Of a DNA stretch of 64,000 nt, positions 1-64,000 are shown one piece after another. The translations under genes were made by a program, and so were the position numbers. Origin of the DNA: Nitrospira sp. (GTDB taxonomy: Bacteria > Nitrospirota > Nitrospiria > Nitrospirales > Nitrospiraceae); assembly GCA_035968315.1 (NCBI GenBank), contig JAVYIN010000005.1, forward strand, positions 558,001 to 622,000, given 5' to 3'. Under the pieces are notes generated by a model that ran no database searches, was not told the DNA's origin, and was given only the letters and a program-made list of their open reading frames with translations. The stretch's first letter is position 1; the number at the start of each line of letters is the position of its first letter.

Positions 1-207
1 GGGGCGCGAATTGATGTGCGGGTCTCTCAAGAACAGATGCTGACCGGAAGACAACATCACGGAAATAGTATCCGCATCTTCTCGGTGTTATACGATGGCG
101 TGTTGACAGTGACTGATGTGTCCGCGTTTGTGAAGGTGTTGCAGACGGGGATTGGCCATGGCAAGTCTCTGGGCCTTGGGCTCTTGTCTGTGGCGCCAAT
201 AGCATGA
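1..207 (+). CDS. cas6e: CRISPR-associated endoribonuclease Cas6e (3' end only)
   Basis: The frame is open from the first base of the window and ends at TGA 205-207, so this is the C-terminal 68 residues of a gene that begins outside. Cas6e (CasE/Cse3) cuts the type I-E pre-crRNA at the base of the repeat hairpin and stays bound to the crRNA in Cascade. The visible part has the family's C-terminal pattern: a V-L-T-V-T-D strand, then the glycine-rich loop G-I-G-H-G-K-S-L-G-L-G-L and a final L-L-S-V-A-P. It sits 24 nt upstream of cas1, the normal order in I-E loci. The effector genes cas3, cse1, cse2, cas7 and cas5 are expected to the left, outside the window. Confidence 0.85.
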   Translation, partial: GARIDVRVSQEQMLTGRQHHGNSIRIFSVLYDGVLTVTDVSAFVKVLQTGIGHGKSLGLGLLSVAPIA

Positions 208-231
208 TGCACATACCGTTGAGGCTATTAT

Positions 232-1435
<1,204 letters not shown>

Positions 1436-1523
1436 CCTTCGTAACGGGCGTTACGACTCAGGGGTAATTGGTAGATTTTGAGAGCAATGAATTTGCCTGG
1501 TAGATCAATGTGATGAAAGAAGT
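1436..1523 (+). promoter_or_regulatory. CRISPR leader of the type I-E array
   Basis: These 88 nt lie between the cas2 stop and the first repeat and are less GC-rich than the neighbouring genes. By position they should hold the array promoter and the integration-host-factor site that directs Cas1-Cas2. A perfect inverted repeat, GTAAC-GGGC-GTTAC, occupies 1441-1454. I could not assign a -35/-10 pair with confidence. Confidence 0.7.
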
Positions 1524-2713
1524 GTGTTCCCCGCGCGAGTGGGGATGAACCGGGAGACGGGAACTTCTCGCCGCTCTTAAACGCGTGTTCCCCGCGCGAG
1601 TGGGGATGAACCGCCCGCGTCACGATCACCGACAGCGGCGGGAATGTGTTCCCCGCGCGAGTGGGGATGAACCGCATCTGGCGTTGCCTCGTGGTCATGG
1701 TGACTCTGTGTTCCCCGCGCGAGTGGGGATGAACCGGTATAGATGCCGGCGGCATAGCTGTACTGGCCCGTGTTCCCCGCGCGAGTGGGGATGAACCGGT
1801 CATGAACCGCATGGTGGCCACGGAGGCGGAGTGTTCCCCGCGCGAGTGGGGATGAACCGGCGCGACTGCGGGAGCAGCACAGCCGGCTGGTGTGTTCCCC
1901 GCGCGAGTGGGGATGAACCGAAACCCTGCGCGGTGGATGGACTGCCGCTGATGTGTTCCCCGCGCGAGTGGGGATGAACCGTACACATTGCTTTTTTGCC
2001 CCCCTCGCCAGTCGTGTTCCCCGCGCGAGTGGGGATGAACCGGTTGAGGCTCTTGCTGAATTTCATCAACTCTTGTGTTCCCCGCGCGAGTGGGGATGAA
2101 CCGCACGCGGGAGAAGATTCGGCAACAGGTCGAAGCGTGTTCCCCGCGCGAGTGGGGATGAACCGTCGGCAACCGGTGGGATGATGAGTTCGCGGTCGTG
2201 TTCCCCGCGCGAGTGGGGATGAACCGGTCGTCACGCCGTCGCCCGCGCCGTGAGTCGTGTGTTCCCCGCGCGAGTGGGGATGAACCGTTCGACGCCCTCA
2301 TGGCCGACGCCGACACCAAGTGTTCCCCGCGCGAGTGGGGATGAACCGCAACATCCGCACCCATGGCAAACATAGTGATCGTGTTCCCCGCGCGAGTGGG
2401 GATGAACCGAGATAGGATGAGGCGAACCGACCTGTTTATACGTGTTCCCCGCGCGAGTGGGGATGAACCGGCATCCGACCAGGGTATCGGTGGCGATAAT
2501 CAGTGTTCCCCGCGCGAGTGGGGATGAACCGGCTTTGCAGTTGACGACGGTGGTGAGGGCCATGTGTTCCCCGCGCGAGTGGGGATGAACCGATCGGGGC
2601 GAGCGGGTTGCCGCTGTTCTACCGGTGTTCCCCGCGCGAGTGGGGATGAACCGGATGACACCATGGAACGCATCACAGAAAAACAGTGTTCCCGCGCGAG
2701 TGGGGATGGGCTG
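1524..2713 (+). CRISPR. Type I-E CRISPR array, 20 repeats and 19 spacers
   Basis: Nineteen identical 29-nt repeats begin GTGTTCCCCGCGCGAG and end GGGGATGAACCG. They start at 1524, 1585, 1646, 1708, 1770, 1831, 1892, 1953, 2014, 2075, 2137, 2198, 2259, 2320, 2381, 2442, 2503, 2564 and 2625. A 20th, degenerate copy at 2686-2713 has lost one C and diverges at its 3' end (GGATGGGCTG), marking the leader-distal end. Spacers are 32 nt, except three of 33 nt at 1675, 1737 and 2104. No spacer is duplicated. The CCCC/GGGG arms form the hairpin cut by Cas6e. The cas1-cas2 end is the leader end, so the spacers nearest 1553 are the newest. Confidence 0.98.
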
Positions 2714-2752
2714 AAGCCCGCCAATTTCAGTAGTCCTCAGCAGTGCTGGTCG

Positions 2753-2858
2753 AGCGCCCCTCCTTCGGGGCGGGCGAGGATTGAAACAACCAAGGTGCTT
2801 CTGCGTGCGTAAGCCGCTCTAGTAGCGCCCGTCCTTCGGGGCGGGCGAGGATTGAAAC
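2753..2858 (+). CRISPR. Two-repeat mini-array with an ATTGAAAC-type repeat
   Basis: Two 35-nt repeats at 2753-2787 and 2824-2858 differ at a single base (C2760 versus G2831) and both end GGGCGAGGATTGAAAC. They enclose one 36-nt unique spacer (2788-2823). The repeat has an internal stem (CGCCCC/GGGGCG in the first copy), and its last eight bases are the ATTGAAAC 5' tag typical of type I-C, I-B and III systems, not of I-E. The second copy could extend to 37 nt with a 5' GT. No cas genes of a matching type are in the window. It lies 40 nt beyond the end of the I-E array and points the same way. Confidence 0.85.
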
Positions 2859-2888
2859 GTATGGAAAAGGGAGCAAGAGCCGCGCCGG

Positions 2889-3296
2889 TCATCGAGAGCC
2901 CCTTGGCTTCGATTCCAGGCAATACATCTTGACCCATGCGGCAATATCGGATGTGGGAGCGTTCAGATCAGCGAAAGAGGGATCAATGTAAATTGCCCGG
3001 ATTGCGGCCCGATGCTTCATCCCGGACACCCGGAGCCGTTGATAGGCCCGCGCAACCTCGATATGCCGCCGCCGCTGTTGCTCGATAAGTTCATCCGTCT
3101 TTATTTGCCGCTCACACAAGGAGACCGTTCGCCGCGCCGTGCCCACGAGGTCCGAGAGCCAGTTCAGGGCTTCCGAGAGATCGCCAGCGAGGGAGTCGCC
3201 CACATAGACGCGAATCATGATTTCATTGGTCTTGGGATCGACCGAGAAGGAACGGACTTCAGGAGCGGGAAAACGAAGTACGTGGGATCGACTCAT
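2889..3296 (-). CDS. Hypothetical protein (135 aa)
   Basis: I do not recognise this family. The protein is soluble, with no signal peptide or membrane segment. Its N-terminal half contains a strand-like stretch (S-F-S-V-D-P-K-T-N-E-I-M-I-R-V-Y-V-G), and the rest is mostly helical and rich in Arg, Gln and Glu (E-Q-Q-R-R-R-H). The ATG at 3296 follows AAGGGG at a spacing of five bases; a GTG six bases upstream is the alternative. It is transcribed towards the mini-array, between the CRISPR locus and the TrkA-C gene. Nothing in the context suggests a Cas role. Confidence 0.65.
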   Translation of the reverse strand: MSRSHVLRFPAPEVRSFSVDPKTNEIMIRVYVGDSLAGDLSEALNWLSDLVGTARRTVSLCERQIKTDELIEQQRRRHIEVARAYQRLRVSGMKHRAAIRAIYIDPSFADLNAPTSDIAAWVKMYCLESKPRGSR

Positions 3297-3483
3297 AGGC
3301 ACCCCTTAACCGGCAAATTAATGGTGTCGGCGTTGAATTGTCCAGAATTGACCCAGGAGAAAAGATCGGCTAGGGTTGCGAGGGGTTGGCATGGGGGGCC
3401 GTCAGATCGTTGCGCCTCCCCCCGGTGCCTTCGTTGCAAGTTGACATAATCACTCTTATCAGACTGTGAATAGTTGAAAGCTT

Positions 3484-4131
3484 ATGAGTTTTGAACTAGT
3501 CGGACGGATTCGAAAGGAACTCTCGATCACCAGTCACGCCTTCTATGAGGCTGTGTTGGCAATCTCTGAGCGTGTGAATCGCAAGGTGCATATCATGCGG
3601 CTTCACTGGCAAGCCTCCTCTATTCTGGCCCGCATCGACGAGGTCACACATACATTGGGCCAGCAGATTGCTACCTCGGTTTCACACCGGGCGGCTGGCC
3701 GTGGCGCAAAAGACAGCGATCTGAGCGATCTCGATACGTCGGTCACCTGGGCTCACCAGCGCATTCAAGATCTGAAACGGGCTCTGGCCGGAATCGACAC
3801 AGAAATCCGCCAATTAAAGCTGGAAACCATCCATGCGGATTTATTGCGCTTGCAACAAGACTTGAGTGTACGGTCAGCCGGTATTGAGCGCATCACCATT
3901 TCGCGAGGCGCTGCTGCGGTCGGCCAGACCATCAGCAACGTCCCACGATCGTCGTCGATTCATATTGCCACCGTGATACGAGGTCCGTTCTTACTGGCTC
4001 CGAGCGATGACCTGGTATTCCGAATCGGCGATATTGTCATATTGATTGGGGCACAGACCGAGCTGGACCATCTGACGCAGTGGTTTACCAGCACCCGCCA
4101 TACGAAAGCCTCTATTCCGCAATCGGCCTAG
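3484..4131 (+). CDS. TrkA-C domain protein with N-terminal helical region
   Basis: The 215-residue protein has two parts. Residues about 1-140 are helical and heptad-like, probably a coiled coil. Residues about 145-205 match a TrkA-C (RCK-C) domain, with the pattern G-Q-T-I-S-N-V, I-A-T-V-I-R, D-L-V-F-R-I-G-D-I-V-I-L-I-G. TrkA-C domains sense small ligands in potassium channels and transporters. No nucleotide-binding TrkA-N domain or membrane segment is present, so it may act as a regulatory subunit or soluble sensor. A TTGACA hexamer lies at 3441-3446, but I see no convincing -10 partner. The htrA gene follows 78 nt downstream. Confidence 0.7.
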   Translation: MSFELVGRIRKELSITSHAFYEAVLAISERVNRKVHIMRLHWQASSILARIDEVTHTLGQQIATSVSHRAAGRGAKDSDLSDLDTSVTWAHQRIQDLKRALAGIDTEIRQLKLETIHADLLRLQQDLSVRSAGIERITISRGAAAVGQTISNVPRSSSIHIATVIRGPFLLAPSDDLVFRIGDIVILIGAQTELDHLTQWFTSTRHTKASIPQSA

Positions 4132-4209
4132 GCAGTAGTCGCGCTGCTATTCTTTCGGTACAATAATAAATAAGCATCTTCATACATATTTTTGATGAGG
4201 CAGAGAACC

Positions 4210-5589
4210 ATGAGACGTCGGCTGAATATGCTCACCCTTCTGATCCTCTCGGTCGCACTCCCCGTCATGGCGGAGGCTGAAACCGGCACGGTGGCGGGTC
4301 TGACTGATTCGCCGGGGATCCGGATGCTAGAAGAAATCCAGACGGTCATCATGGATTTGGCCGAACAGGCCAAGCCGGCGGTCGTCAATCTCTTTCCGAT
4401 TCCCGGCGGCGGCCGTCCGCGTGAGTCCGGAGGCGATCGTTCCCCCAACACTTCAGGGTCCGGGTCCGGTCTGATTGTGGACAGTGACGGCCACATTGTG
4501 ACCAACAACCATGTGGTGGGCGATGCGACGGAAGTCGAAGTGCGCTTGTCGGACAAGACGAAACTCATCGCCCAGGTCATTGGCAAAGATCCGGATACAG
4601 ATCTGGCCCTCCTCAAGGTCACCGCCGATCGGCCTCTGCCTAGCGCGCGCTTCGGCGATTCGAGCACCGTCCGCGTGGGGCAATGGGTGCTTGCCGTGGG
4701 CAATCCGTTCGGGCTCGATCGCACGGTCACGCTGGGAGTCGTGAGCGGCATCGGCCGGGAGAATATCAATCTGTCGCGCTATGAAAACTTTATCCAAACC
4801 GACGCGTCGATCAATCCAGGCAACTCCGGGGGGCCGTTGTTCAATCTGCGCGGCGAAGTCATCGGCATTAACACGGCGATTATTAACTTCGCCCAAGGCA
4901 TCGGCTTCGCGATTCCTTCGAATATGGCCAAGCAGGTGATTCAACAGCTCACGTCGCGCGGCAAGGTTGTTCGTGGGTGGCTCGGTGTCGGCATTCAGCC
5001 GCTGACGCCGGAACTGGCCAAAAAGTTCGGCGTGAATGAGGGCGAAGGGGTGCTGGTCAATGAAGTGTTCGAAAAGGATCCCGCGGCGGAAGCCGGCATC
5101 AAGCCGGGCGATATCATTTTGACCATCGATGGAAGCGTGGTGGATTCTCCAAACAAACTGTCGCGGCTCATTGGTGTGTTGCCGCCCGGGGCCATGCCAA
5201 AGATTGAAGTGGTGCGTGATCTGAAGCATCTGGTCATTGCCGTGCCTCTGAGCGAACGGCGGGACAGCGCCGTCGTCGCATCGCTGCCTCAATCCCGCAC
5301 CGAAGTCAAACTTGGCCTGGACCTTCAAGATTTGACCAGCGGTCTGGCCGACAAATTTAAGCTCCGCGAAACCCGCGGCGTGCTCATTACGAAAGTCGAT
5401 CCCGGCAGCCTGGCTCACGCCGAAGGCCTCCGCGAAGGCGATTTGATCAAGGAAGTGAACCGTGCAGACGTGGCCACGGTCGGAGAATTCACGTCGGCTA
5501 TTGCCAAGGTCCGGCGAGGCGACACGGTGTTGCTTCGCGTGCTGCGGGAGAATCGCGCGTTTTATGTCGTGCTGAAATCATCCGACTGA
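4210..5589 (+). CDS. Periplasmic serine protease of the HtrA/DegP family
   Basis: The 459-residue protein is a trypsin-like protease with two PDZ domains that degrades or refolds misfolded envelope proteins. From the ATG at 4210 it starts M-R-R-R with a hydrophobic core ending P-V-M-A-E-A, a typical signal peptide. The catalytic triad is H101 (T-N-N-H-V-V-G), D131 (D-P-D-T-D-L-A-L) and S206 (N-P-G-N-S-G-G-P). PDZ1 spans about residues 255-345 and PDZ2 about 365-455. ATG 4195 and TTG 4192 are possible alternative starts but would add polar residues before the signal peptide. A TACAAT hexamer lies upstream at about 4159. Confidence 0.95.
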   Translation: MRRRLNMLTLLILSVALPVMAEAETGTVAGLTDSPGIRMLEEIQTVIMDLAEQAKPAVVNLFPIPGGGRPRESGGDRSPNTSGSGSGLIVDSDGHIVTNNHVVGDATEVEVRLSDKTKLIAQVIGKDPDTDLALLKVTADRPLPSARFGDSSTVRVGQWVLAVGNPFGLDRTVTLGVVSGIGRENINLSRYENFIQTDASINPGNSGGPLFNLRGEVIGINTAIINFAQGIGFAIPSNMAKQVIQQLTSRGKVVRGWLGVGIQPLTPELAKKFGVNEGEGVLVNEVFEKDPAAEAGIKPGDIILTIDGSVVDSPNKLSRLIGVLPPGAMPKIEVVRDLKHLVIAVPLSERRDSAVVASLPQSRTEVKLGLDLQDLTSGLADKFKLRETRGVLITKVDPGSLAHAEGLREGDLIKEVNRADVATVGEFTSAIAKVRRGDTVLLRVLRENRAFYVVLKSSD

Positions 5590-5598
5590 TGGCTCGGG

Positions 5599-7701
5599 CT
5601 AATGGGCCGCTACCATCTGCTTGTCAGCCTTATGGGCCTCAATGATTTTCCCGGCTAAACCGCCTGGCACTTCATCATATCCGGACAATTCCATGGCATA
5701 GCTTCCCCTCCCACCGGTCAGGGCATTCAGCACCGACGCATAGGTAAACAGTTCGGCCAGCGGCACCAGGGCTGTAATCCGTTCCGCCTGATCGTTGGCC
5801 GTCACCGTCAGAATTCTACCGCGCCGTGCGTTCAGGTCGCCCATGACCGTGCCCACTGTGTCCGCCGGAGCCTCGACCTCCAGCCGCATCAACGGCTCGA
5901 GCAACATGGGATGCGCCGACTCCAGAGCGTGCTTAAAGGCCATGGACCCGGCGATCTTGAACGAGAGTTCCGAAGAATCCACCGGATGATGGGACCCGTC
6001 GTAGACCGCAACCCCCACATCGACAACCGGAAACCCGGTCGTCCCGCCGGCATGCATGGCCTCCACTACGCCCTTCTCCACAGCGGGAATGAAATTCCTC
6101 GGAATCGCTCCACCGACCACGCGGTTCTCAAATCGAAACCCCTCGCCGCGAGCGAGAGGAGCCAGTTCAAGCCAGCAATCTCCATATTGGCCATGTCCGC
6201 CCGTTTGTTTTTTATATTTGCCCTGCGCGCGCGCCGTGGTCCGAACCGATTCGCGATAGGGCACCTTCGGGGCATGGAGGATCACATCCACGCCAAATTT
6301 CCGGTGCAACTTCTCCAGGGCCAGATCGATGTGCAGTTGCCCCATTCCGCTCAGCACCATCTCTTTGGTGTCAGTATTACGAACATATTCCAGCGTGGGG
6401 TCTTCCTCGATCAGTTTATGGAGACCGAGGCTCACTTTATCGATCTCCGCGGTTGATTTGGGATGGATGGCAAATGAGAGCATGGGGCGAGGCAGATTCA
6501 ACGCGGGATAGCAGATTGGATCCTGTTCCTGGCACAAGGTGTCGCCGGTTTGCGTATCTTTCAACTTGCCGATTGCAATAATGTCTCCGGCCTGTGCCGA
6601 GGAGATGGCGGCGTGATGTTTCCCCAACACCGTATAGAAGTGTCCCAGTTTTTCACGGGCATGTCTGGTCGCATTGAGGACCATGGTATCGGCTTGAATC
6701 GTGCCGGACAAGATTCGGCAATAGGAAAGTCTTCCAACAAATGGATCGATGAGCGTCTTGAATACATAGGCAGAAAATGGCTCCCTGGCCAGACCAAGGC
6801 GCTCTACGGCCGTTCCCTTGTCAGGATTCACTCCAGTCAGCGGCGAAGCCGCGAACCGCTCTGCCGGCGAGGGAAGCAGATCTTGGATCGCCTTCACCAA
6901 TGACCTAATGCCGACATGACGAAGAGCCGAGCCTCCGAACACCGGCATGACCTGTCGAGCCAGCACGGCCCCGCGCAATCCGGCAATCAAGTATTCTTTC
7001 CCGATGTCGTTTGTGGCCAGATAGGATTCGAGCAGCCGTTCATTTGTCTCCGCGACGGCTTCCAATACCTGCGTTCGTGCTGTACTCGCCACTGCGCGCA
7101 ATGATTCCGGGATAGGTCTTCGGTCCACCTTGGGTGATGCGGGTCCTGAGTAGAGGGCTTCTTCATTGAGCACATCGATCACGCCGTCAATCTCCGGTCC
7201 GGTCTGTATTGGCAGAACCATGGGGACAGGATTGCAATTCAGCTGCGCTCGACAGGTTTTCAGGGCATTCTCAAACGAGCTGCCGGTCTTATCCTGTCCG
7301 TTGATAAACACCAGGCAAGGAAGGCCCAGATCGGCAATTCGCGACCAGGCGCGAGCCAGTTCAGTCCGCACGCCGCTATCGCTGTTCAGGACGAGGATGA
7401 CGGCATCAGCCGCGCGTAGGGCCGAAACTGTGTCGCCCATGAGACTTGGGGCGCCGGGAGGATCAAGGAGATTGATGGAGATGGGAGGGAGTGCACAGTG
7501 CAACAGGCTGGTACTCGAAGAACTTCTATGGCGATGTTCTTCGGGTTCAAAATCCGATGTGGTAGTTCCCTGAGAGACTGACCCTAGGACGGGAATTGCG
7601 CCCAGGGCAAACAGCACTGCTTCGCTGAGAGAAGTTTTCCCTGCTCCGAGGTTTGAGACTAGCACGACATTTCTGACAGACTCTGTACGAGTGTCTTCCA
7701 T
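5599..7701 (-). CDS. Elongation factor G-like protein (EF-G paralogue)
   Basis: The 700-residue protein has the EF-G layout: a GTPase domain at about 1-265, domain II at about 290-385, then domains III, IV and V (Y-K-K-Q-T-G-G-H-G-Q-Y-G-D belongs to domain IV). It differs from translational EF-G in its nucleotide motifs. The P-loop at 16-24 is S-N-L-G-A-G-K-T-S, the G3 motif is D80-P-P-G, and the G4 motif N-K-x-D has become N134-G-Q-D. The variant belongs to the FusA2/EF-G-like group, whose role is uncertain. The ATG follows GAGGAGG. It converges with htrA with a 9-nt gap. Confidence 0.85.
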   Translation of the reverse strand: MEDTRTESVRNVVLVSNLGAGKTSLSEAVLFALGAIPVLGSVSQGTTTSDFEPEEHRHRSSSSTSLLHCALPPISINLLDPPGAPSLMGDTVSALRAADAVILVLNSDSGVRTELARAWSRIADLGLPCLVFINGQDKTGSSFENALKTCRAQLNCNPVPMVLPIQTGPEIDGVIDVLNEEALYSGPASPKVDRRPIPESLRAVASTARTQVLEAVAETNERLLESYLATNDIGKEYLIAGLRGAVLARQVMPVFGGSALRHVGIRSLVKAIQDLLPSPAERFAASPLTGVNPDKGTAVERLGLAREPFSAYVFKTLIDPFVGRLSYCRILSGTIQADTMVLNATRHAREKLGHFYTVLGKHHAAISSAQAGDIIAIGKLKDTQTGDTLCQEQDPICYPALNLPRPMLSFAIHPKSTAEIDKVSLGLHKLIEEDPTLEYVRNTDTKEMVLSGMGQLHIDLALEKLHRKFGVDVILHAPKVPYRESVRTTARAQGKYKKQTGGHGQYGDCWLELAPLARGEGFRFENRVVGGAIPRNFIPAVEKGVVEAMHAGGTTGFPVVDVGVAVYDGSHHPVDSSELSFKIAGSMAFKHALESAHPMLLEPLMRLEVEAPADTVGTVMGDLNARRGRILTVTANDQAERITALVPLAELFTYASVLNALTGGRGSYAMELSGYDEVPGGLAGKIIEAHKADKQMVAAH

Positions 7702-7791
7702 GGCTGCCTCCTCTTCGTGCGGTGAAGGACTTCAATCCGTGCGTACTACTTCATGGGCAATCCTCTGCAACAAGTTCTCCTTTTTGAATTG

Positions 7792-8508
7792 TTACGCTTC
7801 GCGCCCTGTTCCTGCAAGCCATCCCTCGTCGGCAAAACTGACGTATCGTCCGTCCCCGACAATCACATGATCCAACACGCGGATGCCCAGGACCTCTCCC
7901 GCCGCGACCAGCCGATCCGTCAGGCGCCGATCCTCCGCGCTGGGCGTGGGATCTCCGCTTGGATGGTTGTGGAGAAAGATCACCGCGGCGGCAGACTCAC
8001 GAACCGCCATGGCGAACACTTCCCGCGGATGGACAATGCTCAACGTTAAACTTCCCTCGGAGACCGTGGCCTCTTTCATCACGGTATTCTTGGCGTCCAG
8101 CAACACCACCTTGAACAATTCATGCTTGAGATCCCGCAGCAACGGGTGAAAGTGGCGGTAAAGATCCGCGCTAGAAGAAATCCTGGTGCCTGTCGATAAG
8201 GGAACCGCCATCGCGCGCTTTCCTAATTCGAATGCGGCTTTGAGTTGGGCGGCTTTGGCGGGTCCCACCCCAGGAATCGCACACAGCTCTTCTATGCCGC
8301 TCCGTGCAAGCCCTGGCAAGCTTCCCGCGTGGTGCAGGATCTCCATGGCCATCTGGACAGCTGAGGCGTCGCGGCGGCCGGTTCTGAGGAGAATGGCCAA
8401 CAACTGGGCATCCGTCAGCACCTCAGATCCTTTGGTGAGCAGACGCTCTCGAGGCCGTTCGGCCTCAGGCCACTGGGTAATGCCTTTTCTCTTTCCACGC
8501 CCTGTCAT
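7792..8508 (-). CDS. radC: RadC family JAB/MPN-domain protein
   Basis: The 238-residue protein has a helix-hairpin-helix region at about 60-95 (C-A-I-P-G-V-G-P-A-K) and a JAB/MPN domain with the zinc motif H180-N-H182-P-S-G-D186. Length and order match the UPF0758/RadC family. The family is named for DNA repair, but that role has been withdrawn in E. coli and the true function is unresolved. The start has only a weak ribosome-binding site (AATAGGC). It is transcribed in the same direction as the EF-G-like gene, 90 nt upstream of it. Confidence 0.92.
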   Translation of the reverse strand: MTGRGKRKGITQWPEAERPRERLLTKGSEVLTDAQLLAILLRTGRRDASAVQMAMEILHHAGSLPGLARSGIEELCAIPGVGPAKAAQLKAAFELGKRAMAVPLSTGTRISSSADLYRHFHPLLRDLKHELFKVVLLDAKNTVMKEATVSEGSLTLSIVHPREVFAMAVRESAAAVIFLHNHPSGDPTPSAEDRRLTDRLVAAGEVLGIRVLDHVIVGDGRYVSFADEGWLAGTGREA

Positions 8509-8694
8509 AAATGCCTATTCAGGGACAAAAAACTGACACTCCGGACGTTTTTGTCCGGGCCCAGTCGGCACTTTTTATCCCATGGAGACAAATACGTAAC
8601 AGCTAACCTATTGAAATATCGAAAACAGACAATTTGGTGCAGGTCTTGCTTAATCTCGGCTGCAGCAGCACACGACGTCACCTGGGAGGGATTC

Positions 8695-8868
8695 ATGGAA
8701 TGTCCAAAGTGCAAAGGCCTGATGATGCTGGAGCGGTTCTCCGACTTCTTCCTCATTTTCTACGCCTGGAAGTGCATCAACTGCGGTGCGATCATTGATC
8801 GTACGATCTCCAGCAATCGACGCAAGAGCCTGGCCGCGAAAGATCCGCAGCCGGTTGCCGTCCGCTAA
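8695..8868 (+). CDS. Small zinc-ribbon protein (57 aa)
   Basis: The ATG at 8695 follows GGGAGGG at four bases, which fixes the start. The frame is open further upstream, but that part has no coding look. The protein has two CxxC knuckles, C-P-K-C near the N terminus and C-I-N-C about 25 residues later, separated by a hydrophobic stretch (F-F-L-I-F-Y-A-W). This is a zinc-ribbon fold with a basic tail. Such proteins often bind nucleic acid or RNA polymerase, but nothing here names a partner. Confidence 0.75.
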   Translation: MECPKCKGLMMLERFSDFFLIFYAWKCINCGAIIDRTISSNRRKSLAAKDPQPVAVR

Positions 8869-9053
8869 GATCGAACCGTGGGGTCGATCGTGACCCGACC
8901 TTGATGAGGTCGCACGAGCCGACCGTCGTCTCTTGGATCTGGTTCGGTGCGTCCCACGGTTCGCGCGAGTACGCGAATTATAGCGAGCGTCTGATTCTCG
9001 GTCAAAGTGCATCGCACGACGATGCTCCCCGCCCTTCCATGACGATAGGTCAT
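8865..9053 (-). CDS. Possible small hypothetical protein (62 aa)
   Basis: The gap between the zinc-ribbon gene and rsmD holds one minus-strand frame. It starts at ATG 9053 after GAGGAG, although the spacing of two bases is too short for a good site. The product is Arg-rich without a recognisable domain. Codon third positions show no strong bias, and it overlaps the convergent zinc-ribbon gene by four bases. It may be a chance frame. Confidence 0.25.
   Translation of the reverse strand: MTYRHGRAGSIVVRCTLTENQTLAIIRVLARTVGRTEPDPRDDGRLVRPHQGRVTIDPTVRS
8869..8889. terminator. Hairpin after the zinc-ribbon gene
   Basis: GATCGAACC and GGGTCGATC pair over nine positions with one mismatch around a GTG loop, starting directly after the TAA stop. 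No T-run follows, so termination is only suggested. Confidence 0.35.
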
Positions 9054-9094
9054 GGCTCCTCGTTCATCCGTAATATCATTAGACTCGCAGTTGC

Positions 9095-9123
9095 TTGACC
9101 CCTGCAAAAACGCTGTGTTAGAG
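9095..9123 (+). promoter_or_regulatory. Possible sigma-70 promoter for rsmD-coaD-aminotransferase
   Basis: TTGACC at 9095-9100 is followed after 17 bases by TTAGAG at 9118-9123, placing transcription start about 25 nt before rsmD. The -35 is good and the -10 is weak. Confidence 0.35.
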
Positions 9124-9157
9124 TCACTCGCCTTGACGATGCGACTCATCTGATACC

Positions 9158-9724
9158 ATGCGCGTGATTGCTGGAACCCACCGGGGACGACGCCTTCAGG
9201 GTCCGCAGGGAACTGCACTCCGTCCTACCTCTGACCGTGTACGGGAAGCACTGTTCTCCATTCTTGGCAACCGGCTTCCTGAGAGTCGAGTGTTGGATCT
9301 ATATGCAGGAACCGGGGCCATCGGGATCGAGGCCTTGAGTCGAGGATCGGCTCAGGTGACCTTTGTCGAGTCGCGCGCCGAATCACTGACGCTCTTGAGG
9401 CGAAATGTCTCGGATTGCCACATGAGCAGCCAGGTTATCATACAAGCGAGAACCGTCCAGCAGTTTCTTGCTCGTCCGGAACTCTGGACCGGTCCCTATG
9501 ATATTGTCTTTGCCGATCCTCCCTATGATGCGACCTATGAGCTTGAGGGCATCTTCAAGAACATCACGCCGGCCTTGGCCACGCCGGATGCCTGGTTGAT
9601 AGTCGAGCATGCATCAAAGATGGTCCTCCCGTCCCAACTGGGGCCCAGCTCGTTCACTCGACGCTATGCCTATGGAGATACCGCCTTGTCGATCTTTACC
9701 TTCCCCGATGTGGTGCCGGCATGA
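9158..9724 (+). CDS. rsmD: 16S rRNA (guanine966-N2)-methyltransferase RsmD
   Basis: The 188-residue protein methylates G966 of 16S rRNA during 30S assembly, using S-adenosylmethionine. It opens with M-R-V-I-A-G-T-H-R-G-R and the R-P-T-S-D-R-V-R-E-A-L-F signature. It has the SAM-binding loop D-L-Y-A-G-T-G-A-I-G-I-E-A and the catalytic D-P-P-Y motif near residue 120. Its stop overlaps the coaD start as ATGA. The rsmD-coaD pair is a common bacterial arrangement. Confidence 0.95.
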   Translation: MRVIAGTHRGRRLQGPQGTALRPTSDRVREALFSILGNRLPESRVLDLYAGTGAIGIEALSRGSAQVTFVESRAESLTLLRRNVSDCHMSSQVIIQARTVQQFLARPELWTGPYDIVFADPPYDATYELEGIFKNITPALATPDAWLIVEHASKMVLPSQLGPSSFTRRYAYGDTALSIFTFPDVVPA

Positions 9725-10209
9725 AAATCGGCATTTATCCCGGCACGTTCGACCCGATTACGCACGGTCACACCGATATCATCACCCGCAGCCTTCGGGT
9801 ATTCGATAAAGTGGTGGTGGCGGTGGCTCCCAACCCGGCCAAACATCCGCTGTTCAACCTGGCTGAGCGGCTGGAGATGGTGAAGCTGGTCATGAAGGAT
9901 TTGACCCAGGTGGAGGTGACGGCGTTCGAAGGCCTGCTGGTTGACTATGTCGAACGGTCGGGTGCCCATGCTATCATTCGCGGCTTGCGCGCCATTTCTG
10001 ACTTTGAGCATGAATTTCAGATGGCGCTCATCAACCGGAAGCTGGCCAAACAAGTCGAGACGGTTTTTTTAATGCCGAGCGAAGAATATTCCTATCTCTC
10101 CTCAACCATTATCAAGGATGTCGCGCAACATGGGGGAGCATTGACCGAATTTCTCCATCCTGAAGTGGCCCGACGCCTCCAAGAACGAATTCGGAGTCTG
10201 AAATCATGA
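9721..10209 (+). CDS. coaD: Phosphopantetheine adenylyltransferase
   Basis: The 162-residue enzyme transfers AMP from ATP to 4'-phosphopantetheine, the penultimate step of coenzyme A synthesis. The nucleotidyltransferase motif is G-T-F-D-P-I-T-H-G-H (residues 8-17). The second signature, Y-L-S-S-T-I-I-K, is at about residues 123-130. Length matches the family. It overlaps rsmD upstream and the aminotransferase downstream by four bases each, so the three genes form one translationally coupled operon. Confidence 0.96.
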   Translation: MKIGIYPGTFDPITHGHTDIITRSLRVFDKVVVAVAPNPAKHPLFNLAERLEMVKLVMKDLTQVEVTAFEGLLVDYVERSGAHAIIRGLRAISDFEHEFQMALINRKLAKQVETVFLMPSEEYSYLSSTIIKDVAQHGGALTEFLHPEVARRLQERIRSLKS

Positions 10210-11402
10210 AACTCGCTGCACGTGTGAGCCGTATTACGCCCTCTCCGACCCTGGCCATGACCGCCACGGCCAAAGCCATGGCGGCCCAAGGGATCGATGT
10301 CGTCGATTTCTCATCCGGAGAGCCGGATTTCGATACGCCGGAACCAGTGAAGGCCGCGGCGGAAGCCGCGATTCGAGCCGGATTTACCAAATACACGCCT
10401 TCATCAGGCATCGATGAACTGCGCCAGGCCGTCATTGACAAGCTGCAGACCGAACTCGGGCTCCGGTACGAGAAATCACAAATCCTGATCTCCTGCGGAG
10501 CGAAGCATTCGCTCTACAACCTGGCTGAAGCGCTTCTGGAACAGGGCGATGAGATCATCATTCCGACTCCCTACTGGGTGTCCTATGCAGACCAGGCGTT
10601 GCTCAACGATGCTACGCCCGTGCTGCTACCCACGAGAGAAGATCAGGGCTATGCCATCAACCCCGATGAACTGCAGCGGCTTATCACGCCGCGCACGAAA
10701 GCGATTATCGTCAATAGCCCCTGTAATCCGACCGGCGCCACGTACGACAAACGCACACTTGAAGCCATTGCCGAGATCGCGCTCAAGCATAAGATTTTGA
10801 TCATCTCGGATGAAATCTACGAGAAAGTCCTCTACGACGGAGCCACGCATTTGAGTATTGCCACGTTGAGTCCCGACGTCGCGGCTCAAACCGTGATCAT
10901 CAACGGCGTGTCGAAAGCCTATGCCATGACAGGCTGGCGGATTGGCTATGCGGCTGGCCCGAAAGATTTGTTGACGGCCATGGCCAATATTCAGAGTCAA
11001 AGCACCTCCAATCCCTGTTCCATTTCGCAGAAAGCCGCTGTCGCGGCGTTGCGAGTGGGCAACCCGTTTACCGAAAAGATGGTCGCGGAATTCGACCGCA
11101 GACGGAAGGTGATGGTGGAGCGGCTGAATGGCATTCCCGGCGTCAGTTGCCGGCTGCCCGGCGGCGCATTTTACGCCTTCCCGAATATTCGCGGCGTCCT
11201 CGGACGGCGCGGGCCAAACGGAGTGATCGATTCTCCGACCGCCTTCGCCAATTATCTCCTGAAAGACGCGCATGTGGCCGTGGTTCCAGGAGAGCCCTTT
11301 GGGAGCGCCGACCATATTCGGCTGTCATATGCCACCAGCATGGAGGCGATTATCAAAGGGCTAGATCGTCTTGCCGCCGCGGTCGGCAAACTCACGCCCT
11401 GA
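10206..11402 (+). CDS. Class I pyridoxal-phosphate aminotransferase (aspartate aminotransferase type)
   Basis: The 398-residue protein is a fold-type I aminotransferase of the bacterial subgroup I-beta kind, most likely interconverting aspartate and oxaloacetate with glutamate. The PLP-binding lysine lies in V-S-K-A-Y-A-M-T-G-W-R, with N-S-P-C-N-P-T-G-A and S-D-E-I-Y-E upstream. It starts at the ATGA overlap with coaD. Substrate choice, including possible prephenate activity, cannot be settled from sequence alone. Confidence 0.9.
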   Translation: MKLAARVSRITPSPTLAMTATAKAMAAQGIDVVDFSSGEPDFDTPEPVKAAAEAAIRAGFTKYTPSSGIDELRQAVIDKLQTELGLRYEKSQILISCGAKHSLYNLAEALLEQGDEIIIPTPYWVSYADQALLNDATPVLLPTREDQGYAINPDELQRLITPRTKAIIVNSPCNPTGATYDKRTLEAIAEIALKHKILIISDEIYEKVLYDGATHLSIATLSPDVAAQTVIINGVSKAYAMTGWRIGYAAGPKDLLTAMANIQSQSTSNPCSISQKAAVAALRVGNPFTEKMVAEFDRRRKVMVERLNGIPGVSCRLPGGAFYAFPNIRGVLGRRGPNGVIDSPTAFANYLLKDAHVAVVPGEPFGSADHIRLSYATSMEAIIKGLDRLAAAVGKLTP

Positions 11403-11474
11403 GTCCCGTCTTGACTCGTGTGAATTCGAGGTTATTCCTATATAGGTTAACCCATCATTGCCGGAGGATGTCCT

Positions 11475-11864
11475 GTGCCGATTTACGAATATCGCTGTGA
11501 AGAGTGCTCGTATACGTTTGAGTTGAAGCAGAGCATCAAGGATGAGTCGATCGCCAGTTGCCAGAAATGCGGCAAGCCCGTCAGCCGCATCATCTCGGCC
11601 CCGGCGATCATGTTTAAAGGAAGCGGCTGGTATATTACGGATTATTCCGACAAAATGAAGCCGCCGTCAGGAGACGCCTCGAAACCTTCCCCAACATCAA
11701 CGACGCCGGCAAAATCCGAGTCGGCCTCCAGCGCTCCGGCGGCATCATCGACGACAGCCCCGGCTGCCGCTCCCGCCTCCTCATCGTCAGGAAGCAGCAG
11801 CGGCACCTCATCTTCGGCTGGGACGAGTTCGTCCTCGTCAGGCAGCTCGTCGAGTTCGAGCTAA
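11475..11864 (+). CDS. FmdB-family zinc-ribbon protein with Ser/Ala-rich tail
   Basis: The 129-residue protein begins at GTG 11475 with M-P-I-Y-E-Y-R-C-E-E-C and a second C-Q-K-C knuckle about 25 residues later, the FmdB putative regulatory domain. I-M-F-K-G-S-G-W-Y closes the domain at about residue 56. Residues about 65-129 are low-complexity Ser, Ala, Pro and Thr, ending in runs of serine. The family's function is not established; its members resemble small transcription-linked zinc ribbons. An AGGATG sequence provides the ribosome-binding site. Confidence 0.85.
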   Translation: MPIYEYRCEECSYTFELKQSIKDESIASCQKCGKPVSRIISAPAIMFKGSGWYITDYSDKMKPPSGDASKPSPTSTTPAKSESASSAPAASSTTAPAAAPASSSSGSSSGTSSSAGTSSSSSGSSSSSS

Positions 11865-11877
11865 ACTTATCCTGTTT

Positions 11878-12279
11878 CTAGGTATGCTTGGCGGGCGCTT
11901 TTTTCTTCGCCGGTGTTTTGGGCGCTGGCTTGGCAGCCGGTTTGGCCGCTGATTTAGCCGGAGCCTTTGGCGCCGAGGCTCTCGCCGCTTTCGCCCGCAA
12001 GGCTTCCACTTCGTTTTGCAGGCTGGAAATCATCCCGGTTTTTTCACGGTTCATTCGGTCCAGGCTCTCGACCTGCGCCTGCAAATCCTGTTTGCCTTTG
12101 GCCAGATCGTTTAACTGGCTCTGGAGTTGAGTCTTCTCCATATTGCTGGTCTGGATCTCCGAGCGGAGCTGCTCGATTTGTGCCTGTAACGCCGGTGGCC
12201 AGTAGTCGCAGCCCGACAGCGTAAGCCCTGCGGCCACCAGCAGGCCCATGAGCATCGATTGACGTGTCCGAATCATCAT
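11878..12279 (-). CDS. Coiled-coil lipoprotein with Ala/Lys/Pro-rich tail
   Basis: From the ATG at 12279, placed after GGAGGAGGGG, the protein has a basic start, a hydrophobic core and the lipobox L-S-G-C. Mature residues up to about 90 form a heptad coiled coil rich in Gln, Leu and Glu. The last 35 residues are A-K-P-A-type repeats resembling histone H1 tails. It should be anchored to a membrane and could reach peptidoglycan or bind polyanions, but no function is known. It converges on the FmdB gene with a 13-nt gap. Confidence 0.75.
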   Translation of the reverse strand: MMIRTRQSMLMGLLVAAGLTLSGCDYWPPALQAQIEQLRSEIQTSNMEKTQLQSQLNDLAKGKQDLQAQVESLDRMNREKTGMISSLQNEVEALRAKAARASAPKAPAKSAAKPAAKPAPKTPAKKKAPAKHT

Positions 12280-12329
12280 TCCCCTCCTCCTTCTGACATG
12301 GTTCGAGTCGATGTATACCACATTTTTCT

Positions 12330-12974
12330 CTACTGAAGATGAAGTCCTTGCGCCGTGAGCGTCTTCTCAATGTCCAAAGGGGCAATCGCCCCCTCCCGGA
12401 GTATCGTCACGCCGTCGCAGATACTCACCACAGTTGACGGCAGTCCTCCGGGAGTCATTCCAGCATCAACAATGAGGGCGACCTCGTTGCCAAGGGAGAG
12501 ATTCACGTCCTGTGCGGTCTGGACCGGCGGAGCCCCGGACCGGTTGGCACTTGTGCCGGTTAACGGGCCAATCCGCCGCAGCAGATCGGCCAGCGGCCCG
12601 CATGACGTCAGCCGGATTCCCACCGTTCCGGTTCCCGCCGTCAGATTTGCAGGCAATCGGTTGTTGGCGGGAAACACAATGGTAAGGGGGCCTGGCCAAT
12701 AGGCCTCCATCAGCGCCTTGGCCGCCGGAGGAACGTGGCCTACTAATCCGTCGAGCTGCGCCCGATCGCCAATGAGGACAAGAATCGGTTTGCCGTCCGG
12801 GCGGCCTTTGACGGCAAGGAGCCGGTCGATCGCGGCCGCATCGAAAGGATTCGCGCCGAGTCCGTAATAGGTTTCCGTCGGGAGCGCGACTACACCGCCT
12901 GCGCGCAACACCCCGGACAGGGAGGCGCTGAGCGAGTCCACTTCTGTCGCACGATACGGCGTGATGATAGCCAT
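12330..12974 (-). CDS. tsaC: L-threonylcarbamoyladenylate synthase (Sua5/YciO/YrdC family)
   Basis: The 214-residue protein makes threonylcarbamoyl-AMP from threonine, bicarbonate and ATP, the first step of the t6A37 tRNA modification. The YrdC signature is clear: G-G-V-V-A-L-P-T-E-T-Y-Y-G-L-G, K-G-R-P-D-G-K-P, and P-G-P-L-T. It then has G-T-S-A-N-R-S-G and a closing P-S-T-V-V. It lacks the extra C-terminal Sua5 domain, so it is the short TsaC form. It lies 23 nt downstream of purD. Confidence 0.92.
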   Translation of the reverse strand: MAIITPYRATEVDSLSASLSGVLRAGGVVALPTETYYGLGANPFDAAAIDRLLAVKGRPDGKPILVLIGDRAQLDGLVGHVPPAAKALMEAYWPGPLTIVFPANNRLPANLTAGTGTVGIRLTSCGPLADLLRRIGPLTGTSANRSGAPPVQTAQDVNLSLGNEVALIVDAGMTPGGLPSTVVSICDGVTILREGAIAPLDIEKTLTAQGLHLQ

Positions 12975-12997
12975 GAAGAGGGCGAACCGGACGATTT

Positions 12998-14269
12998 CTA
13001 GGCGCGCGGCCCCAGTGCCCGATGCGCAATGTCGGTTCGGAAATGACAGCCGTCGAAAGACAGGGTCTTCACCCGGCGATAGGCTTCCTGCTGCGCTTCG
13101 GCAATGGTCTTCCCATAGCCGGTGATGCCTAAGACGCGGCCTCCGGCCGTCACAATGTCTTGCCCTTTGCGAACGGTGCCGGCGTGAAATACCGTGGCCG
13201 ACGGCGTGCTGTCAGCCAGCCCGTGAATGACCTTCCCGTTTTCGTAGGCGCCGGGATAGCCGCCGGAGGTCATGACCACGCACACAGCGTAGGTGTCATG
13301 CCATTCGACGGTGAATTGATCCAGCCGATGTTCCACCACCGCTTCGATCACGTCGATCAGATCGGACTTTAGGAGCGGCAGCACCACCTGAGTTTCCGGA
13401 TCGCCCATGCGGGCATTGAACTCCAAGACGTACGGCGTGCCCTTGACCACCATCAAGCCGGCATAGAGGACGCCTTGGAACGGACAGCCCATGCGCGACA
13501 TGGCCACCACGATCGGCTGGAGCACATCACGCGTCACCTGTACGCGCAGCGCAGCCGTGCCGAGCGGCGCGGGACAATATGCGCCCATGCCGCCGGTATT
13601 GAGCCCCGTATCCCCGTCTCCTACGCGTTTGTGGTCCTGCGCCGGCAGCATCGGCACTACGGTTTTGCCGTCCGTGAAGGCCATGATCGTCAACTCTTCC
13701 CCATCGAGAAATTGCTCGATGAGAACACGCTGGCCGGCTTGGCCGAACACCGACTTTTCCATGGAGTCGATAATCGCCTGGCGCGCCTGTTCGCGAGTCG
13801 TCGCGATGATCACGCCCTTGCCCTGTGCCAGCCCATCGGCCTTGATCACAACCGGCAACTCGTGCTGATCGACGTAGGCCAGCGCGGCCTCCATCTTCTC
13901 AAAGCTCTGCGAGCGGGCCGTCGGAATTTTTGCCGTGGCCATGACCTCTTTGGAGAAAATCTTGCTGGCTTCGAGGCGCGCGGCGTGTTTGGTCGGACCG
14001 AATATCTTCAGCTTGGCCTTGCGAAACTCATCGGCAATGCCCAGCGCCAGCGGGACTTCCGGCCCCACCACGGTCAAATCGATTTGTTCCTTGATGACGA
14101 ACTCTTTGAGGGCGGCGATATCGTCGGCCTTGATCGGCAGGCAGGCCGCAAGCGATTCCATCCCCGCATTGCCTGGGGCGCAAAATAACTGCGGCTTGCG
14201 CGGACTCTGCGCGAGCTTCCAGACGATCGCGTGCTCGCGTCCACCGCTGCCGACAACAAGAATCTTCAC
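12998..14269 (-). CDS. purD: Phosphoribosylamine-glycine ligase
   Basis: The 423-residue ATP-grasp enzyme joins glycine to phosphoribosylamine in purine synthesis. Diagnostic stretches are the N-terminal M-K-I-L-V-V-G-S-G-G-R-E-H-A, V-I-K-A-D-G-L-A-Q-G-K-G-V, H-K-R-V-G-D-G-D-T-G-L-N-T-G, and L-E-F-N-A-R-M-G-D-P-E-T-Q. Length is normal. purH lies upstream on the same strand, but the 130-nt gap between them holds a strong hairpin and repeat units. Confidence 0.97.
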   Translation of the reverse strand: MKILVVGSGGREHAIVWKLAQSPRKPQLFCAPGNAGMESLAACLPIKADDIAALKEFVIKEQIDLTVVGPEVPLALGIADEFRKAKLKIFGPTKHAARLEASKIFSKEVMATAKIPTARSQSFEKMEAALAYVDQHELPVVIKADGLAQGKGVIIATTREQARQAIIDSMEKSVFGQAGQRVLIEQFLDGEELTIMAFTDGKTVVPMLPAQDHKRVGDGDTGLNTGGMGAYCPAPLGTAALRVQVTRDVLQPIVVAMSRMGCPFQGVLYAGLMVVKGTPYVLEFNARMGDPETQVVLPLLKSDLIDVIEAVVEHRLDQFTVEWHDTYAVCVVMTSGGYPGAYENGKVIHGLADSTPSATVFHAGTVRKGQDIVTAGGRVLGITGYGKTIAEAQQEAYRRVKTLSFDGCHFRTDIAHRALGPRA

Positions 14270-14282
14270 TACAAAGCCTTTC

Positions 14283-14387
14283 GTGATGGGTGATCAGTGA
14301 TGCGTGATGAAGTGACTACGAGCCGAAACGGGAACAAGACGATCAAGGCAAGAGCCGCCTGGTTCTTGCCTTGGTCACGCATCACTT
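14283..14387. repeat. Heptameric GTGATNN repeats in inverted halves
   Basis: Four 7-bp units of the form GTGATNN run head to tail at 14283-14310. Two inverted units (GTCACGC, ATCACTT) lie at 14374-14387. A hairpin sits between the halves, making a nested palindromic element of about 105 bp between purD and purH. The same unit recurs near 38.6 and 63.2 kb. Confidence 0.75.
14344..14373 (-). terminator. Strong hairpin between purH and purD
   Basis: CAAGGCAAGAGCC pairs with GGTTCTTGCCTTG over 13 positions, one of them a G-T wobble, around a four-base loop. It lies downstream of purH on the minus strand and could terminate or attenuate transcription into purD. The T-run on that strand is weak. 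Confidence 0.55.
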
Positions 14388-14399
14388 TTTACGGCCTTT

Positions 14400-15953
14400 T
14401 CAATGTCTAAAATGCCGCATTCCCGACATAATCATCGCCAGCCCGTGCTCGTCGGCCGCCTTGATGATTTCGGCATCGCGAATCGATCCGCCCGGCTGAA
14501 TGACCGCTGTGATGCCGGCCTGAGCCGCCGCATCCAATCCGTCGCGGAAAGGGAAGAACGCATCCGACGCCATCACGCAGCCCTTCACCGGCATCTGCGC
14601 TTTCATCGCCGCCAGTTTGACCGAATCGACCCGGCTCATCTGTCCCGCGCCGATGCCAACGGTCTGGCCAGGCTTGGCGTAAATGATTGCGTTTGATTTG
14701 ACGTGCTTGCAGACCTTCCAGGCAAAGGCACAGGCCGCGTATTCGTCATCCGTCGGCTTTCTGGCCGTCGGCACTTGCAGCGCGCGCAGGTCCGTGAGCA
14801 CACCCAAATCGCGGTCTTGCACGATCAATCCGCCAACGAGCTTCTTGAGATCGTAACCGACCTGCTTCACCTTGGTGAGCGGGCCGACATCCAAGAGGCG
14901 GAGATCCTTCTTGCGTTTCAATTCAGCCAGGGCGTCCTCGGCAAATCCCGGCGCAATGACGACCTCTACAAAGGTGGACGTGATTTCCTTCGCGGCGGGC
15001 AAATCCACGATCCGGTTAAATGCAATCACGCCGCCGAAGGCCGACACCGGATCGGTCTCGCGCGCTTTGACGTAGGCTTCCACCGGCGTCGCGCCCAACG
15101 CCACGCCGCAGGGATTGTTGTGCTTGATGATCGCGACCGCGCACTCATCGTATTCCTTCGCCAATTCGAGCGCCGAATTCGCGTCCAGGAAGTTGTTGTA
15201 CGACATCGCCTTGCCGTGGAGAATCTTCCCGCGCGACACTGACGGTTCGTTGGAATTCAATTCGCGATAGAAGGCGCCTTGCTGGTGAGGATTCTCCCCG
15301 TAGCGCAACGTTTCCGCCAGCTCGAATTGCATCGAGAGGATCTTGGGAAACTTCACCTCCCCGCCCTGCACCTGCTTCTCCAGATAGGTGGCAATCAGAC
15401 TGTCATAGCGGCCGGTGTGTTGAAACACTTTCATGGCCAATTCGCGCCGGAGCGCCGCCGGTACGTCGCCGCTCTTGATCGCATCCAGCGCCCGGCCATA
15501 GTCCGCCGGATCGACGACGACCACCACATCTTCATGGTTCTTGGCGGCCGAACGCAGCATGGAAGGGCCGCCGATATCGATGTTTTCAATGGCCTCTTCA
15601 AATGGGCAATTGGGCTTGGCAATGGTGGCTTCGAAGGGATAGAGATTCACGACGACCACATCGATCGGGCCGATGCCGTGCTGCTGCATTTGCGCCACAT
15701 GCGCCGGAACCGACCGCCGTCCCAACAGACCGCCATGCACCTTCGGATGAAGCGTCTTCACCCGTCCATCGAGGATTTCCGGCGAGCCGGTATAGGCCGC
15801 CACATCGGTGACCTTCACGCCGGCATCGCGCAAGGCTTTGGCCGTGCCGCCGGTCGAAAGAATTTCCGCGCCAAGAGCCTCCAGGCCCTTGGCCATCTCA
15901 ACAACTCCGGTCTTATCTGAAACGCTGATCAGTGCCCGCTTGATGCTGGCCAT
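14400..15953 (-). CDS. purH: Bifunctional AICAR formyltransferase/IMP cyclohydrolase
   Basis: The 517-residue protein carries out the last two steps of IMP synthesis. The N-terminal MGS-like cyclohydrolase domain starts A-L-I-S-V-S-D-K-T-G and contains S-T-G-G-T-A-K. The C-terminal transformylase domain includes R-Y-G-E-N-P-H-Q, K-H-N-N-P-C-G and S-D-A-F-F-P-F-R-D. Length matches the family. It is divergent from dnaE, with about 230 nt between the start codons. Confidence 0.97.
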   Translation of the reverse strand: MASIKRALISVSDKTGVVEMAKGLEALGAEILSTGGTAKALRDAGVKVTDVAAYTGSPEILDGRVKTLHPKVHGGLLGRRSVPAHVAQMQQHGIGPIDVVVVNLYPFEATIAKPNCPFEEAIENIDIGGPSMLRSAAKNHEDVVVVVDPADYGRALDAIKSGDVPAALRRELAMKVFQHTGRYDSLIATYLEKQVQGGEVKFPKILSMQFELAETLRYGENPHQQGAFYRELNSNEPSVSRGKILHGKAMSYNNFLDANSALELAKEYDECAVAIIKHNNPCGVALGATPVEAYVKARETDPVSAFGGVIAFNRIVDLPAAKEITSTFVEVVIAPGFAEDALAELKRKKDLRLLDVGPLTKVKQVGYDLKKLVGGLIVQDRDLGVLTDLRALQVPTARKPTDDEYAACAFAWKVCKHVKSNAIIYAKPGQTVGIGAGQMSRVDSVKLAAMKAQMPVKGCVMASDAFFPFRDGLDAAAQAGITAVIQPGGSIRDAEIIKAADEHGLAMIMSGMRHFRH

Positions 15954-16185
15954 GGTTCACTCCTTGAGAGTCATACATAGTGAGTAGGTCACGTCTTGGA
16001 AGGCGGGCTGAAGAATAGCAAATGGCTTCCGATAAGTGCAAGAACAGGCACTGGATCCATTCACGCGAGTGCGCGCCAGGGCTTGTTGATGTTCAGTGTG
16101 ACGGCGATACCATGTTGAGCTGGTGGCGCTGTACACGGTCGAATGTCCGTTTGACTTCCCCTTCCCTGCCCTCCTAGAATCCTCC

Positions 16186-19100
16186 ATGGCTTCGTCCTTC
16201 GTCCATCTCCATCTCCATACCCAATTCAGCCTGCTTGACGGCGCGAATCAGATCGAGCCGCTTGTCCAGCAGATCAAGGCGTTCAACCAGCCGGCGGTCG
16301 CCATGACCGACCATGGCAACATGTTCGGCGCAATCGAGTTTTACCGGAAGGCCAAAGAGGCCGGGGTGAAGCCGATCATCGGCTGCGAAGCCTATATGGC
16401 CTTGGGCAGCCGCCATGCGAAGAAAGACAGCGGGCTCGCACACAACGATTACTACCATCTGATTTTGCTCGCCAGCGACCTGACTGGCTACCAAAACCTT
16501 ATCAAGCTCGTCAGTAAAGCATATCTTGAAGGATTCTATTATAAGCCTAGGATGGATAAGGAAATTCTCAAGGAGCATCACGAAGGGCTCATCGCCCTGT
16601 CCGGTTGTCTCAGCGGAGAAATTCCCTACCTGATCGGCCAGAAAGATATGGCCGGCGCGATGGCCGTGGCGGGGGAATTCCAGGAGATTTTCGGGAAAGA
16701 CCGCTTCTACCTTGAAGTCCAGGCCAATGGCCTCGACCACCAGCGGATCGCCAATGCCGGCTTGATCGAGATCCATAAGAAGCTCGATATTCCAATGGCC
16801 GGGACGAACGACTGCCACTATCTCAAAAAAGAAGATTCGCATCCGCACGAGCTCATGCTCTGCCTCCAGACGGGCAAGACCTTGAGCGACCCGAACCGGA
16901 TGAAATTCGACACGGACCAGCTCTATGTGAAATCGACCGAGGAAATCGCTCCGGCCTTCGCCGAATTTCCCGGCGCGGTGAGCAATACCTGCCGGATCGC
17001 CGATGACTGCAAGCTGGATCTGCCGCTCAACAAGACCTATCTCCCGCAGTACAAAGTGCCGGAGGGCTACACCCGCGAATCGTACGTCGAAGAACTGGCG
17101 ATTGCGGGATTGAAGGCGCGCCTCAAGGAGCGCCCCAGCCAGATTCCCTCCGCCGCCTATGAACTGCGCCTGCGTGAAGAGCTGATGGTGATCTGCTCGA
17201 TGGGCTTTGCCGGGTATTTCCTGATCGTGTGGGACATCATCCGCTTTGCCCGCTCACGCGGCATTCCCGTCGGACCGGGCCGCGGCTCAGCCGCCGGCAG
17301 CCTGGTGGCCTATGCCTTGCGCATCACGGATCTCGATCCGCTGGTTTACACGCTCCTCTTCGAGCGGTTCCTGAATCCCGAGCGCGTGTCGCTCCCCGAT
17401 ATCGACATGGACTTCTGCATGGATCGCCGTGGCGAAGTGATCAACTACGTGGTCGAGAAGTATGGGACCGACCACGTGGCGCAGATCATCACGTTTGGAA
17501 CGCTCGGCGCCAAGGCCGCGATTCGCGATGTCGGCCGGGTGCTGGAAATCCCCTACGCCGAAGCCGACAAAGTCGCCAAGCTGATTCCTAATCAGTTGAA
17601 TATGACCTTGCAGCAGGCCCTTGAGCAAGAACCGAAGCTCCGCGAACTCGTCGAGACCGACACCAGAATCGCCGAACTCATGAAAGTCGCGCAATCGCTG
17701 GAGGGCCTGGCGCGCCACGCCTCGACGCATGCCGCCGGTGTCGTGATTTCAGAAGGCCCCCTCACCGATCATGTCCCGCTCTACAAGGGGGCCAACGACG
17801 AAATCGTGACCCAGTACTCGATGGGGGACGTCGAGAAAATCGGCCTGGTGAAGTTCGACTTCCTCGGCCTCAAAACGCTCACGATGATCCGCCGCGCCGA
17901 AGCGCTGATCAATGACAGCCATCCGAACGATCCGCCGCTGGCGGTCGATCAGCTGCCCTTCGACGATCCGAAAACCTTTGCGCTCCTCTCATCCGGGAAG
18001 ACCACCGGCTTGTTCCAGCTGGAAAGCTCCGGGATGCGCGATTTGCTCACCGGCCTGAAACCGGACCGGTTCGAAGACATCATCGCCATCATCGCGCTCT
18101 ATCGCCCCGGTCCCATGGACCTGATCCCCGACTTCATCAAACGCAAGCAGGGCAAGATTCCGATCACCTACGAAACGCCCGAGCTCGAGCCGATCCTGAA
18201 AGACACCTATGGTGTCATCGTCTATCAGGAACAGGTCATGGCCATCGCCAACAAGGTGGCGGGCTTCTCGCTGGGACAAGCTGACATTCTCCGCCGGGCC
18301 ATGGGCAAAAAGAAGCCGGAGGAGATGGAGAAGCTGCGCGTCAAGTTTCTGGAAGGCGCCAAGACCAAGGGGATCGCGGAGAAAAAGGCCGAGAAGCTCT
18401 ACGAGCTGATCCAGAAGTTCGCCGGCTACGGGTTCAACAAGTCGCACGCCGCGGCCTATGCCGTGGTCTGCTATCACACCGGTTACTTGAAGGCCCACTA
18501 CCCGACCGAGTTCATGGCCGCCCTCATGACGACCGACATGGGCAACCAGGATAAGATCGTCGGGTACTTCACCGAATGCCGCGATCTCGGCATCAAGGTG
18601 CTCGGTCCGGACATCAACGCGAGCAAAAAGCATTTCGCGGTCGTCGATGGCGTGATCCGGTTCGGCTTGGCGGCCATCAAGAATGTCGGCGAAGGCGCCG
18701 TCGAATCGATCATTGCCATTCGCAACGACACCGGCCCGTTCACGTCGTTCTTCGAGTTTTGCCGGCGCGTGGATTTGCACAAGGTCAACAAGCGCACATT
18801 GGAAGGATTGATCAAGGCCGGCGCGTTCGATTCGACCGGCGCGAAACGCTCGCAGCTCATGGCCGTGCTCGACCAAGCCGTCGAAGACGGGGCCGCCGCG
18901 CAGCGGGAACGGGACCTGGGGCAGACCAGCATTTTCGGCGAAGAGTTCCAGGCGCAAGACACCGGTACAGCCATGGCCACGCCGCCGCTGCCCAACATCG
19001 CCGAATGGGACCAGGCGCAGCGCTTGAAGTACGAGCGCGAACTGACCGGTTTCTACATCACCGCCCACCCGCTCACGCGCTACGAAGCCACCATCAAGGC

Positions 19101-19647
19101 CCTGTCCACCGCCACGACGATCAGCCTGGGGGACGTGGCCGATGGAAAAGAAGTCAAACTCTGCGGCATCATTGCCTCGGTCAAGAGCATGGTCACGAAG
19201 AAGGGCGACCGGATGGCCTATCTCACTTTAGAGGACTTGCACGGCACCGTCGAAGCCATCGCGTTCCCGGACCTCTTCAGAACCGCTGGCGACTTGATTG
19301 CCCCGGAACGCGTGGTACGGCTGGTCGGGACGGTCGATCGGGGCGATAAAGGGACCAAGCTGCGCGGCGTGAAGATCGAACCGCTCGCCGACGTGCAGAT
19401 GCAGTCCATCAAGCGCGTTCACATTCGGCTCACCGACCGGCCTGATGTCGGCGAGCAACTGCCTCGGCTGCGCGACATCTTCAAACGCTACCCAGGAGGC
19501 ACGGCTATCTCCCTGACCTTTCAAATGAACGGCACGCTCGAAGCGGACACCCAGCCGCTCCCGAATCTGACCGTGACCCCCAGTGAATACTTTGTCGCGG
19601 ATGTTGAAGAAGTGCTAGGCAAAGGGGCCCTTTCTTTGCTATCTTAG
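16186..19647 (+). CDS. dnaE: DNA polymerase III alpha subunit
   Basis: The 1153-residue protein is the replicative C-family polymerase. The PHP domain opens with V-H-L-H-L-H-T-Q-F-S-L-L-D-G. The catalytic aspartates are in P-D-I-D-M-D-F at about residue 403-409. A helix-hairpin-helix region follows the polymerase core, and an OB fold lies near residues 985-1060 (V-K-L-C-G-I-I-A-S-V). I chose ATG 16186 because the family starts immediately before V-H-L-H-L-H; the frame is open for 63 nt further upstream. accA follows, as it does in many bacteria. Confidence 0.97.
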   Translation: MASSFVHLHLHTQFSLLDGANQIEPLVQQIKAFNQPAVAMTDHGNMFGAIEFYRKAKEAGVKPIIGCEAYMALGSRHAKKDSGLAHNDYYHLILLASDLTGYQNLIKLVSKAYLEGFYYKPRMDKEILKEHHEGLIALSGCLSGEIPYLIGQKDMAGAMAVAGEFQEIFGKDRFYLEVQANGLDHQRIANAGLIEIHKKLDIPMAGTNDCHYLKKEDSHPHELMLCLQTGKTLSDPNRMKFDTDQLYVKSTEEIAPAFAEFPGAVSNTCRIADDCKLDLPLNKTYLPQYKVPEGYTRESYVEELAIAGLKARLKERPSQIPSAAYELRLREELMVICSMGFAGYFLIVWDIIRFARSRGIPVGPGRGSAAGSLVAYALRITDLDPLVYTLLFERFLNPERVSLPDIDMDFCMDRRGEVINYVVEKYGTDHVAQIITFGTLGAKAAIRDVGRVLEIPYAEADKVAKLIPNQLNMTLQQALEQEPKLRELVETDTRIAELMKVAQSLEGLARHASTHAAGVVISEGPLTDHVPLYKGANDEIVTQYSMGDVEKIGLVKFDFLGLKTLTMIRRAEALINDSHPNDPPLAVDQLPFDDPKTFALLSSGKTTGLFQLESSGMRDLLTGLKPDRFEDIIAIIALYRPGPMDLIPDFIKRKQGKIPITYETPELEPILKDTYGVIVYQEQVMAIANKVAGFSLGQADILRRAMGKKKPEEMEKLRVKFLEGAKTKGIAEKKAEKLYELIQKFAGYGFNKSHAAAYAVVCYHTGYLKAHYPTEFMAALMTTDMGNQDKIVGYFTECRDLGIKVLGPDINASKKHFAVVDGVIRFGLAAIKNVGEGAVESIIAIRNDTGPFTSFFEFCRRVDLHKVNKRTLEGLIKAGAFDSTGAKRSQLMAVLDQAVEDGAAAQRERDLGQTSIFGEEFQAQDTGTAMATPPLPNIAEWDQAQRLKYERELTGFYITAHPLTRYEATIKALSTATTISLGDVADGKEVKLCGIIASVKSMVTKKGDRMAYLTLEDLHGTVEAIAFPDLFRTAGDLIAPERVVRLVGTVDRGDKGTKLRGVKIEPLADVQMQSIKRVHIRLTDRPDVGEQLPRLRDIFKRYPGGTAISLTFQMNGTLEADTQPLPNLTVTPSEYFVADVEEVLGKGALSLLS

Positions 19648-19713
19648 CGTACGTAATTGGGGGTACCATTGGCGAAGACCCCACCCATTGATCAACCGGG
19701 TACGACAACGACT

Positions 19714-20679
19714 ATGCGCGACTACCTTGAATTTGAAAAGCCGATCCGCGAGCTGGAAGAAAAAATCGAAAAGCTGGCGGCAGCCAATTCAGGAAAATCT
19801 TCGACCCAGGAAGAAATCCGCAAACTGCGCGGGAAAATCGCCCAAGCCGAACACGAACTCTATGGGTCCCTGACTCCCTGGCAGCGCACCCAGCTGGCCC
19901 GGCATCCCCAGCGCCCCAGCACCATCGACTATATCAACGAACTCTGCCGTGGCTTTCTGGAGTTTCACGGCGACCGTTCCTTTGGCGACGACCGAGCTAT
20001 TGTCGGCGGGTTCGCCCGGTTCAACGACCGGACGGTCATGATCATCGGCCATCAAAAGGGCAAGACGCTCAAAGAGCGGATGCAGCGGAACTTCGGCATG
20101 CCCAACCCGGAAGGCTACCGGAAAGCCCTGCGCCTGATGCGAATGGCGGAAAAGTTCAACCGGCCGATCATCACCTTTATCGATACTCCGGGGGCCTATC
20201 CCGGCATCGGCGCCGAAGAGCGCGGGCAAGCCGAAGCCATCGCCCATAATCTACTCGTCATGTCCCGCCTGACCGTCCCGATTCTTTCCGTGGTGATTGG
20301 AGAAGGCGGCAGCGGCGGCGCCCTGGCCTTGGGCGTATCGGACCGCGTGATGATGCTGGAACATTCCGTCTATTCCGTGATTTCCCCGGAAGGCTGTGCC
20401 GCGATTCTCTGGGACAACCCGGCGAAAGTGCCCGATGCGGCTGCCGCGCTGAAAATCACCGCGAACGATCTGCTCGAGCTTGGCGTAATCGACGAAATTA
20501 TTTCCGAACCGCTCGGCGGCGCCCATCGCGACCCCAAAGCCATGTGCGAGCGAGTCGGCAAAGTGCTCACCAACCAACTCTTCCAGCTCACCGACCTGTC
20601 AGCCGACCAATTACTCACCCAGCGCGATCAGAAATATCGCAAGATCGGCGCGGTGAATGGGTTAGTTGCCCTCACGTAA
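19714..20679 (+). CDS. accA: Acetyl-CoA carboxylase carboxyltransferase subunit alpha
   Basis: From ATG 19714 the protein has 321 residues, close to the E. coli length, and starts with the typical Y-L-E-F-E-K-P-I-R-E-L-E. The carboxyltransferase core shows F-H-G-D-R-S-F-G-D-D, T-F-I-D-T-P-G-A-Y-P-G, and G-E-G-G-S-G-G-A-L-A-L. With AccD it transfers carboxyl from biotin to acetyl-CoA, committing carbon to fatty acids. TTG starts at 19657 and 19669 are possible; the latter has a run of five Gs upstream. The gene lies 66 nt after dnaE. Confidence 0.96.
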   Translation: MRDYLEFEKPIRELEEKIEKLAAANSGKSSTQEEIRKLRGKIAQAEHELYGSLTPWQRTQLARHPQRPSTIDYINELCRGFLEFHGDRSFGDDRAIVGGFARFNDRTVMIIGHQKGKTLKERMQRNFGMPNPEGYRKALRLMRMAEKFNRPIITFIDTPGAYPGIGAEERGQAEAIAHNLLVMSRLTVPILSVVIGEGGSGGALALGVSDRVMMLEHSVYSVISPEGCAAILWDNPAKVPDAAAALKITANDLLELGVIDEIISEPLGGAHRDPKAMCERVGKVLTNQLFQLTDLSADQLLTQRDQKYRKIGAVNGLVALT

Positions 20680-20693
20680 GCGGCGTGGGACCT

Positions 20694-21275
20694 TCAATTT
20701 GATATCTCGCTCTGCGCCTGTAACCCCACTGCGATGAACCGCTGTTGAATGGCCGCTAACATCATGGCGCGTACGTCTGTCCGGCAGACATCCAGCTCCT
20801 CATCCTGAAGATAGCGATCGACCGTGCGGGGCAATTTCCGCCACCAGGCATTGGCTGAGACTCTGGCTTGCTCTGCCCCCACCGCGTCATGTTCGAGAAT
20901 CTTCCGCAGCTCCCGCTCAAAAAACCCGACGTGCGTTTCCTCGTCCTCCACGATCGCCGCCATGTCCGGACGAAGCCCGACCAGCAATTTGGCAAACTCC
21001 AATCCGAGCGCCTCATAACCAAAGAGCAACACGGCCAGGGCCGGCCATTGCTGCGGCACGGTCGGCAGCACCTCGCGTCCGCGCGACTGATGACCCAGCA
21101 TCGTTTCAAACTGCTGCAGATGATCCAGTTCATCCGCTTCGTGCTGTTTGAGGAAGGCCTGCACATTCGGCGGCACATCGCGCAACTGCGCGGCCCGCAC
21201 GGCCCAGAGGGCCATGGCTTCGGCGCGTAAGAATCGTTCGAGGATCGCCCGTTCACAACTTTTTGGCAGCATCAT
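20694..21275 (-). CDS. Ferritin-like di-iron domain protein
   Basis: The 193-residue helical protein carries the ferritin-like di-iron pattern: E19, then E49-x-x-H52, then a further helix with E88 and E93, then E112-x-x-H115. It lacks a signal peptide. Such four-helix proteins can store iron, act as oxidases or hydroxylases, or handle oxidative stress. I cannot choose among these. It converges on accA with a 14-nt gap. Confidence 0.7.
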   Translation of the reverse strand: MMLPKSCERAILERFLRAEAMALWAVRAAQLRDVPPNVQAFLKQHEADELDHLQQFETMLGHQSRGREVLPTVPQQWPALAVLLFGYEALGLEFAKLLVGLRPDMAAIVEDEETHVGFFERELRKILEHDAVGAEQARVSANAWWRKLPRTVDRYLQDEELDVCRTDVRAMMLAAIQQRFIAVGLQAQSEISN

Positions 21276-21395
21276 GCGGGTAGCCTAGCATGCTTCTCTG
21301 AGCGAATTGAAGGTGAAGACTGTCAGATTCTCGTTCCGCCTTGCAGGATATGGGGACTCTGAATAGGATGGGGCCAAGACAATACTGGAGGATCT

Positions 21396-21785
21396 ATGGC
21401 TTCGATGAGACACCCGGCTTCGGCGCTGCTTCCCGTCCTGACGTTTCTCGCTGGTTGTGCGGCGATGGGCGGCCCGCCTGAAGACATTATGAAACGAGTG
21501 CCGGTCATTGAAATCGGCAAGCCGGAGCCGGCGGATAAGAACTATGTGCTGCATGTGCCAGCCGGGAAAACGATCCCGATCCACGTGTCCGTGAAAGGTC
21601 CGTTGGTGCTGCAGCCTGGTGAAACCAATCTGCAGATCCAACTGACCCAGGGACTCTACATCTATAAGGATTGGTCGAGCCTCGACGGCATGAACTGGAC
21701 CCATCAGGCCTTCGCCGGACGGGTCTCACTAGGGCTTGCCCCGAAGGGCGGGATTGTCGATATTTTCATCGACCGGCCCAACTAG
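21396..21785 (+). CDS. Hypothetical lipoprotein (129 aa)
   Basis: A signal peptide ending in the lipobox L-A-G-C at about residue 21 marks this as a lipoprotein. The mature part is beta-rich (Y-V-L-H-V-P-A-G-K-T-I-P-I-H-V-S-V) with no recognised domain. GGAGG precedes the ATG. It converges with the flavoprotein gene and overlaps it by four bases at their stop codons. Confidence 0.75.
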   Translation: MASMRHPASALLPVLTFLAGCAAMGGPPEDIMKRVPVIEIGKPEPADKNYVLHVPAGKTIPIHVSVKGPLVLQPGETNLQIQLTQGLYIYKDWSSLDGMNWTHQAFAGRVSLGLAPKGGIVDIFIDRPN

Positions 21786-23002
21786 CGTGACTTTAGCCAT
21801 TCCACCGCACCTGCTCCGGCTACCCGACCGCTCGCGAAACAGGCGGTCAGCAGATAGCCGCCGGTCGGGGCTTCCCAATCCAGCATCTCGCCGGCGCAGA
21901 ACACACCCGGCACATCCCGCAGCATCAGCCGCGCATCCAGCACTTCAAACGCCACGCCGCCGGCCGTGCTGATCGCCTCATCCAGCGGCCTGGGCGCGAG
22001 GAGCGTAATCGGCAGCGATTTGATCGCGGCGGCCAGCTTGGCCGGATCGGTAAAATCCTCTTTCGACACCACTTCACGCAGCAATCCCGCCTTCACCCCT
22101 GATATGCCGACCCGGCGGTCCAGGTGCGTCGCCATCGTCCGTTTGCCGCGCGGGCGTGAGAGCTCGTTCGTCAAACGGGAGAGGTCGCGATCAGGCGCCA
22201 GATCGAGCCGCATGGTCGCGGTCCCCTTGGCGAGAATCTCATCCCGCAGGAGGGACGACATCGCATAGATCACCCCGCCCTCCACCCCCGTGGTCGTCAC
22301 GACGAATTCGCCCTGCTGCCAGCACTCCCCGCCGGTCGGGGTCAGAATCTTCAAGGCCACCGACTTCACCGGCTGTCCGGCAAACTTGCTTTTGAAATGC
22401 TCGGTCCAGGCCACATCGAATCCGCAATTCGCAGGACGCAACGGCGTCACTACCGCGCCGCGCTGCCGGAGCAGCGGAACCCACCCGCCATCGGAACCCA
22501 GGGCCGGCCAGCTTCCGCCACCGAGCGCGAGCACCACCGCATCAGCCTGCACGGTGGTGACGCCTTGCGGCGTGGAAAAAGTGAGTCCCCCGTCTTCCGT
22601 CCAGCCTGACCAGCGATGCCGGGTGTGAAAGATGACGCCGGCCTGGCGCAAGCGGCGCAACCAGGCCCGCAGCAGCGGAGCCGCCTTCATATCTTTGGGA
22701 AATACGCGGCCGGAGGAACCGACAAATGTTTCAATGCCGAACTCCCCCACCCAGGCACGTAGCGCCTCTGGGCCGAACGCCGCCAGTAGCGGGGCGATCT
22801 GTGCCCGCCTGGCCCCATACCGGGCGAGAAACGGTTCCAGCGGTTCCGAATGGGTGAGATTCAGCCCGCCTTTGCCGGCGAGGAGAAACTTGCGGCCCAC
22901 GGAGGGCATCGCGTCATAGAGATCGACCTGCGCTCCGCCGGCGCGCGCGGCCTCCGCAGCCATGAGCCCGGCCGGACCGCCACCGATGATTGCAATGTTC
23001 AT
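21782..23002 (-). CDS. HI0933-type (BaiN-like) NAD(P)/FAD-dependent oxidoreductase
   Basis: From ATG 23002 the protein has 406 residues and begins with a Rossmann FAD-binding motif, I-A-I-I-G-G-G-P-A-G-L-M-A-A. It has the family signature G-R-K-F-L-L-A-G-K-G-G-L-N-L-T-H-S. C-terminal G-V-F-C-A-G-E-M-L-D-W and G-G-Y-L-L-T-A-C complete the FAD site. The family is largely uncharacterised; one member, BaiN, acts on bile acids, but there is no reason to expect that here. A GTG at 23014 would add four residues. Confidence 0.88.
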   Translation of the reverse strand: MNIAIIGGGPAGLMAAEAARAGGAQVDLYDAMPSVGRKFLLAGKGGLNLTHSEPLEPFLARYGARRAQIAPLLAAFGPEALRAWVGEFGIETFVGSSGRVFPKDMKAAPLLRAWLRRLRQAGVIFHTRHRWSGWTEDGGLTFSTPQGVTTVQADAVVLALGGGSWPALGSDGGWVPLLRQRGAVVTPLRPANCGFDVAWTEHFKSKFAGQPVKSVALKILTPTGGECWQQGEFVVTTTGVEGGVIYAMSSLLRDEILAKGTATMRLDLAPDRDLSRLTNELSRPRGKRTMATHLDRRVGISGVKAGLLREVVSKEDFTDPAKLAAAIKSLPITLLAPRPLDEAISTAGGVAFEVLDARLMLRDVPGVFCAGEMLDWEAPTGGYLLTACFASGRVAGAGAVEWLKSR

Positions 23003-23023
23003 AGAAAGATCCACTTCACAAAC

Positions 23024-23863
23024 TTACAGGCCGATCGTCTCGATGGCGTGCAGCTCGTCTGGTGAGAGGGTGAACTGATCGCACGCGAGATCCTCTGTCA
23101 TGTGCGGGGGATTGCTGGTGCCGGTGAGCGGCAACATGCCGATCTGCATCGCGAACCGAAAGACAATCTGCGCGAGTCCGGTTTCATGCGTCACCGCCAT
23201 GGCGCGCACCGCTGGATCGACAAAGACTTCCCGGTTGGCCGTCAGAAGGGAAAAGCCTTGATAAATAATATGCTCAGCCTTGCAAATCTCTCGCACGGCT
23301 TTGTCCCACCCGAAGGCCGCGTAGCAGCGGTTCTGCACCACCATCGGCTTGTGCCGGGCCTTGGCGCAGAGCAAGGACAACTGTTCAGCGGAGACATTGC
23401 TGATGCCGATCATCTTGGTCTTGCCGGAATCGTAGAGCGCTTCGATGGCGGCCCAGACTTCCCAATCCGCATTCCCTAACCCACGTCTGGAATAGGGACC
23501 GTGCAGCACATAGGAGTCCAGATAGTCCGTGTGCAGATGGGCCAACGAGCTCTGGAAGGACTGATGCACCTGCGTGGTGAGGTCGGCCTTGGCATCGTAG
23601 GGAGTCCGATGATCCTGCCCATCGACTGAGGTAAACTTGGTCTGAAGAAACAGTGTGTCCCGAGCAATGCCCTGCTTCGCCAGTTCCAACAGCGCGTCGC
23701 CCACCAGCGCTTCCTGGTAATGGATCAACTGATTCGCGGTGTCGATCGCCCGAAACCCGGACGCAACCGCCAGTTGCACCAGCCGGGTCGTGGCCTCTTT
23801 CTTCCACGCGGTGCCATACATGAATGCCGGAACCGTGATGCCGTTGTAGGCTGTGATCGCCAT
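23024..23863 (-). CDS. Aldo/keto reductase
   Basis: The 279-residue protein is a TIM-barrel NADPH-dependent oxidoreductase. Family motifs are A-I-D-T-A-N near the N terminus, the catalytic-lysine strand L-F-L-Q-T-K-F, D-Y-L-D-S-Y-V-L-H-G-P and I-G-I-S-N-V. The usual active-site tyrosine position reads N-Q-L-I-H-Y, so the catalytic Tyr should be checked. I chose ATG 23863, with GGAG eight bases upstream, because the barrel starts right after it. It lies 21 nt upstream of the flavoprotein gene on the same strand. Confidence 0.85.
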   Translation of the reverse strand: MAITAYNGITVPAFMYGTAWKKEATTRLVQLAVASGFRAIDTANQLIHYQEALVGDALLELAKQGIARDTLFLQTKFTSVDGQDHRTPYDAKADLTTQVHQSFQSSLAHLHTDYLDSYVLHGPYSRRGLGNADWEVWAAIEALYDSGKTKMIGISNVSAEQLSLLCAKARHKPMVVQNRCYAAFGWDKAVREICKAEHIIYQGFSLLTANREVFVDPAVRAMAVTHETGLAQIVFRFAMQIGMLPLTGTSNPPHMTEDLACDQFTLSPDELHAIETIGL

Positions 23864-24123
23864 ATCCTCGACTCCAATCGCACCGATTCTATGAGCAGGC
23901 TTGAGAGCGTGCCTTCTGTGAAGCGTGTCCATTCCCCTGTGTGGAATAGCTGTCAGTATACTGAAGCCCCGCACAATCCGAAAGCTCGGTGTTCAGGCTC
24001 ACAGATGCAGAACCTGCTCGCATGACCAGTGGAAATCAGCGGCCTGAGAATGTCATCATCGTCCGGTCTTTCCACGATGCTTCGTGGAATCTGTCCCCTC
24101 TACCGGAATAAGAAGGAGCGCTC

Positions 24124-24558
24124 ATGTTGAAACCCCTGCTCGAAGTCCCTGCCGACGATCATGCGCGCACCTATCATCAACTGGGCTATCTGGTCGTCTA
24201 TGATGCCGTCCTCAACAGTGAATATGCGTTTCTCGTCTATACAGAACACGATCGAGATTCCAAGGCCTGGCGGATGAAAATCAAATCGACCCACACGGAA
24301 GGAGCCACGTTTGAACCGGCGGCGGTTGAGACAAAGGCCCGGGAAGCCGGCGCGAAAGGCAAGCCCTATGTCAGATGGGGCTTTTTCTGTGAGCCGACCA
24401 TGTCGGATCCGCGCCAGATTGAATATCGGCTGCATCAGGAGCAAGGGAAACCGACGGCGATTGAGTTGTTCGTGCGGCTGCGCACCTATGAACACCAGGC
24501 CGATACCCCGCAGTCGCTTCGTTTCCCCTGGCCGAACGAGCCTCAGGCCTCCTCGTGA
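24124..24558 (+). CDS. Hypothetical protein (144 aa)
   Basis: AAGGAG lies six bases before the ATG. The soluble protein has no signal peptide and no recognised domain. It is aromatic-rich with likely beta strands (Y-L-V-V-Y-D-A-V, Y-A-F-L-V-Y) and a proline-rich end. A second unknown gene follows 64 nt downstream on the same strand. Confidence 0.65.
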   Translation: MLKPLLEVPADDHARTYHQLGYLVVYDAVLNSEYAFLVYTEHDRDSKAWRMKIKSTHTEGATFEPAAVETKAREAGAKGKPYVRWGFFCEPTMSDPRQIEYRLHQEQGKPTAIELFVRLRTYEHQADTPQSLRFPWPNEPQASS

Positions 24559-24622
24559 ATCGGCAACGGCCCTCAACGGCACGCTTGCGGCGGCCGCACC
24601 CAGGCGCTACACTCTGCCGGCC

Positions 24623-24940
24623 ATGAATGCCGAAACCCCTCATCTCAATGCCGAGCTGGCCGTCAGCCAGCGCTATCTCACGGCCAACCCGTGGGTGATG
24701 CAGGCCATCACGGGATTCTTGTCGGCCTACTTCATGGAGCATCCGGGGTTTCGCGTTCAGCGGCACTTTGATGAGTCCGCATCGGGCATGCATGTCTGGG
24801 TGTGCGAGATTCCCGCTGCGCTGAAAGTGCCCCGCCTCCTCAAACGCCTGCAGGCCGACATTCCTCCCTGCCGAATTCTGCCGCCAGACGACGCGCAGGC
24901 GCCTCCGCCCCGGTACGTGCTCGACATCCAAGGGGAATAG
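24623..24940 (+). CDS. Hypothetical protein (105 aa)
   Basis: The ATG at 24623 opens a small soluble protein with an amphipathic helix (Y-L-T-A-N-P-W-V-M-Q-A-I-T-G-F-L) followed by strand-like segments. I recognise no family and see no strong ribosome-binding site. The frame extends 312 nt upstream inside the preceding gene, but that part has no coding character. It may be cotranscribed with the 24124 gene. Confidence 0.55.
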   Translation: MNAETPHLNAELAVSQRYLTANPWVMQAITGFLSAYFMEHPGFRVQRHFDESASGMHVWVCEIPAALKVPRLLKRLQADIPPCRILPPDDAQAPPPRYVLDIQGE

Positions 24941-25013
24941 CCACGCCGTCACAGAGGTCTCGGAATCATGAGCACATTCGATTCGGGGGACAGGCGAGAA
25001 GCACACAGGAAGA

Positions 25014-25142
25014 TTAGCCGCGCGGTCTGAACCACTCCAGGAACCGTTCACAGGTCGCTTCCAGCGGCCGATCGGCCATCACGGCAATCCCCGCCAGGGC
25101 CAACACACTCATCAGCAGACTGGTCTCTTCAAAATCCGTCAT
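25014..25142 (-). CDS. Small hypothetical protein (42 aa)
   Basis: ATG 25142 is preceded by GGGAGGG at about six bases, a strong ribosome-binding site, and the frame ends at TAA 25014-25016. The product has a hydrophobic central helix (L-L-M-S-V-L-A-L-A-G-I-A-V-M) flanked by acidic and basic ends, consistent with a single-pass membrane or peripheral microprotein. No family is recognised. The 190 nt between it and the DEAD-box gene show nothing else. Confidence 0.5.
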   Translation of the reverse strand: MTDFEETSLLMSVLALAGIAVMADRPLEATCERFLEWFRPRG

Positions 25143-25330
25143 GGCATTCCCTCCCGATGCGCTTCACCCTATCCTATCGATGGCCGCAGGGGTAGTCCTC
25201 AAAAGAGGGGCCTGAGAGGGAATGCCAGCGATCGGGCGATCACCAACCGGCAACAACGACGCGCGCGCACGACCGGGCGAGCGCACGGCGTCATTGTCTG
25301 ATCGGCCCGGCCGGCGTGCCGGTCCGTTGC

Positions 25331-27111
25331 TTAGTCGCGGAAAATCCTGACCGGAACTTTTTGTCCTTTGATTCTGGTGCGTCCCAGCGTCTGGATAATG
25401 CCTTGGGCCATCGCCTCCGGCACATCGACGAGTGAAAACCGGCTCTCAATTTCGATGCCGCCGATCATGCTCGCACTCAGCTTGGCTTCGTTCGCAATGG
25501 CGCCGACGAGATCGCCCGGGCGAATCCCCGCCTCGCGGCCGGCGCCGATATAGATTCGGGCCATGCCTGGAGCCCGCCCACTACTGCGCACCGGCCTGCC
25601 CATGGCCGGCCGTTCGCTGGGCCTGGCAGGCCCGCCACGATAGCGGTCGTCAGGCCGTCCCATCGGGCGCTGCGAGGGCCGATACTCCGGCGCCTGCGGG
25701 CGCACTGGTACGGCGGGAATTTCAGCTTCGTCCCGCTCACCGGCCTGTCCCTGATGCGCCAGCTTCATGGCCGCGGCGGCGACATCGATCACTTCAAAAT
25801 CCTGCGCCAGGGTCGTGACCACGGTGCGGAAATGCTCCAAATCCCCAGCCGTCAGTACCTCGCGAATCGACGATAAGGTGCGCTCCACTCGCTTCGTGCG
25901 GAGGTCGGAGACCGACGGCACCGGGGCCACCACGACTCTGGCCTTCGTGAGCTGCTCGATGTTGCGCAAGAAGCGATGCTCGCGCGGATCGATGATCGTG
26001 ATCGCCGCGCCTTCGCGACCCGCCCTGCCCGTTCGGCCGATGCGGTGCACATAGACTTCAGCGGATGACGGCAAATCGTAGTTGATGACGTGCGACACGC
26101 TGGGAATATCCAGGCCGCGCGCCGCCACATCGGTGGCGATCAACAGCTCGGTCTGCCCACTCCTGAAGGATTGCATTACGCGGTCGCGCTGCGGCTGGCT
26201 CATGCCGCCATGAATGGCTTCCGCCCGATGGCCGCGGCTGGTCAGCATCACCGTGACTTCGTCCACTTCCACGCGGGTGCGGCAGAAGACCAGGGCTGAT
26301 TTGGGCCCCGCCATATCCAGGACTCGTGCTAACGCCGCCGCCCGATAGGGGCGCGAGACGATATAGGCCGTTTGCTGGACCTTGGGCGCGGATCCGGCCT
26401 TGACCGGCTCCTTGGCAATCGTGATCTCGACCGGATTCTTGAGATGGCGATGGGCGATCGACTTGATGCGCGGCGGCATCGTGGCGGAGAACAAGGCCGT
26501 CTGTTTCGTGGCCGGCGTTTGTTCGAGGATGGCGTCGAGATCGTCGGCGAAACCCATGTCGAGCATTTCGTCCGCTTCGTCCAAGACCACCATTTGAATG
26601 TGCTTCAGTTGCAGCGTATTGCGCCGCAGGTGATCCAGCGCCCGTCCCGGCGTCGCCACGACCACGTCCACGCCGCGCTTCAGGGCGTATAACTGCGGGC
26701 CGATCGCCGCGCCGCCGTAAATCGCCAGCACCGAGGTCCGGAGCTCCTTGCCGTAGCGCTGCAGTGCCTCACCCACCTGAATGGCCAGTTCGCGTGTCGG
26801 CACCAGAATGAGCGCGCCCGGCCGTTGCTTGGGGCCATGGGCCAGCCGCTGCAAGAGCGGCAATGCGAACGATGCCGTCTTGCCCGTGCCCGTGGCGGCT
26901 TGTCCCAGCAGATCCTTCCCGGCCAGCAGCGGTGGAATCGATTCGCGCTGAATCGGCGTGGGTTCTTCATACCCCAGCGCATCCAACGTCGCCAGCAGCG
27001 ACGCTTCGAGGCCGAGTGCGGCAAAGCCGGGGGAAAAGCCATGGACGGCCGTGGCGGTGGACGGGTCGATCGTGTCGTGTTTCATAGAGCCTGTCGTATC
27101 CTTTTCTGACA

Positions 27112-27112
<1 letters not shown>
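25331..27112 (-). CDS. DEAD-box RNA helicase with C-terminal DbpA-type RNA-binding domain
   Basis: The 593-residue protein has all the DEAD-box motifs: a Q motif (T-P-I-Q), Walker A A-T-G-T-G-K-T at about 72-79, P-T-R-E-L-A, D-E-A-D, S-A-T and H-R-I-G-R-T-G-R-A-G. A linker rich in Arg, Pro and Gly follows at about 455-515. The last 75 residues match the DbpA/CsdA RNA-binding domain (R-I-Y-I-G-A-G-R, I-E-I-E-S-R-F-S-L-V-D-V-P). It is of the DeaD/CsdA kind, working in ribosome assembly or mRNA turnover. Its start overlaps the pyrophosphatase stop as TAATG. Confidence 0.93.
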
Positions 27113-27795
<683 letters not shown>

Positions 27796-28009
27796 TCTTT
27801 CCTCCTCTAATGCAGTGCCTGAACACATTGACCGTTGCCGCCGCGCATCACTCAAGGCTCGTGCGAGACACCCGTCCGCAGCCTGTGCACGGAAACGGCA
27901 TACCGATAGATCGCGCCGAGCCTGCGTGCCACTGCATCGACCGGCAGGATTCGGCGACCGACCGCTGTTGTAAGGAACGACAAGAAACGGACAGGGATAT
28001 GTCGAACGG

Positions 28010-28210
28010 CTAGGCCCCCTCGGGCTCCTGAATGGGCCCGGCCCATTCGCCTTTCGCCAATGTGACTTCTTGATATCCGCCGTCAGGCCACTGAAACTGG
28101 CCCAACGCATCCACTTGGACGATGAACGGATCCGCTTCGTGGGCTAACCCTCTATACCAGTACCACCCAGCCGCCGCCGGCTTGTCCGTGGTCCACCGAT
28201 AGCCCGTCAT
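28010..28210 (-). CDS. Hypothetical protein (66 aa)
   Basis: ATG 28210 starts a small Trp-rich and Tyr-rich soluble protein (G-W-Y-W-Y-R-G) with a strand-like F-I-V-Q-V-D segment. The density of aromatic residues suggests a compact beta fold. It is divergent from hrpB (51 nt between starts). I know no family for it. Confidence 0.55.
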   Translation of the reverse strand: MTGYRWTTDKPAAAGWYWYRGLAHEADPFIVQVDALGQFQWPDGGYQEVTLAKGEWAGPIQEPEGA

Positions 28211-28261
28211 CTCCGCAATCCTCTCGTGCTTGCCGTGGCAGTCTGCTAGAGTCTGCCTCTC

Positions 28262-30805
28262 ATGAACCCACACACTATCACGTCTCGGCTCCCAATAGAA
28301 GATGTGTTGCCGACTCTCTGTGCGGCCTTGGCCCGCACCCCCAATGCCGTCCTGACGGCGCCGCCCGGCGCCGGGAAGACGACGGGCGTGCCGCCGGCGC
28401 TGCTCACGGCCTCCTGGCTGGGCGGCAACAAGCTGTTGCTCCTCGAACCCAGGCGGCTGGCCGCCCGCGCGGCGGCGCATCGGATGGCAACGGCCATGAA
28501 TGAACAGGTCGGCGCCACCGTGGGCTATCGCATGCGGCTCGACAGCAAGATCGGGCCGAAGACCCGCATCGAAGTCGTGACCGAAGGCATCCTGACGCGC
28601 CTCCTCCAACAGGACCCGTCGCTCAGCGCCTATGGCGCGGTGCTCTTCGACGAATTTCACGAGCGCAGCCTCCAGGCGGACACGGGCCTCGCCCTCTGTC
28701 TGGAATCGCAGCGCCTGTTCCGCCCCGACCTGCGTCTGCTCGTCATGTCCGCCACGCTCGATGTGGAGGCCATTGCCACGCTGCTTGGCGAGGCGCCGGT
28801 GATCACTTGCGAAGGCCGCATGTTTCCCGTCGAGACCCGCTATCTCGAGCAGCCGATGGCCGGACATCTCGATAAGGCGGTCTCACAGATGATCCGCCGG
28901 TCGTTGGCGCAAGACAGCGGCAGCCTGCTCGTCTTTCTGCCCGGCATGGCGGAGATTCGCCGCGTTGAACGGATGTTGCTGGAGGCCAGCCTCGGCCCGG
29001 CTATTCTTGTGGCGCCCCTCCATGGCGATCTGCCGCAAGCCGCGCAGGATCTCGCCATCGCACCGGCTCCCGTCGGCACACGCAAAGTCGTATTGGCCAC
29101 CTCGATTGCGGAAACCAGCTTGACCATCGACGGCGTGCGCGTCGTGATCGATGCCGGGCTCTTGCGTGTCCCCCGTTTCGACCCGCGTACCGGATTGACC
29201 AGGCTCGACACCATTCGCGTAACCCAAGATTCCGCCGACCAGCGCCGGGGCCGGGCCGGTCGCTTGGAGCCGGGGGTCTGCTACCGATTATGGACGGTCT
29301 CTGAACAGGCTGCGCTCACCCCGCGCCGCCCCCCGGAAATGTTGGACGCCGATCTGGCGCCGCTCATGCTCGATCTGGCCCTCTGGGGGACCGCCGATCC
29401 CTCGGAGTTGTCCTGGCTCACGCCGCCACCGTCAGGAACCGTCGCGCAGGCGAACGACTTGCTCACCCGCCTGGGCGCGCTCGATGCCACAGGTGCCATC
29501 ACCGCCCATGGCCGCAAGATGGCTGACCTGCCCATCCACCCGCGATTGGCGCATATGCTTCTCCAATCCCTCCCGCTGCGCCTGACATCGCTGGCCTGCG
29601 ACCTGGCGGCGTTGCTCAGTGAGCGGGATGTCCTGCGCGGGCCACCCGGCTGGCGGAACGCCGACCTGCGTCTGCGGCTCGATCTCCTCCACGGCATACA
29701 GGACCATGCCGGGGGCGCGACGGTCGATCGTGGCGCGATACAGCGCATCCGGCGCACCGCGGACCTCTGGCGGCACCATCTCGCCCGCTTGTCCGGCGCA
29801 CCGCCGGCCGAGCAACCTCGCGACCATGACGCAGCGGGCATCCTGCTCGCCCTCGCTTACCCCGATCGCATCGCCCAGCGGCAGCCCGGCATGGATCGGC
29901 GCTATCGCATGGCCAACGGGCGAGGGGCCGTGTTTCCGAATCCCGATCCCCTGGCGGGGGAACCGTATCTCGTCATCGCCGAGCTGGACGGCGCCACCCA
30001 GTGGGCGCGCATCGACCTGGCCGCGCCGGTGACGCTGGCCGACATCGAACAGCTCTATCAGCATGAGATACGCATCTCGGACGCCGTGGTGTGGGACGAG
30101 AAGACGCAAGCTGTCCGCGCCTCTCGGCAGCGGCAGCTCTGGAGCCTGGTGCTGGCCGAGCAATCCCTGTCGAAGCCCGAGCCGTCGCTGATCGTGACCG
30201 CGCTCTTGCAAGGCCTCGCAGAGAAGGGCCTCGATCCATTGGCCTGGACGCCGGAGCTGCAACAATGGCGGGCGCGCGTCCAATTCCTTCGGCGCATGAC
30301 CGGGCCGGAGTCTCCCTGGCCGGACCTCTCCAACGAGCATCTGCTCCAGACCCTCGATACATGGCTGGGCCCCTACCTCGACGGCTTCACTACCCTTGAG
30401 CGGGTCAAGCGGCTGGATCTCACGCCCCCCTTGCACGCCTTGCTGACCTGGGAGCAACAGCGGCAACTGGAGCGCCTGGCCCCCGCACAGATCACTGTGC
30501 CGAGCGGCTCGCATGTCCGTCTGGACTACGAATCGTCCGACTTGCCGGTGTTGGCCGTGCGGTTGCAGGAAATGTTCGGCTGTACCGATACGCCACGCGT
30601 ACTGAATGGCAAGGTGCCGGTGATGCTGCATCTGCTGTCACCGGCTCGGCGTCCGGTGCAGGTGACCAAAGATCTCGCGAGCTTCTGGAAGTCCGCCTAT
30701 GTCGAGGTCAAAAAAGAACTGCGTGGCCGATACCCGAAGCACCATTGGCCAGACGATCCCCTCACCGCCCCGCCTACGGCGAAAGCCAAGCGGCGCCCTT
30801 CATGA
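28262..30805 (+). CDS. hrpB: ATP-dependent helicase HrpB
   Basis: The 847-residue protein is a DEAH-box helicase of the HrpB family. Walker A is T-A-P-P-G-A-G-K-T-T at 32-41, the DEAH box reads D-E-F-H near residue 129, and motif VI is Q-R-R-G-R-A-G-R. A helicase-associated domain and the HrpB C-terminal domain (G-R-Y-P-K-H-H-W-P-D-D-P) follow, confirming the subfamily. Its cellular role is poorly defined in most bacteria. Confidence 0.95.
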   Translation: MNPHTITSRLPIEDVLPTLCAALARTPNAVLTAPPGAGKTTGVPPALLTASWLGGNKLLLLEPRRLAARAAAHRMATAMNEQVGATVGYRMRLDSKIGPKTRIEVVTEGILTRLLQQDPSLSAYGAVLFDEFHERSLQADTGLALCLESQRLFRPDLRLLVMSATLDVEAIATLLGEAPVITCEGRMFPVETRYLEQPMAGHLDKAVSQMIRRSLAQDSGSLLVFLPGMAEIRRVERMLLEASLGPAILVAPLHGDLPQAAQDLAIAPAPVGTRKVVLATSIAETSLTIDGVRVVIDAGLLRVPRFDPRTGLTRLDTIRVTQDSADQRRGRAGRLEPGVCYRLWTVSEQAALTPRRPPEMLDADLAPLMLDLALWGTADPSELSWLTPPPSGTVAQANDLLTRLGALDATGAITAHGRKMADLPIHPRLAHMLLQSLPLRLTSLACDLAALLSERDVLRGPPGWRNADLRLRLDLLHGIQDHAGGATVDRGAIQRIRRTADLWRHHLARLSGAPPAEQPRDHDAAGILLALAYPDRIAQRQPGMDRRYRMANGRGAVFPNPDPLAGEPYLVIAELDGATQWARIDLAAPVTLADIEQLYQHEIRISDAVVWDEKTQAVRASRQRQLWSLVLAEQSLSKPEPSLIVTALLQGLAEKGLDPLAWTPELQQWRARVQFLRRMTGPESPWPDLSNEHLLQTLDTWLGPYLDGFTTLERVKRLDLTPPLHALLTWEQQRQLERLAPAQITVPSGSHVRLDYESSDLPVLAVRLQEMFGCTDTPRVLNGKVPVMLHLLSPARRPVQVTKDLASFWKSAYVEVKKELRGRYPKHHWPDDPLTAPPTAKAKRRPS

Positions 30806-30862
30806 GTCCCCTCCATTCGTAGGATAGAGGCCATCAGCGCCTCTCCATTATGGTGAGAGCCG

Positions 30863-31507
30863 ATGCGCACCATGAATGGTTTCATGATCGGGCTCTCGTT
30901 GATCAGCACCGCCTCATTAGCCTGGGCTGAGGCTGGGACCGTTCTGCCTCCTCCCACCTACGAGATTCCGTTCGACGACTATGATGAAACCGCGACACAA
31001 GCCGAGATAGCGGCCCAGGTAACCGCCTTTCTGGAAACGATGCAGCGGCATCGTGGAGAGAGTGAAGCGGCGCTGCGCAAGATGTTGCAAGGTGACCTGG
31101 CGAGCGATGAGCGCGGCAAGCTGATCTTCCTCCGCAATCTTGCCGACCACGGAGTCATCGAAGGCTATGAGTTCAAGGATGGGGCACTGGTCCGGGGCGA
31201 GTACCGTTGTTTGCAACAACCGATCAACGGCCTCAACGAATTCATCGGCTATTACGGAGCAGTCAAAGCCGCGCTCATGAAAGAATTGGGAGCGCCCCTG
31301 CAAGATGAGACGTTGTGGGCCAACGACCTCTACCAATCTTTGCCAGATTACTGGGGCGTGGCGGTGCTGATCGGCCACTTGCGCTATGCCGCGCGTTGGG
31401 AGACGCCGAACGGCATCATCTCAGTAGAACTCACCGGAAATCGGCACAGCCGCCTGGTCATCGAGTATCAGAGTGCCGAATACCTTTCAAACCGGCAACA
31501 CACTTGA
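30863..31507 (+). CDS. Secreted hypothetical protein (214 aa)
   Basis: A signal peptide (M-I-G-L-S-L-I-S-T-A-S-L-A-W-A) ends at about residue 22. The mature protein is acidic and helical at first and mixed later; I recognise no domain. The ATG at 30863 has GAGAG upstream; a second ATG four codons in is equally possible. A terminator-like hairpin lies 125 nt downstream. Confidence 0.7.
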   Translation: MRTMNGFMIGLSLISTASLAWAEAGTVLPPPTYEIPFDDYDETATQAEIAAQVTAFLETMQRHRGESEAALRKMLQGDLASDERGKLIFLRNLADHGVIEGYEFKDGALVRGEYRCLQQPINGLNEFIGYYGAVKAALMKELGAPLQDETLWANDLYQSLPDYWGVAVLIGHLRYAARWETPNGIISVELTGNRHSRLVIEYQSAEYLSNRQHT

Positions 31508-31547
31508 TAGGCAGTGAAGACAGTCCGTGAGCGGCTTGTGGGGATTC

Positions 31548-31582
31548 CGTGAAACGTGAGGCGTGAAACGTGAAACGTGAAA
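31548..31582. repeat. Five tandem 7-bp units CGTGAAA
   Basis: Five consecutive heptamers, CGTGAAA with one CGTGAGG variant, occupy the gap between two convergent genes. The period and the GTGA core match the GTGATNN heptamers elsewhere in the window. Confidence 0.8.
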
Positions 31583-31631
31583 CGGAAAAGAATCGCAGAG
31601 CTGAGACCTGCTGAATAGCCTGTAATGATGT

Positions 31632-31658
31632 GCCGCCTAACCGTCATGGTCAGGCGGC
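31632..31658. terminator. Bidirectional terminator between convergent genes
   Basis: GCCGCCT pairs with AGGCGGC, extended by three more pairs after one mismatch, around a GTCAT loop. It sits between the stops of the genes ending at 31507 and 31683 and could serve both. Confidence 0.6.
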
Positions 31659-31682
31659 CTCAAGTCGTTTGTTGCGAAACTG

Positions 31683-32090
31683 CTAGTAGCCGCGTCCCGT
31701 GCTGCCGCCGCGCCCCATGCGATCCAGCGGAAGCGCTTCGTAGCGCGTCTTCAGGTCAGGATGCTCGCCGAGATATTTCTTGACCGCCGCCTCATCGGCA
31801 AACACGTCCTTGCTGCGCGCCCGATATTCTTCGACGGTTAGTCCGTGCTTCGAGAGAAGCGCGCTCAGTTTCGCGTTGATGTCCGCGCCCATTTCCTTCA
31901 TCTGCTCGGGCGTGGGCCGCTGGCCTTCCTTGAACCGCTCGCCGCCCTGAAAATAGTTCGTCATCATCTCGCCGATCTCGATGCGGGATTTCACGAACTT
32001 TTCCACTTCAGCCGGTTCGGCGGCCAGGCCGGCCCCGGCACACAAGACCACGCTCAACGACAAACCAACGATGTCACGCGCCAGATTCAT
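31683..32090 (-). CDS. Secreted hypothetical protein (135 aa)
   Basis: GGGAG precedes the ATG at eight bases. A signal peptide (G-L-S-L-S-V-V-L-C-A-G-A-G-L-A-A) is followed by a charged, fully helical mature protein, ending in a Gly-rich tail. It looks like a small periplasmic helical protein; no family is recognised. Confidence 0.7.
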   Translation of the reverse strand: MNLARDIVGLSLSVVLCAGAGLAAEPAEVEKFVKSRIEIGEMMTNYFQGGERFKEGQRPTPEQMKEMGADINAKLSALLSKHGLTVEEYRARSKDVFADEAAVKKYLGEHPDLKTRYEALPLDRMGRGGSTGRGY

Positions 32091-32192
32091 GGTGATGACT
32101 CCCTGATAGAAAATGAATAAACGATTCGCCCGCTGAACGGTCTCATCATACCATTCCAGCTGAACAAAATGAGAAGAGACGATTTTGACAGG

Positions 32193-32606
32193 CTAGTCGC
32201 AGGCCCCATCGAGCAGCGGATCGCAGACCAGCGGTCCGATCGTCGTCGGGCGCATATAAGCCGAAGAGGGATCTTGGTACCCGAGCGATCCTTTGAGCGG
32301 CGGACCGCCCGGCATGCCCGGCAATCCCTGCCCCGCCGACCGTAACGATCCCGGGCGGGTGGAACTCGAAATAGAGGCCACACCTTGCACCGCGCTGACG
32401 GACGGTGTCGTTCCTGCCGTCGGCGTGACGGTCAGAGCGGTCCCAACGCCGGCCTGCAAGCTTTGCGTGGAGGGATTTTGCGGATTCGCCGGTGTAGGAG
32501 AGACTTGGGCCATGGCCTGAGGGGCAAGGGCACACAGAGCAGCACAGGCGAGAACACACAGATTGAGGCGCGTCAGAAGTCTTCGGCTGTAAGACCTGCT
32601 ATCCAT
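32193..32606 (-). CDS. Secreted low-complexity hypothetical protein (137 aa)
   Basis: A GGGGG ribosome-binding stretch precedes ATG 32606. The signal peptide ends A-P-Q-A-M-A. The mature part is rich in Pro, Thr, Ser and Gly with no predicted fold, and two Cys near the C terminus (V-C-D-P and G-A-C-D) could form a disulfide. The start codon lies 22 nt from the tRNA 3'-end fragment. Confidence 0.6.
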   Translation of the reverse strand: MDSRSYSRRLLTRLNLCVLACAALCALAPQAMAQVSPTPANPQNPSTQSLQAGVGTALTVTPTAGTTPSVSAVQGVASISSSTRPGSLRSAGQGLPGMPGGPPLKGSLGYQDPSSAYMRPTTIGPLVCDPLLDGACD

Positions 32607-32627
32607 CGCCTACCCCCTGATTGCAGT

Positions 32628-32653
32628 TGGTGCCGGAGGCCGGGATCAAACCG
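32628..32653 (-). repeat. Partial copy of the tRNA-Leu 3' end (possible att site)
   Basis: These 26 nt match the 3' end of the tRNA-Leu gene (38285-38310) at 25 positions in the same orientation, including the CCA end and the T-arm. The sequence beyond shows no remaining tRNA structure. This is the usual geometry of an attachment-site duplicate left by integration at a tRNA gene. Confidence 0.7.
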
Positions 32654-32813
32654 CAAGTGCGTAGTGCTTCGATGAATTGTAAGCGCAATCGACTCATCGT
32701 GACAATGGGACACTATCGGCTGGCACGTGCGAGAAAAATGGTGCTGAGGCCTAGGGTCAGCCTGTGAAACCGCGGTGATGAATAGGCTGCGAGTCTGTAG
32801 GCCCGATACAGAC

Positions 32814-33509
32814 TCACCTCCCCTTCCGCAGATCCTCTTCCTTGACGATCCTGCCATCCTCCAGCGTAATTGCACGGTCCGCTTCATAGCCGAATACGGC
32901 GTTGTGCGTGGTGATGAGGATGGCCAGCCCCTTGTCGGCAGCCAGATGTTTGAACAGCGCGATAATGGATTCGCCCGTCGCCTTGTCGAGATTCCCGGTG
33001 GGCTCGTCCGCCACCAGAATCTTCGGATCCACGATCAGCGCGCGTGCGATCGCCACCCGCTGCATCTGTCCGCCCGACAGTTCTCTCGGCAAATGGGTGG
33101 TCCGGTCGCTCAGGCCGACCATCTTCAGTACCTCGGCAGTCCTCCGAGGATCGGTTTGCCGCCCCAGGAACATCAGGGGAAGTTCGACGTTCTCTGAAAC
33201 GGTCAGCGTCGGCAACAATGAGAACTGTTGGAACACGAATCCCAGCACGCCGCGCCTGACCTCGACCAACTCGTCCTCGGAGAGCCCGGCGACTGATTGG
33301 CCGGCCACCATGAGCATTCCGGCTGTCGGCGCATCGAGGCAGGAGAGCAGGTTGATGAGCGTTGTCTTGCCTGATCCGGATGGCCCGAGGATCGACACGA
33401 TCTCGCCGGTCCTGATGGAGAGGTCCACGCCGTCCAGCGCCTTGACCGTCTCGCTGCCTCGATAGTAATACCGTTTGAGTCCGTGGGCTTCGATGATGGT
33501 CTCGTGCAT
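32814..33509 (-). CDS. ABC transporter ATP-binding protein (LolD/MacB type)
   Basis: The 231-residue ATPase has Walker A G-P-S-G-S-G-K-T-T at about 41-49, the signature L-S-G-G-Q-M-Q-R, and Walker B I-L-V-A-D-E-P-T-G-N-L-D. It also has the H-loop I-T-T-H. The E-P-T-G-N-L-D form is typical of the LolD/MacB/FtsE branch. It should power the permease encoded one base upstream. The ATG follows GGGAGG. It is the last gene of the cassette. Confidence 0.92.
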   Translation of the reverse strand: MHETIIEAHGLKRYYYRGSETVKALDGVDLSIRTGEIVSILGPSGSGKTTLINLLSCLDAPTAGMLMVAGQSVAGLSEDELVEVRRGVLGFVFQQFSLLPTLTVSENVELPLMFLGRQTDPRRTAEVLKMVGLSDRTTHLPRELSGGQMQRVAIARALIVDPKILVADEPTGNLDKATGESIIALFKHLAADKGLAILITTHNAVFGYEADRAITLEDGRIVKEEDLRKGR

Positions 33510-33510
33510 A

Positions 33511-34791
33511 TCATCCTCCCTTGCCGATCGCTTCGATGGGCCGCATCGACGATGCCCGCCACGCAGGGTAGAGTCCCGCGAAGAATCCCAGCACTACGGC
33601 GACGAGCACGGTGTAGCCGACGAGGGCCGGAGTAATCTGCACGATCGATCCGGACAGGCCCAGATCGGCCAGCGCTTTGATCGCCTGCTCGACAAGGCCT
33701 GCGGCAATGACCGCCATTGCCGACCCCGCCAGGGCACCGGCAAAACACACCATCAGCGTTTCCAGCCAAATGAGCTGGAAGATACTGCCCCGCCGCGCGC
33801 CAAGCGCTTTCATGATGCCGATTTCCGCCGTGCGCTCATACACGCTCATCAGAATCGTGTTGACGACCCCGATGAGGGCGACGATGACGGCGATGGCGGC
33901 CACGGCGGCGATCATGGTCTGGGCTGTGGCCACCAGGTTGACCAACGTATTCTTCACCTGCTGCAACCCCACCACCTGCACCTCCGGCAGCTTGAGCCAC
34001 CGTGTCTCGAACTCGCGCAGCCTGAACGAACTGAACTCCTTGAGCTTAATGCCGAGAATCGTCAACTGGTTCGGCCGGTTAAAATATTCCCGTGTCGCAT
34101 CGATGGGCAGGAACACCGTCCCGTCGTCCTGGGTGCCGGTCCGCTCCAGCACCCCGACGACCGTGAATTGATGCATGACGGGGTTGGGCTTGCCCGCCGG
34201 CGTGATCGAGGCATAGAAGCTGTCGCCAACCTTGCGTTGTTCGTACTCGGCCGCCTCGAAGCCCAGCACCACCTCATTCTTGCTTCCAGGAGTAAACCAC
34301 CGGCCATCGGCGTACCCCGGCCCCTTCTTGAACCCGAGCCACGGCTTCATGATCAGGAAACTTGGCACATCGATACCGCTGATAACCGTGAAGTTACTGG
34401 CCGCGCCTTCGTCACGGATGCTGCTGGCCTGCTTCTCCGCCACCCCAATGAATATCGGTGTGATGCTTTCAATGTCCGGATCGCTCTTTACTTGTTGGTA
34501 CGTTTCGCCTGGCAGATAGAGCAGCCCCGTTCCGCCTTTGAGCATCATGGTCGCGGCCTCGTAAGGGCAGCCCTTGGCCATGATCATGACCTGGTACCCC
34601 AGCATATTGATGCTCTTGTCGATGGCGCCCCGGTACCCCAGCATAAACCCTCCGAGCGACACGGCGACCGTGACCGCCAGCGCGACGCCGGCGACGGTTA
34701 AGCCTGTGCGCACCGGACGCCGGCGCAGATTCTTGACGGCCAGCACGAGATAGCGCCGGAGCACAAACGGATCTTGGGTTGTTTCGTTCAT
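33511..34791 (-). CDS. MacB/FtsX-type ABC transporter permease
   Basis: The 426-residue protein has one N-terminal membrane helix at about 23-45, a periplasmic MacB-like core domain up to about 280, then three C-terminal helices. It contains the FtsX signature V-V-N-T-I-L-M-S-V-Y-E-R-T-A-E-I-G-I. This is the type VII ABC topology, which moves or extracts substrates in the periplasm. An unusual K-G-C-P-Y-E-A-A-T segment lies in the periplasmic part. ATG 34791 is set by GGAGG; the frame upstream has no coding look. It abuts the ATPase gene. Confidence 0.9.
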   Translation of the reverse strand: MNETTQDPFVLRRYLVLAVKNLRRRPVRTGLTVAGVALAVTVAVSLGGFMLGYRGAIDKSINMLGYQVMIMAKGCPYEAATMMLKGGTGLLYLPGETYQQVKSDPDIESITPIFIGVAEKQASSIRDEGAASNFTVISGIDVPSFLIMKPWLGFKKGPGYADGRWFTPGSKNEVVLGFEAAEYEQRKVGDSFYASITPAGKPNPVMHQFTVVGVLERTGTQDDGTVFLPIDATREYFNRPNQLTILGIKLKEFSSFRLREFETRWLKLPEVQVVGLQQVKNTLVNLVATAQTMIAAVAAIAVIVALIGVVNTILMSVYERTAEIGIMKALGARRGSIFQLIWLETLMVCFAGALAGSAMAVIAAGLVEQAIKALADLGLSGSIVQITPALVGYTVLVAVVLGFFAGLYPAWRASSMRPIEAIGKGG

Positions 34792-34801
34792 TGCATCCTC
34801 C

Positions 34802-35173
34802 TCACTCGAATTCGACCGCGCTCGCGACAAACTGGTATCCGTCGCCATAGGGCACGATCTGCCCTTCCACGCGAGCCCGATGCCCGTTCCGCCTCGGCGC
34901 CACCATCGTGATCTGCTCCAAATCGACCCGCAGCGCCTTCTCGCCCGAGAGGAAAAAGAAGTAACAGCCCATGGTGGTGCATTGTTTCCTGACCGTGCCT
35001 TCAATGGCGACGGTGGTGTGCAGAAAGTCCTTTGGCCTGTCGATGAGATCGGCCACCTCGGCCTTCGGCACGCCCATGAATGCCCCATACTCGTTGGGCA
35101 GGCTCACCATGTACCAGATGAGCACCCCCCCGATGACGAGTGAAAGCGCACAAAGGAACAGGATTGTTTTCAT
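34802..35173 (-). CDS. Membrane-anchored OB-fold-like protein with a Cys-Thr-Thr-Met-Gly-Cys motif
   Basis: The 123-residue protein has one N-terminal membrane segment (F-L-C-A-L-S-L-V-I-G-G-V-L-I-W-Y) and an outside domain of about 90 residues. The domain alternates strands in an OB-fold-like pattern (V-A-I-E-G-T-V, A-L-R-V-D-L, A-R-V-E-G-Q-I-V). A C-x3-G-C motif in the loop resembles metal-related or redox OB-fold proteins. AAGGAG precedes the ATG. It is cotranscribed with the permease (10-nt gap). The fold is my inference. Confidence 0.7.
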   Translation of the reverse strand: MKTILFLCALSLVIGGVLIWYMVSLPNEYGAFMGVPKAEVADLIDRPKDFLHTTVAIEGTVRKQCTTMGCYFFFLSGEKALRVDLEQITMVAPRRNGHRARVEGQIVPYGDGYQFVASAVEFE

Positions 35174-35176
35174 ACG

Positions 35177-35875
35177 CTACTCCTTTCGGGCCTTCGCCTT
35201 CTCAGCCGCCTGCTTGGCGCGCTCGAAATACGGTTCGAATTTCTTTCCGTAGACGAAGAAGTCGACCAGGATTAAATTTTTGCGGATACCGCGGAGCGAG
35301 GCCTCGTAATCAGGCCTGCCGCTCGGGTCGAATGCAGGCGGTACAATCGCCGCGATTTTGTCGGCCTTCGCGCCCGGATCGACCGTGGCGTAGTAGTCGT
35401 GCTTGTAGAAATCTCCGAGCGTCAGCCCCTCGAATTGGCTCAGAAACTCCTTGCTCCTCAACTGGCGCGCCGCCGGGCTTTCCAGCCGCTGAAAGAAGAA
35501 CCTCCTGATCGCACCGGTCTGTGAATCCATCGACAGAAACACCTGAATCACGCCACCCTTGCCGGGCACATTCACGCCATGGACGACTCCGATCTTCTGC
35601 TGGCCTTTGAACACGCTGTAGACGGTATACGGCGTCTCGTAGGTCTCATAGATCGGATCGAGATCGCTGCCCAGCCGCTCCCGCAGCGCGGTGAACAGTT
35701 GGGTGCCGTCTTTGAGCAAAGGAAACTCATTGAGGTCCTCTTTGTACGTCGTCATCTCGGGATACAAATACTTCAGATCCTCGGCCGGATTGGTCAGCGT
35801 GCACCCGATCGCCGCAACGGCCTGTTGCGGCATCGCAAGAACGGCGAACAAAATGAACATGACGATGCGCTTCAT
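35177..35875 (-). CDS. Secreted protein, possibly related to FMN-binding domains
   Basis: The 232-residue protein has a clear signal peptide ending Q-A-V-A-A. The mature middle (K-I-G-V-V-H-G-V-N-V-P-G-K-G-G-V-I-Q-V-F) followed by D-S-Q-T-G-A-I recalls the extracytoplasmic FMN-binding domain of NqrC and NosR. It lacks the S/T-G-A-T motif used for covalent flavin attachment, so the relation is tentative. GGAGGGG precedes the ATG. It lies 3 nt upstream of the OB-fold-like gene. Confidence 0.65.
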   Translation of the reverse strand: MKRIVMFILFAVLAMPQQAVAAIGCTLTNPAEDLKYLYPEMTTYKEDLNEFPLLKDGTQLFTALRERLGSDLDPIYETYETPYTVYSVFKGQQKIGVVHGVNVPGKGGVIQVFLSMDSQTGAIRRFFFQRLESPAARQLRSKEFLSQFEGLTLGDFYKHDYYATVDPGAKADKIAAIVPPAFDPSGRPDYEASLRGIRKNLILVDFFVYGKKFEPYFERAKQAAEKAKARKE

Positions 35876-35884
35876 CCGCCCCTC

Positions 35885-37174
35885 CTACTGATAGAAATAA
35901 TATTGCAGTGTCATGATGGTGCCACAGGGCCCTTGCATCTGCTCGACCTGCCGTTCGACATTAAGCTTGATCCAATGCAAGTTGGAATTGCCAATGTCGT
36001 TCCTGAAATACCAGGAAATTTCCCCGATGATGGAGGCATCGGCGCCAAGCCCCTCCTGCTGAAATCGCCGATATTGCGTGGAGACACCCCATTGGCGAGA
36101 GGCGTGCAGATATTCCGCCTGATACAGTTGCGTGAAGACGGCACTGGACAGGTCGCGGCCTCCGCTCAGTTCGGAAGTCACCGTCAGCAGACCGGTCGGG
36201 ACGGCCTGCCGGTATCGGCCATCGAGGCCGACGCGTTTGGTGGCCACGCGGCTTTCATTGCCTGTATCCATGGCCAGGGCTCGGCGGCGCGTGATGGCAT
36301 CGGGAGACAGCCGCTCCCCTCCCAATATCGACAGTCCGCCTTCCAATCCATATTCGTAACTGTACTTGTTCGCCAAGCTGAGCCTGAGCGCGCCAAGCCC
36401 GCTCTGGCCTTTGAATTTGAGATCGTACCCAGAGCCGGCCAGATAATAGGCGTCATAGTTCACATGGGAATTGATCGAACCCCAGAAGCCGGTATACCAG
36501 TCCCGCTCGAACCCGAAATTGCGGTCGTTGGACAGCTGAAGGACCGTGCCATGGGTGTCGGTCTGGAGATTGAGCCCGAACGGGACATAAAACCGTCCGG
36601 CGCGAAGATTGAATTGCCCGACCGTCTCACTGCGCTGCCTGTCGCTCAAGAGAGGATTGAAAACGTTATACAGGTCCAGATACGCGTTGTGATATTCGAA
36701 CGCCCAATTGGGCCGCCGCTGGCCCTCCATATCGTTGAGCACGGGATTGAAGCCATCGCGCCGCACCAGCCGTCCCTGGAAATCGAGGCTGGCCAAGGTC
36801 GCCGTCGCCGTCGAGAACTTTTTCAGCGCTTCGAACCCAATGGATTGGCGGCTGGCGGACTTGCCCCGCTCGTTCATATCGAACTGGGACATGACTTCCT
36901 TTCTGAAGCCGAAATTCTCGCCAAACAAGGCCTGCTGCCACGAGCGAGGGGCCTGTTCAGGAGCGGACTGCGGCGCCGGAAGCTCAGCGAGGTCCGCGAA
37001 CGGATCGGCCTCGACGCCAACCGCTGTGTGAGACTGCGCGGCAGACGGCAGACCATCCGCGGATGCCGCCGCCGCGTCAATCGTCCACGCCGCACATGGC
37101 GCAAGCAGAAGACTCCCCAAGAGCGCCACCACGATGCCAAGCAGTCGCTGCTGGCTTGTTGCACGCACCACCAT
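35885..37174 (-). CDS. Outer-membrane beta-barrel (porin-like) protein
   Basis: The 429-residue protein has a signal peptide, a Pro/Ala-rich linker to about residue 80, then a long series of alternating amphipathic strands with many Tyr and Phe. It ends L-Q-Y-Y-F-Y-Q, resembling the C-terminal signal recognised by the BAM machinery. It looks like a substrate channel or structural barrel of the DUF/porin type. It heads the transport cassette with a 9-nt gap to the next gene, so it may give the ABC system an outer-membrane partner. Confidence 0.75.
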   Translation of the reverse strand: MVVRATSQQRLLGIVVALLGSLLLAPCAAWTIDAAAASADGLPSAAQSHTAVGVEADPFADLAELPAPQSAPEQAPRSWQQALFGENFGFRKEVMSQFDMNERGKSASRQSIGFEALKKFSTATATLASLDFQGRLVRRDGFNPVLNDMEGQRRPNWAFEYHNAYLDLYNVFNPLLSDRQRSETVGQFNLRAGRFYVPFGLNLQTDTHGTVLQLSNDRNFGFERDWYTGFWGSINSHVNYDAYYLAGSGYDLKFKGQSGLGALRLSLANKYSYEYGLEGGLSILGGERLSPDAITRRRALAMDTGNESRVATKRVGLDGRYRQAVPTGLLTVTSELSGGRDLSSAVFTQLYQAEYLHASRQWGVSTQYRRFQQEGLGADASIIGEISWYFRNDIGNSNLHWIKLNVERQVEQMQGPCGTIMTLQYYFYQ

Positions 37175-37215
37175 GTCCTTGCCGCCTAGGATCGGCCAAT
37201 TGTGCGTGATTCCAG

Positions 37216-37581
37216 TCAGTACGATTTCATGAGCCCCTTCATATCTCGATGCGCGATGGCCATCGCGTCAGTCTCTTCAGCCGCCTTGGCATAGATTGCC
37301 GCGAGATTTTGGCAATGTTGAATCATGTCGATCTTGGAGGAGACCACCCCGCGTGTCGTTGGCCCCGGATTCTTTTGATACTCCTCCGCCATGACCAGCA
37401 TATCCTTCGCGCGCTGGCGGAGATGGACGGCCTCCTGCGCATACCAATTTTCGAGCCCGCCGTGATCGTTTTTGGCGACAAGCTCTTGAGGCGGACTGGC
37501 AATGACGGCGCAGGCCACGACTCCCACGATCATCACAATGGCGATCAACCCTTTCACAATAGTATTCCCTATTTTCATCAT
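37216..37581 (-). CDS. Small exported helical protein, possibly a lipoprotein
   Basis: The 121-residue protein has a hydrophobic leader followed by V-V-A-C-A, a possible lipobox with Cys24. The mature part is helical and charged (E-A-V-H-L-R-Q-R-A-K-D-M-L) with two conserved-looking patches around N-W-Y and H-C-Q-N. GGGAG precedes the ATG at about ten bases. It precedes the barrel gene by 41 nt and is likely in the same transcript. Confidence 0.65.
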   Translation of the reverse strand: MMKIGNTIVKGLIAIVMIVGVVACAVIASPPQELVAKNDHGGLENWYAQEAVHLRQRAKDMLVMAEEYQKNPGPTTRGVVSSKIDMIQHCQNLAAIYAKAAEETDAMAIAHRDMKGLMKSY

Positions 37582-37833
37582 GATGCGGTTCTCCCTTGTT
37601 GCGGTGCATCGTGGAGATGCACCATCCGATGGTTATGACACCGACCCACCGACTATGTTTTTCTACCGTTCAGACATGATGCATTCCGTATGTGACTCAC
37701 GGGCGATACCTGTTCAGCACTCCGGCGATACCCATCTCCTCCCAAAATGAGACGGGATGCCAGAGGGTACCCCCTGAGCATGGAACGATCTATATGACAG
37801 CGAGCGCGCGATTGCGCGGAGTGGCAAAGAGAA

Positions 37834-38205
37834 TCAGATGCGAAGCACGGAAATCTGAAGCAGAAGATCCTGAGGAGAATTGTCCGGGGGACGATCGTGT
37901 AAACGGCTGCCGCGTGAAGGAGTCATTGCACGACCCGCGACCGAGGCGCTTGCCTCAATACACATCACGTGGCCATCTCTTGAGAAATGAGACTTATCGA
38001 CAGACTGCACGCCGAGCGTCTTAAACATATCGCACACCTGATAGACGGGTGCCTCTTCAGGAGTGGAACAGCCGGCGCCCATGGCCTTAGCCGGAACACT
38101 CATCGCCGGAAGAAGGCAGGCATAGGCATTGAAGCTCAAGGCAGAAAAGAGGATGACGATTGAAACAGCGAGGAGAGAACGGAAGGAGAAAGGAAATGCA
38201 TTCAT
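37834..38205 (-). CDS. Secreted Cys-containing protein (123 aa)
   Basis: The signal peptide ends S-F-N-A-Y-A. The mature part has Cys residues in A-C-L-L-P-A-M, G-A-G-C-S-T, Q-V-C-D-M-F-K-T-L-G and V-M-C-I-E, which could bind metal or form disulfides. The last 30 residues look unlike the rest (Arg, Pro and Asp-rich), which may mean a recent frameshift or simply a loose tail. There is no clear ribosome-binding site. It lies 79 nt inside the tRNA-Leu gene, at the edge of the flanked segment. Confidence 0.55.
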   Translation of the reverse strand: MNAFPFSFRSLLAVSIVILFSALSFNAYACLLPAMSVPAKAMGAGCSTPEEAPVYQVCDMFKTLGVQSVDKSHFSRDGHVMCIEASASVAGRAMTPSRGSRLHDRPPDNSPQDLLLQISVLRI

Positions 38206-38284
38206 AGCGACACTATATGCCGATCGACAGCACCCGTCAACGTAAGGGGAGAAGCCGCTATGCCAGAAAATGACGGGCTGATGA

Positions 38285-38374
38285 TGGTGCCGGAGGCCGG
38301 GATCGAACCGGCACGGGCCTTTTGGGCCCGAGGGATTTTAAGTCCCTTGCGTCTGCCTATTCCGCCACTCCGGC
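38285..38374 (-). tRNA. tRNA-Leu (anticodon UAA)
   Basis: The minus strand folds as a class II tRNA. The acceptor stem GCCGGAG pairs with CTCCGGC, followed by encoded CCA. The anticodon arm AGGGA-CTTAAAA-TCCCT gives anticodon TAA, a long variable arm GGGCC/GGCCC follows, and the T-arm holds GGTTCGATCC. Length is 90 nt with CCA. The variable arm and U8 region fit leucine. Confidence 0.95.
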
Positions 38375-38571
38375 TACCAGGCTGGCGAAACAGCTTCCCA
38401 CCGGCATTCTCGCACAGCCTCCACGCTGCGACGTACCGAACAAAGTACGCCTCGCATGTCAGCTCACTGCGGCCTTGGTGGAAACCTGTTTGGCCAGCCT
38501 GAGTCTTCTACGGCAAACACGGCGGGGACTCTAACATCGAGGTCCTGGGGGGTCAAGCAGGTGCCGGGGAA

Positions 38572-38681
38572 GTGATGGGTGATGGGTGATGATCAGCCTG
38601 GAGATGAAATGAATCAGGAGTGCCGTGAGCGCTGAGGAAGCAACTGGATCGAGACCGCCCATCACAGATCACACATCACTG
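38572..38681. repeat. Heptameric GTGATNN repeats in inverted halves
   Basis: Three units (GTGATGG, GTGATGG, GTGATGA) run at 38572-38592, and three inverted units (ATCACAG, ATCACAC, ATCACTG) at 38661-38681. About 68 nt separate the halves. The design matches the element at 14283-14387. Confidence 0.75.
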
Positions 38682-38698
38682 GCCTTCAAAAACGCACA

Positions 38699-38725
38699 CG
38701 GCCTGTCCCGGATGGCAACAGGCCG
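38699..38725 (-). terminator. Rho-independent terminator of the YtxH-like gene
   Basis: CGGCCTGT and ACAGGCCG pair over eight bases around an 11-nt loop. On the minus strand the stem is followed within a few bases by a run of five Ts, about 50 nt after the stop at 38774. Confidence 0.75.
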
Positions 38726-38773
38726 CAAGCGGATGCGCGTACGCATTCGATATGTCGTGACGATGACGCCTGG

Positions 38774-39034
38774 TTAGACGGCTTCGATTCTGGGCCGCGC
38801 GTCTTGGCCTTGAACCAGCTCTTTCCCGCGGTTCATGACGTGCTGCACACTTGATTGCACGCTCCGGCCCCAGCGAGTGGCCTGCAGTTGCGCCTTCTTC
38901 GCGGCCCGTCCGATATCCCGGCGGGTTTCCGCTCCGGACTGTGGCGCAAAGAGCAGCCCCAACCCGGCTCCAATCACCGCTCCGCCAGCGATCATCGCGG
39001 CCATTTTTGCTGCCTGCTTTCCTTGTTCCGACAT
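38774..39034 (-). CDS. YtxH-domain protein
   Basis: The 86-residue protein has an N-terminal glycine-rich hydrophobic segment (M-I-A-G-G-A-V-I-G-A-G-L-G-L-L-F-A-P) followed by a charged amphipathic helix with S-G-A-E-T-R-R-D-I. That is the YtxH/gas-vesicle-like stress protein pattern. AGGAGG precedes the ATG. It stands alone with its own terminator. Confidence 0.8.
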   Translation of the reverse strand: MSEQGKQAAKMAAMIAGGAVIGAGLGLLFAPQSGAETRRDIGRAAKKAQLQATRWGRSVQSSVQHVMNRGKELVQGQDARPRIEAV

Positions 39035-39380
39035 CGCATGCCTCCTGGTTGTTGGTGAAGATGCTGAAGGGTTTCTTCTGCCTCGCCCTTCTACCAGACC
39101 CTATCAGCAGGTCCCGTGCCAGCCCGAAATGAGCCCGATTTGCCGCAAAATAGGTGCTGCGCACCTCTGAGGATTAAGTCCGCCTCATGAACGGTGCACT
39201 TTTCGCGACAACCGGCAACACAGTCGTTTCAGAAATCTCACACTTCGAGACTTTCGTCCCGGCAACATGGCTCTGGGCTTTGGGTTTTCGCCGAGTAAAC
39301 AGGCAGGCCTTCACCTCCCGTTGCTTGCAATGGAGGTTGGTCTTCCCTATGATCCGCGAACGATCGTGATTGGAGATGGC

Positions 39381-40208
39381 ATGGGCTCGTTCGCAGAAAT
39401 TCCCTACCCGCATATCGATCCTGTCTTTCTCGAACTCGGACCGCTCCAGTTTCGCTGGTACGGGTTGATGTACCTCATCGGCCTCACGGCAGCCTACTTC
39501 CTCATCAAGCGCACGGTGGCAGCCAAGCAGCTTCCGCTCGGGCCGGACCAGATTTATGACATGGTGGTGTTCGCCGCCTTCGGGGTGTTTTTGGGCGGGC
39601 GCCTCGGCTATACACTGTTCTACAATTTCCCCTACTACTCGCAGCATCCGGAGAAGATTCTGGCCGTCTGGGAAGGCGGCATGTCGTTTCATGGCGGGCT
39701 TATCGGCACCATCGTCGCGCTCATTTGGTTCAGCAAACGCCGGGGCATTCCCGTCTATACGGTCGCCGATCTGGCCGCCTCTGTCACGCCGATCGGATTG
39801 GGATTCGGACGGATGGGGAACTTCATCAATGGAGAACTCTACGGCCGGGCCACCGATGTCGAGTGGTGCATGGTGTTCCCCAGCGGCGGACCGGCTTGCC
39901 GGCATCCCTCACAGCTCTATGAAGCCTCGCTCGAAGGGGTGTTGTTATTCACAGTAGTGTGGCTGGTGGGCCGGAGATCCACACCCCCGGGCACGCTCTG
40001 CTGGACCTTTATCGCGGGCTACGGGATCTGCCGGATGTTTGTGGAGCTCTTTCGTGAGCCGGATCTCCATTTGGGCTTTGTGCTCGGCCCCTTTTCCATG
40101 GGCCAGCTCCTCTCGGCGCCGATGGTGATGCTGGGCGTCTTCATGCTCGTGTGGGGCTATCACAAGCGCGCCCTCGATCAGTCCCGCTCAATGCCCCCGC
40201 TTCAATAA
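39381..40208 (+). CDS. lgt: Prolipoprotein diacylglyceryl transferase
   Basis: The 275-residue inner-membrane enzyme transfers diacylglyceryl from phosphatidylglycerol to the lipobox cysteine, the first step of lipoprotein maturation. Family motifs are F-R-W-Y-G-L-M-Y, F-H-G-G-L-I-G-T and G-R-M-G-N-F-I-N-G-E-L-Y-G-R, with R-H-P-S-Q-L-Y-E-A later. There are about seven membrane helices. ATG 39381 has GGAG six bases upstream; the open frame before it is not coding. It serves the many lipoproteins encoded in this window. Confidence 0.95.
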   Translation: MGSFAEIPYPHIDPVFLELGPLQFRWYGLMYLIGLTAAYFLIKRTVAAKQLPLGPDQIYDMVVFAAFGVFLGGRLGYTLFYNFPYYSQHPEKILAVWEGGMSFHGGLIGTIVALIWFSKRRGIPVYTVADLAASVTPIGLGFGRMGNFINGELYGRATDVEWCMVFPSGGPACRHPSQLYEASLEGVLLFTVVWLVGRRSTPPGTLCWTFIAGYGICRMFVELFREPDLHLGFVLGPFSMGQLLSAPMVMLGVFMLVWGYHKRALDQSRSMPPLQ

Positions 40209-40582
40209 GGCATCTCGTCATCGTCCAGTCCCACATGATGTCCCAGCTCGTGCACGAGCGTGTCGCACACCTCCTGCACGATCTCTTCCTCCGTCTCGCA
40301 GAGCCGCAGAATCGGCCCCCGGTAGAGTGCGATCCGCGCGGGGTGCTCTCCCCCGGATCCGAAAAATGACTCGTCGCCGATCGGCAGGCCGTGATACAGG
40401 CCGAGCAATTCTTCCTCCGGGTCGATCTCCATGTCATCAAGGACCTGCCGCGGCGGCTCTTCTTCCACCACTACGGCGATGGTATCGAGCAGCGTGGCAT
40501 ATTCCGGAGGCAGCTCGGCGATGGCCTGTTGTACCAAGCGGGCAAACGCTTCACCGGATGGCTGGGAATGAGGGGTAGACAT
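40202..40582 (-). CDS. Small zincin-like metallopeptidase
   Basis: The 126-residue protein belongs to the short metallopeptidase family with a C-terminal H-E-L-G-H-H-V-G-L-D-D motif, in which two His and a downstream Asp bind zinc. It also has D-P-E-E-E-L-L-G-L-Y and an R-G-P-I strand. The minimal size and position of the motif fit the minimal-zincin group. Its substrate is unknown. It follows the AddA-like gene by 24 nt and overlaps the end of lgt by seven bases in convergent orientation. Confidence 0.88.
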   Translation of the reverse strand: MSTPHSQPSGEAFARLVQQAIAELPPEYATLLDTIAVVVEEEPPRQVLDDMEIDPEEELLGLYHGLPIGDESFFGSGGEHPARIALYRGPILRLCETEEEIVQEVCDTLVHELGHHVGLDDDEMPY

Positions 40583-40606
40583 GGTGCGTAACCGTTTCGA
40601 TATTCG

Positions 40607-43600
40607 TTAGATGTCGATGCCGACGCCCGCCCGCAGAAACAGCAGCCGGCACGATACCTCGGGAACGCCCAGACTTTGCGCCACGGCGGTCTTATACAGC
40701 GTGGCTTGCGTACGGTATCGATCGGCCCGTTCCGGCACGTCCTCGGCATTCACCGCATCGGTTTTATAGTCGGCAATCCAGAGCCGGCCATCGAGCCGAT
40801 AGAGGACGTCGATCACCCCCTCCAGCACCTGCCCGTCTCCCCAGGGCATGACAAACGGCACTTCCCGCCCAAGAATCGTAGCCCGTCGCAGCATGGCGTA
40901 GAGATCGGATCGGCCAAATTGGTCGAACAATTCGCGCAACGAATCCTGGACGGTGTCAGCCAGACGTTCGTCTTCCGGCCTCATGATCCCCTGCAGGGTT
41001 GGCGCAATTCGATCGAGTAATCCTACTGGGTCCTTGGCAAAATCCCACTGTTCAAGAATACGGTGTGTGCCGATGCCGACAAGCCGCCCTGCCTCAGGCT
41101 CCTGGCTGCCCGCCGTTGACAGGGGCACAAGCGGGACGCCCTGCTTGCCCATGGCCGTCGGGGTTAGATGTGTCGGCGTGGCACGGGCCTGATCCCAGCG
41201 GTCCTGCCGCTCGCGCCAGAGCGCTGCGATGGCGGCTGGATCGACAGGCAAAGAGCCTGACATGCTCGCCAGCGGCCGGCGAGGCCATTTGTGATCCGGC
41301 GCTTCGATCACCCGGCAGGGGATCATGCTCTTGCCGATCTGCAACATGTCCGGTGCATGAGCGCCGACCGCGCCATCACCAATAGTCTGCAGGAGCCCTA
41401 AGACCGTTTCTCCAACCGACCGGGCCGTGACGCCTCCGGACAGCAGCAGCACCTCCTTCGCCCTCGTCATGCCGACATACAGCACACGCCGCCGTTCCGC
41501 CTCTTCCCGCATCTTCAGCTTTTCTTGCACCAGCACGGAGCCGAAGGTCTGCTGCTCGCCCAGCGTGAGGCCATAGGTGCCACCCGACCAATCGTAGGTG
41601 ACGGGAGGCGCCGATCGGTCCCGTCCGCTGCCCTGATGGAGGCCCGGCAAGACGACCACGGGAAACTCCAGCCCCTTGGCCTTGTGAATCGTCAACACTT
41701 GGACGGCCTCGGACGATTCTTCCGACAGAGGGCTCTCCGCCTCGTCCGGCTGGTCGTCGAGCCGGCTCACCATCACATCCACAAATCCGCTCAAGGTGAG
41801 ATGGGGACGGTCTGACAGGGAGGCAGCTGTCTGCTTGACCTTCAAGAGGTTCGCCACCGCCTGTTCGCCATGCAGCGAGGCGCCGGCAATTTCGAGCAGC
41901 GGAAGCCGGTTGAAGATGAGCTGGATGGCCTCACCGAGCGGCAGCGCTCCGATCGCGCGATGCAGCCAGGCCAAATGGCCATAGAGCCGCCTGACCGCAC
42001 CCGCGCAGGCATGGCCCCAGCTCGCCAGCCGCTGTTCTTCCAGATAGTTGAAGCAATCGGCCTGCCGCAGATCGTAGAGATCGCGATCGTTCAGTCCTCC
42101 CAGCGGGGAACGCAGCAGGCCGGCGAGGGCCACGCTGTCATGCGGATGGTCGAGCACCCGGAGCAGATTGACGAGATCGATGACTTCCTGCCGCCGATAG
42201 AAGTGTTTTTCCCCTTCGATGACATAAGGAATTCCGTACCGCCGCAGCGCATCGAGATAGGTGTCGGCTTGCGTGAGCTTGCGGAAGAGCAAGGCGATCT
42301 GGCCGGCTTTGAGGTTCGGACGGCTGCCCAGCTCCTCTTTGATCCAGCGGGCGAGCCCTTCGCTTTCGGCCCTGGTGGCTCGCGCGGCATCGAACGCCTC
42401 TTCGCCTTCACTTGGGGCCGTCACATGGAGCCGCACCCCGGCATCTAAGAGAGAGGGCCGCCGCTGAGGACGGACTTCCAATCGGACATTGGCCGGCTGA
42501 ATCAGCGGTCTCCGTTCAAAGAGGCGGTCGAACACATCGTTCACCGGCCCGAGCACGGCGGCATCGCTGCGGAAATTGGTGGTGAGGGTCTGGATCATTC
42601 CGCCCATGGCTTCAATTTTCTGGAGTACGCGATCGAAGGCTTCGATGTCGGCCCGGCGAAAGGCATAGATCGACTGTTTGGGATCGCCGACGATAAATAA
42701 CTTGCCCGGTTCGAGGACCATCTCGTGCCAGTCGCGGGCATGAGTCCCCTGCCGTTCAGAGACGGCCAGGATGATTTCGTATTGAATGGGATCGGTGTCC
42801 TGGAATTCATCGACGAGCACGGCGCGATAGTCGCCCTTGATCCGTTCCCGCACCACCGGATGGTCACGGAGCAGGCTGCGCGCGTGGGCCAGCAGCCCAT
42901 CGAACGAGACCCATCCCTGCTTGGCAAAGGACGCGCGAATCTCGCGGATCAGCGGCGCCAGCAACTTCAAGAGATCCTTGAAGAATGGATGGTTCACCAG
43001 CAGCAGTTGCGTGGCAGTTTTAATGAGTGTCGCCGCTTCGGAGAACTCTGGTTTCTCCCACCCGGCCACGGCATTGCCAAGGTCTTTGGTCAGCCAGTCG
43101 CGCTCCTCCGGCGGCAAGGACTGAATCGCGGCGGGCCCCTCTCGGGCCACGAGATCCAGCAGCGTCACCGTGGCGGCCAGCATCTGCTCGATCTTCCTCC
43201 GTTTGGGCCGGTCGTGCTCATCGAGCAGCGCCTGCGCCCGCTCTCGGCATTGCTCGATCCATTGCTGCACCAGCGGGCTGATCTGTGACGTGTCAATTTG
43301 CTGCTGAAGCAGATCCAACTCAACCGTTTCGCTGCACAAGGCCTTCGTCAGGCTGCGCAGGCTGTCGATCGTGGCCGCCTCCAGCAGCCCACGCCAGCGC
43401 TCATGATGGCTGCCCTGGCGGCTCAACTCGCGATCGAGCCAGACCTCCCAGGCGGCGGTGAAATGCTCGTCAAACCGCGATCCATCGTCCTCTTGAAAGG
43501 CAGGATCGACGCCGCTCTCCAACGGATGCAGCCGCAGCAAGTGGGCCGCAAAACTGTGCAGCGTGCCGATCTGGGCCTTTTCCAGATCGCGCAACGCGGC

Positions 43601-43951
43601 GGCCGCTCTGGCGGCGACCTCGTCCGTTGACAGGCCGTAGCGCAGCCGCAAGTCTTCCTGCGAGACGGCCCCGCCGTCTGCGGCTGGAGAGGCCTCGGGA
43701 TGCGCCAATATCGTGAGCCGTTCCCGCAAGCGGACCTTCATCTCCGTCGCCGCCTTGTTCGTGAAGGTCAAGGCCACGATCTGGGTGATGGCCACCGGCC
43801 TGGGTTCCTTGATCAGCGCGTGCACCAGGCGGTTGACGAGCAGCGTCGTCTTGCCGGTCCCGGCACCAGCCACGACCACCACGTTCCGGTCGAACGTCGT
43901 TTCCGCCGACTCGCGGGCCGGTTTGTCAGGAATCAGTTCCACGGGACTCAT
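40607..43951 (-). CDS. AddA-like UvrD-family helicase/nuclease
   Basis: The 1114-residue protein is a superfamily I helicase: Walker A G-A-G-T-G-K-T-T at 29-36, Walker B V-D-E-F-Q-D-T-D, later L-T-I-H-K-A-K-G-L-E-F-P and V-L-Y-V-G-M-T-R-A-K. A C-terminal PD-(D/E)XK nuclease shows G-V-I-D-V-L-Y and A-D-Y-K-T-D near residue 1062. It should pair with the upstream AddB-like protein to resect double-strand breaks for RecA and degrade foreign ends. The two genes overlap by 26 nt. Confidence 0.9.
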   Translation of the reverse strand: MSPVELIPDKPARESAETTFDRNVVVVAGAGTGKTTLLVNRLVHALIKEPRPVAITQIVALTFTNKAATEMKVRLRERLTILAHPEASPAADGGAVSQEDLRLRYGLSTDEVAARAAAALRDLEKAQIGTLHSFAAHLLRLHPLESGVDPAFQEDDGSRFDEHFTAAWEVWLDRELSRQGSHHERWRGLLEAATIDSLRSLTKALCSETVELDLLQQQIDTSQISPLVQQWIEQCRERAQALLDEHDRPKRRKIEQMLAATVTLLDLVAREGPAAIQSLPPEERDWLTKDLGNAVAGWEKPEFSEAATLIKTATQLLLVNHPFFKDLLKLLAPLIREIRASFAKQGWVSFDGLLAHARSLLRDHPVVRERIKGDYRAVLVDEFQDTDPIQYEIILAVSERQGTHARDWHEMVLEPGKLFIVGDPKQSIYAFRRADIEAFDRVLQKIEAMGGMIQTLTTNFRSDAAVLGPVNDVFDRLFERRPLIQPANVRLEVRPQRRPSLLDAGVRLHVTAPSEGEEAFDAARATRAESEGLARWIKEELGSRPNLKAGQIALLFRKLTQADTYLDALRRYGIPYVIEGEKHFYRRQEVIDLVNLLRVLDHPHDSVALAGLLRSPLGGLNDRDLYDLRQADCFNYLEEQRLASWGHACAGAVRRLYGHLAWLHRAIGALPLGEAIQLIFNRLPLLEIAGASLHGEQAVANLLKVKQTAASLSDRPHLTLSGFVDVMVSRLDDQPDEAESPLSEESSEAVQVLTIHKAKGLEFPVVVLPGLHQGSGRDRSAPPVTYDWSGGTYGLTLGEQQTFGSVLVQEKLKMREEAERRRVLYVGMTRAKEVLLLSGGVTARSVGETVLGLLQTIGDGAVGAHAPDMLQIGKSMIPCRVIEAPDHKWPRRPLASMSGSLPVDPAAIAALWRERQDRWDQARATPTHLTPTAMGKQGVPLVPLSTAGSQEPEAGRLVGIGTHRILEQWDFAKDPVGLLDRIAPTLQGIMRPEDERLADTVQDSLRELFDQFGRSDLYAMLRRATILGREVPFVMPWGDGQVLEGVIDVLYRLDGRLWIADYKTDAVNAEDVPERADRYRTQATLYKTAVAQSLGVPEVSCRLLFLRAGVGIDI

Positions 43952-46900
43952 CCTTGATTCGTTGCGCGCGCAAGGCTTTGAGCGCTTTGGGTCCGTCCGA
44001 TCGGTACGATCGCCACCAGGTCGGCTGATGTTCCCGCCGGCAGACGACGCGAAACTCGCAGGTGTCGCAATAGCTGTCCGGTTGAATGAAGTAGCGCCCC
44101 TGGTGAATGCCGCTCACCAAGAGGCTGATGGTTTGATGGATCAGGCTGCCGGTCTCCGACGACCAGGTGGCGGCCTCGAAGGTGGAGCGCCCGATAGGCG
44201 TGGGCCAGCGCGGCGCCAGGAAGAAGAACTGCACCTGGCTTGGCTGCGGGCGATCCGGAATGTTTAGGCGGGCATAGAGCGGCGGTTGCAGGCGATAGCC
44301 ACGCACCGCGGACTGCACCAGATTCCGGTCTTCCGGTTTCATGGCGGATCCGGTTTTGAATTTATAATCGATGATCCGGATGGCGCCGGTAACCCGATGC
44401 CGGTCGATGCGGTCGACGCGCCCATGAATTTTGAGGGAGTCCTGCTCCCCGCTCATCACATCGTCCAGCGTGCCGTCCGCATCCACTTCAAATGCGATCG
44501 GACTATAGGGCTCCTGGGCTTGGGCGGCCTGGTCCGCCTCCACGGCGTCGGTAATGAGTTCGACGATCTGCTCCTTCGCCAGCTCCCAGAGCAGATAGTG
44601 GCCGGTCCGCTGCCGCGCTTCGCAGTCCTTCGCCGCTTCTTCGACGGCTGAATGGATGCACCATTCGACCGTGTCGTCCGTCACCGGCTCCGCCGGCCAG
44701 CCGGTGGGGAGCAGGTGCTCGTAACACCGGCGCAAGGCGGCATGGCACAGTGTGCCGAGCAGGGCCGCATCCGGTTCCTGCGAGAGTGTCAGGCGAATCG
44801 GCTCCAAGCGCAGCACATCGGCGGAAAAATATTGGAAGGGACAGCGGGCATACCGCTCCAGCGGCGTCGGGGCCAGTCCGCGCCGCACGACCCGCGCCCA
44901 ATGAGTTGCCAGCGGACCGGTGATACCGTCAAAGGCGTTGAGCGCGGGGGTCTCGTCTTCGATTCTGGCCTGGGCCTCTGCGGCATGCACAAACGCCTCC
45001 GCATCCGAGCCCATTGCGCGGAGCAGGCTCGCGGGGTCCTGCCCGTCGATCGCCATCCACTGCGCAAGCTCTGTCGGAGCGAGGAAGTGCCGGATGGCCG
45101 GCCGCTGCGTCACCCGGTCGGTCAGTCTGCGAGGGATGACGTCCACCGGCCGTTCATCCCGTCCAGACCGGCTGGTGGCCTCTGTCAGATAGGGCGAGGG
45201 GGCCAGCATCCGGCCTGCCTCGTCGGCCCGCTGATAGGAGAGGCACAGACGCTGGCTCGCCGCCCGGCACAGCAGGGCAAAGAGCAGTGCTTCTTCTTCA
45301 TAGCCGCCCAGCTTTTCATCGATCTTGAAGCCGAGCGTCGCCTCAAGGACCCGCCGGTGCCGGTCGCGGAGAAACGCATCTTCTCGAATGTAGCGCGGAA
45401 ACACTTTTTCATTCAGCCCCAGCACAAACAGCGCTTTGAAGGGCAGGCCGCGCGCCGCCATGACATCCAGAATCATGACGCCCTGATGTGCCGTGGTTTC
45501 CAATGGGATCTGGGTCCGCTCCATGGCATGGATCACGAGTTCGACAAACTCGGTCCAGGTCAATTCCTCCCCGATCGCATCCAGCTCCGTGAGCCGTCCC
45601 CACGTGCGATCGATGGCCTCCCAGACTACCGCCAGCCTTGCGCTCTCTTCATCCGGCTCAGCCGCGTCAGCACTACCGGGGCGACGAAGACGTTGCTGCA
45701 CGAATGGCCGAAAGGCCTCGACCAACTGTCCGACCGTCCCCCGTTGCGGAAGCGCCTGGCACTCCGTCAGGAGTTGCGACAGGACCTGCCCAAAGAGGGC
45801 GATCACTTCCGGCGCGATTCCCAGAGCATCGACGGCGCGGTCTCCCTCTTCGCCGCTCTCCAATGCCATGCTCGAACGAGCCGCCCCCTCCACTCTGGTC
45901 CATTCCTCGGCGCCGCGCGTGATCTGCAGAACTTGCGCAATGAGCTTCCACTGTTCCGGGCGGTAGGAGGCGTCGGCCTCATCGATGAGCGGCGAGACAT
46001 AGAGAGGAGAGGTCACGACATCGAGCACCGTGGTGCGGTAGAAGCCGGTCGTCGGCAATGATGCCAACTGGAGCAGTACCTTGCAGAGCGGCTCCTGGAT
46101 CAACGGGCGTCCGGCGTTGGTGGTCAACGGGACTCGATGCCGGTCGAACACCGGCTGGATCTGCGTGCGATAGGGATCGAGCGTGCGGGCGACAACCCCG
46201 ATCTCTTCGAGTCGGTAGCCATTGGTCTCCACGAGATCCAGAATTGCGCGGCAGACCGAGGCCAATTCCTCCTCCACGCCGATGACGCTCTGGACGGATA
46301 CCGTGAGAGGACCGGGTGAGGCCGCCTGCGGAGGGGGCGGCAGTATCGTCATCGCATCCGGCTGAGCCACGCGCGGGTGAATGTAGCGGTCAAAGAATCG
46401 CTGCGCGAATCCCGACGGACTTCCCTCCTCGCGCGGGAAGAACAGCGTCGTGGGAACCGTCTGGCTCACCGCTTCGAACAGTGACAACTGCACCTGCGTC
46501 AGATCGTAAAACCCATAGTAGAACGTGTGGCGCAAGGACAGCAGAAACGGCGAGGTGGAGACGTGTGGAATCAGCGATTCCGCCAGATCGTCCGGCGTGC
46601 CGACCGCCAAGGTGGTGCCCACTTCCCGTATCGCCGCATGCAATGAGAAAAGGGCCTGGAGCCAGTCCTTGTCTTCTTCATCGAAATAGCCCTCGCGGAG
46701 GCCGCGCAGCGCGCCGGCTGGATCCACCCCGGCATCCTTCAGGTCGCGGACGGTGGACCAGAGCGCGCCCCATGTGCCGGATGAATGGCCGATGTGCCGG
46801 AGCGGAGCCAGGCTGGAGAGCCGGCTCTGGACGATGTGCCGAACCAGTTGCTCGAAAAACAGATCGTCCACCACCCGCAGCGGCGTCGCCTGTGTTTCCG

Positions 46901-47135
46901 CGCGCGCCTCGCCGGCCAGGCGCAACGCGAGCTGGTGGAAGGTCAGAAAATGGATATTGATGAGCGAGAGCCGGTGTTCGACCGCCAGCACACGCCGCAG
47001 CCGGTCGAGCAAATGTTTCGAAGGCACCAGGACGGCGAGCGGCGCGAAGGGATCGTCGCGCTTGGCCAGACGAACCTGGTCCACAAGCGCCGATTCAAGA
47101 TGCGGATGGAAGGGACCGGTAACGACGCGAAACAT
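43926..47135 (-). CDS. AddB-like nuclease with Fe-S cysteine pattern
   Basis: The 1069-residue protein has an inactive-looking helicase-like N-terminal half and a C-terminal PD-(D/E)XK nuclease (G-R-V-D-R-I-D-R, I-I-D-Y-K-F-K-T-G). A Cys before the nuclease (Y-A-R-C-P-F-Q-Y-F) and three after it (C-D-T-C-E-F-R-V-V-C) form the [4Fe-4S] pattern of AddB. It lacks a classical Walker A near the N terminus, as in AddB of some phyla. It is the partner of the next gene. Confidence 0.87.
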   Translation of the reverse strand: MFRVVTGPFHPHLESALVDQVRLAKRDDPFAPLAVLVPSKHLLDRLRRVLAVEHRLSLINIHFLTFHQLALRLAGEARAETQATPLRVVDDLFFEQLVRHIVQSRLSSLAPLRHIGHSSGTWGALWSTVRDLKDAGVDPAGALRGLREGYFDEEDKDWLQALFSLHAAIREVGTTLAVGTPDDLAESLIPHVSTSPFLLSLRHTFYYGFYDLTQVQLSLFEAVSQTVPTTLFFPREEGSPSGFAQRFFDRYIHPRVAQPDAMTILPPPPQAASPGPLTVSVQSVIGVEEELASVCRAILDLVETNGYRLEEIGVVARTLDPYRTQIQPVFDRHRVPLTTNAGRPLIQEPLCKVLLQLASLPTTGFYRTTVLDVVTSPLYVSPLIDEADASYRPEQWKLIAQVLQITRGAEEWTRVEGAARSSMALESGEEGDRAVDALGIAPEVIALFGQVLSQLLTECQALPQRGTVGQLVEAFRPFVQQRLRRPGSADAAEPDEESARLAVVWEAIDRTWGRLTELDAIGEELTWTEFVELVIHAMERTQIPLETTAHQGVMILDVMAARGLPFKALFVLGLNEKVFPRYIREDAFLRDRHRRVLEATLGFKIDEKLGGYEEEALLFALLCRAASQRLCLSYQRADEAGRMLAPSPYLTEATSRSGRDERPVDVIPRRLTDRVTQRPAIRHFLAPTELAQWMAIDGQDPASLLRAMGSDAEAFVHAAEAQARIEDETPALNAFDGITGPLATHWARVVRRGLAPTPLERYARCPFQYFSADVLRLEPIRLTLSQEPDAALLGTLCHAALRRCYEHLLPTGWPAEPVTDDTVEWCIHSAVEEAAKDCEARQRTGHYLLWELAKEQIVELITDAVEADQAAQAQEPYSPIAFEVDADGTLDDVMSGEQDSLKIHGRVDRIDRHRVTGAIRIIDYKFKTGSAMKPEDRNLVQSAVRGYRLQPPLYARLNIPDRPQPSQVQFFFLAPRWPTPIGRSTFEAATWSSETGSLIHQTISLLVSGIHQGRYFIQPDSYCDTCEFRVVCRREHQPTWWRSYRSDGPKALKALRAQRIKDESRGTDS

Positions 47136-47260
47136 ACGCTACGTTCGGCGAGAGTCTCGGGGCTTGAGGCAAGGGGGGTGAGACATCATGGATGATCATC
47201 CTTGTTGAGCAGGACTCGCAACTCCTCTCGCCTCGTGCCCCTGACCACGAGCCAGATCTT

Positions 47261-47419
47261 CTAGCCTGTTTCCGGCCCGAGGAGCTCGCCGTTGCAATCG
47301 ACGCAGGCCCAGTCGCCATCGATAAATTTCATCGGATCGCCGCAGATCGGACAATCCGGCGGCGGGCCTTTGTCGATGAACGGCAGTTCCGGCAATTCAA
47401 AATCGTCATCGTCCACCAT
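47261..47419 (-). CDS. Small zinc-ribbon protein (52 aa)
   Basis: ATG 47419 opens a frame ending at TAG 47261-47263. The product is acidic at the N terminus and has two CxxC knuckles, C-P-I-C and C-V-D-C, with G-D-W-A between, a rubredoxin-like or zinc-ribbon core. It lies 13 nt after the thioredoxin-like gene and is probably translated from the same message; a ribosome-binding site is weak. Function unknown. Confidence 0.65.
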   Translation of the reverse strand: MVDDDDFELPELPFIDKGPPPDCPICGDPMKFIDGDWACVDCNGELLGPETG

Positions 47420-47432
47420 GTGGCTATAGATC

Positions 47433-47696
47433 CTATTCTCTCGGTTTCATTTTAAGGAGCAGCGCTTTCTCCGCGCTCTCCCGGCTCGGTACGCCGACAA
47501 ACGTCAGCCGGCCATCGATGATCGTCGCCGGGACAGCCCGAACCGAATGCCGGTCGGCGAGGCTCCGTCCGTCCTCTGTCGTGATATCCACTTCGCGATA
47601 GGAAAAGCTGTACTTGACGCGCAGCTGCTTCCAGAGGCTCTTGGCCGAGGGGCATGCGCCGCAACTGGGCGAGACGAGCAACAGAATATTGGGCAT
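47433..47696 (-). CDS. Thioredoxin-fold protein (glutaredoxin-like)
   Basis: The 87-residue protein has the active-site motif S-C-G-A-C near residue 12, the beta-alpha-beta order of a minimal thioredoxin fold, and the cis-proline strand V-P-A-T-I-I-D-G. It fits glutaredoxin-like thiol oxidoreductases. It is the first gene of a minus-strand run that continues with the zinc ribbon and AddB-like genes. Confidence 0.82.
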   Translation of the reverse strand: MPNILLLVSPSCGACPSAKSLWKQLRVKYSFSYREVDITTEDGRSLADRHSVRAVPATIIDGRLTFVGVPSRESAEKALLLKMKPRE

Positions 47697-48065
47697 CGGG
47701 ACTCCACCAGATTCAGGTTAAGACGGATCGGCCGCGTGAGAACGCACAGGCACCGCAACCGGCATCGACAGACGGATCTTAGCACCCGCTGAAAAGACGG
47801 CGCAAGAAGCGCGGGATCGCCTTTGCTGCGCCCTGCGCGGGGCGCCGCCGTTGACTTCCCGCAGGAGAAGGCGCAGCATAGCGTCCTCACACTTAGACAA
47901 AGAGGCACCGCGTGATCTCCTGCTAGGCCCGGCCGATTTGCTCCCATCCCTCCGGTCATCATGCACTCACGCCCTCCTGGCGAGCCGGGCGACGCCACGA
48001 GGGCGTTGTTGTATCAGCGCCATCCCTGTCCCCGTTCCTTCACCCTCTTCACAAAGGAGCCTCTC
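47697..48065. other. Divergent intergenic region
   Basis: These 369 nt separate the thioredoxin-like gene from the small membrane-protein gene and should hold both promoters. A TTGACT occurs at about 47850, but I see no good -10. No open frame looks coding. AAAGGAG just before 48066 is the ribosome-binding site of the next gene. Confidence 0.5.
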
Positions 48066-48290
48066 ATGAAACGAGTGGCCATGGTCTCAGCCGGCTTATT
48101 GGGCAGTCTTCCGACGCTTGCGCTCGCCGCGGAACATAACGCGAGCTACCGGGGTATCGGCATGTTGTACTTCTTTATTATCGGCGCCATCCTGATTTAC
48201 GGCGTGTACGATTCCTTCGGAAAGACCGCGACCTATGTCGCCTCGCCGATCATCCTGGCCTGGTGCTACTGGATGCTTCCGCCGAGCTAG
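48066..48290 (+). CDS. Small membrane protein (74 aa)
   Basis: ATG 48066 lies seven bases after AAAGGAG. The product has an N-terminal signal-like hydrophobic helix ending A-L-A-A-E-H and two further hydrophobic segments (L-Y-F-F-I-I-G-A-I-L-I-Y-G-V and V-A-S-P-I-I-L-A-W-C-Y-W). I know no family. It is monocistronic with a terminator directly after it. Confidence 0.7.
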   Translation: MKRVAMVSAGLLGSLPTLALAAEHNASYRGIGMLYFFIIGAILIYGVYDSFGKTATYVASPIILAWCYWMLPPS

Positions 48291-48297
48291 AGAGACC

Positions 48298-48324
48298 GAA
48301 GGGGCAGCGGTGCGCTGCCCCTTC
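48298..48324. terminator. Bidirectional terminator
   Basis: GAAGGGGCAGCG and CGCTGCCCCTTC pair perfectly over 12 bases around a GTG loop, between the stops of two convergent genes (48290 and 48327). Confidence 0.8.
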
Positions 48325-48326
48325 AT

Positions 48327-49886
48327 TCACCGTTTGCCGTCGTATCCGCGATCCCGCCAGCGTTCCAAGAGTTGAATCCGCTTCTGCAGTTGGTCCACCG
48401 TCGCCTGATCCACCCGGCTTCCCGTGCGCGCGATCAATTCCGCATTCAGCCGCCGGTGATCGATGCCGCTCATCCGCGCCACGGTCCCGACCAGCAGCCG
48501 GTGGGCATCGCGCAAATCGCGTTTCTGATCGTGCAGCGACACCGGTGGCTCGACGGGCGCAGGTCCCGTCTCCTCGTTTTTCGGTTCTTCTTCACCGATG
48601 AGGGTATCGACACGCGCCACTGCCGTGAGGGGCACATATTCGTTGATGGAGACCGTCACCCGGCCAAAGAGGTCGCGCTGTCCGGCGGGCATGAGATCTT
48701 CCAGCACATGATCGCGCTCGGCTTTGATCTGCCTGGCGTAATGGACCAGGATCGGGTCCTTGGGCAGATAGAGCCAGGCCCGTTGAGGTTTCGGAAAGCC
48801 CTCCTGCATCCGGACAAAGCGGCCGACGACCTGCCGGAAATACATCTCGGTCAAGACGTTCGTGCCGTAGACGCCGACCCGCAGCCGGGGAATATCCACG
48901 CCTTCGCTGACCATATTCACGGCCACCAGCCACTGCTGTTTTTTATGGTCTGAAAACGACTCGATCACGCGGGAGGCGGCAGGATCGTCCGACACCGCCA
49001 CGACCGCTTTGGTGCCGGTGATGCGCCCGACAAGGTCGGCCACCCAGCGCGCATGGTCTTGATCCATGGCCACGATCAATCCGCCCGCATCCGGCTGTTC
49101 CTCTTTCCGCAGGCGCGTCAGTTGGGCATGGGCATCGGTCACGACCGGGCCCAGCCAGCTCTCTTGGAGCAGCGCGGTTTTCAGCCGTTCCCGCTGCCGG
49201 TCGAAGGTCAATCCGTCTTGAAAGGTCGCGGTATGTTCGCGGCCATCCGACAGCCAGGTCAGCTCTCCTTCGTAGCTGGGGAAGACGATGGGCCGGCACA
49301 CGCTGTCGCGAATGGCTTCGGTATAGCCGTAGGCAAAGTCGGCCTGGCTCTCGTTCTGTTCGTAGCGGATGAACGGAATGGGATTATTGTCCGATCGGAA
49401 GGGGGTGCCGGAGAGAATCAAGCGGAACACGGCCTGATCGAACGCCGTGCGCAGCGCCTTGCCCCACAGCTTCCCGTCCCCCGCGTGGTGCAGCTCGTCC
49501 AGAATCACCAGGGTCTTTTTGCCGCGGCAGGCACGCTGAAAGAGGTCGGGCGCCAGACAGACTTGCTGATAGGTGACGACGGCGCCGTGAAAATCCGCGG
49601 CTTCGCAGGGCTGATCGTTGGTCAGCGCCGGATCGAGTTGCAGCCCGATCTTGCTGGCGGCGTCGGACCATTGCATGCGCAGATGATTGGTCGGACAGAC
49701 GACCAACAGGCGGACGGCTCTGCGTGTGGCGAGCAGGTCATGGGCGGTGCGCAGCGCGAACCGTGTTTTCCCGGCTGCCGGCGTCGCCATGGCGAGAAAA
49801 TCTGGCCTGGGGTGAGCCAGAACCGCCGACCAGGCACGGTGCTGCCAGTCACGAAGCGGCGCGGTCCAGGCAGGCAATGGTTTCAT
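48327..49886 (-). CDS. SF2 DEAD/DEAH-type helicase
   Basis: From ATG 49886 the protein has 519 residues. Motifs in order are the Walker A variant A-T-P-A-A-G-K-T at about 35, the Walker B box D-E-L-H-H, S-G-T-P-F-R, and the C-terminal motif V-V-G-R-F-V-R. The layout resembles the helicase of type III restriction and XPB/RecG-like enzymes. After about residue 400 a C-terminal region without clear motifs ends in a helical R-I-Q-L-L-E-R-W. A GTG/ATG further upstream (49931) is the alternative start. It follows top6A by about 100 nt on the same strand. Confidence 0.82.
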   Translation of the reverse strand: MKPLPAWTAPLRDWQHRAWSAVLAHPRPDFLAMATPAAGKTRFALRTAHDLLATRRAVRLLVVCPTNHLRMQWSDAASKIGLQLDPALTNDQPCEAADFHGAVVTYQQVCLAPDLFQRACRGKKTLVILDELHHAGDGKLWGKALRTAFDQAVFRLILSGTPFRSDNNPIPFIRYEQNESQADFAYGYTEAIRDSVCRPIVFPSYEGELTWLSDGREHTATFQDGLTFDRQRERLKTALLQESWLGPVVTDAHAQLTRLRKEEQPDAGGLIVAMDQDHARWVADLVGRITGTKAVVAVSDDPAASRVIESFSDHKKQQWLVAVNMVSEGVDIPRLRVGVYGTNVLTEMYFRQVVGRFVRMQEGFPKPQRAWLYLPKDPILVHYARQIKAERDHVLEDLMPAGQRDLFGRVTVSINEYVPLTAVARVDTLIGEEEPKNEETGPAPVEPPVSLHDQKRDLRDAHRLLVGTVARMSGIDHRRLNAELIARTGSRVDQATVDQLQKRIQLLERWRDRGYDGKR

Positions 49887-49985
49887 AACACAAGAACCCG
49901 TTCCCCCCGTCTGGTTTCGACGGAGCGGCACATGTCACGCACTTGTATTGGAGTGACGGCGTGGATAGGAACCGGCGCGAGGCCG

Positions 49986-51089
49986 CTAGTCCAGCCAATC
50001 CTTTTCTTTCAACTTCCGTGGCAGATACTTCTTCGTCAGATATTGGAAATCTTTGTTCGCCAGGGCATCCAGCTCATATTTCAGCCCGCTCCCCAGCATG
50101 CGCTTGATCTCCGCCTGCCAGGCCGACTTCTGAAACCACTGATAGTTCATCAGTTCTTTGGCCCGCGCGATGTCTTTCTCGTTGAGCTTGATGCCGACGT
50201 TCCGCGGCAGCTCGTACCGTTCCGGGTCGGCGCTGGAGAGGCCGATGAACTTGGCTTTGGGAATCGCCATGCGCTGGCTTTCAAAGGCCAGATTGATCGA
50301 GCCCTGTTTGATCACGGAATAAATGTAGTAGCCCCAGGGGTCGTTATCGACCAGCACATAGACCGGCAGCCGATGTTCTTCGTGCAGCCGGCGTGCGAGC
50401 CGGCGCACCCCGCGCGGCGGCTGGCCGTTGCCGGTCAGCAGCACGCAGTTGTAGCGCCGCCAGAATTTATCTTCGGACAGCCGGTTCCACTGAGTGCCCT
50501 TTTCGACCAGCAGCACGAAGTCGGCGGTGCAGCGGCGGATCTCCAGATACTCCGGCTCCACAATGGACGGAACCGAATAGCCGCCCTTCCCGAGCTTGGC
50601 GCAATCGACCCGGTCCCCATCGTCGCCGAACACGACCGGTCCCACGATGCTCCCGCTGTTCTCCGCGCGGACATGCAGCTCTTCGCGCAAGGCCGCCAGC
50701 GAGACTTCCAGATCCTCGATGACGGGGTCGGATTCGTCCTGCGTGTCGAAGGTGTTTTCATGCGAATCGGCGATCGTGTGCTTCGTGCGGTAGTAAATTT
50801 CTCGAAGCGACGTGGTGAGATCGGCGCGCTGCAATTCGGAGAGCGCGTCGGCCACCAGCATGGTCTGCATGAATTTCTTGGCCATGCCGACGTTGAAAAA
50901 CGACCGCGCCTGTTTCTTGCTGCCCATCTCGATGAGGCCCTTGCGTTCATTGAAGGACACATTCGAAAGGGCGCGGATGGGAATGGCGATCGTCGGATCT
51001 TTGGCCCGCTCCGCCGCCGTAATCACCACGTCGGCCAGGCCGATCAGTTTCTTTTCAACCGCCGTCGCCTTCTTCTGTTTGGTTGCCAT
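49986..51089 (-). CDS. top6A: DNA topoisomerase VI subunit A (Spo11-like)
   Basis: The 367-residue protein is the DNA-cleaving subunit of type IIB topoisomerase. The catalytic tyrosine lies in L-R-E-I-Y-Y-R-T-K (Tyr99/Tyr100) in the winged-helix domain. The Toprim metal residues are E196 (L-V-E-K-G-T-Q) and D248/D250 (V-D-N-D-P-W-G-Y). Length matches archaeal A subunits. It lies 6 nt downstream of top6B. Topoisomerase VI is common in archaea and plants and uncommon in bacteria. Confidence 0.93.
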   Translation of the reverse strand: MATKQKKATAVEKKLIGLADVVITAAERAKDPTIAIPIRALSNVSFNERKGLIEMGSKKQARSFFNVGMAKKFMQTMLVADALSELQRADLTTSLREIYYRTKHTIADSHENTFDTQDESDPVIEDLEVSLAALREELHVRAENSGSIVGPVVFGDDGDRVDCAKLGKGGYSVPSIVEPEYLEIRRCTADFVLLVEKGTQWNRLSEDKFWRRYNCVLLTGNGQPPRGVRRLARRLHEEHRLPVYVLVDNDPWGYYIYSVIKQGSINLAFESQRMAIPKAKFIGLSSADPERYELPRNVGIKLNEKDIARAKELMNYQWFQKSAWQAEIKRMLGSGLKYELDALANKDFQYLTKKYLPRKLKEKDWLD

Positions 51090-51095
51090 GGCCGC

Positions 51096-53123
51096 CTACT
51101 TCTTTCCCTTAGGAGCCGGACTCTGTTCGGACGTGGTCTTCTTGCGCGAGACGGGCTTGTTCTTCGCCCGCTTGCCAGGTTTGGCCGGTTCCTTCTTCTG
51201 CCTCTTCCCAGGGTTCAACGCGGCAGCCTGTTCCTTGCCTGGCAGATCGGCCACCATGGCTCCCGCGGCCTTCGGTGCGTCCGCCTCCACCTGCTGGGCA
51301 ATTTCGACGGCTCCTTCGATGCCTTCCGCCGTCACAATGATCGAATCCGGCAGCCCTTCCGGTCCGCCGCCGGTCTTGCCCAGCGCCTCGTCGGTCTTGA
51401 GTCCACCGGTGCGCGAGGTGGCGATTTTCTGCAGCTGCGCCTTCAGTTTTTCTTTGGGCAGCGTTCCGCCCTTCAGCCGGTTGCAGGCTTCGACGACTTC
51501 TTCGATATACAGTTCGAAGATGTTGCGCCGGCGGAATTCACTCGCGGCCCGTTCCCTGCGGCGGAGAAAGAGCCCGAGCCGGCGGCCGCATTCGCGCAAG
51601 GCCAGCGTGATCTCTTTCTGAATTTCGTCGTAGTCGGCAATGGCTTCTTTCGATTCGCTCGTGAAGGGCACCCAGACGGAGGCCATATGCACGAAGATCA
51701 CCATCGGTCCGCCCGGGAGCGCGCCGCGCGATTGCGCAATGCCGTAATGCTTCCAGGTCGTACCCAGGACGGCTTTGAAGGTTGAGCAGGCCGACTGTTG
51801 GTAGAGCAACGGGACCCGGTTTGCATACCGGATGACGCGTGCGAGTTCGGAGTTCTCATCCTCCCCTTCGCCTTCCGCCTTCGGTCCGGCCGGTTGTTTC
51901 GGCTTGGTTTGATCTTCCGGCCGATGACCGTAGGCCAGCCCCGCTTCGATGATGAAGGGATAGCCGCGATACACGGCCGGTGGACGGCTGACGGCAGTAT
52001 AGAATTCACCTTTGATCTGCTTGTAGAGCCCGGAGAGAATCGCGCGCTCGCCGATGGGCGAAATGCAATTCGTCGGCGGGGCCATGATTTTCGTCTTTTG
52101 CAGGGTCTGATAGAGCGTCTCCGCCACGGCCCCCTTCAGGTCGCGCGGCTTCATATTCGGCGAGACCTTGGCGGCCCTGCAGATGTCGTCGGCCAGCTGC
52201 GGCGATATCCGGCAGAAATCGCTGGAGAGGAAGCCGGAGAGTGAATGGCTCTTCGTGTCCTGCAGCATCTTGAGCATCATGCCGAACTCGATGCCGTAGG
52301 GATGCGGCTTGATCTCGCGTGGCGACGGCGGCAGTTCGTGATAGGTGCGCGGGTACTCCTTCGTCTCGCCTTCCGGCGTCAGATAGGTCAGCCGCACATG
52401 GGGATTGGCGATGGAGGTCTGCTCCAGCCATTCGTCCACCGACGCCCGGCCCTTCTGATATTTTCCTTCAACTTCCAGCGTCACCTTCGTGCCTTGCGGC
52501 TGATCCCAGGCAATCTGCTTATTTTCATGAACGAGCGGCTCGTTCTTTTTCGTATCGATCTGGACCTCGAAGAAATGCGCGGCGGCCTTCGGTCCCGTCC
52601 GGGAAATGATCTGCACCGGCTTTCCGGTCGTCAGCTGGCCATACATCCCTGCCGCGGAAATGCCAATGCCCTGCTGGCCGCGGCTCATCCGCATGCGGTG
52701 AAACTTCGAGCCGTACAAGAGCTTGGCGAAGATGCGCGGGATATGCTGACGGACGATGCCGGGGCCGTTGTCTGTGACGGTGATGCGAAAGCGCGTGGCC
52801 TGGCTGGCAGGCGGCGTCGCGCCTCCCGTCGGGACGACATCGAGCTGCACCGTCACATCCGGAAGAATGCCGGCTTCTTCGCTGGCGTCCAGCGCGTTAT
52901 CGACCGCTTCCTTGACGCAGGTCAGCAATGCCTTGCGCGGGTTGTCGAACCCCAGCAGATGCCGGTTCTTCGTGAAGAATTCGGAGACCGAGATTTCCCG
53001 CTGGCGCGCGCCCATCTCCACCGCCGTGACCAACTGCGTCGGTTGCGCAGCAGGTTTTTTTTCGGCGGCGGAATCGGCAGCGGACCGGGAAGACGATGGA
53101 ACAGACGAGTCCTTTTTGGCCAT
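51096..53123 (-). CDS. top6B: DNA topoisomerase VI subunit B
   Basis: The 675-residue protein is the ATPase subunit. It has the GHKL motifs: E72-x3-N76 in K-E-A-V-D-N-A-L-D, D-N-G-P-G at 118-122, and G-Q-Q-G-I-G-I-S at 149-156, followed by the S5-like transducer domain. Residues 1-30 are Ser/Lys/Ala-rich. The C-terminal 80 residues are Lys-rich with A-K-N-K and K-K-T-T patches, longer than the archaeal core and probably DNA-binding. It heads the top6B-top6A-helicase run. Confidence 0.94.
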   Translation of the reverse strand: MAKKDSSVPSSSRSAADSAAEKKPAAQPTQLVTAVEMGARQREISVSEFFTKNRHLLGFDNPRKALLTCVKEAVDNALDASEEAGILPDVTVQLDVVPTGGATPPASQATRFRITVTDNGPGIVRQHIPRIFAKLLYGSKFHRMRMSRGQQGIGISAAGMYGQLTTGKPVQIISRTGPKAAAHFFEVQIDTKKNEPLVHENKQIAWDQPQGTKVTLEVEGKYQKGRASVDEWLEQTSIANPHVRLTYLTPEGETKEYPRTYHELPPSPREIKPHPYGIEFGMMLKMLQDTKSHSLSGFLSSDFCRISPQLADDICRAAKVSPNMKPRDLKGAVAETLYQTLQKTKIMAPPTNCISPIGERAILSGLYKQIKGEFYTAVSRPPAVYRGYPFIIEAGLAYGHRPEDQTKPKQPAGPKAEGEGEDENSELARVIRYANRVPLLYQQSACSTFKAVLGTTWKHYGIAQSRGALPGGPMVIFVHMASVWVPFTSESKEAIADYDEIQKEITLALRECGRRLGLFLRRRERAASEFRRRNIFELYIEEVVEACNRLKGGTLPKEKLKAQLQKIATSRTGGLKTDEALGKTGGGPEGLPDSIIVTAEGIEGAVEIAQQVEADAPKAAGAMVADLPGKEQAAALNPGKRQKKEPAKPGKRAKNKPVSRKKTTSEQSPAPKGKK

Positions 53124-53463
53124 TCACCCTCTCTCACATGAAACGCGGTCAACCTTGGTATCACAAATCGAAGGGCGATTCCAGCCTGTGGGAGGGATGG
53201 CCCCTGCCAATTGGCCGCACTCCTTTTTCCCGTCGTATGTACTGTGTCTAAAAGAGAGCCGCAAATTGTCGTCTGTCATGCCGCAGGTTCCCAATTTCTC
53301 GTCCACCTTAAGGCCGCGCCCTGCTTAATATCAGCCGGGTTCTTTATGGCATCAGCTGTTATCAGGCCTGGCAACGATGGCACTCCTTTTGAACGATACA
53401 AACTGGGGCGTGGCACAAATCTGAACAGGTGCCCGAAGTAGGACACTAGGCTTGGGGGATTTG
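53124..53463. other. Divergent intergenic region between top6B and the diguanylate cyclase
   Basis: These 340 nt lie between divergent starts and should hold both promoters. I see no convincing gene, riboswitch or repeat in them. Confidence 0.5.
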
Positions 53464-55623
53464 ATGGATCTGGTCCCGATAACCATGAGCGACCCCATCA
53501 GCAACAATCATTGCAAGCAGGGGCATGCCAGGCCAGCGTCACCGTTGCTGTCAGCCCGGCATCCTCCGACAATGGCCGCCAGCCTTGTTGGAATCATTTC
53601 CATTATCATGATGTTGTTCATCGGCTGGGGCGCCTGCACAGTCGAACGCCGTTTGATTAGTGCAACCGGGCATAGTCTGGTTCAGGCAGCGACAGATTCC
53701 GCCAGCAAATTGCAGTTGATGATCGCCGAACGGCAAGGCGATATGGAGGTCCTCTCCTCATCACCCATTGCGCACAGCCAAAATCGTAATGAGTTAACCG
53801 CCTATCTCTTTCGCCTGCTCAAAACCTATCACGTGTATCAATGGATCGGCGTGACGGATGCGGCCGGCGTGGTCATTGCGGCGACCGATCCCGCCAGTGT
53901 CTCCCAGGATCGGCACGAGACCCATTGGTTCACGCAATCACTTTCGACCAACAGTGTGACAGTGCTTGATGCCGAGGCCAACCCGGATGCTCATGGACAG
54001 CTCGCCATCACTATCACGGCGCCGATCCGAACCGCCGATGGGCGCTTTCAGGGAGCCGTTGCCGGCGTGGTGGTCGTCCCTTCTCTGATCGACATCCTGG
54101 ATCAGACAATGCGCGTATTACAGAATGTCGAATGGACGGATGAGTCACATATCGAATTTCAACTGCTCAACGCCTCTGGCGGTTTGATCGCCGACTCCAC
54201 CTTGCGCGAGGAAGGCACAGTGAATCTCAGGGAACAGGGGTTGCCATCCGCCAATTTGCTGGCGACTTCGGAGCGAGGCTTTATCGAGGAGCGGCATCTG
54301 CGCCGCGACGCGCCCGTCATTACGGCCTATGCGCAGGTTACGGTACTGCAGGCTCGCCCTCCCCTGCAGTGGGGGATCTTGATCCGGGTGGACCGGGACA
54401 GCGTGCTGACACCCGTGCGAACGTTCCTGCATAAACTGATGCTGATGACCGTCCTCATCGTGGTACCGCTCTGTCTCCTCCTCGTGTGGCTGGTGAAGCG
54501 GATTCATTATGAGTGGAGACTTGCCGAACAGGAATCATTACGAGCGAGCAAGGCGGAAGCTCTCTTGAGTAGCAGAGCTGAAGCGCTCCATGCCGTCGTG
54601 CTTGCGGCAAATGACATGGCGTCAGCAACCGATCTCGACGGGTTGATCCGGCACATGCTGGATCATGCCAAGACGATCACAGGTGCCCGGTATGCCGTCC
54701 TCGGCATGCTCGATGACAGACTGACGACTTTGAGCCGCATACACACCATCGACTGCGATGAACGAATGGGGCGCGCCATCAGCCGCTTACCGCTCAGTGG
54801 CGGCCTCCTGCATTGCCTGATGGTGAGAAACGGGGTGCTGCGGATCGCCGATCTGGCTCGTGAAATTGGACAGGTGGACATCGAGGGAACGCCACAGGCT
54901 CTGGGATCATTCCTCGGGATGTCGCTCCGGTGCCACGGACGCATTTGCGCGCAGCTCTATCTGCTCGACAAAGTAGCGGGAGACGGAGGCCGTACGGCCT
55001 TCACGGATTTGGACGAGCAGGTTGTGTTGGCGCTTGCCGCCCAGGCCGGTGTGTCGGTCGAAAATCTGCAGCTCTTGCTCGACGCCAAGACGCAAGCCAG
55101 GCAGGACTCTCTCACAGGCCTCTTAAACCATTCCGCCACCATTGATGCCTTGAGCCGAGAACTTTCCAGAGCTACTCGCGAACACGAACCGCTCGCCATT
55201 ATCATGGCCGACATCGACCATTTTAAACGTGTCAATGACACCTATGGCCATGTGATCGGTGATGGGGTGATCCGGGAAACGGCCAGGCGCATTCAGGACA
55301 CGGCGCGCCGGTATGACCTCGTCGGCCGTATCGGCGGGGAAGAGTTCCTGGTGATTCTTCCGGGATGCGGCGAGATTGCAGCGGCCGAGATCGCCGAACG
55401 AATCCGCTACGCCATTGCCGGCGACTCGTTCGACACGAAAACCGGTCCGCTCTCCATCACCCTTAGCCTGGGGGTGGCGACATGCTCACCGGAGAATCCT
55501 GCGTTTCCGCAGCTGTTGTGGGAGCTGGCCGATCAGGCGTTGTATCGAGTCAAACAGAATGGGCGGAACGGAATTGAATTCGCCACGCCGCCGCCCCACA
55601 CACACTACCCTTCTGCCGCCTAG
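53464..55623 (+). CDS. Membrane diguanylate cyclase with periplasmic sensor and GAF domain
   Basis: The 719-residue protein makes c-di-GMP. A membrane helix near residues 40-60 and another near 325-345 flank a periplasmic Cache-like sensor domain. A GAF domain follows at about 375-530, then a GGDEF domain with the active site G-G-E-E-F at 624-628. The inhibitory I-site R-R-Y-D lies five residues before it, so product feedback is likely. ATG 53464 follows a GGGGG stretch. It faces divergently from topoisomerase VI. Confidence 0.9.
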   Translation: MDLVPITMSDPISNNHCKQGHARPASPLLSARHPPTMAASLVGIISIIMMLFIGWGACTVERRLISATGHSLVQAATDSASKLQLMIAERQGDMEVLSSSPIAHSQNRNELTAYLFRLLKTYHVYQWIGVTDAAGVVIAATDPASVSQDRHETHWFTQSLSTNSVTVLDAEANPDAHGQLAITITAPIRTADGRFQGAVAGVVVVPSLIDILDQTMRVLQNVEWTDESHIEFQLLNASGGLIADSTLREEGTVNLREQGLPSANLLATSERGFIEERHLRRDAPVITAYAQVTVLQARPPLQWGILIRVDRDSVLTPVRTFLHKLMLMTVLIVVPLCLLLVWLVKRIHYEWRLAEQESLRASKAEALLSSRAEALHAVVLAANDMASATDLDGLIRHMLDHAKTITGARYAVLGMLDDRLTTLSRIHTIDCDERMGRAISRLPLSGGLLHCLMVRNGVLRIADLAREIGQVDIEGTPQALGSFLGMSLRCHGRICAQLYLLDKVAGDGGRTAFTDLDEQVVLALAAQAGVSVENLQLLLDAKTQARQDSLTGLLNHSATIDALSRELSRATREHEPLAIIMADIDHFKRVNDTYGHVIGDGVIRETARRIQDTARRYDLVGRIGGEEFLVILPGCGEIAAAEIAERIRYAIAGDSFDTKTGPLSITLSLGVATCSPENPAFPQLLWELADQALYRVKQNGRNGIEFATPPPHTHYPSAA

Positions 55624-56515
55624 GGCAGAATAAGAGTCGGCTCGCCCCACGGATTGCCTATCTCTATCGTTATTAGTCTTATTGATACTCGCAGCCAGGG
55701 CCTGGGGACCTAGCCGGCAGAGACATGCAATGGGATGGAGCACTTCATGGAGGACAACCACGTCCTGCCGAAGAACGCAGTCACGAGAAAAGTTTAGGGT
55801 GGGAGGAGCACGCACCTACCGAGGATCAGTAGGTACGGCGGAGATCTCGGGAGAACATTAGGCTTCCCAGTACAAGCTGGTCCTGCACACCGTCCTCACA
55901 CTCAACCCCCTTATGGACCATATTCCCTCGGGGCGTTAACTCCCCCCACGCGCTCACGATACCCCCCGCATCATAGCGAGTCAAGAATGAGCACCTTCAC
56001 TGTGAATGGAATTCGTTCATGATTGCGGGAAGAGCCGCCCCTAATCTTCCGGCACAACAATATTCACTCACGAGCTATCTCGCTGAAATTTTAGCGATCT
56101 CAGCAGATCTATTTTCTTCGCCCCCAGCTTCTGTGGATAACTCTGTGTATGAATGGATTCTTAACGCTGAAATGGCTGATATGGACAGCAGTATAACCTG
56201 ATTGCCCATATTTTAGGCATTGTGTCAGATCCTTGGCAGCCACTATATTTTGCGGCTTGACGATTTATTTTTTTCATTTTCCACAATCTATGGTGCCCAA
56301 TAAAATTCCACGCAATTTGACACTTGAAATGCTCTCGACTTTATGGGGTATCGAGAATTTTGGCGGACTTATGCACAGAATGGCTGGTGCGCTGTGGATG
56401 TGCCAGACGAATTTAGCCTGAAAACAGGGCTTTTTGAGGCCGATCTGAAAAATAGACATGAAGGGGATCGCACCAAAGCTCTGCGGCTGGATCCGCTTCC
56501 ACTCAGTCTGGTCCG
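55624..56515. other. Long AT-rich gene-free region with DnaA-box-like motifs (candidate origin)
   Basis: No convincing gene occurs in these 892 nt. The part from 56040 to 56450 is visibly AT-rich: 22 G+C of 60 at 56221-56280 and 25 of 60 at 56281-56340. It holds a perfect DnaA box on the minus strand (TGTGGATAA, 56132-56140) and two plus-strand boxes fitting TTWTNCACA (56277-56285 and 56369-56377). A near match, TGTGTATGA, lies at 56144-56152. AT-rich 13-mers resembling the E. coli unwinding repeats are GATCTATTTTCTT (56106-56118) and GATTTATTTTTTT (56262-56274). dnaA itself is not in the window, so a replication origin is a hypothesis. Confidence 0.5.
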
Positions 56516-56692
56516 CTATTTCTTTCGATACACGTTCAGTCCAACTTTTTCTTCGCGGTTGGGAATCGTCACATTCCCCTCCGTCGAGGCGATGATGATC
56601 GTCTTGCCTGAAGACGAGGGCCCGAACTCCTTGGACAAGTCCACCTTAATGGTGAGCGTGTTCCCCTCGACCGTCATTTCGACATTTTTCAT
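56516..56692 (-). CDS. Small conserved-looking protein (58 aa)
   Basis: ATG 56692 lies five bases after a perfect AGGAGG. The product is a compact alternating-strand protein with T-L-T-I-K-V-D-L-S-K, S-S-S-G-K-T-I-I-I-A-S-T and G-L-N-V-Y, typical of a small soluble beta-rich fold. I believe related short proteins occur in other Nitrospirota and deltaproteobacteria, but I cannot name a function. It follows the 50-residue gene by 81 nt. Confidence 0.75.
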   Translation of the reverse strand: MKNVEMTVEGNTLTIKVDLSKEFGPSSSGKTIIIASTEGNVTIPNREEKVGLNVYRKK

Positions 56693-56773
56693 GAAATCCT
56701 CCTATTAACAGCTCTCATATTCAGTAGAAGCCGATTCACGACCTTCCATCGCGACGACATCCGAACATTCCCC

Positions 56774-56926
56774 TCACGGCTCTTCCTCTTCGACCGCTTC
56801 AATCACGTGTCTCAGTGAGGTCACGAATGCCTCCGGTTGAGCCAGCGCATGCTCCGTCAATTGAAACTCCGACACCAATACACCGGCCTTATCGACTATG
56901 AGCAACCGATATCCAGGTTTCATCAT
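56774..56926 (-). CDS. Small hypothetical protein (50 aa)
   Basis: ATG 56926 follows AGAGGGT; a second ATG is the next codon. The product is acidic at its C terminus (E-A-V-E-E-E-E-P), with a short strand (Y-R-L-L-I-V-D) and an amphipathic helix. It is too short to classify. It is upstream of, and probably cotranscribed with, the 58-residue gene. The 200 nt between it and the lipoprotein cluster show nothing clear. Confidence 0.55.
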   Translation of the reverse strand: MMKPGYRLLIVDKAGVLVSEFQLTEHALAQPEAFVTSLRHVIEAVEEEEP

Positions 56927-57129
56927 ACCCTCTCTTCAGATTCCAATCGTTCATGAGCCTAGCATAGCGTGAGGGAGACTGCGATGGTGGCCGTGTTGGT
57001 GGAGAGAAGACTTGTTACATTCTCGATAATCTTGGTCGGTCCTTACGCCGGGCGGAAAAGTGGAGTCCTCGTGACGCGTGGCGCCAGGAGGGCATACGTC
57101 ACGCCTCAAGGCCGGAATGCTCCGCGGCG

Positions 57130-57738
57130 CTATTCGACCATCTGGCCTTGGAGGAAGAGCGCCTGTTCGAGTGTGCGGAAATATTTCTGATAGGGCGCGG
57201 GATCTTCGACCGCGCGCAGGTAAAATTGCGCACTGGCCCGCACGACGAGTTGTGAGTCATTGCGTTTGCGAACCGTAACGGTGAGCCTCACGAGGTCGTT
57301 GCGATGGTAGAAGGGCCCCCAAGAATGAATATTCCGCGTCAGGATCATCAAGGTGTCCGGGCGATAGAGGAGATAGGAAGGGTCCAGGAACGTGGGGCGT
57401 TCGAGATCGACATATTTCTTGGCGGACACGATTCCCAGCTCTTGATCCAGTACTTCGACCATGAACCCGAGATCCTGCATAGTGGCGACAACGGCTTCGA
57501 GGACGGCCACGCGGTTGGCTGTGTCGAACACCCGGCTCTGCGCTGCGCGGAGTTTGACCTGACTCTCTTCCGAGAGCCAGATTTGCTGCCGTGAGTCCCA
57601 CTGATTTTCATGCCGTGATTCATAGGGCGTGAGACACCCGGAGAACAGAAAGCTGATCCCCACTCCGATCAGCAACATCAGATCCCTGGTGCCCCGTCGC
57701 ACCCCTGGAGCACCTTTTTCGGGTAACAGGCGACCCAT
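57130..57738 (-). CDS. Lipoprotein, paralogue 3 of a tandem family (202 aa)
   Basis: A lipobox F-S-G-C ends the signal peptide. The mature part carries the shared block Q-S-R-V-F-D-T, then V-V-A-T-M-Q-D-L-G-F-M-V-E, then E-L-G-I-V-S-A-K-K. The C terminus repeats the family pattern P-A-P-Y-Q-K-Y-F followed by L-E-Q-A-L-F-L. It lies 8 nt after the second paralogue, so the genes are cotranscribed. ATG 57738 is used; an ATG at 57678, closer to the lipobox, is an alternative. Function unknown. Confidence 0.75.
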   Translation of the reverse strand: MGRLLPEKGAPGVRRGTRDLMLLIGVGISFLFSGCLTPYESRHENQWDSRQQIWLSEESQVKLRAAQSRVFDTANRVAVLEAVVATMQDLGFMVEVLDQELGIVSAKKYVDLERPTFLDPSYLLYRPDTLMILTRNIHSWGPFYHRNDLVRLTVTVRKRNDSQLVVRASAQFYLRAVEDPAPYQKYFRTLEQALFLQGQMVE

Positions 57739-57746
57739 CACGGAGA

Positions 57747-58184
57747 TTAATCCTTCGTCACAAAGATCGAGCGTTCGAGGGTGGCAAAGAAATTCTGATA
57801 GACCTTTGGATCCTCGATGGGCTTGTTGTTATAGATCGCATTGGCCCGAATCATCATGCGGTCGTCAGGCTGGGGGCGCACGGTGACGGTGACACCCAGC
57901 ATGTCATAATAGTTTGGTTCGGCGAAGCGGGCGGCGGTGACCAGGCCGAGCGCCTCGTTGGCCCGCTCGACGATGAACCCCAGATCTTGCAAAGCCGCGA
58001 TGACGGCCCGCATGGCGGCCTGGCGATCCTTCACGTCAAAAATGCGGGTTTGCACGCTCCGGATTTTCATCTGGGCTTCGGTGGGGGCGAGTAATCCCTG
58101 ATCGGGCTGCGGCGGAACACACCCATACGCCATCGCGGCGATGGCTCCTGCGATCACTCCCCGTACCACTCGTCGTTTCATCAT
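57747..58184 (-). CDS. Lipoprotein, paralogue 2 of a tandem family (145 aa)
   Basis: The ATG pair at 58184/58181 follows AAGAGGTC. The signal peptide ends in A-Y-G-C. The mature protein has Q-T-R-I-F-D-V, then V-I-A-A-L-Q-D-L-G-F-I-V-E and A-L-G-L-V-T-A-A, and near the end P-K-V-Y-Q-N-F-F and L-E-R-S-I-F-V. These blocks match the two neighbours in order and spacing. It is the shortest copy. Confidence 0.78.
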   Translation of the reverse strand: MMKRRVVRGVIAGAIAAMAYGCVPPQPDQGLLAPTEAQMKIRSVQTRIFDVKDRQAAMRAVIAALQDLGFIVERANEALGLVTAARFAEPNYYDMLGVTVTVRPQPDDRMMIRANAIYNNKPIEDPKVYQNFFATLERSIFVTKD

Positions 58185-58194
58185 GACCTCTTGT

Positions 58195-58749
58195 TCACAG
58201 CTTGAAGCCTTCCAGAAATACGGCCTTCGAAAGCTTGGCGAAGAATTGCTGATACAGAATGGGGTCGCGGAGCATTTCCATCTTTTGCTCGCCAGGCGGA
58301 ATGTATTGGCGATCGGCCTGGCCGTCCCCTTTCCAAACCACCCGGTAGAAAACAATTCGCACCTCCTGGCGCGTGGCATCCGGATTGATCGGCCGCGCGA
58401 CGAGAGTTGCCGAAATTTTCTGGTGGAGATCCACCGGCATGAGGTATTTCCCCAAGGAGAGCACCAAGGCTAAAACCCGACCGATGTACTGGCCGTACTC
58501 TCTTGCACTCCGTTCCTTGGCGGCTCGCAGAAATCCTACCTCCTTCTGGCTTTCCTCTACCTGAAATCCAAGATCCTGAAGGACCGCCGCCGAGGCGGAG
58601 AGCAATTCCCGCGCGTCAGAAGTTTCGTACATCCGGGTTTGCATGGCCCGGTTGATGGCGCTCTCGGAGGTGAGTTGAAACAGCTCCGCCGGCTCGCTGT
58701 GGGCCATGCAACCGGACAAGAGAACAAGCCAGACCAGGGAAATGCCCAT
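58195..58749 (-). CDS. Lipoprotein, paralogue 1 of a tandem family (184 aa)
   Basis: From ATG 58749 the signal peptide ends L-L-S-G-C. The family blocks are Q-T-R-M-Y-E-T, A-A-V-L-Q-D-L-G-F-Q-V-E and E-V-G-F-L-R-A-A-K. P-I-L-Y-Q-Q-F-F and L-S-K-A-V-F-L are at the C terminus. A middle segment with a hydrophobic stretch (V-L-A-L-V-L-S-L-G-K-Y-L) is unique to this copy. An ATG at 58839 would lengthen it but overlap the upstream gene by about 50 nt. Confidence 0.72.
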   Translation of the reverse strand: MGISLVWLVLLSGCMAHSEPAELFQLTSESAINRAMQTRMYETSDARELLSASAAVLQDLGFQVEESQKEVGFLRAAKERSAREYGQYIGRVLALVLSLGKYLMPVDLHQKISATLVARPINPDATRQEVRIVFYRVVWKGDGQADRQYIPPGEQKMEMLRDPILYQQFFAKLSKAVFLEGFKL

Positions 58750-58786
58750 CCCCGCCGCCCATCTCTGTATAAACGAGCCGGAGAGC

Positions 58787-59179
58787 CTAGAATTGAGTGT
58801 AGTTGTAAGCAAAGTCGCGCACCTTCTTCTCTTCGTCATACTTGATGATGATCGTCAGAGTGCGCTGGCGCTGAGAACTGGAACTGTCGCGAGAACTGGC
58901 CCCGAGGATGATGATGCCCGCGAAGGATGAACTGCTGGTATCCACCCGGTCGGTGGAGACTTTATCATAGATCCAGACTTCCCGGCGTTTTTCATCCGTG
59001 GTGACGATATTGGGGCTGCCGAGCAGCTCCGCCACTTGAGAGGCCGCCATGCCGACCTTGATCTCTCCCTGAACCTTGCCGACCGTCAGCCGGTCCTCTT
59101 GAATGGCGGCGGTTCCACCTCCACATCCCGCGACAGCAACGAACAGACAGAGGCCCAATCCAATCCATGCTCGTGTCAT
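58787..59179 (-). CDS. SmpA/OmlA-like (BamE-type) lipoprotein
   Basis: The 130-residue protein has a lipobox V-A-G-C and a SmpA/OmlA-type core, I-K-V-G-M-A-A-S-Q-V-A-E-L-L-G-S-P, followed by W-I-Y-D and a C-terminal strand pair. The family includes BamE of the outer-membrane assembly machinery, but this broad fold is shared by many envelope proteins. It is the first gene of the four-lipoprotein run. Confidence 0.75.
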   Translation of the reverse strand: MTRAWIGLGLCLFVAVAGCGGGTAAIQEDRLTVGKVQGEIKVGMAASQVAELLGSPNIVTTDEKRREVWIYDKVSTDRVDTSSSSFAGIIILGASSRDSSSSQRQRTLTIIIKYDEEKKVRDFAYNYTQF

Positions 59180-59362
59180 TGGTTTCCCCCTTTGGCGTAT
59201 TGATGCATGCGAATAGGTTACGCGCTTGCTCCTATTGCCTCGATGGTTAAAGATACTACGTTTCCCTGTTCAAATCATCTTCTCTGCATCAAAGTGGGAA
59301 TGGGCAAATGGCGAAAGATTGGGTATGCTGCATGCCCGACAGGCCAGGAAAGGATGGGACCA

Positions 59363-59869
59363 ATGATCGAATCGATGTCGGATGCCGACGTGCAGAGAGC
59401 ATGGGGGAAACTGGTGCAAGACGTCCGTACGGGGGTGCTGCTCACCATGCGGAATGGCCGGCCATTCGGCTCACATGTGCCGTATATCATCGGGGAGGAT
59501 TGGACACGTGCCTACCTGCATCTCAGCCGCCTGGCTCTCCATACTCAGCACCTTCTTCAAGACCCGCAGGTCTCGCTCTTCATCTCGGAGCCCGACGGCC
59601 CGGACAAGAATCCCCTGGCCCTACGCCGGATGAATCTTCAAGGCGATGCGGCGATCCTCACGCCCGAGGAGCCGGGTTATCCCGCGGTGAAAGCTTCCTA
59701 TCTGGCCCGTTTCCCGGCGTCGGCCATGATGTTCGGCTTTGGCGATTTTTCACTGTGGGAATTGCGGCTGATGGACGCCCACCTGGTGCTCGGCTTTGGA
59801 CAGGCCTATCAATCGACCGTCAGCGCGCCAGCCAAGTGGATGCACCAGAAGCCAGAACAGAAAAAGTAA
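59363..59869 (+). CDS. Pyridoxamine 5'-phosphate oxidase-like (HugZ-type) flavin-fold protein
   Basis: The 168-residue protein has the split-barrel pattern of the PNPOx-like superfamily: G-V-L-L-T-M, G-R-P-F-G-S-H-V-P-Y, L-S-L-F-I-S-E near residue 70 and D-A-A-I-L-T-P. Members bind FMN, F420 or heme and act as oxidoreductases. Length and the H-V-P-Y block resemble the HugZ heme-utilisation branch, though ligand assignment is uncertain. ATG 59363 has AAAGGA upstream. Confidence 0.75.
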   Translation: MIESMSDADVQRAWGKLVQDVRTGVLLTMRNGRPFGSHVPYIIGEDWTRAYLHLSRLALHTQHLLQDPQVSLFISEPDGPDKNPLALRRMNLQGDAAILTPEEPGYPAVKASYLARFPASAMMFGFGDFSLWELRLMDAHLVLGFGQAYQSTVSAPAKWMHQKPEQKK

Positions 59870-59949
59870 ACGAATGAGATAGGGTTGACGGCCAGCGTCG
59901 ATTCAGTCTTGCTTGCCGGAATAAGATCACTCTCTCCGCACGGACAGTT

Positions 59950-60345
59950 CTACTGCCTCGGGGGAGCCGTCGGAGTCACGACATCATCGACACGTTCCGA
60001 TTCCCACGCGTAGGCGGGACTCAGAATCGGCTGATAGGTCGGCAAGGGAACCGGGAACGTGGCGATTTCAACCACGCCGGCGACAGTCCTCGCAAAGAAC
60101 ATTCCAATGCCGTCAAACGGCCCGCGCAACACACCAGTGACCCACCCCTCGTTCTGCCCCACTTCATAGACTTGCCGGGGCAGCTCCATCCAGCCAGTGG
60201 AAAGATTGACGATCCCCCGGACGAATTTCTTCGAGATCTGCGTCTCAAGGCTCACCGGTTCCTCGGCCTGTACCGGCGAAATCCACACCATGGCCATGGC
60301 AAGAGCCAGCCCCAAGGCAAGACTCGCCGCCGCAGGATACGTCAT
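59950..60345 (-). CDS. TIGR04073-like exosortase-associated secreted protein
   Basis: The 131-residue protein has a signal peptide (L-A-L-G-L-A-L-A-M-A-M-V) ending S-P-V-Q-A. The mature part shows the TIGR04073 pattern as I recall it: K-F-V-R-G-I-V-N-L-S-T-G-W-M-E-L-P near the start, a glycine-rich middle (F-D-G-I-G) and E-I-A-T-F-P-V-P-L-P. The family is associated with exosortase systems, though its role is unknown. No exosortase or PEP-CTERM gene is visible here. It is divergent from lnt. Confidence 0.78.
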   Translation of the reverse strand: MTYPAAASLALGLALAMAMVWISPVQAEEPVSLETQISKKFVRGIVNLSTGWMELPRQVYEVGQNEGWVTGVLRGPFDGIGMFFARTVAGVVEIATFPVPLPTYQPILSPAYAWESERVDDVVTPTAPPRQ

Positions 60346-60406
60346 CGCTCCGAGGCGCCAATCGTTCCCTTGCAAGTCGAGACAGCTTTGGTTATGGTAC
60401 CGCTCG

Positions 60407-62035
60407 ATGGATCGCATTCGTGCTCGCCAGATCGCGCTTGCCTGTGCGAGCGGGCTCCTGCTCCCGTTCTGCTTTCCCAAATTTGACCTGGGGTTGCTTG
60501 CCTGGGTTGCCATGATTCCCCTCCATCTTGCGCTGGATTCTGCAACGCGCCGCCGTGCCTTTTGGATAGGATGCCTCAGCGGGACCATCGGCTTCACCGG
60601 CATCATGGCCTGGGTCGTCACAGCCATGACCACCTATGGCAAGGTCCCGCTCCCCATCAGTTACGCCATTCTGCTCCTGCTCACCGCCTATCTCGGCATC
60701 TACGTCGGAATCTATAGCTGGAGCGTCGTGTGGCTGCGCGAATTTATACCACGATACGGCATTTTTTTCGCGCCCTGTGTCTGGGTCGCGCTCGAACTCC
60801 TGAGAACCTACTTTTTGTCCGGATTGCCCTGGTGCCTGCTGGGCTATTCACAGTACCGGGAATTGGAGTTGATCCAGGTCGCCGACCATCTGGGAGTCTA
60901 TGGAATCTCTTTTTTAATCATCCTGGTGAATATAACGCTGGCCGAGTTCATGCTCTGGCTTATGCCCTTCTTCCGCGGATTTCATCCCCAAAAGCTGCCC
61001 TGGGAATTGACGACCATTACCACCCTGCTCATGGTATCGACCTGGAGTTATGGAACCGGTCTCCTGAGCGGTTCGGGGCTGCCGCTCCCCAAAGGGTCGA
61101 TTACGGCGGGGTTAGTCCAGCCCAATATCGATCAAGAGGTCAAGTGGGATGTGGCCTTTCGTGATGAAACCATGCAGCGGTTCGACCGGCTGACCAGCCG
61201 GTTCGGCACTGACGCCGACGTCATCATTTGGCCCGAAGCGGCTACCCCGTTTATTTTCGAGCGGGAAGCCGGCTACCAGTTGCAATTGATGGCCTGGGCC
61301 GAGCGGGCAACGGCGCCGCTCCTCTTCGGAAGCCCCGCGCTCCGTTTCTATCCGGATCGCCGCCCCTATCTGCTCAATAGCGCCTATCTGCTCTCGGCCG
61401 ACGGGACGATCCTGAGCCGTTATGACAAGCAGCATCTGGTGCCCTTCGGTGAATATATTCCCTTGAAATCCTCGCTGCTCTTTTTTCTCGATAAACTGGT
61501 GGAAGGAATCGGCGATTTCGAAGCGGGACCCGGCGGTACGGTTATGACGCTCACGCCCAAGAACCGGCTTGCCGCGTCCGGACAGCCGGCGGCGGCCCGG
61601 CCGGTAAAGTTCGGCGTGGCGATTTGTTATGAAGTGATTTTCCCCGATCTCGTCCGCCAATTTGCCGTCAACGGCGCGGAGTTTCTGGTCACGATCACCA
61701 ACGACGGCTGGTTCGGCAACTCGTCGGCGCCGGCCCAACATTTTGCGATGGTCGTATTCCGCTCGGTCGAAAATCACTTGGCCTTCGCGAGGGCCGCCAA
61801 TACCGGCATCACCGGCGCCATCGACCCATTCGGCCGGATCATCCAGGCCACGCCGCTCTTCACGGAAGAGGCGATGCAGGTCACCCTTCCCACATGGCAG
61901 CCCCGCACATTTTACAGCCGCTACGGGGATGTGTTTGCCTACGGCTGTGTGGTAATCTGCGCCCTGCTGTGCCTGGCCAATCTGTTCCGTCCCAAGGAAC
62001 CGGAGCCCGGCACCACCGCCATTACACCGGCGTAA
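60407..62035 (+). CDS. lnt: Apolipoprotein N-acyltransferase
   Basis: The 542-residue inner-membrane enzyme adds the third acyl chain to lipoproteins, a diderm-specific step. After about six membrane helices comes the nitrilase-type domain with catalytic residues E277 (W-P-E-A-A-T-P), K341 ([12 protein letters not shown]) and C407 (A-I-C-Y-E). Length matches the family. With lgt it completes two of the three lipoprotein steps. prfB follows 18 nt downstream. Confidence 0.96.
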
Positions 62036-62053
62036 TCAGAAAGGACAGCGGGC

Positions 62054-63200
62054 ATGTTGGAAGAGGTCCGGAGTCGCGTGCGCACCGTGGGCGAACAGGT
62101 CTCGGAATTACGGGGGCATCTTTGACCTCGCTCGCATGAGCTCCGATCTCGAAGAGCTTGAGGCCCAAATGGCGGAGCCGTCGTTCTGGAACGATACCCG
62201 CGCGGCCGCGGCGGTGAGCCGAAAGAAAGTCACTCTCGAACGCGAACTGACCCAATGGCGAGAGATCGATGCGAAGATCAGCGATTTGCAGGCCCTGCTG
62301 GAACTGGCCGAAGAAACCCATGACGAGTCGCTCGAACAGGAACTGACGGCGGAACTCCAGCAGTTCGAACCGAAGCTGGCCGCGCTCCACGTCGAAATGC
62401 TCCTCTCCGGAGAGCTGGATCCCAACAACGCGATTGTCGCGATCCATCCCGGCGCCGGCGGCACCGAGTCTCAGGACTGGGCGCAAATGCTCCTCCGCAT
62501 GTATGTGCGCTGGGCGGAGACCAGGAAATTCAAAGTCGAGACATTGGATTTGCTCCATGGCGATGAAGCAGGCATCAAGAGCGTGACCATTTCCATCACC
62601 GGTCCCTATGCCTACGGCTATCTGAAGGCCGAAGCCGGCGTGCACCGGCTGGTGCGGATCTCCCCCTTCGATGCCAACAAACGGCGGCATACCTCGTTCG
62701 CCTCCGTCTTCGTCTATCCCGAACTGAACGAAGACATCGACGTGGTCATCGACGAGAAGGATTTGCGGATCGATACCTTCCGCGCCGGCGGTGCCGGCGG
62801 CCAGAATGTGAACAAGGTGGAAACGGCGATCCGAATTACGCACATTCCCACCAACATCGTCGTGCAATGTCAGAATGAACGGTCGCAGCTCCAAAATCGC
62901 AACGGCGCCATGAAGATCCTCAAGGCGCGGCTTTATGAAGTGGAGCAGAAGAAAAAGGAAGCGGAGTTCAATGCCATCGTTGGAGAGAAGAAAGAGAATG
63001 CCTGGGGCAGCCAGATCCGCTCGTACGTGTTTCAACCCTATCAGATGGTCAAGGATCACCGGACCGGGCATGAGACCAGCCAGGTAAGCGCCGTGATGGA
63101 CGGCGATCTGGACGGGTTTATCGAAGCCTATCTCAAGAGGAAATTCACGAAGGGCAGTGAACCGCTCACAGCCGTCACCGAACTGGATGACGAGGTTTAA
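62054..63200 (+). CDS. prfB: Peptide chain release factor 2 (programmed +1 frameshift)
   Basis: RF2 releases peptides at UGA and UAA codons. The first frame starts at ATG 62054 and meets an in-frame TGA at 62123-62125. The second frame continues from 62124, giving 381 residues after a +1 shift. The anticodon-like tripeptide S-P-F is at 203-205 and the catalytic G-G-Q at 248-250, both normal. lnt lies 18 nt upstream; lysS follows after a repeat-filled gap. The prfB-lysS order is widespread. Confidence 0.96.
62111..62126 (+). promoter_or_regulatory. prfB frameshift signal
   Basis: CGGGGG-CAT-CTT-TGA-C is the classical arrangement: a Shine-Dalgarno-like stretch, three bases, then CTT TGA C, where the ribosome slips +1 on CTT when RF2 is scarce. 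It gives autoregulation of RF2 levels. Confidence 0.93.
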
Positions 63201-63218
63201 GGCCGTTCGCGGGCACAC

Positions 63219-63253
63219 ATCGCGCATCACTCATCACTTATCACGGATTGCAC
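63219..63253. repeat. Heptameric ATCACNN units directly before lysS
   Basis: Five 7-bp units in the inverted orientation (ATCGCGC, ATCACTC, ATCACTT, ATCACGG, ATTGCAC) fill 63219-63253, ending exactly at the ATG of lysS. They belong to the same family as the copies near 14.3 and 38.6 kb. Confidence 0.8.
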
Positions 63254-64000
63254 ATGGATGAACTGAACGAACAACGACAGCAGCGGATCAAGAAAGCGGA
63301 ACAACTGCGCACCGCCGGCGTGGCGCCCTACGGCACCAGATTCGAAGTGAAGGATCGGGCCGGACAGCTCATCAAGCTGCACGGGGAAAAGACCAAAGAA
63401 GTGCTGGAGCAGGAAAAAGTCGGCTGCACCTTCGCCGGCCGCGTGGTCGCCCTGCGGCGCTTTGGCAAAGCCGGTTTTGCGGTTGTGCAAGACGGGTCGG
63501 ATCGCTTGCAGGTCTATCTCAAGAAAGATTTGCTGAGCGAACAAGCCTACATGGTCACGGAACAGCTCGACCTCGGCGACTGGATCGGGGTCACCGGCAC
63601 GCTCTTCCGCACCAAGACCAACGAGTTTACCGTCGAGGTTCGGGAACTCACCTTTCTGAGCAAGGCCCTTCGCCCGCTCCCGGAAAAGTGGCACGGCCTC
63701 ACGGACGTCGAGACCCGGTATCGCCAGCGGTATGTGGACCTGATCGCCAATCCCGACGTGCACAGCATTTTCGCGATGCGCAGCCGGATCATCGCCGGGA
63801 TCCGGGCCTTCTTGATCGAGCGCGGATTCCTCGAAGTCGAAACCCCGATGATGCATCCCATCCCGGGCGGCGCCGCCGCCAAGCCATTCGTGACCCATCA
63901 CAACGCCCTGGGAGTCGATCTCTATCTCCGCATCGCGCCGGAACTCTATCTCAAGCGGCTGATCGTCGGCGGCTTTCCCCGCGTGTTCGAAATCAACCGG
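63254..64000 (+). CDS. lysS: Lysyl-tRNA synthetase, class II (5' part)
   Basis: The first 249 codons are present and the gene runs off the window. The N-terminal part has R-I-K-K-A-E-Q-L-R, then the anticodon-binding OB fold with [12 protein letters not shown]. Class II motif 1 follows (F-L-E-V-E-T-P-M-M), then A-K-P-F-V-T-H-H-N and [10 protein letters not shown]. The enzyme charges tRNA-Lys in the cytoplasm. No Shine-Dalgarno sequence is visible, because the leader is the heptameric repeat. Confidence 0.95.

Follow-up and report, generated by a model that had tools for sequence, protein, structure and literature searches.

A probable island without an integrase at the 3' end of tRNA-Leu(UAA) in Nitrospira

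How did a second copy of the 3' end of tRNA-Leu(UAA) come to lie seven genes away from the tRNA gene itself in a Nitrospira-type genome? The genome (G000) is 3.11 Mb in size, and the window, meaning the whole stretch of 64,000 nucleotides that was analysed, is on its contig C5. An earlier note had proposed that the DNA between the two copies is a decayed or mobilised tRNA-targeted island, with the relic of a second tRNA gene as the alternative. We conclude that the 5.63-kb segment is very probably a horizontally acquired island in the 3' end of tRNA-Leu(UAA), of a cis-mobilizable-element-like kind, with its integration genes either gone or acting in trans.

The repeat pair and the segment between its copies

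The tRNA-Leu(UAA) gene is intact and occupies 38285–38374 on the minus strand, as called by ARAGORN and by Rfam RF00005 at 56 bits. Both placements confirm that its 3' end points toward the segment. The last 26 nt of the gene (38285–38310, minus strand), comprising the T-arm, the acceptor 3' strand and CCA, form one member of a direct repeat. The other member is an orphan copy at 32628–32653, also on the minus strand; the tRNA is the 'attL' end and the orphan is 'attR'. The two are equal at 25 of 26 positions, in the same orientation and including CCA, which reproduces the earlier count, and the single mismatch is a C to T in the T-loop, read on the tRNA strand. When the 26-mer is scored on both strands of the window (128,000 positions), the best values are 26/26, 25/26 and then 19/26. 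Throughout the G000 genome, only these two sites match with three or fewer mismatches, there being no third, and a backwards control of the 26-mer has 0 matches. Given the drop from 25/26 to 19/26 and the lack of a third genomic site, the match is not due to chance, a reading of negligible probability. The repeat stops at 26 nt: over the next 40 nt upstream, the similarity of the two copies is equalled by about 8–10% of random windows.

The segment holds seven genes, all on the minus strand, in agreement with the earlier note. A Pfam search of the segment confirmed that it has no integrase, or any other mobility gene, and PF00589 is absent near the segment in G000 among the matches listed. The only DNA that is not cargo is a 42-bp spacer from the cargo promoter to the tRNA 3' end (38243–38284) and a 160-bp non-coding spacer from the left copy to the cargo (32654–32813).

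Beside the 5' end of the tRNA is a palindromic sequence of about 125 bp (38378–38501), with 25-bp arms that are 88% complementary. Nitrospira genomes have similar sequences at numerous positions; this one is not found at the equivalent site of the closest genome (G014), and it appears to be a dispersed MITE- or REP-like element. Elsewhere in the window, 2822–2858 gives one match to the CRISPR direct-repeat family CRISPR-DR9 at the gathering score.

Empty sites and other occupants of the tRNA gene in the genus

The orphan copy is flanked by a gene for a 137-aa protein (32193–32606, minus strand), and to the right of the tRNA is lgt (39267–40208, plus strand), which is conserved across the genus. 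We searched 79 genus genomes for the 137-aa gene and tRNA-Leu(UAA). In ten of these (G022, G025, G026, G030, G033, G065, G070, G077, G094 and G095), the 137-aa gene directly follows the tRNA, 39–81 bp past its 3' end, with nothing between. Relatives with an empty tRNA-Leu site lacking 32654–38284, which the earlier note had named as the thing to look for, are thus present in the genus. Assembly artefacts are no explanation for them, since G022 is a finished genome in a single contig, and the site in G065 (Nitrospira sp. CG24D) is deep inside a 101-kb contig.

Because ten genomes have the tRNA directly before the 137-aa gene, that order is the older state. In G000, the orphan copy is located 21 bp upstream of the same gene, and it marks where the tRNA formerly ended. 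The segment is an insertion, and its ends are exact. The earlier alternative, in which the segment is ordinary chromosome and a second tRNA-Leu gene has decayed to leave the left copy as its remnant, can tolerate the loss of tRNA similarity past the 26 nt, and there is a chance local match upstream. That upstream sequence is tRNA-like no more than by chance, and in the ten genomes, the 137-aa gene is directly behind a single tRNA-Leu(UAA), with 32654–38284 absent. The relic is excluded because the left copy stands where the tRNA end stands in the empty genomes, and we regard it as extremely unlikely.

The same tRNA gene is occupied by other DNA in other genomes. The closest genome to G000 is G014, with a UvrD-like protein 91% identical, and it is collinear with the window at 88–91% DNA identity on both flanks. 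The left flank loses homology at 32513 and the right flank at the tRNA, and the 5.3-kb insert between them is unrelated, encoding a GDSL lipase, an OPT transporter and a Tll0287-like protein. In G096, the insert is 2.9 kb with a multicopper oxidase. Neither insert has a copy of the tRNA end above chance, and therefore insertions here need not all be site-specific.

A second group of occupants, in G017, G004, G090 and the pair G091/G092, ends in 58–62-nt copies of the tRNA 3' end that start in the anticodon loop. Those of G017, G004 and G090 bear integrases. The G017 element is 10.4 kb with a 365-aa tyrosine integrase adjoining the tRNA, the G004 element also has its integrase adjoining the tRNA, and the G090 element is 12.7 kb. 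The 26-nt copy of G000 starts in the T-arm and belongs to another sub-site class, T-loop/junction (PMC4383910). An extension of the G000 repeat to the anticodon loop, as in the G017/G004 class, was considered and rejected, as the 11/14 match found is equalled by about 9% of random windows. The difference in sub-site implies a different integration enzyme for G000, if one was used. The earlier note had suggested a search for an integrase in relatives. Elements with integrases do occupy this tRNA gene there, although their crossover sub-site is another (58–62 nt, anticodon), and so none of them is the demonstrated partner of the G000 island.

Several further observations concern this tRNA. In G091 (L124:3578-11592), and likewise in G092 (L125), there are two tandem segments at tRNA-Leu(UAA), one about 4.7 kb and the other about 3.1 kb long, and a 55–58-nt copy of the tRNA 3' end closes each of them. 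Their cargo includes a 1454-aa histidine kinase and an amidohydrolase, and no homologues of the G017/G004 integrases were found in them. The tRNA-Leu(UAA) of G014 (L035) has a compensated change in the acceptor stem, GCCCGAG/CTCGGGC versus GCCGGAG/CTCCGGC in most relatives. ARAGORN calls a second tRNA-Leu at the orphan 3' copy of G090 (L123:16302-16391), which is probably an integration scar and not a gene (compare PMC9897764). Finally, a contig of G028 has, at its end and upstream of the intact gene, a 39-nt copy of the 5' half of the tRNA (G028:C152:9413-9451; L045), which is possibly an assembly or excision junction.

The cargo operon and its distribution

The operon has its own sigma-70-like promoter, TTGACG-17-TATAGT, at 38212–38240 on the minus strand, and cross-genome homology of the cargo DNA starts here. 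It ends on the left at the stop codon of the seventh gene. Genes 1 (37834–38205, 123 aa) and 2 (37216–37581, 121 aa) belong to no known family. Gene 3 (35885–37174) encodes a 429-aa protein with many predicted beta-strands and no Pfam family, probably an outer-membrane beta-barrel. The 232-aa product of gene 4 (35177–35875) is strongly conserved across phyla, also has no Pfam family, and probably carries a signal peptide, judged by eye. AlphaFold models of these two proteins are of low confidence, and a 'LolA-like' label for the 232-aa protein was dropped when no support for it was found. Gene 5 (34802–35173) encodes a 123-aa DUF4920-like protein with a conserved Cys pair; five of seven homologues match DUF4920 (best E 4e-5). 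Gene 6 (33511–34791) is a 426-aa FtsX/MacB_PCD permease, LolCE-like, and gene 7 (32814–33509) a 231-aa MacB/LolD-type ABC ATPase.

By Pfam, the operon has an ABC_tran ATPase with an FtsX/MacB_PCD permease, as a MacB/LolCDE-type ABC exporter would. The two proteins match these families, but they fall below the curated equivalog cut-offs, with 215 versus 307.75 bits for LolD and 90 versus 362.45 bits for LolCE. Unlike in the known family, the partners are an unclassified beta-barrel-like protein, a probably exported 232-aa protein and a DUF4920-like protein. Our best guess from these matches is that the operon probably encodes a trans-envelope ABC export or transport system. A role in anti-phage defence was considered and set aside, the only matches being to generic ATPases and permeases.

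The cargo is rare among relatives. The 429-aa protein occurs in just one of the 78 other genus genomes, that of CG24D. With G000 included, 5 of 396 genomes of the phylum have the 232-aa protein; in one of the five, the match is distant and the remainder of the operon is missing. CG24D, G234 and G169 share all seven genes and their order with G000, and DNA homology between G000 and G234 spans exactly 32814–38242, beginning at the operon promoter and stopping with the final stop codon. The conserved cargo proteins of G000 and CG24D are 93% identical in amino acids, versus 69% for the flanking UvrD-like protein and 81% for Lgt. The comparison of the enclosed genes that the earlier note had proposed thus gave a foreign distribution, by rarity and by excess identity to CG24D, while composition contributed little; the GC content is not clearly foreign (58.5% versus 59.7%), and we dropped the argument from composition as too weak a signal.

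Outside the phylum, a five-gene core is syntenic in Bryobacter and another member of the Bryobacterales (Acidobacteriota), in a Deltaproteobacterium and in a Myxococcales MAG, and at least partly syntenic in a Planctomycetota MAG; the combination of partners is syntenic in at least three phyla. The Nitrospiraceae copies of the cassette form one clade. No flanking direct repeats were found around the cassette in the Bryobacter, Bryobacterales, Deltaproteobacteria and Myxococcales genomes. In the Myxococcales MAG (L092:13321-14066), the ABC gene of the cassette overlaps or directly adjoins a tRNA-Arg(TCG) gene at its 3' end, again with no flanking repeat found.

A second site of entry and the origin of the island

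In CG24D, the tRNA-Leu site is empty and the cassette is elsewhere, between 115-bp direct repeats of intergenic sequence. These (G065:C87:170336-170450 and 175994-176108; L077:10336-10450 and 15994-16108) are 95% identical, their differences fall in the copy adjoining the cassette promoter, and the repeat contains a promoter-like TTGACA...TATAGT. The equivalent places in G000 (C5:784467) and G014 (C32:61251) have a single copy of the repeat between collinear flanks, which is an empty site. Since filled and empty sites are reciprocal in G000 and CG24D, the same cassette entered the two genomes at two places, on both occasions between direct repeats of local sequence and without an integrase. 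Counting G234 and G169, it occupies four different loci in four Nitrospiraceae genomes, with no clear short-range flanking repeats in the latter two. Whether the unit from promoter to stop codon (32814–38242) is recurrently mobile in its own right, settling at unrelated places without its own integrase, is a question that these loci raise; we consider it quite doubtful.

The absence of an integrase from the segment leads us to regard it either as a stripped remnant or as the product of an enzyme supplied in trans. Incoming DNA with a copy of the tRNA 3' end would have crossed over with the resident gene within its T-arm region. This would have rebuilt an intact tRNA at one end and left the former 26-nt tail at the other, beside the 137-aa gene. 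Only cargo is left, a seven-gene operon with its own promoter. Most likely, the cassette either travelled in a mobile element that inserted itself in the T-arm region and has since lost its own genes, or had no integrase and was recombined as a passenger in trans. We infer that a site-specific recombinase made the join and that the integration genes were lost. In the earlier reading of a decayed or mobilised tRNA-targeted island, then, the insertion holds by the empty sites and the distribution of the cargo, while the action of an integrase stays at the strength of that inference.

The cargo could instead have come by homologous or illegitimate recombination, for example after natural transformation; the 26-nt match would then have been the micro-homology, and a site-specific integrase never involved. 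The lack of an integrase in the segment suits this, as do the four places of the cassette in four Nitrospiraceae genomes, its position between 115-bp intergenic repeats in CG24D, and the want of clear short-range repeats in G234 and G169. Against it, the G000 junction falls exactly in the classic T-loop/junction sub-site (PMC4383910) of this tRNA, which integrases use as a hotspot in the genus, and we think this course of events unlikely.

This kind of event is already known; the instance is new. An intact tDNA with a same-orientation 3' fragment, and relatives with an empty site, are as in other tRNA-targeted genomic islands. CIMEs are islands without integration and transfer genes that keep attL and attR (PMC5704250), and by its sequence, the G000 island would be one such: it is flanked by the tRNA 3' end and a direct repeat and has only cargo, with no integrase. 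As with CIMEs, the same tRNA is a hotspot for integrase-bearing elements and for the tandem integrase-less segments of G091/G092, which hint at accretion but are only suggestive. Unlike with CIMEs, the integrase-bearing elements of relatives use another sub-site, no active element of T-arm specificity was found, and no sign of mobility, or of accretion with an active element, was seen in the G000 island. The ssrA islands of Dehalococcoides have 20-bp T-loop repeats, and several lack an integration module (PMC3146451). They share with G000 short direct repeats of an RNA gene 3' end (20 bp versus 26 bp), a crossover in the T-loop region, integrase-less islands and variable cargo at one site, but theirs is a tmRNA with a known serine recombinase module, whereas no module is known for the tRNA-Leu(UAA) island of G000. 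Islander-type tDNA islands of the T-loop/junction class are required to have a tyrosine integrase gene inside (PMC4383910). The G000 island is like them in that a tDNA and a displaced 3' fragment in direct orientation mark its two ends, and in its size above 2 kb; without a tyrosine integrase gene, it falls outside the definition of that database.

For Nitrospira, the result is an insertion located to the single nucleotide, with empty sites that are reciprocal: CG24D has one at tRNA-Leu, where G000 has the cassette, and G000 has one at the place that the cassette occupies in CG24D. In this genus, tRNA-Leu(UAA) is a hotspot for cargo. The cargo itself identifies an uncharacterised, probable envelope-transport operon that has moved between phyla. 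If its recurrent mobility is true, this would point to trans-mobilisation, or to integration of circles by an unrecognised, target-flexible route.
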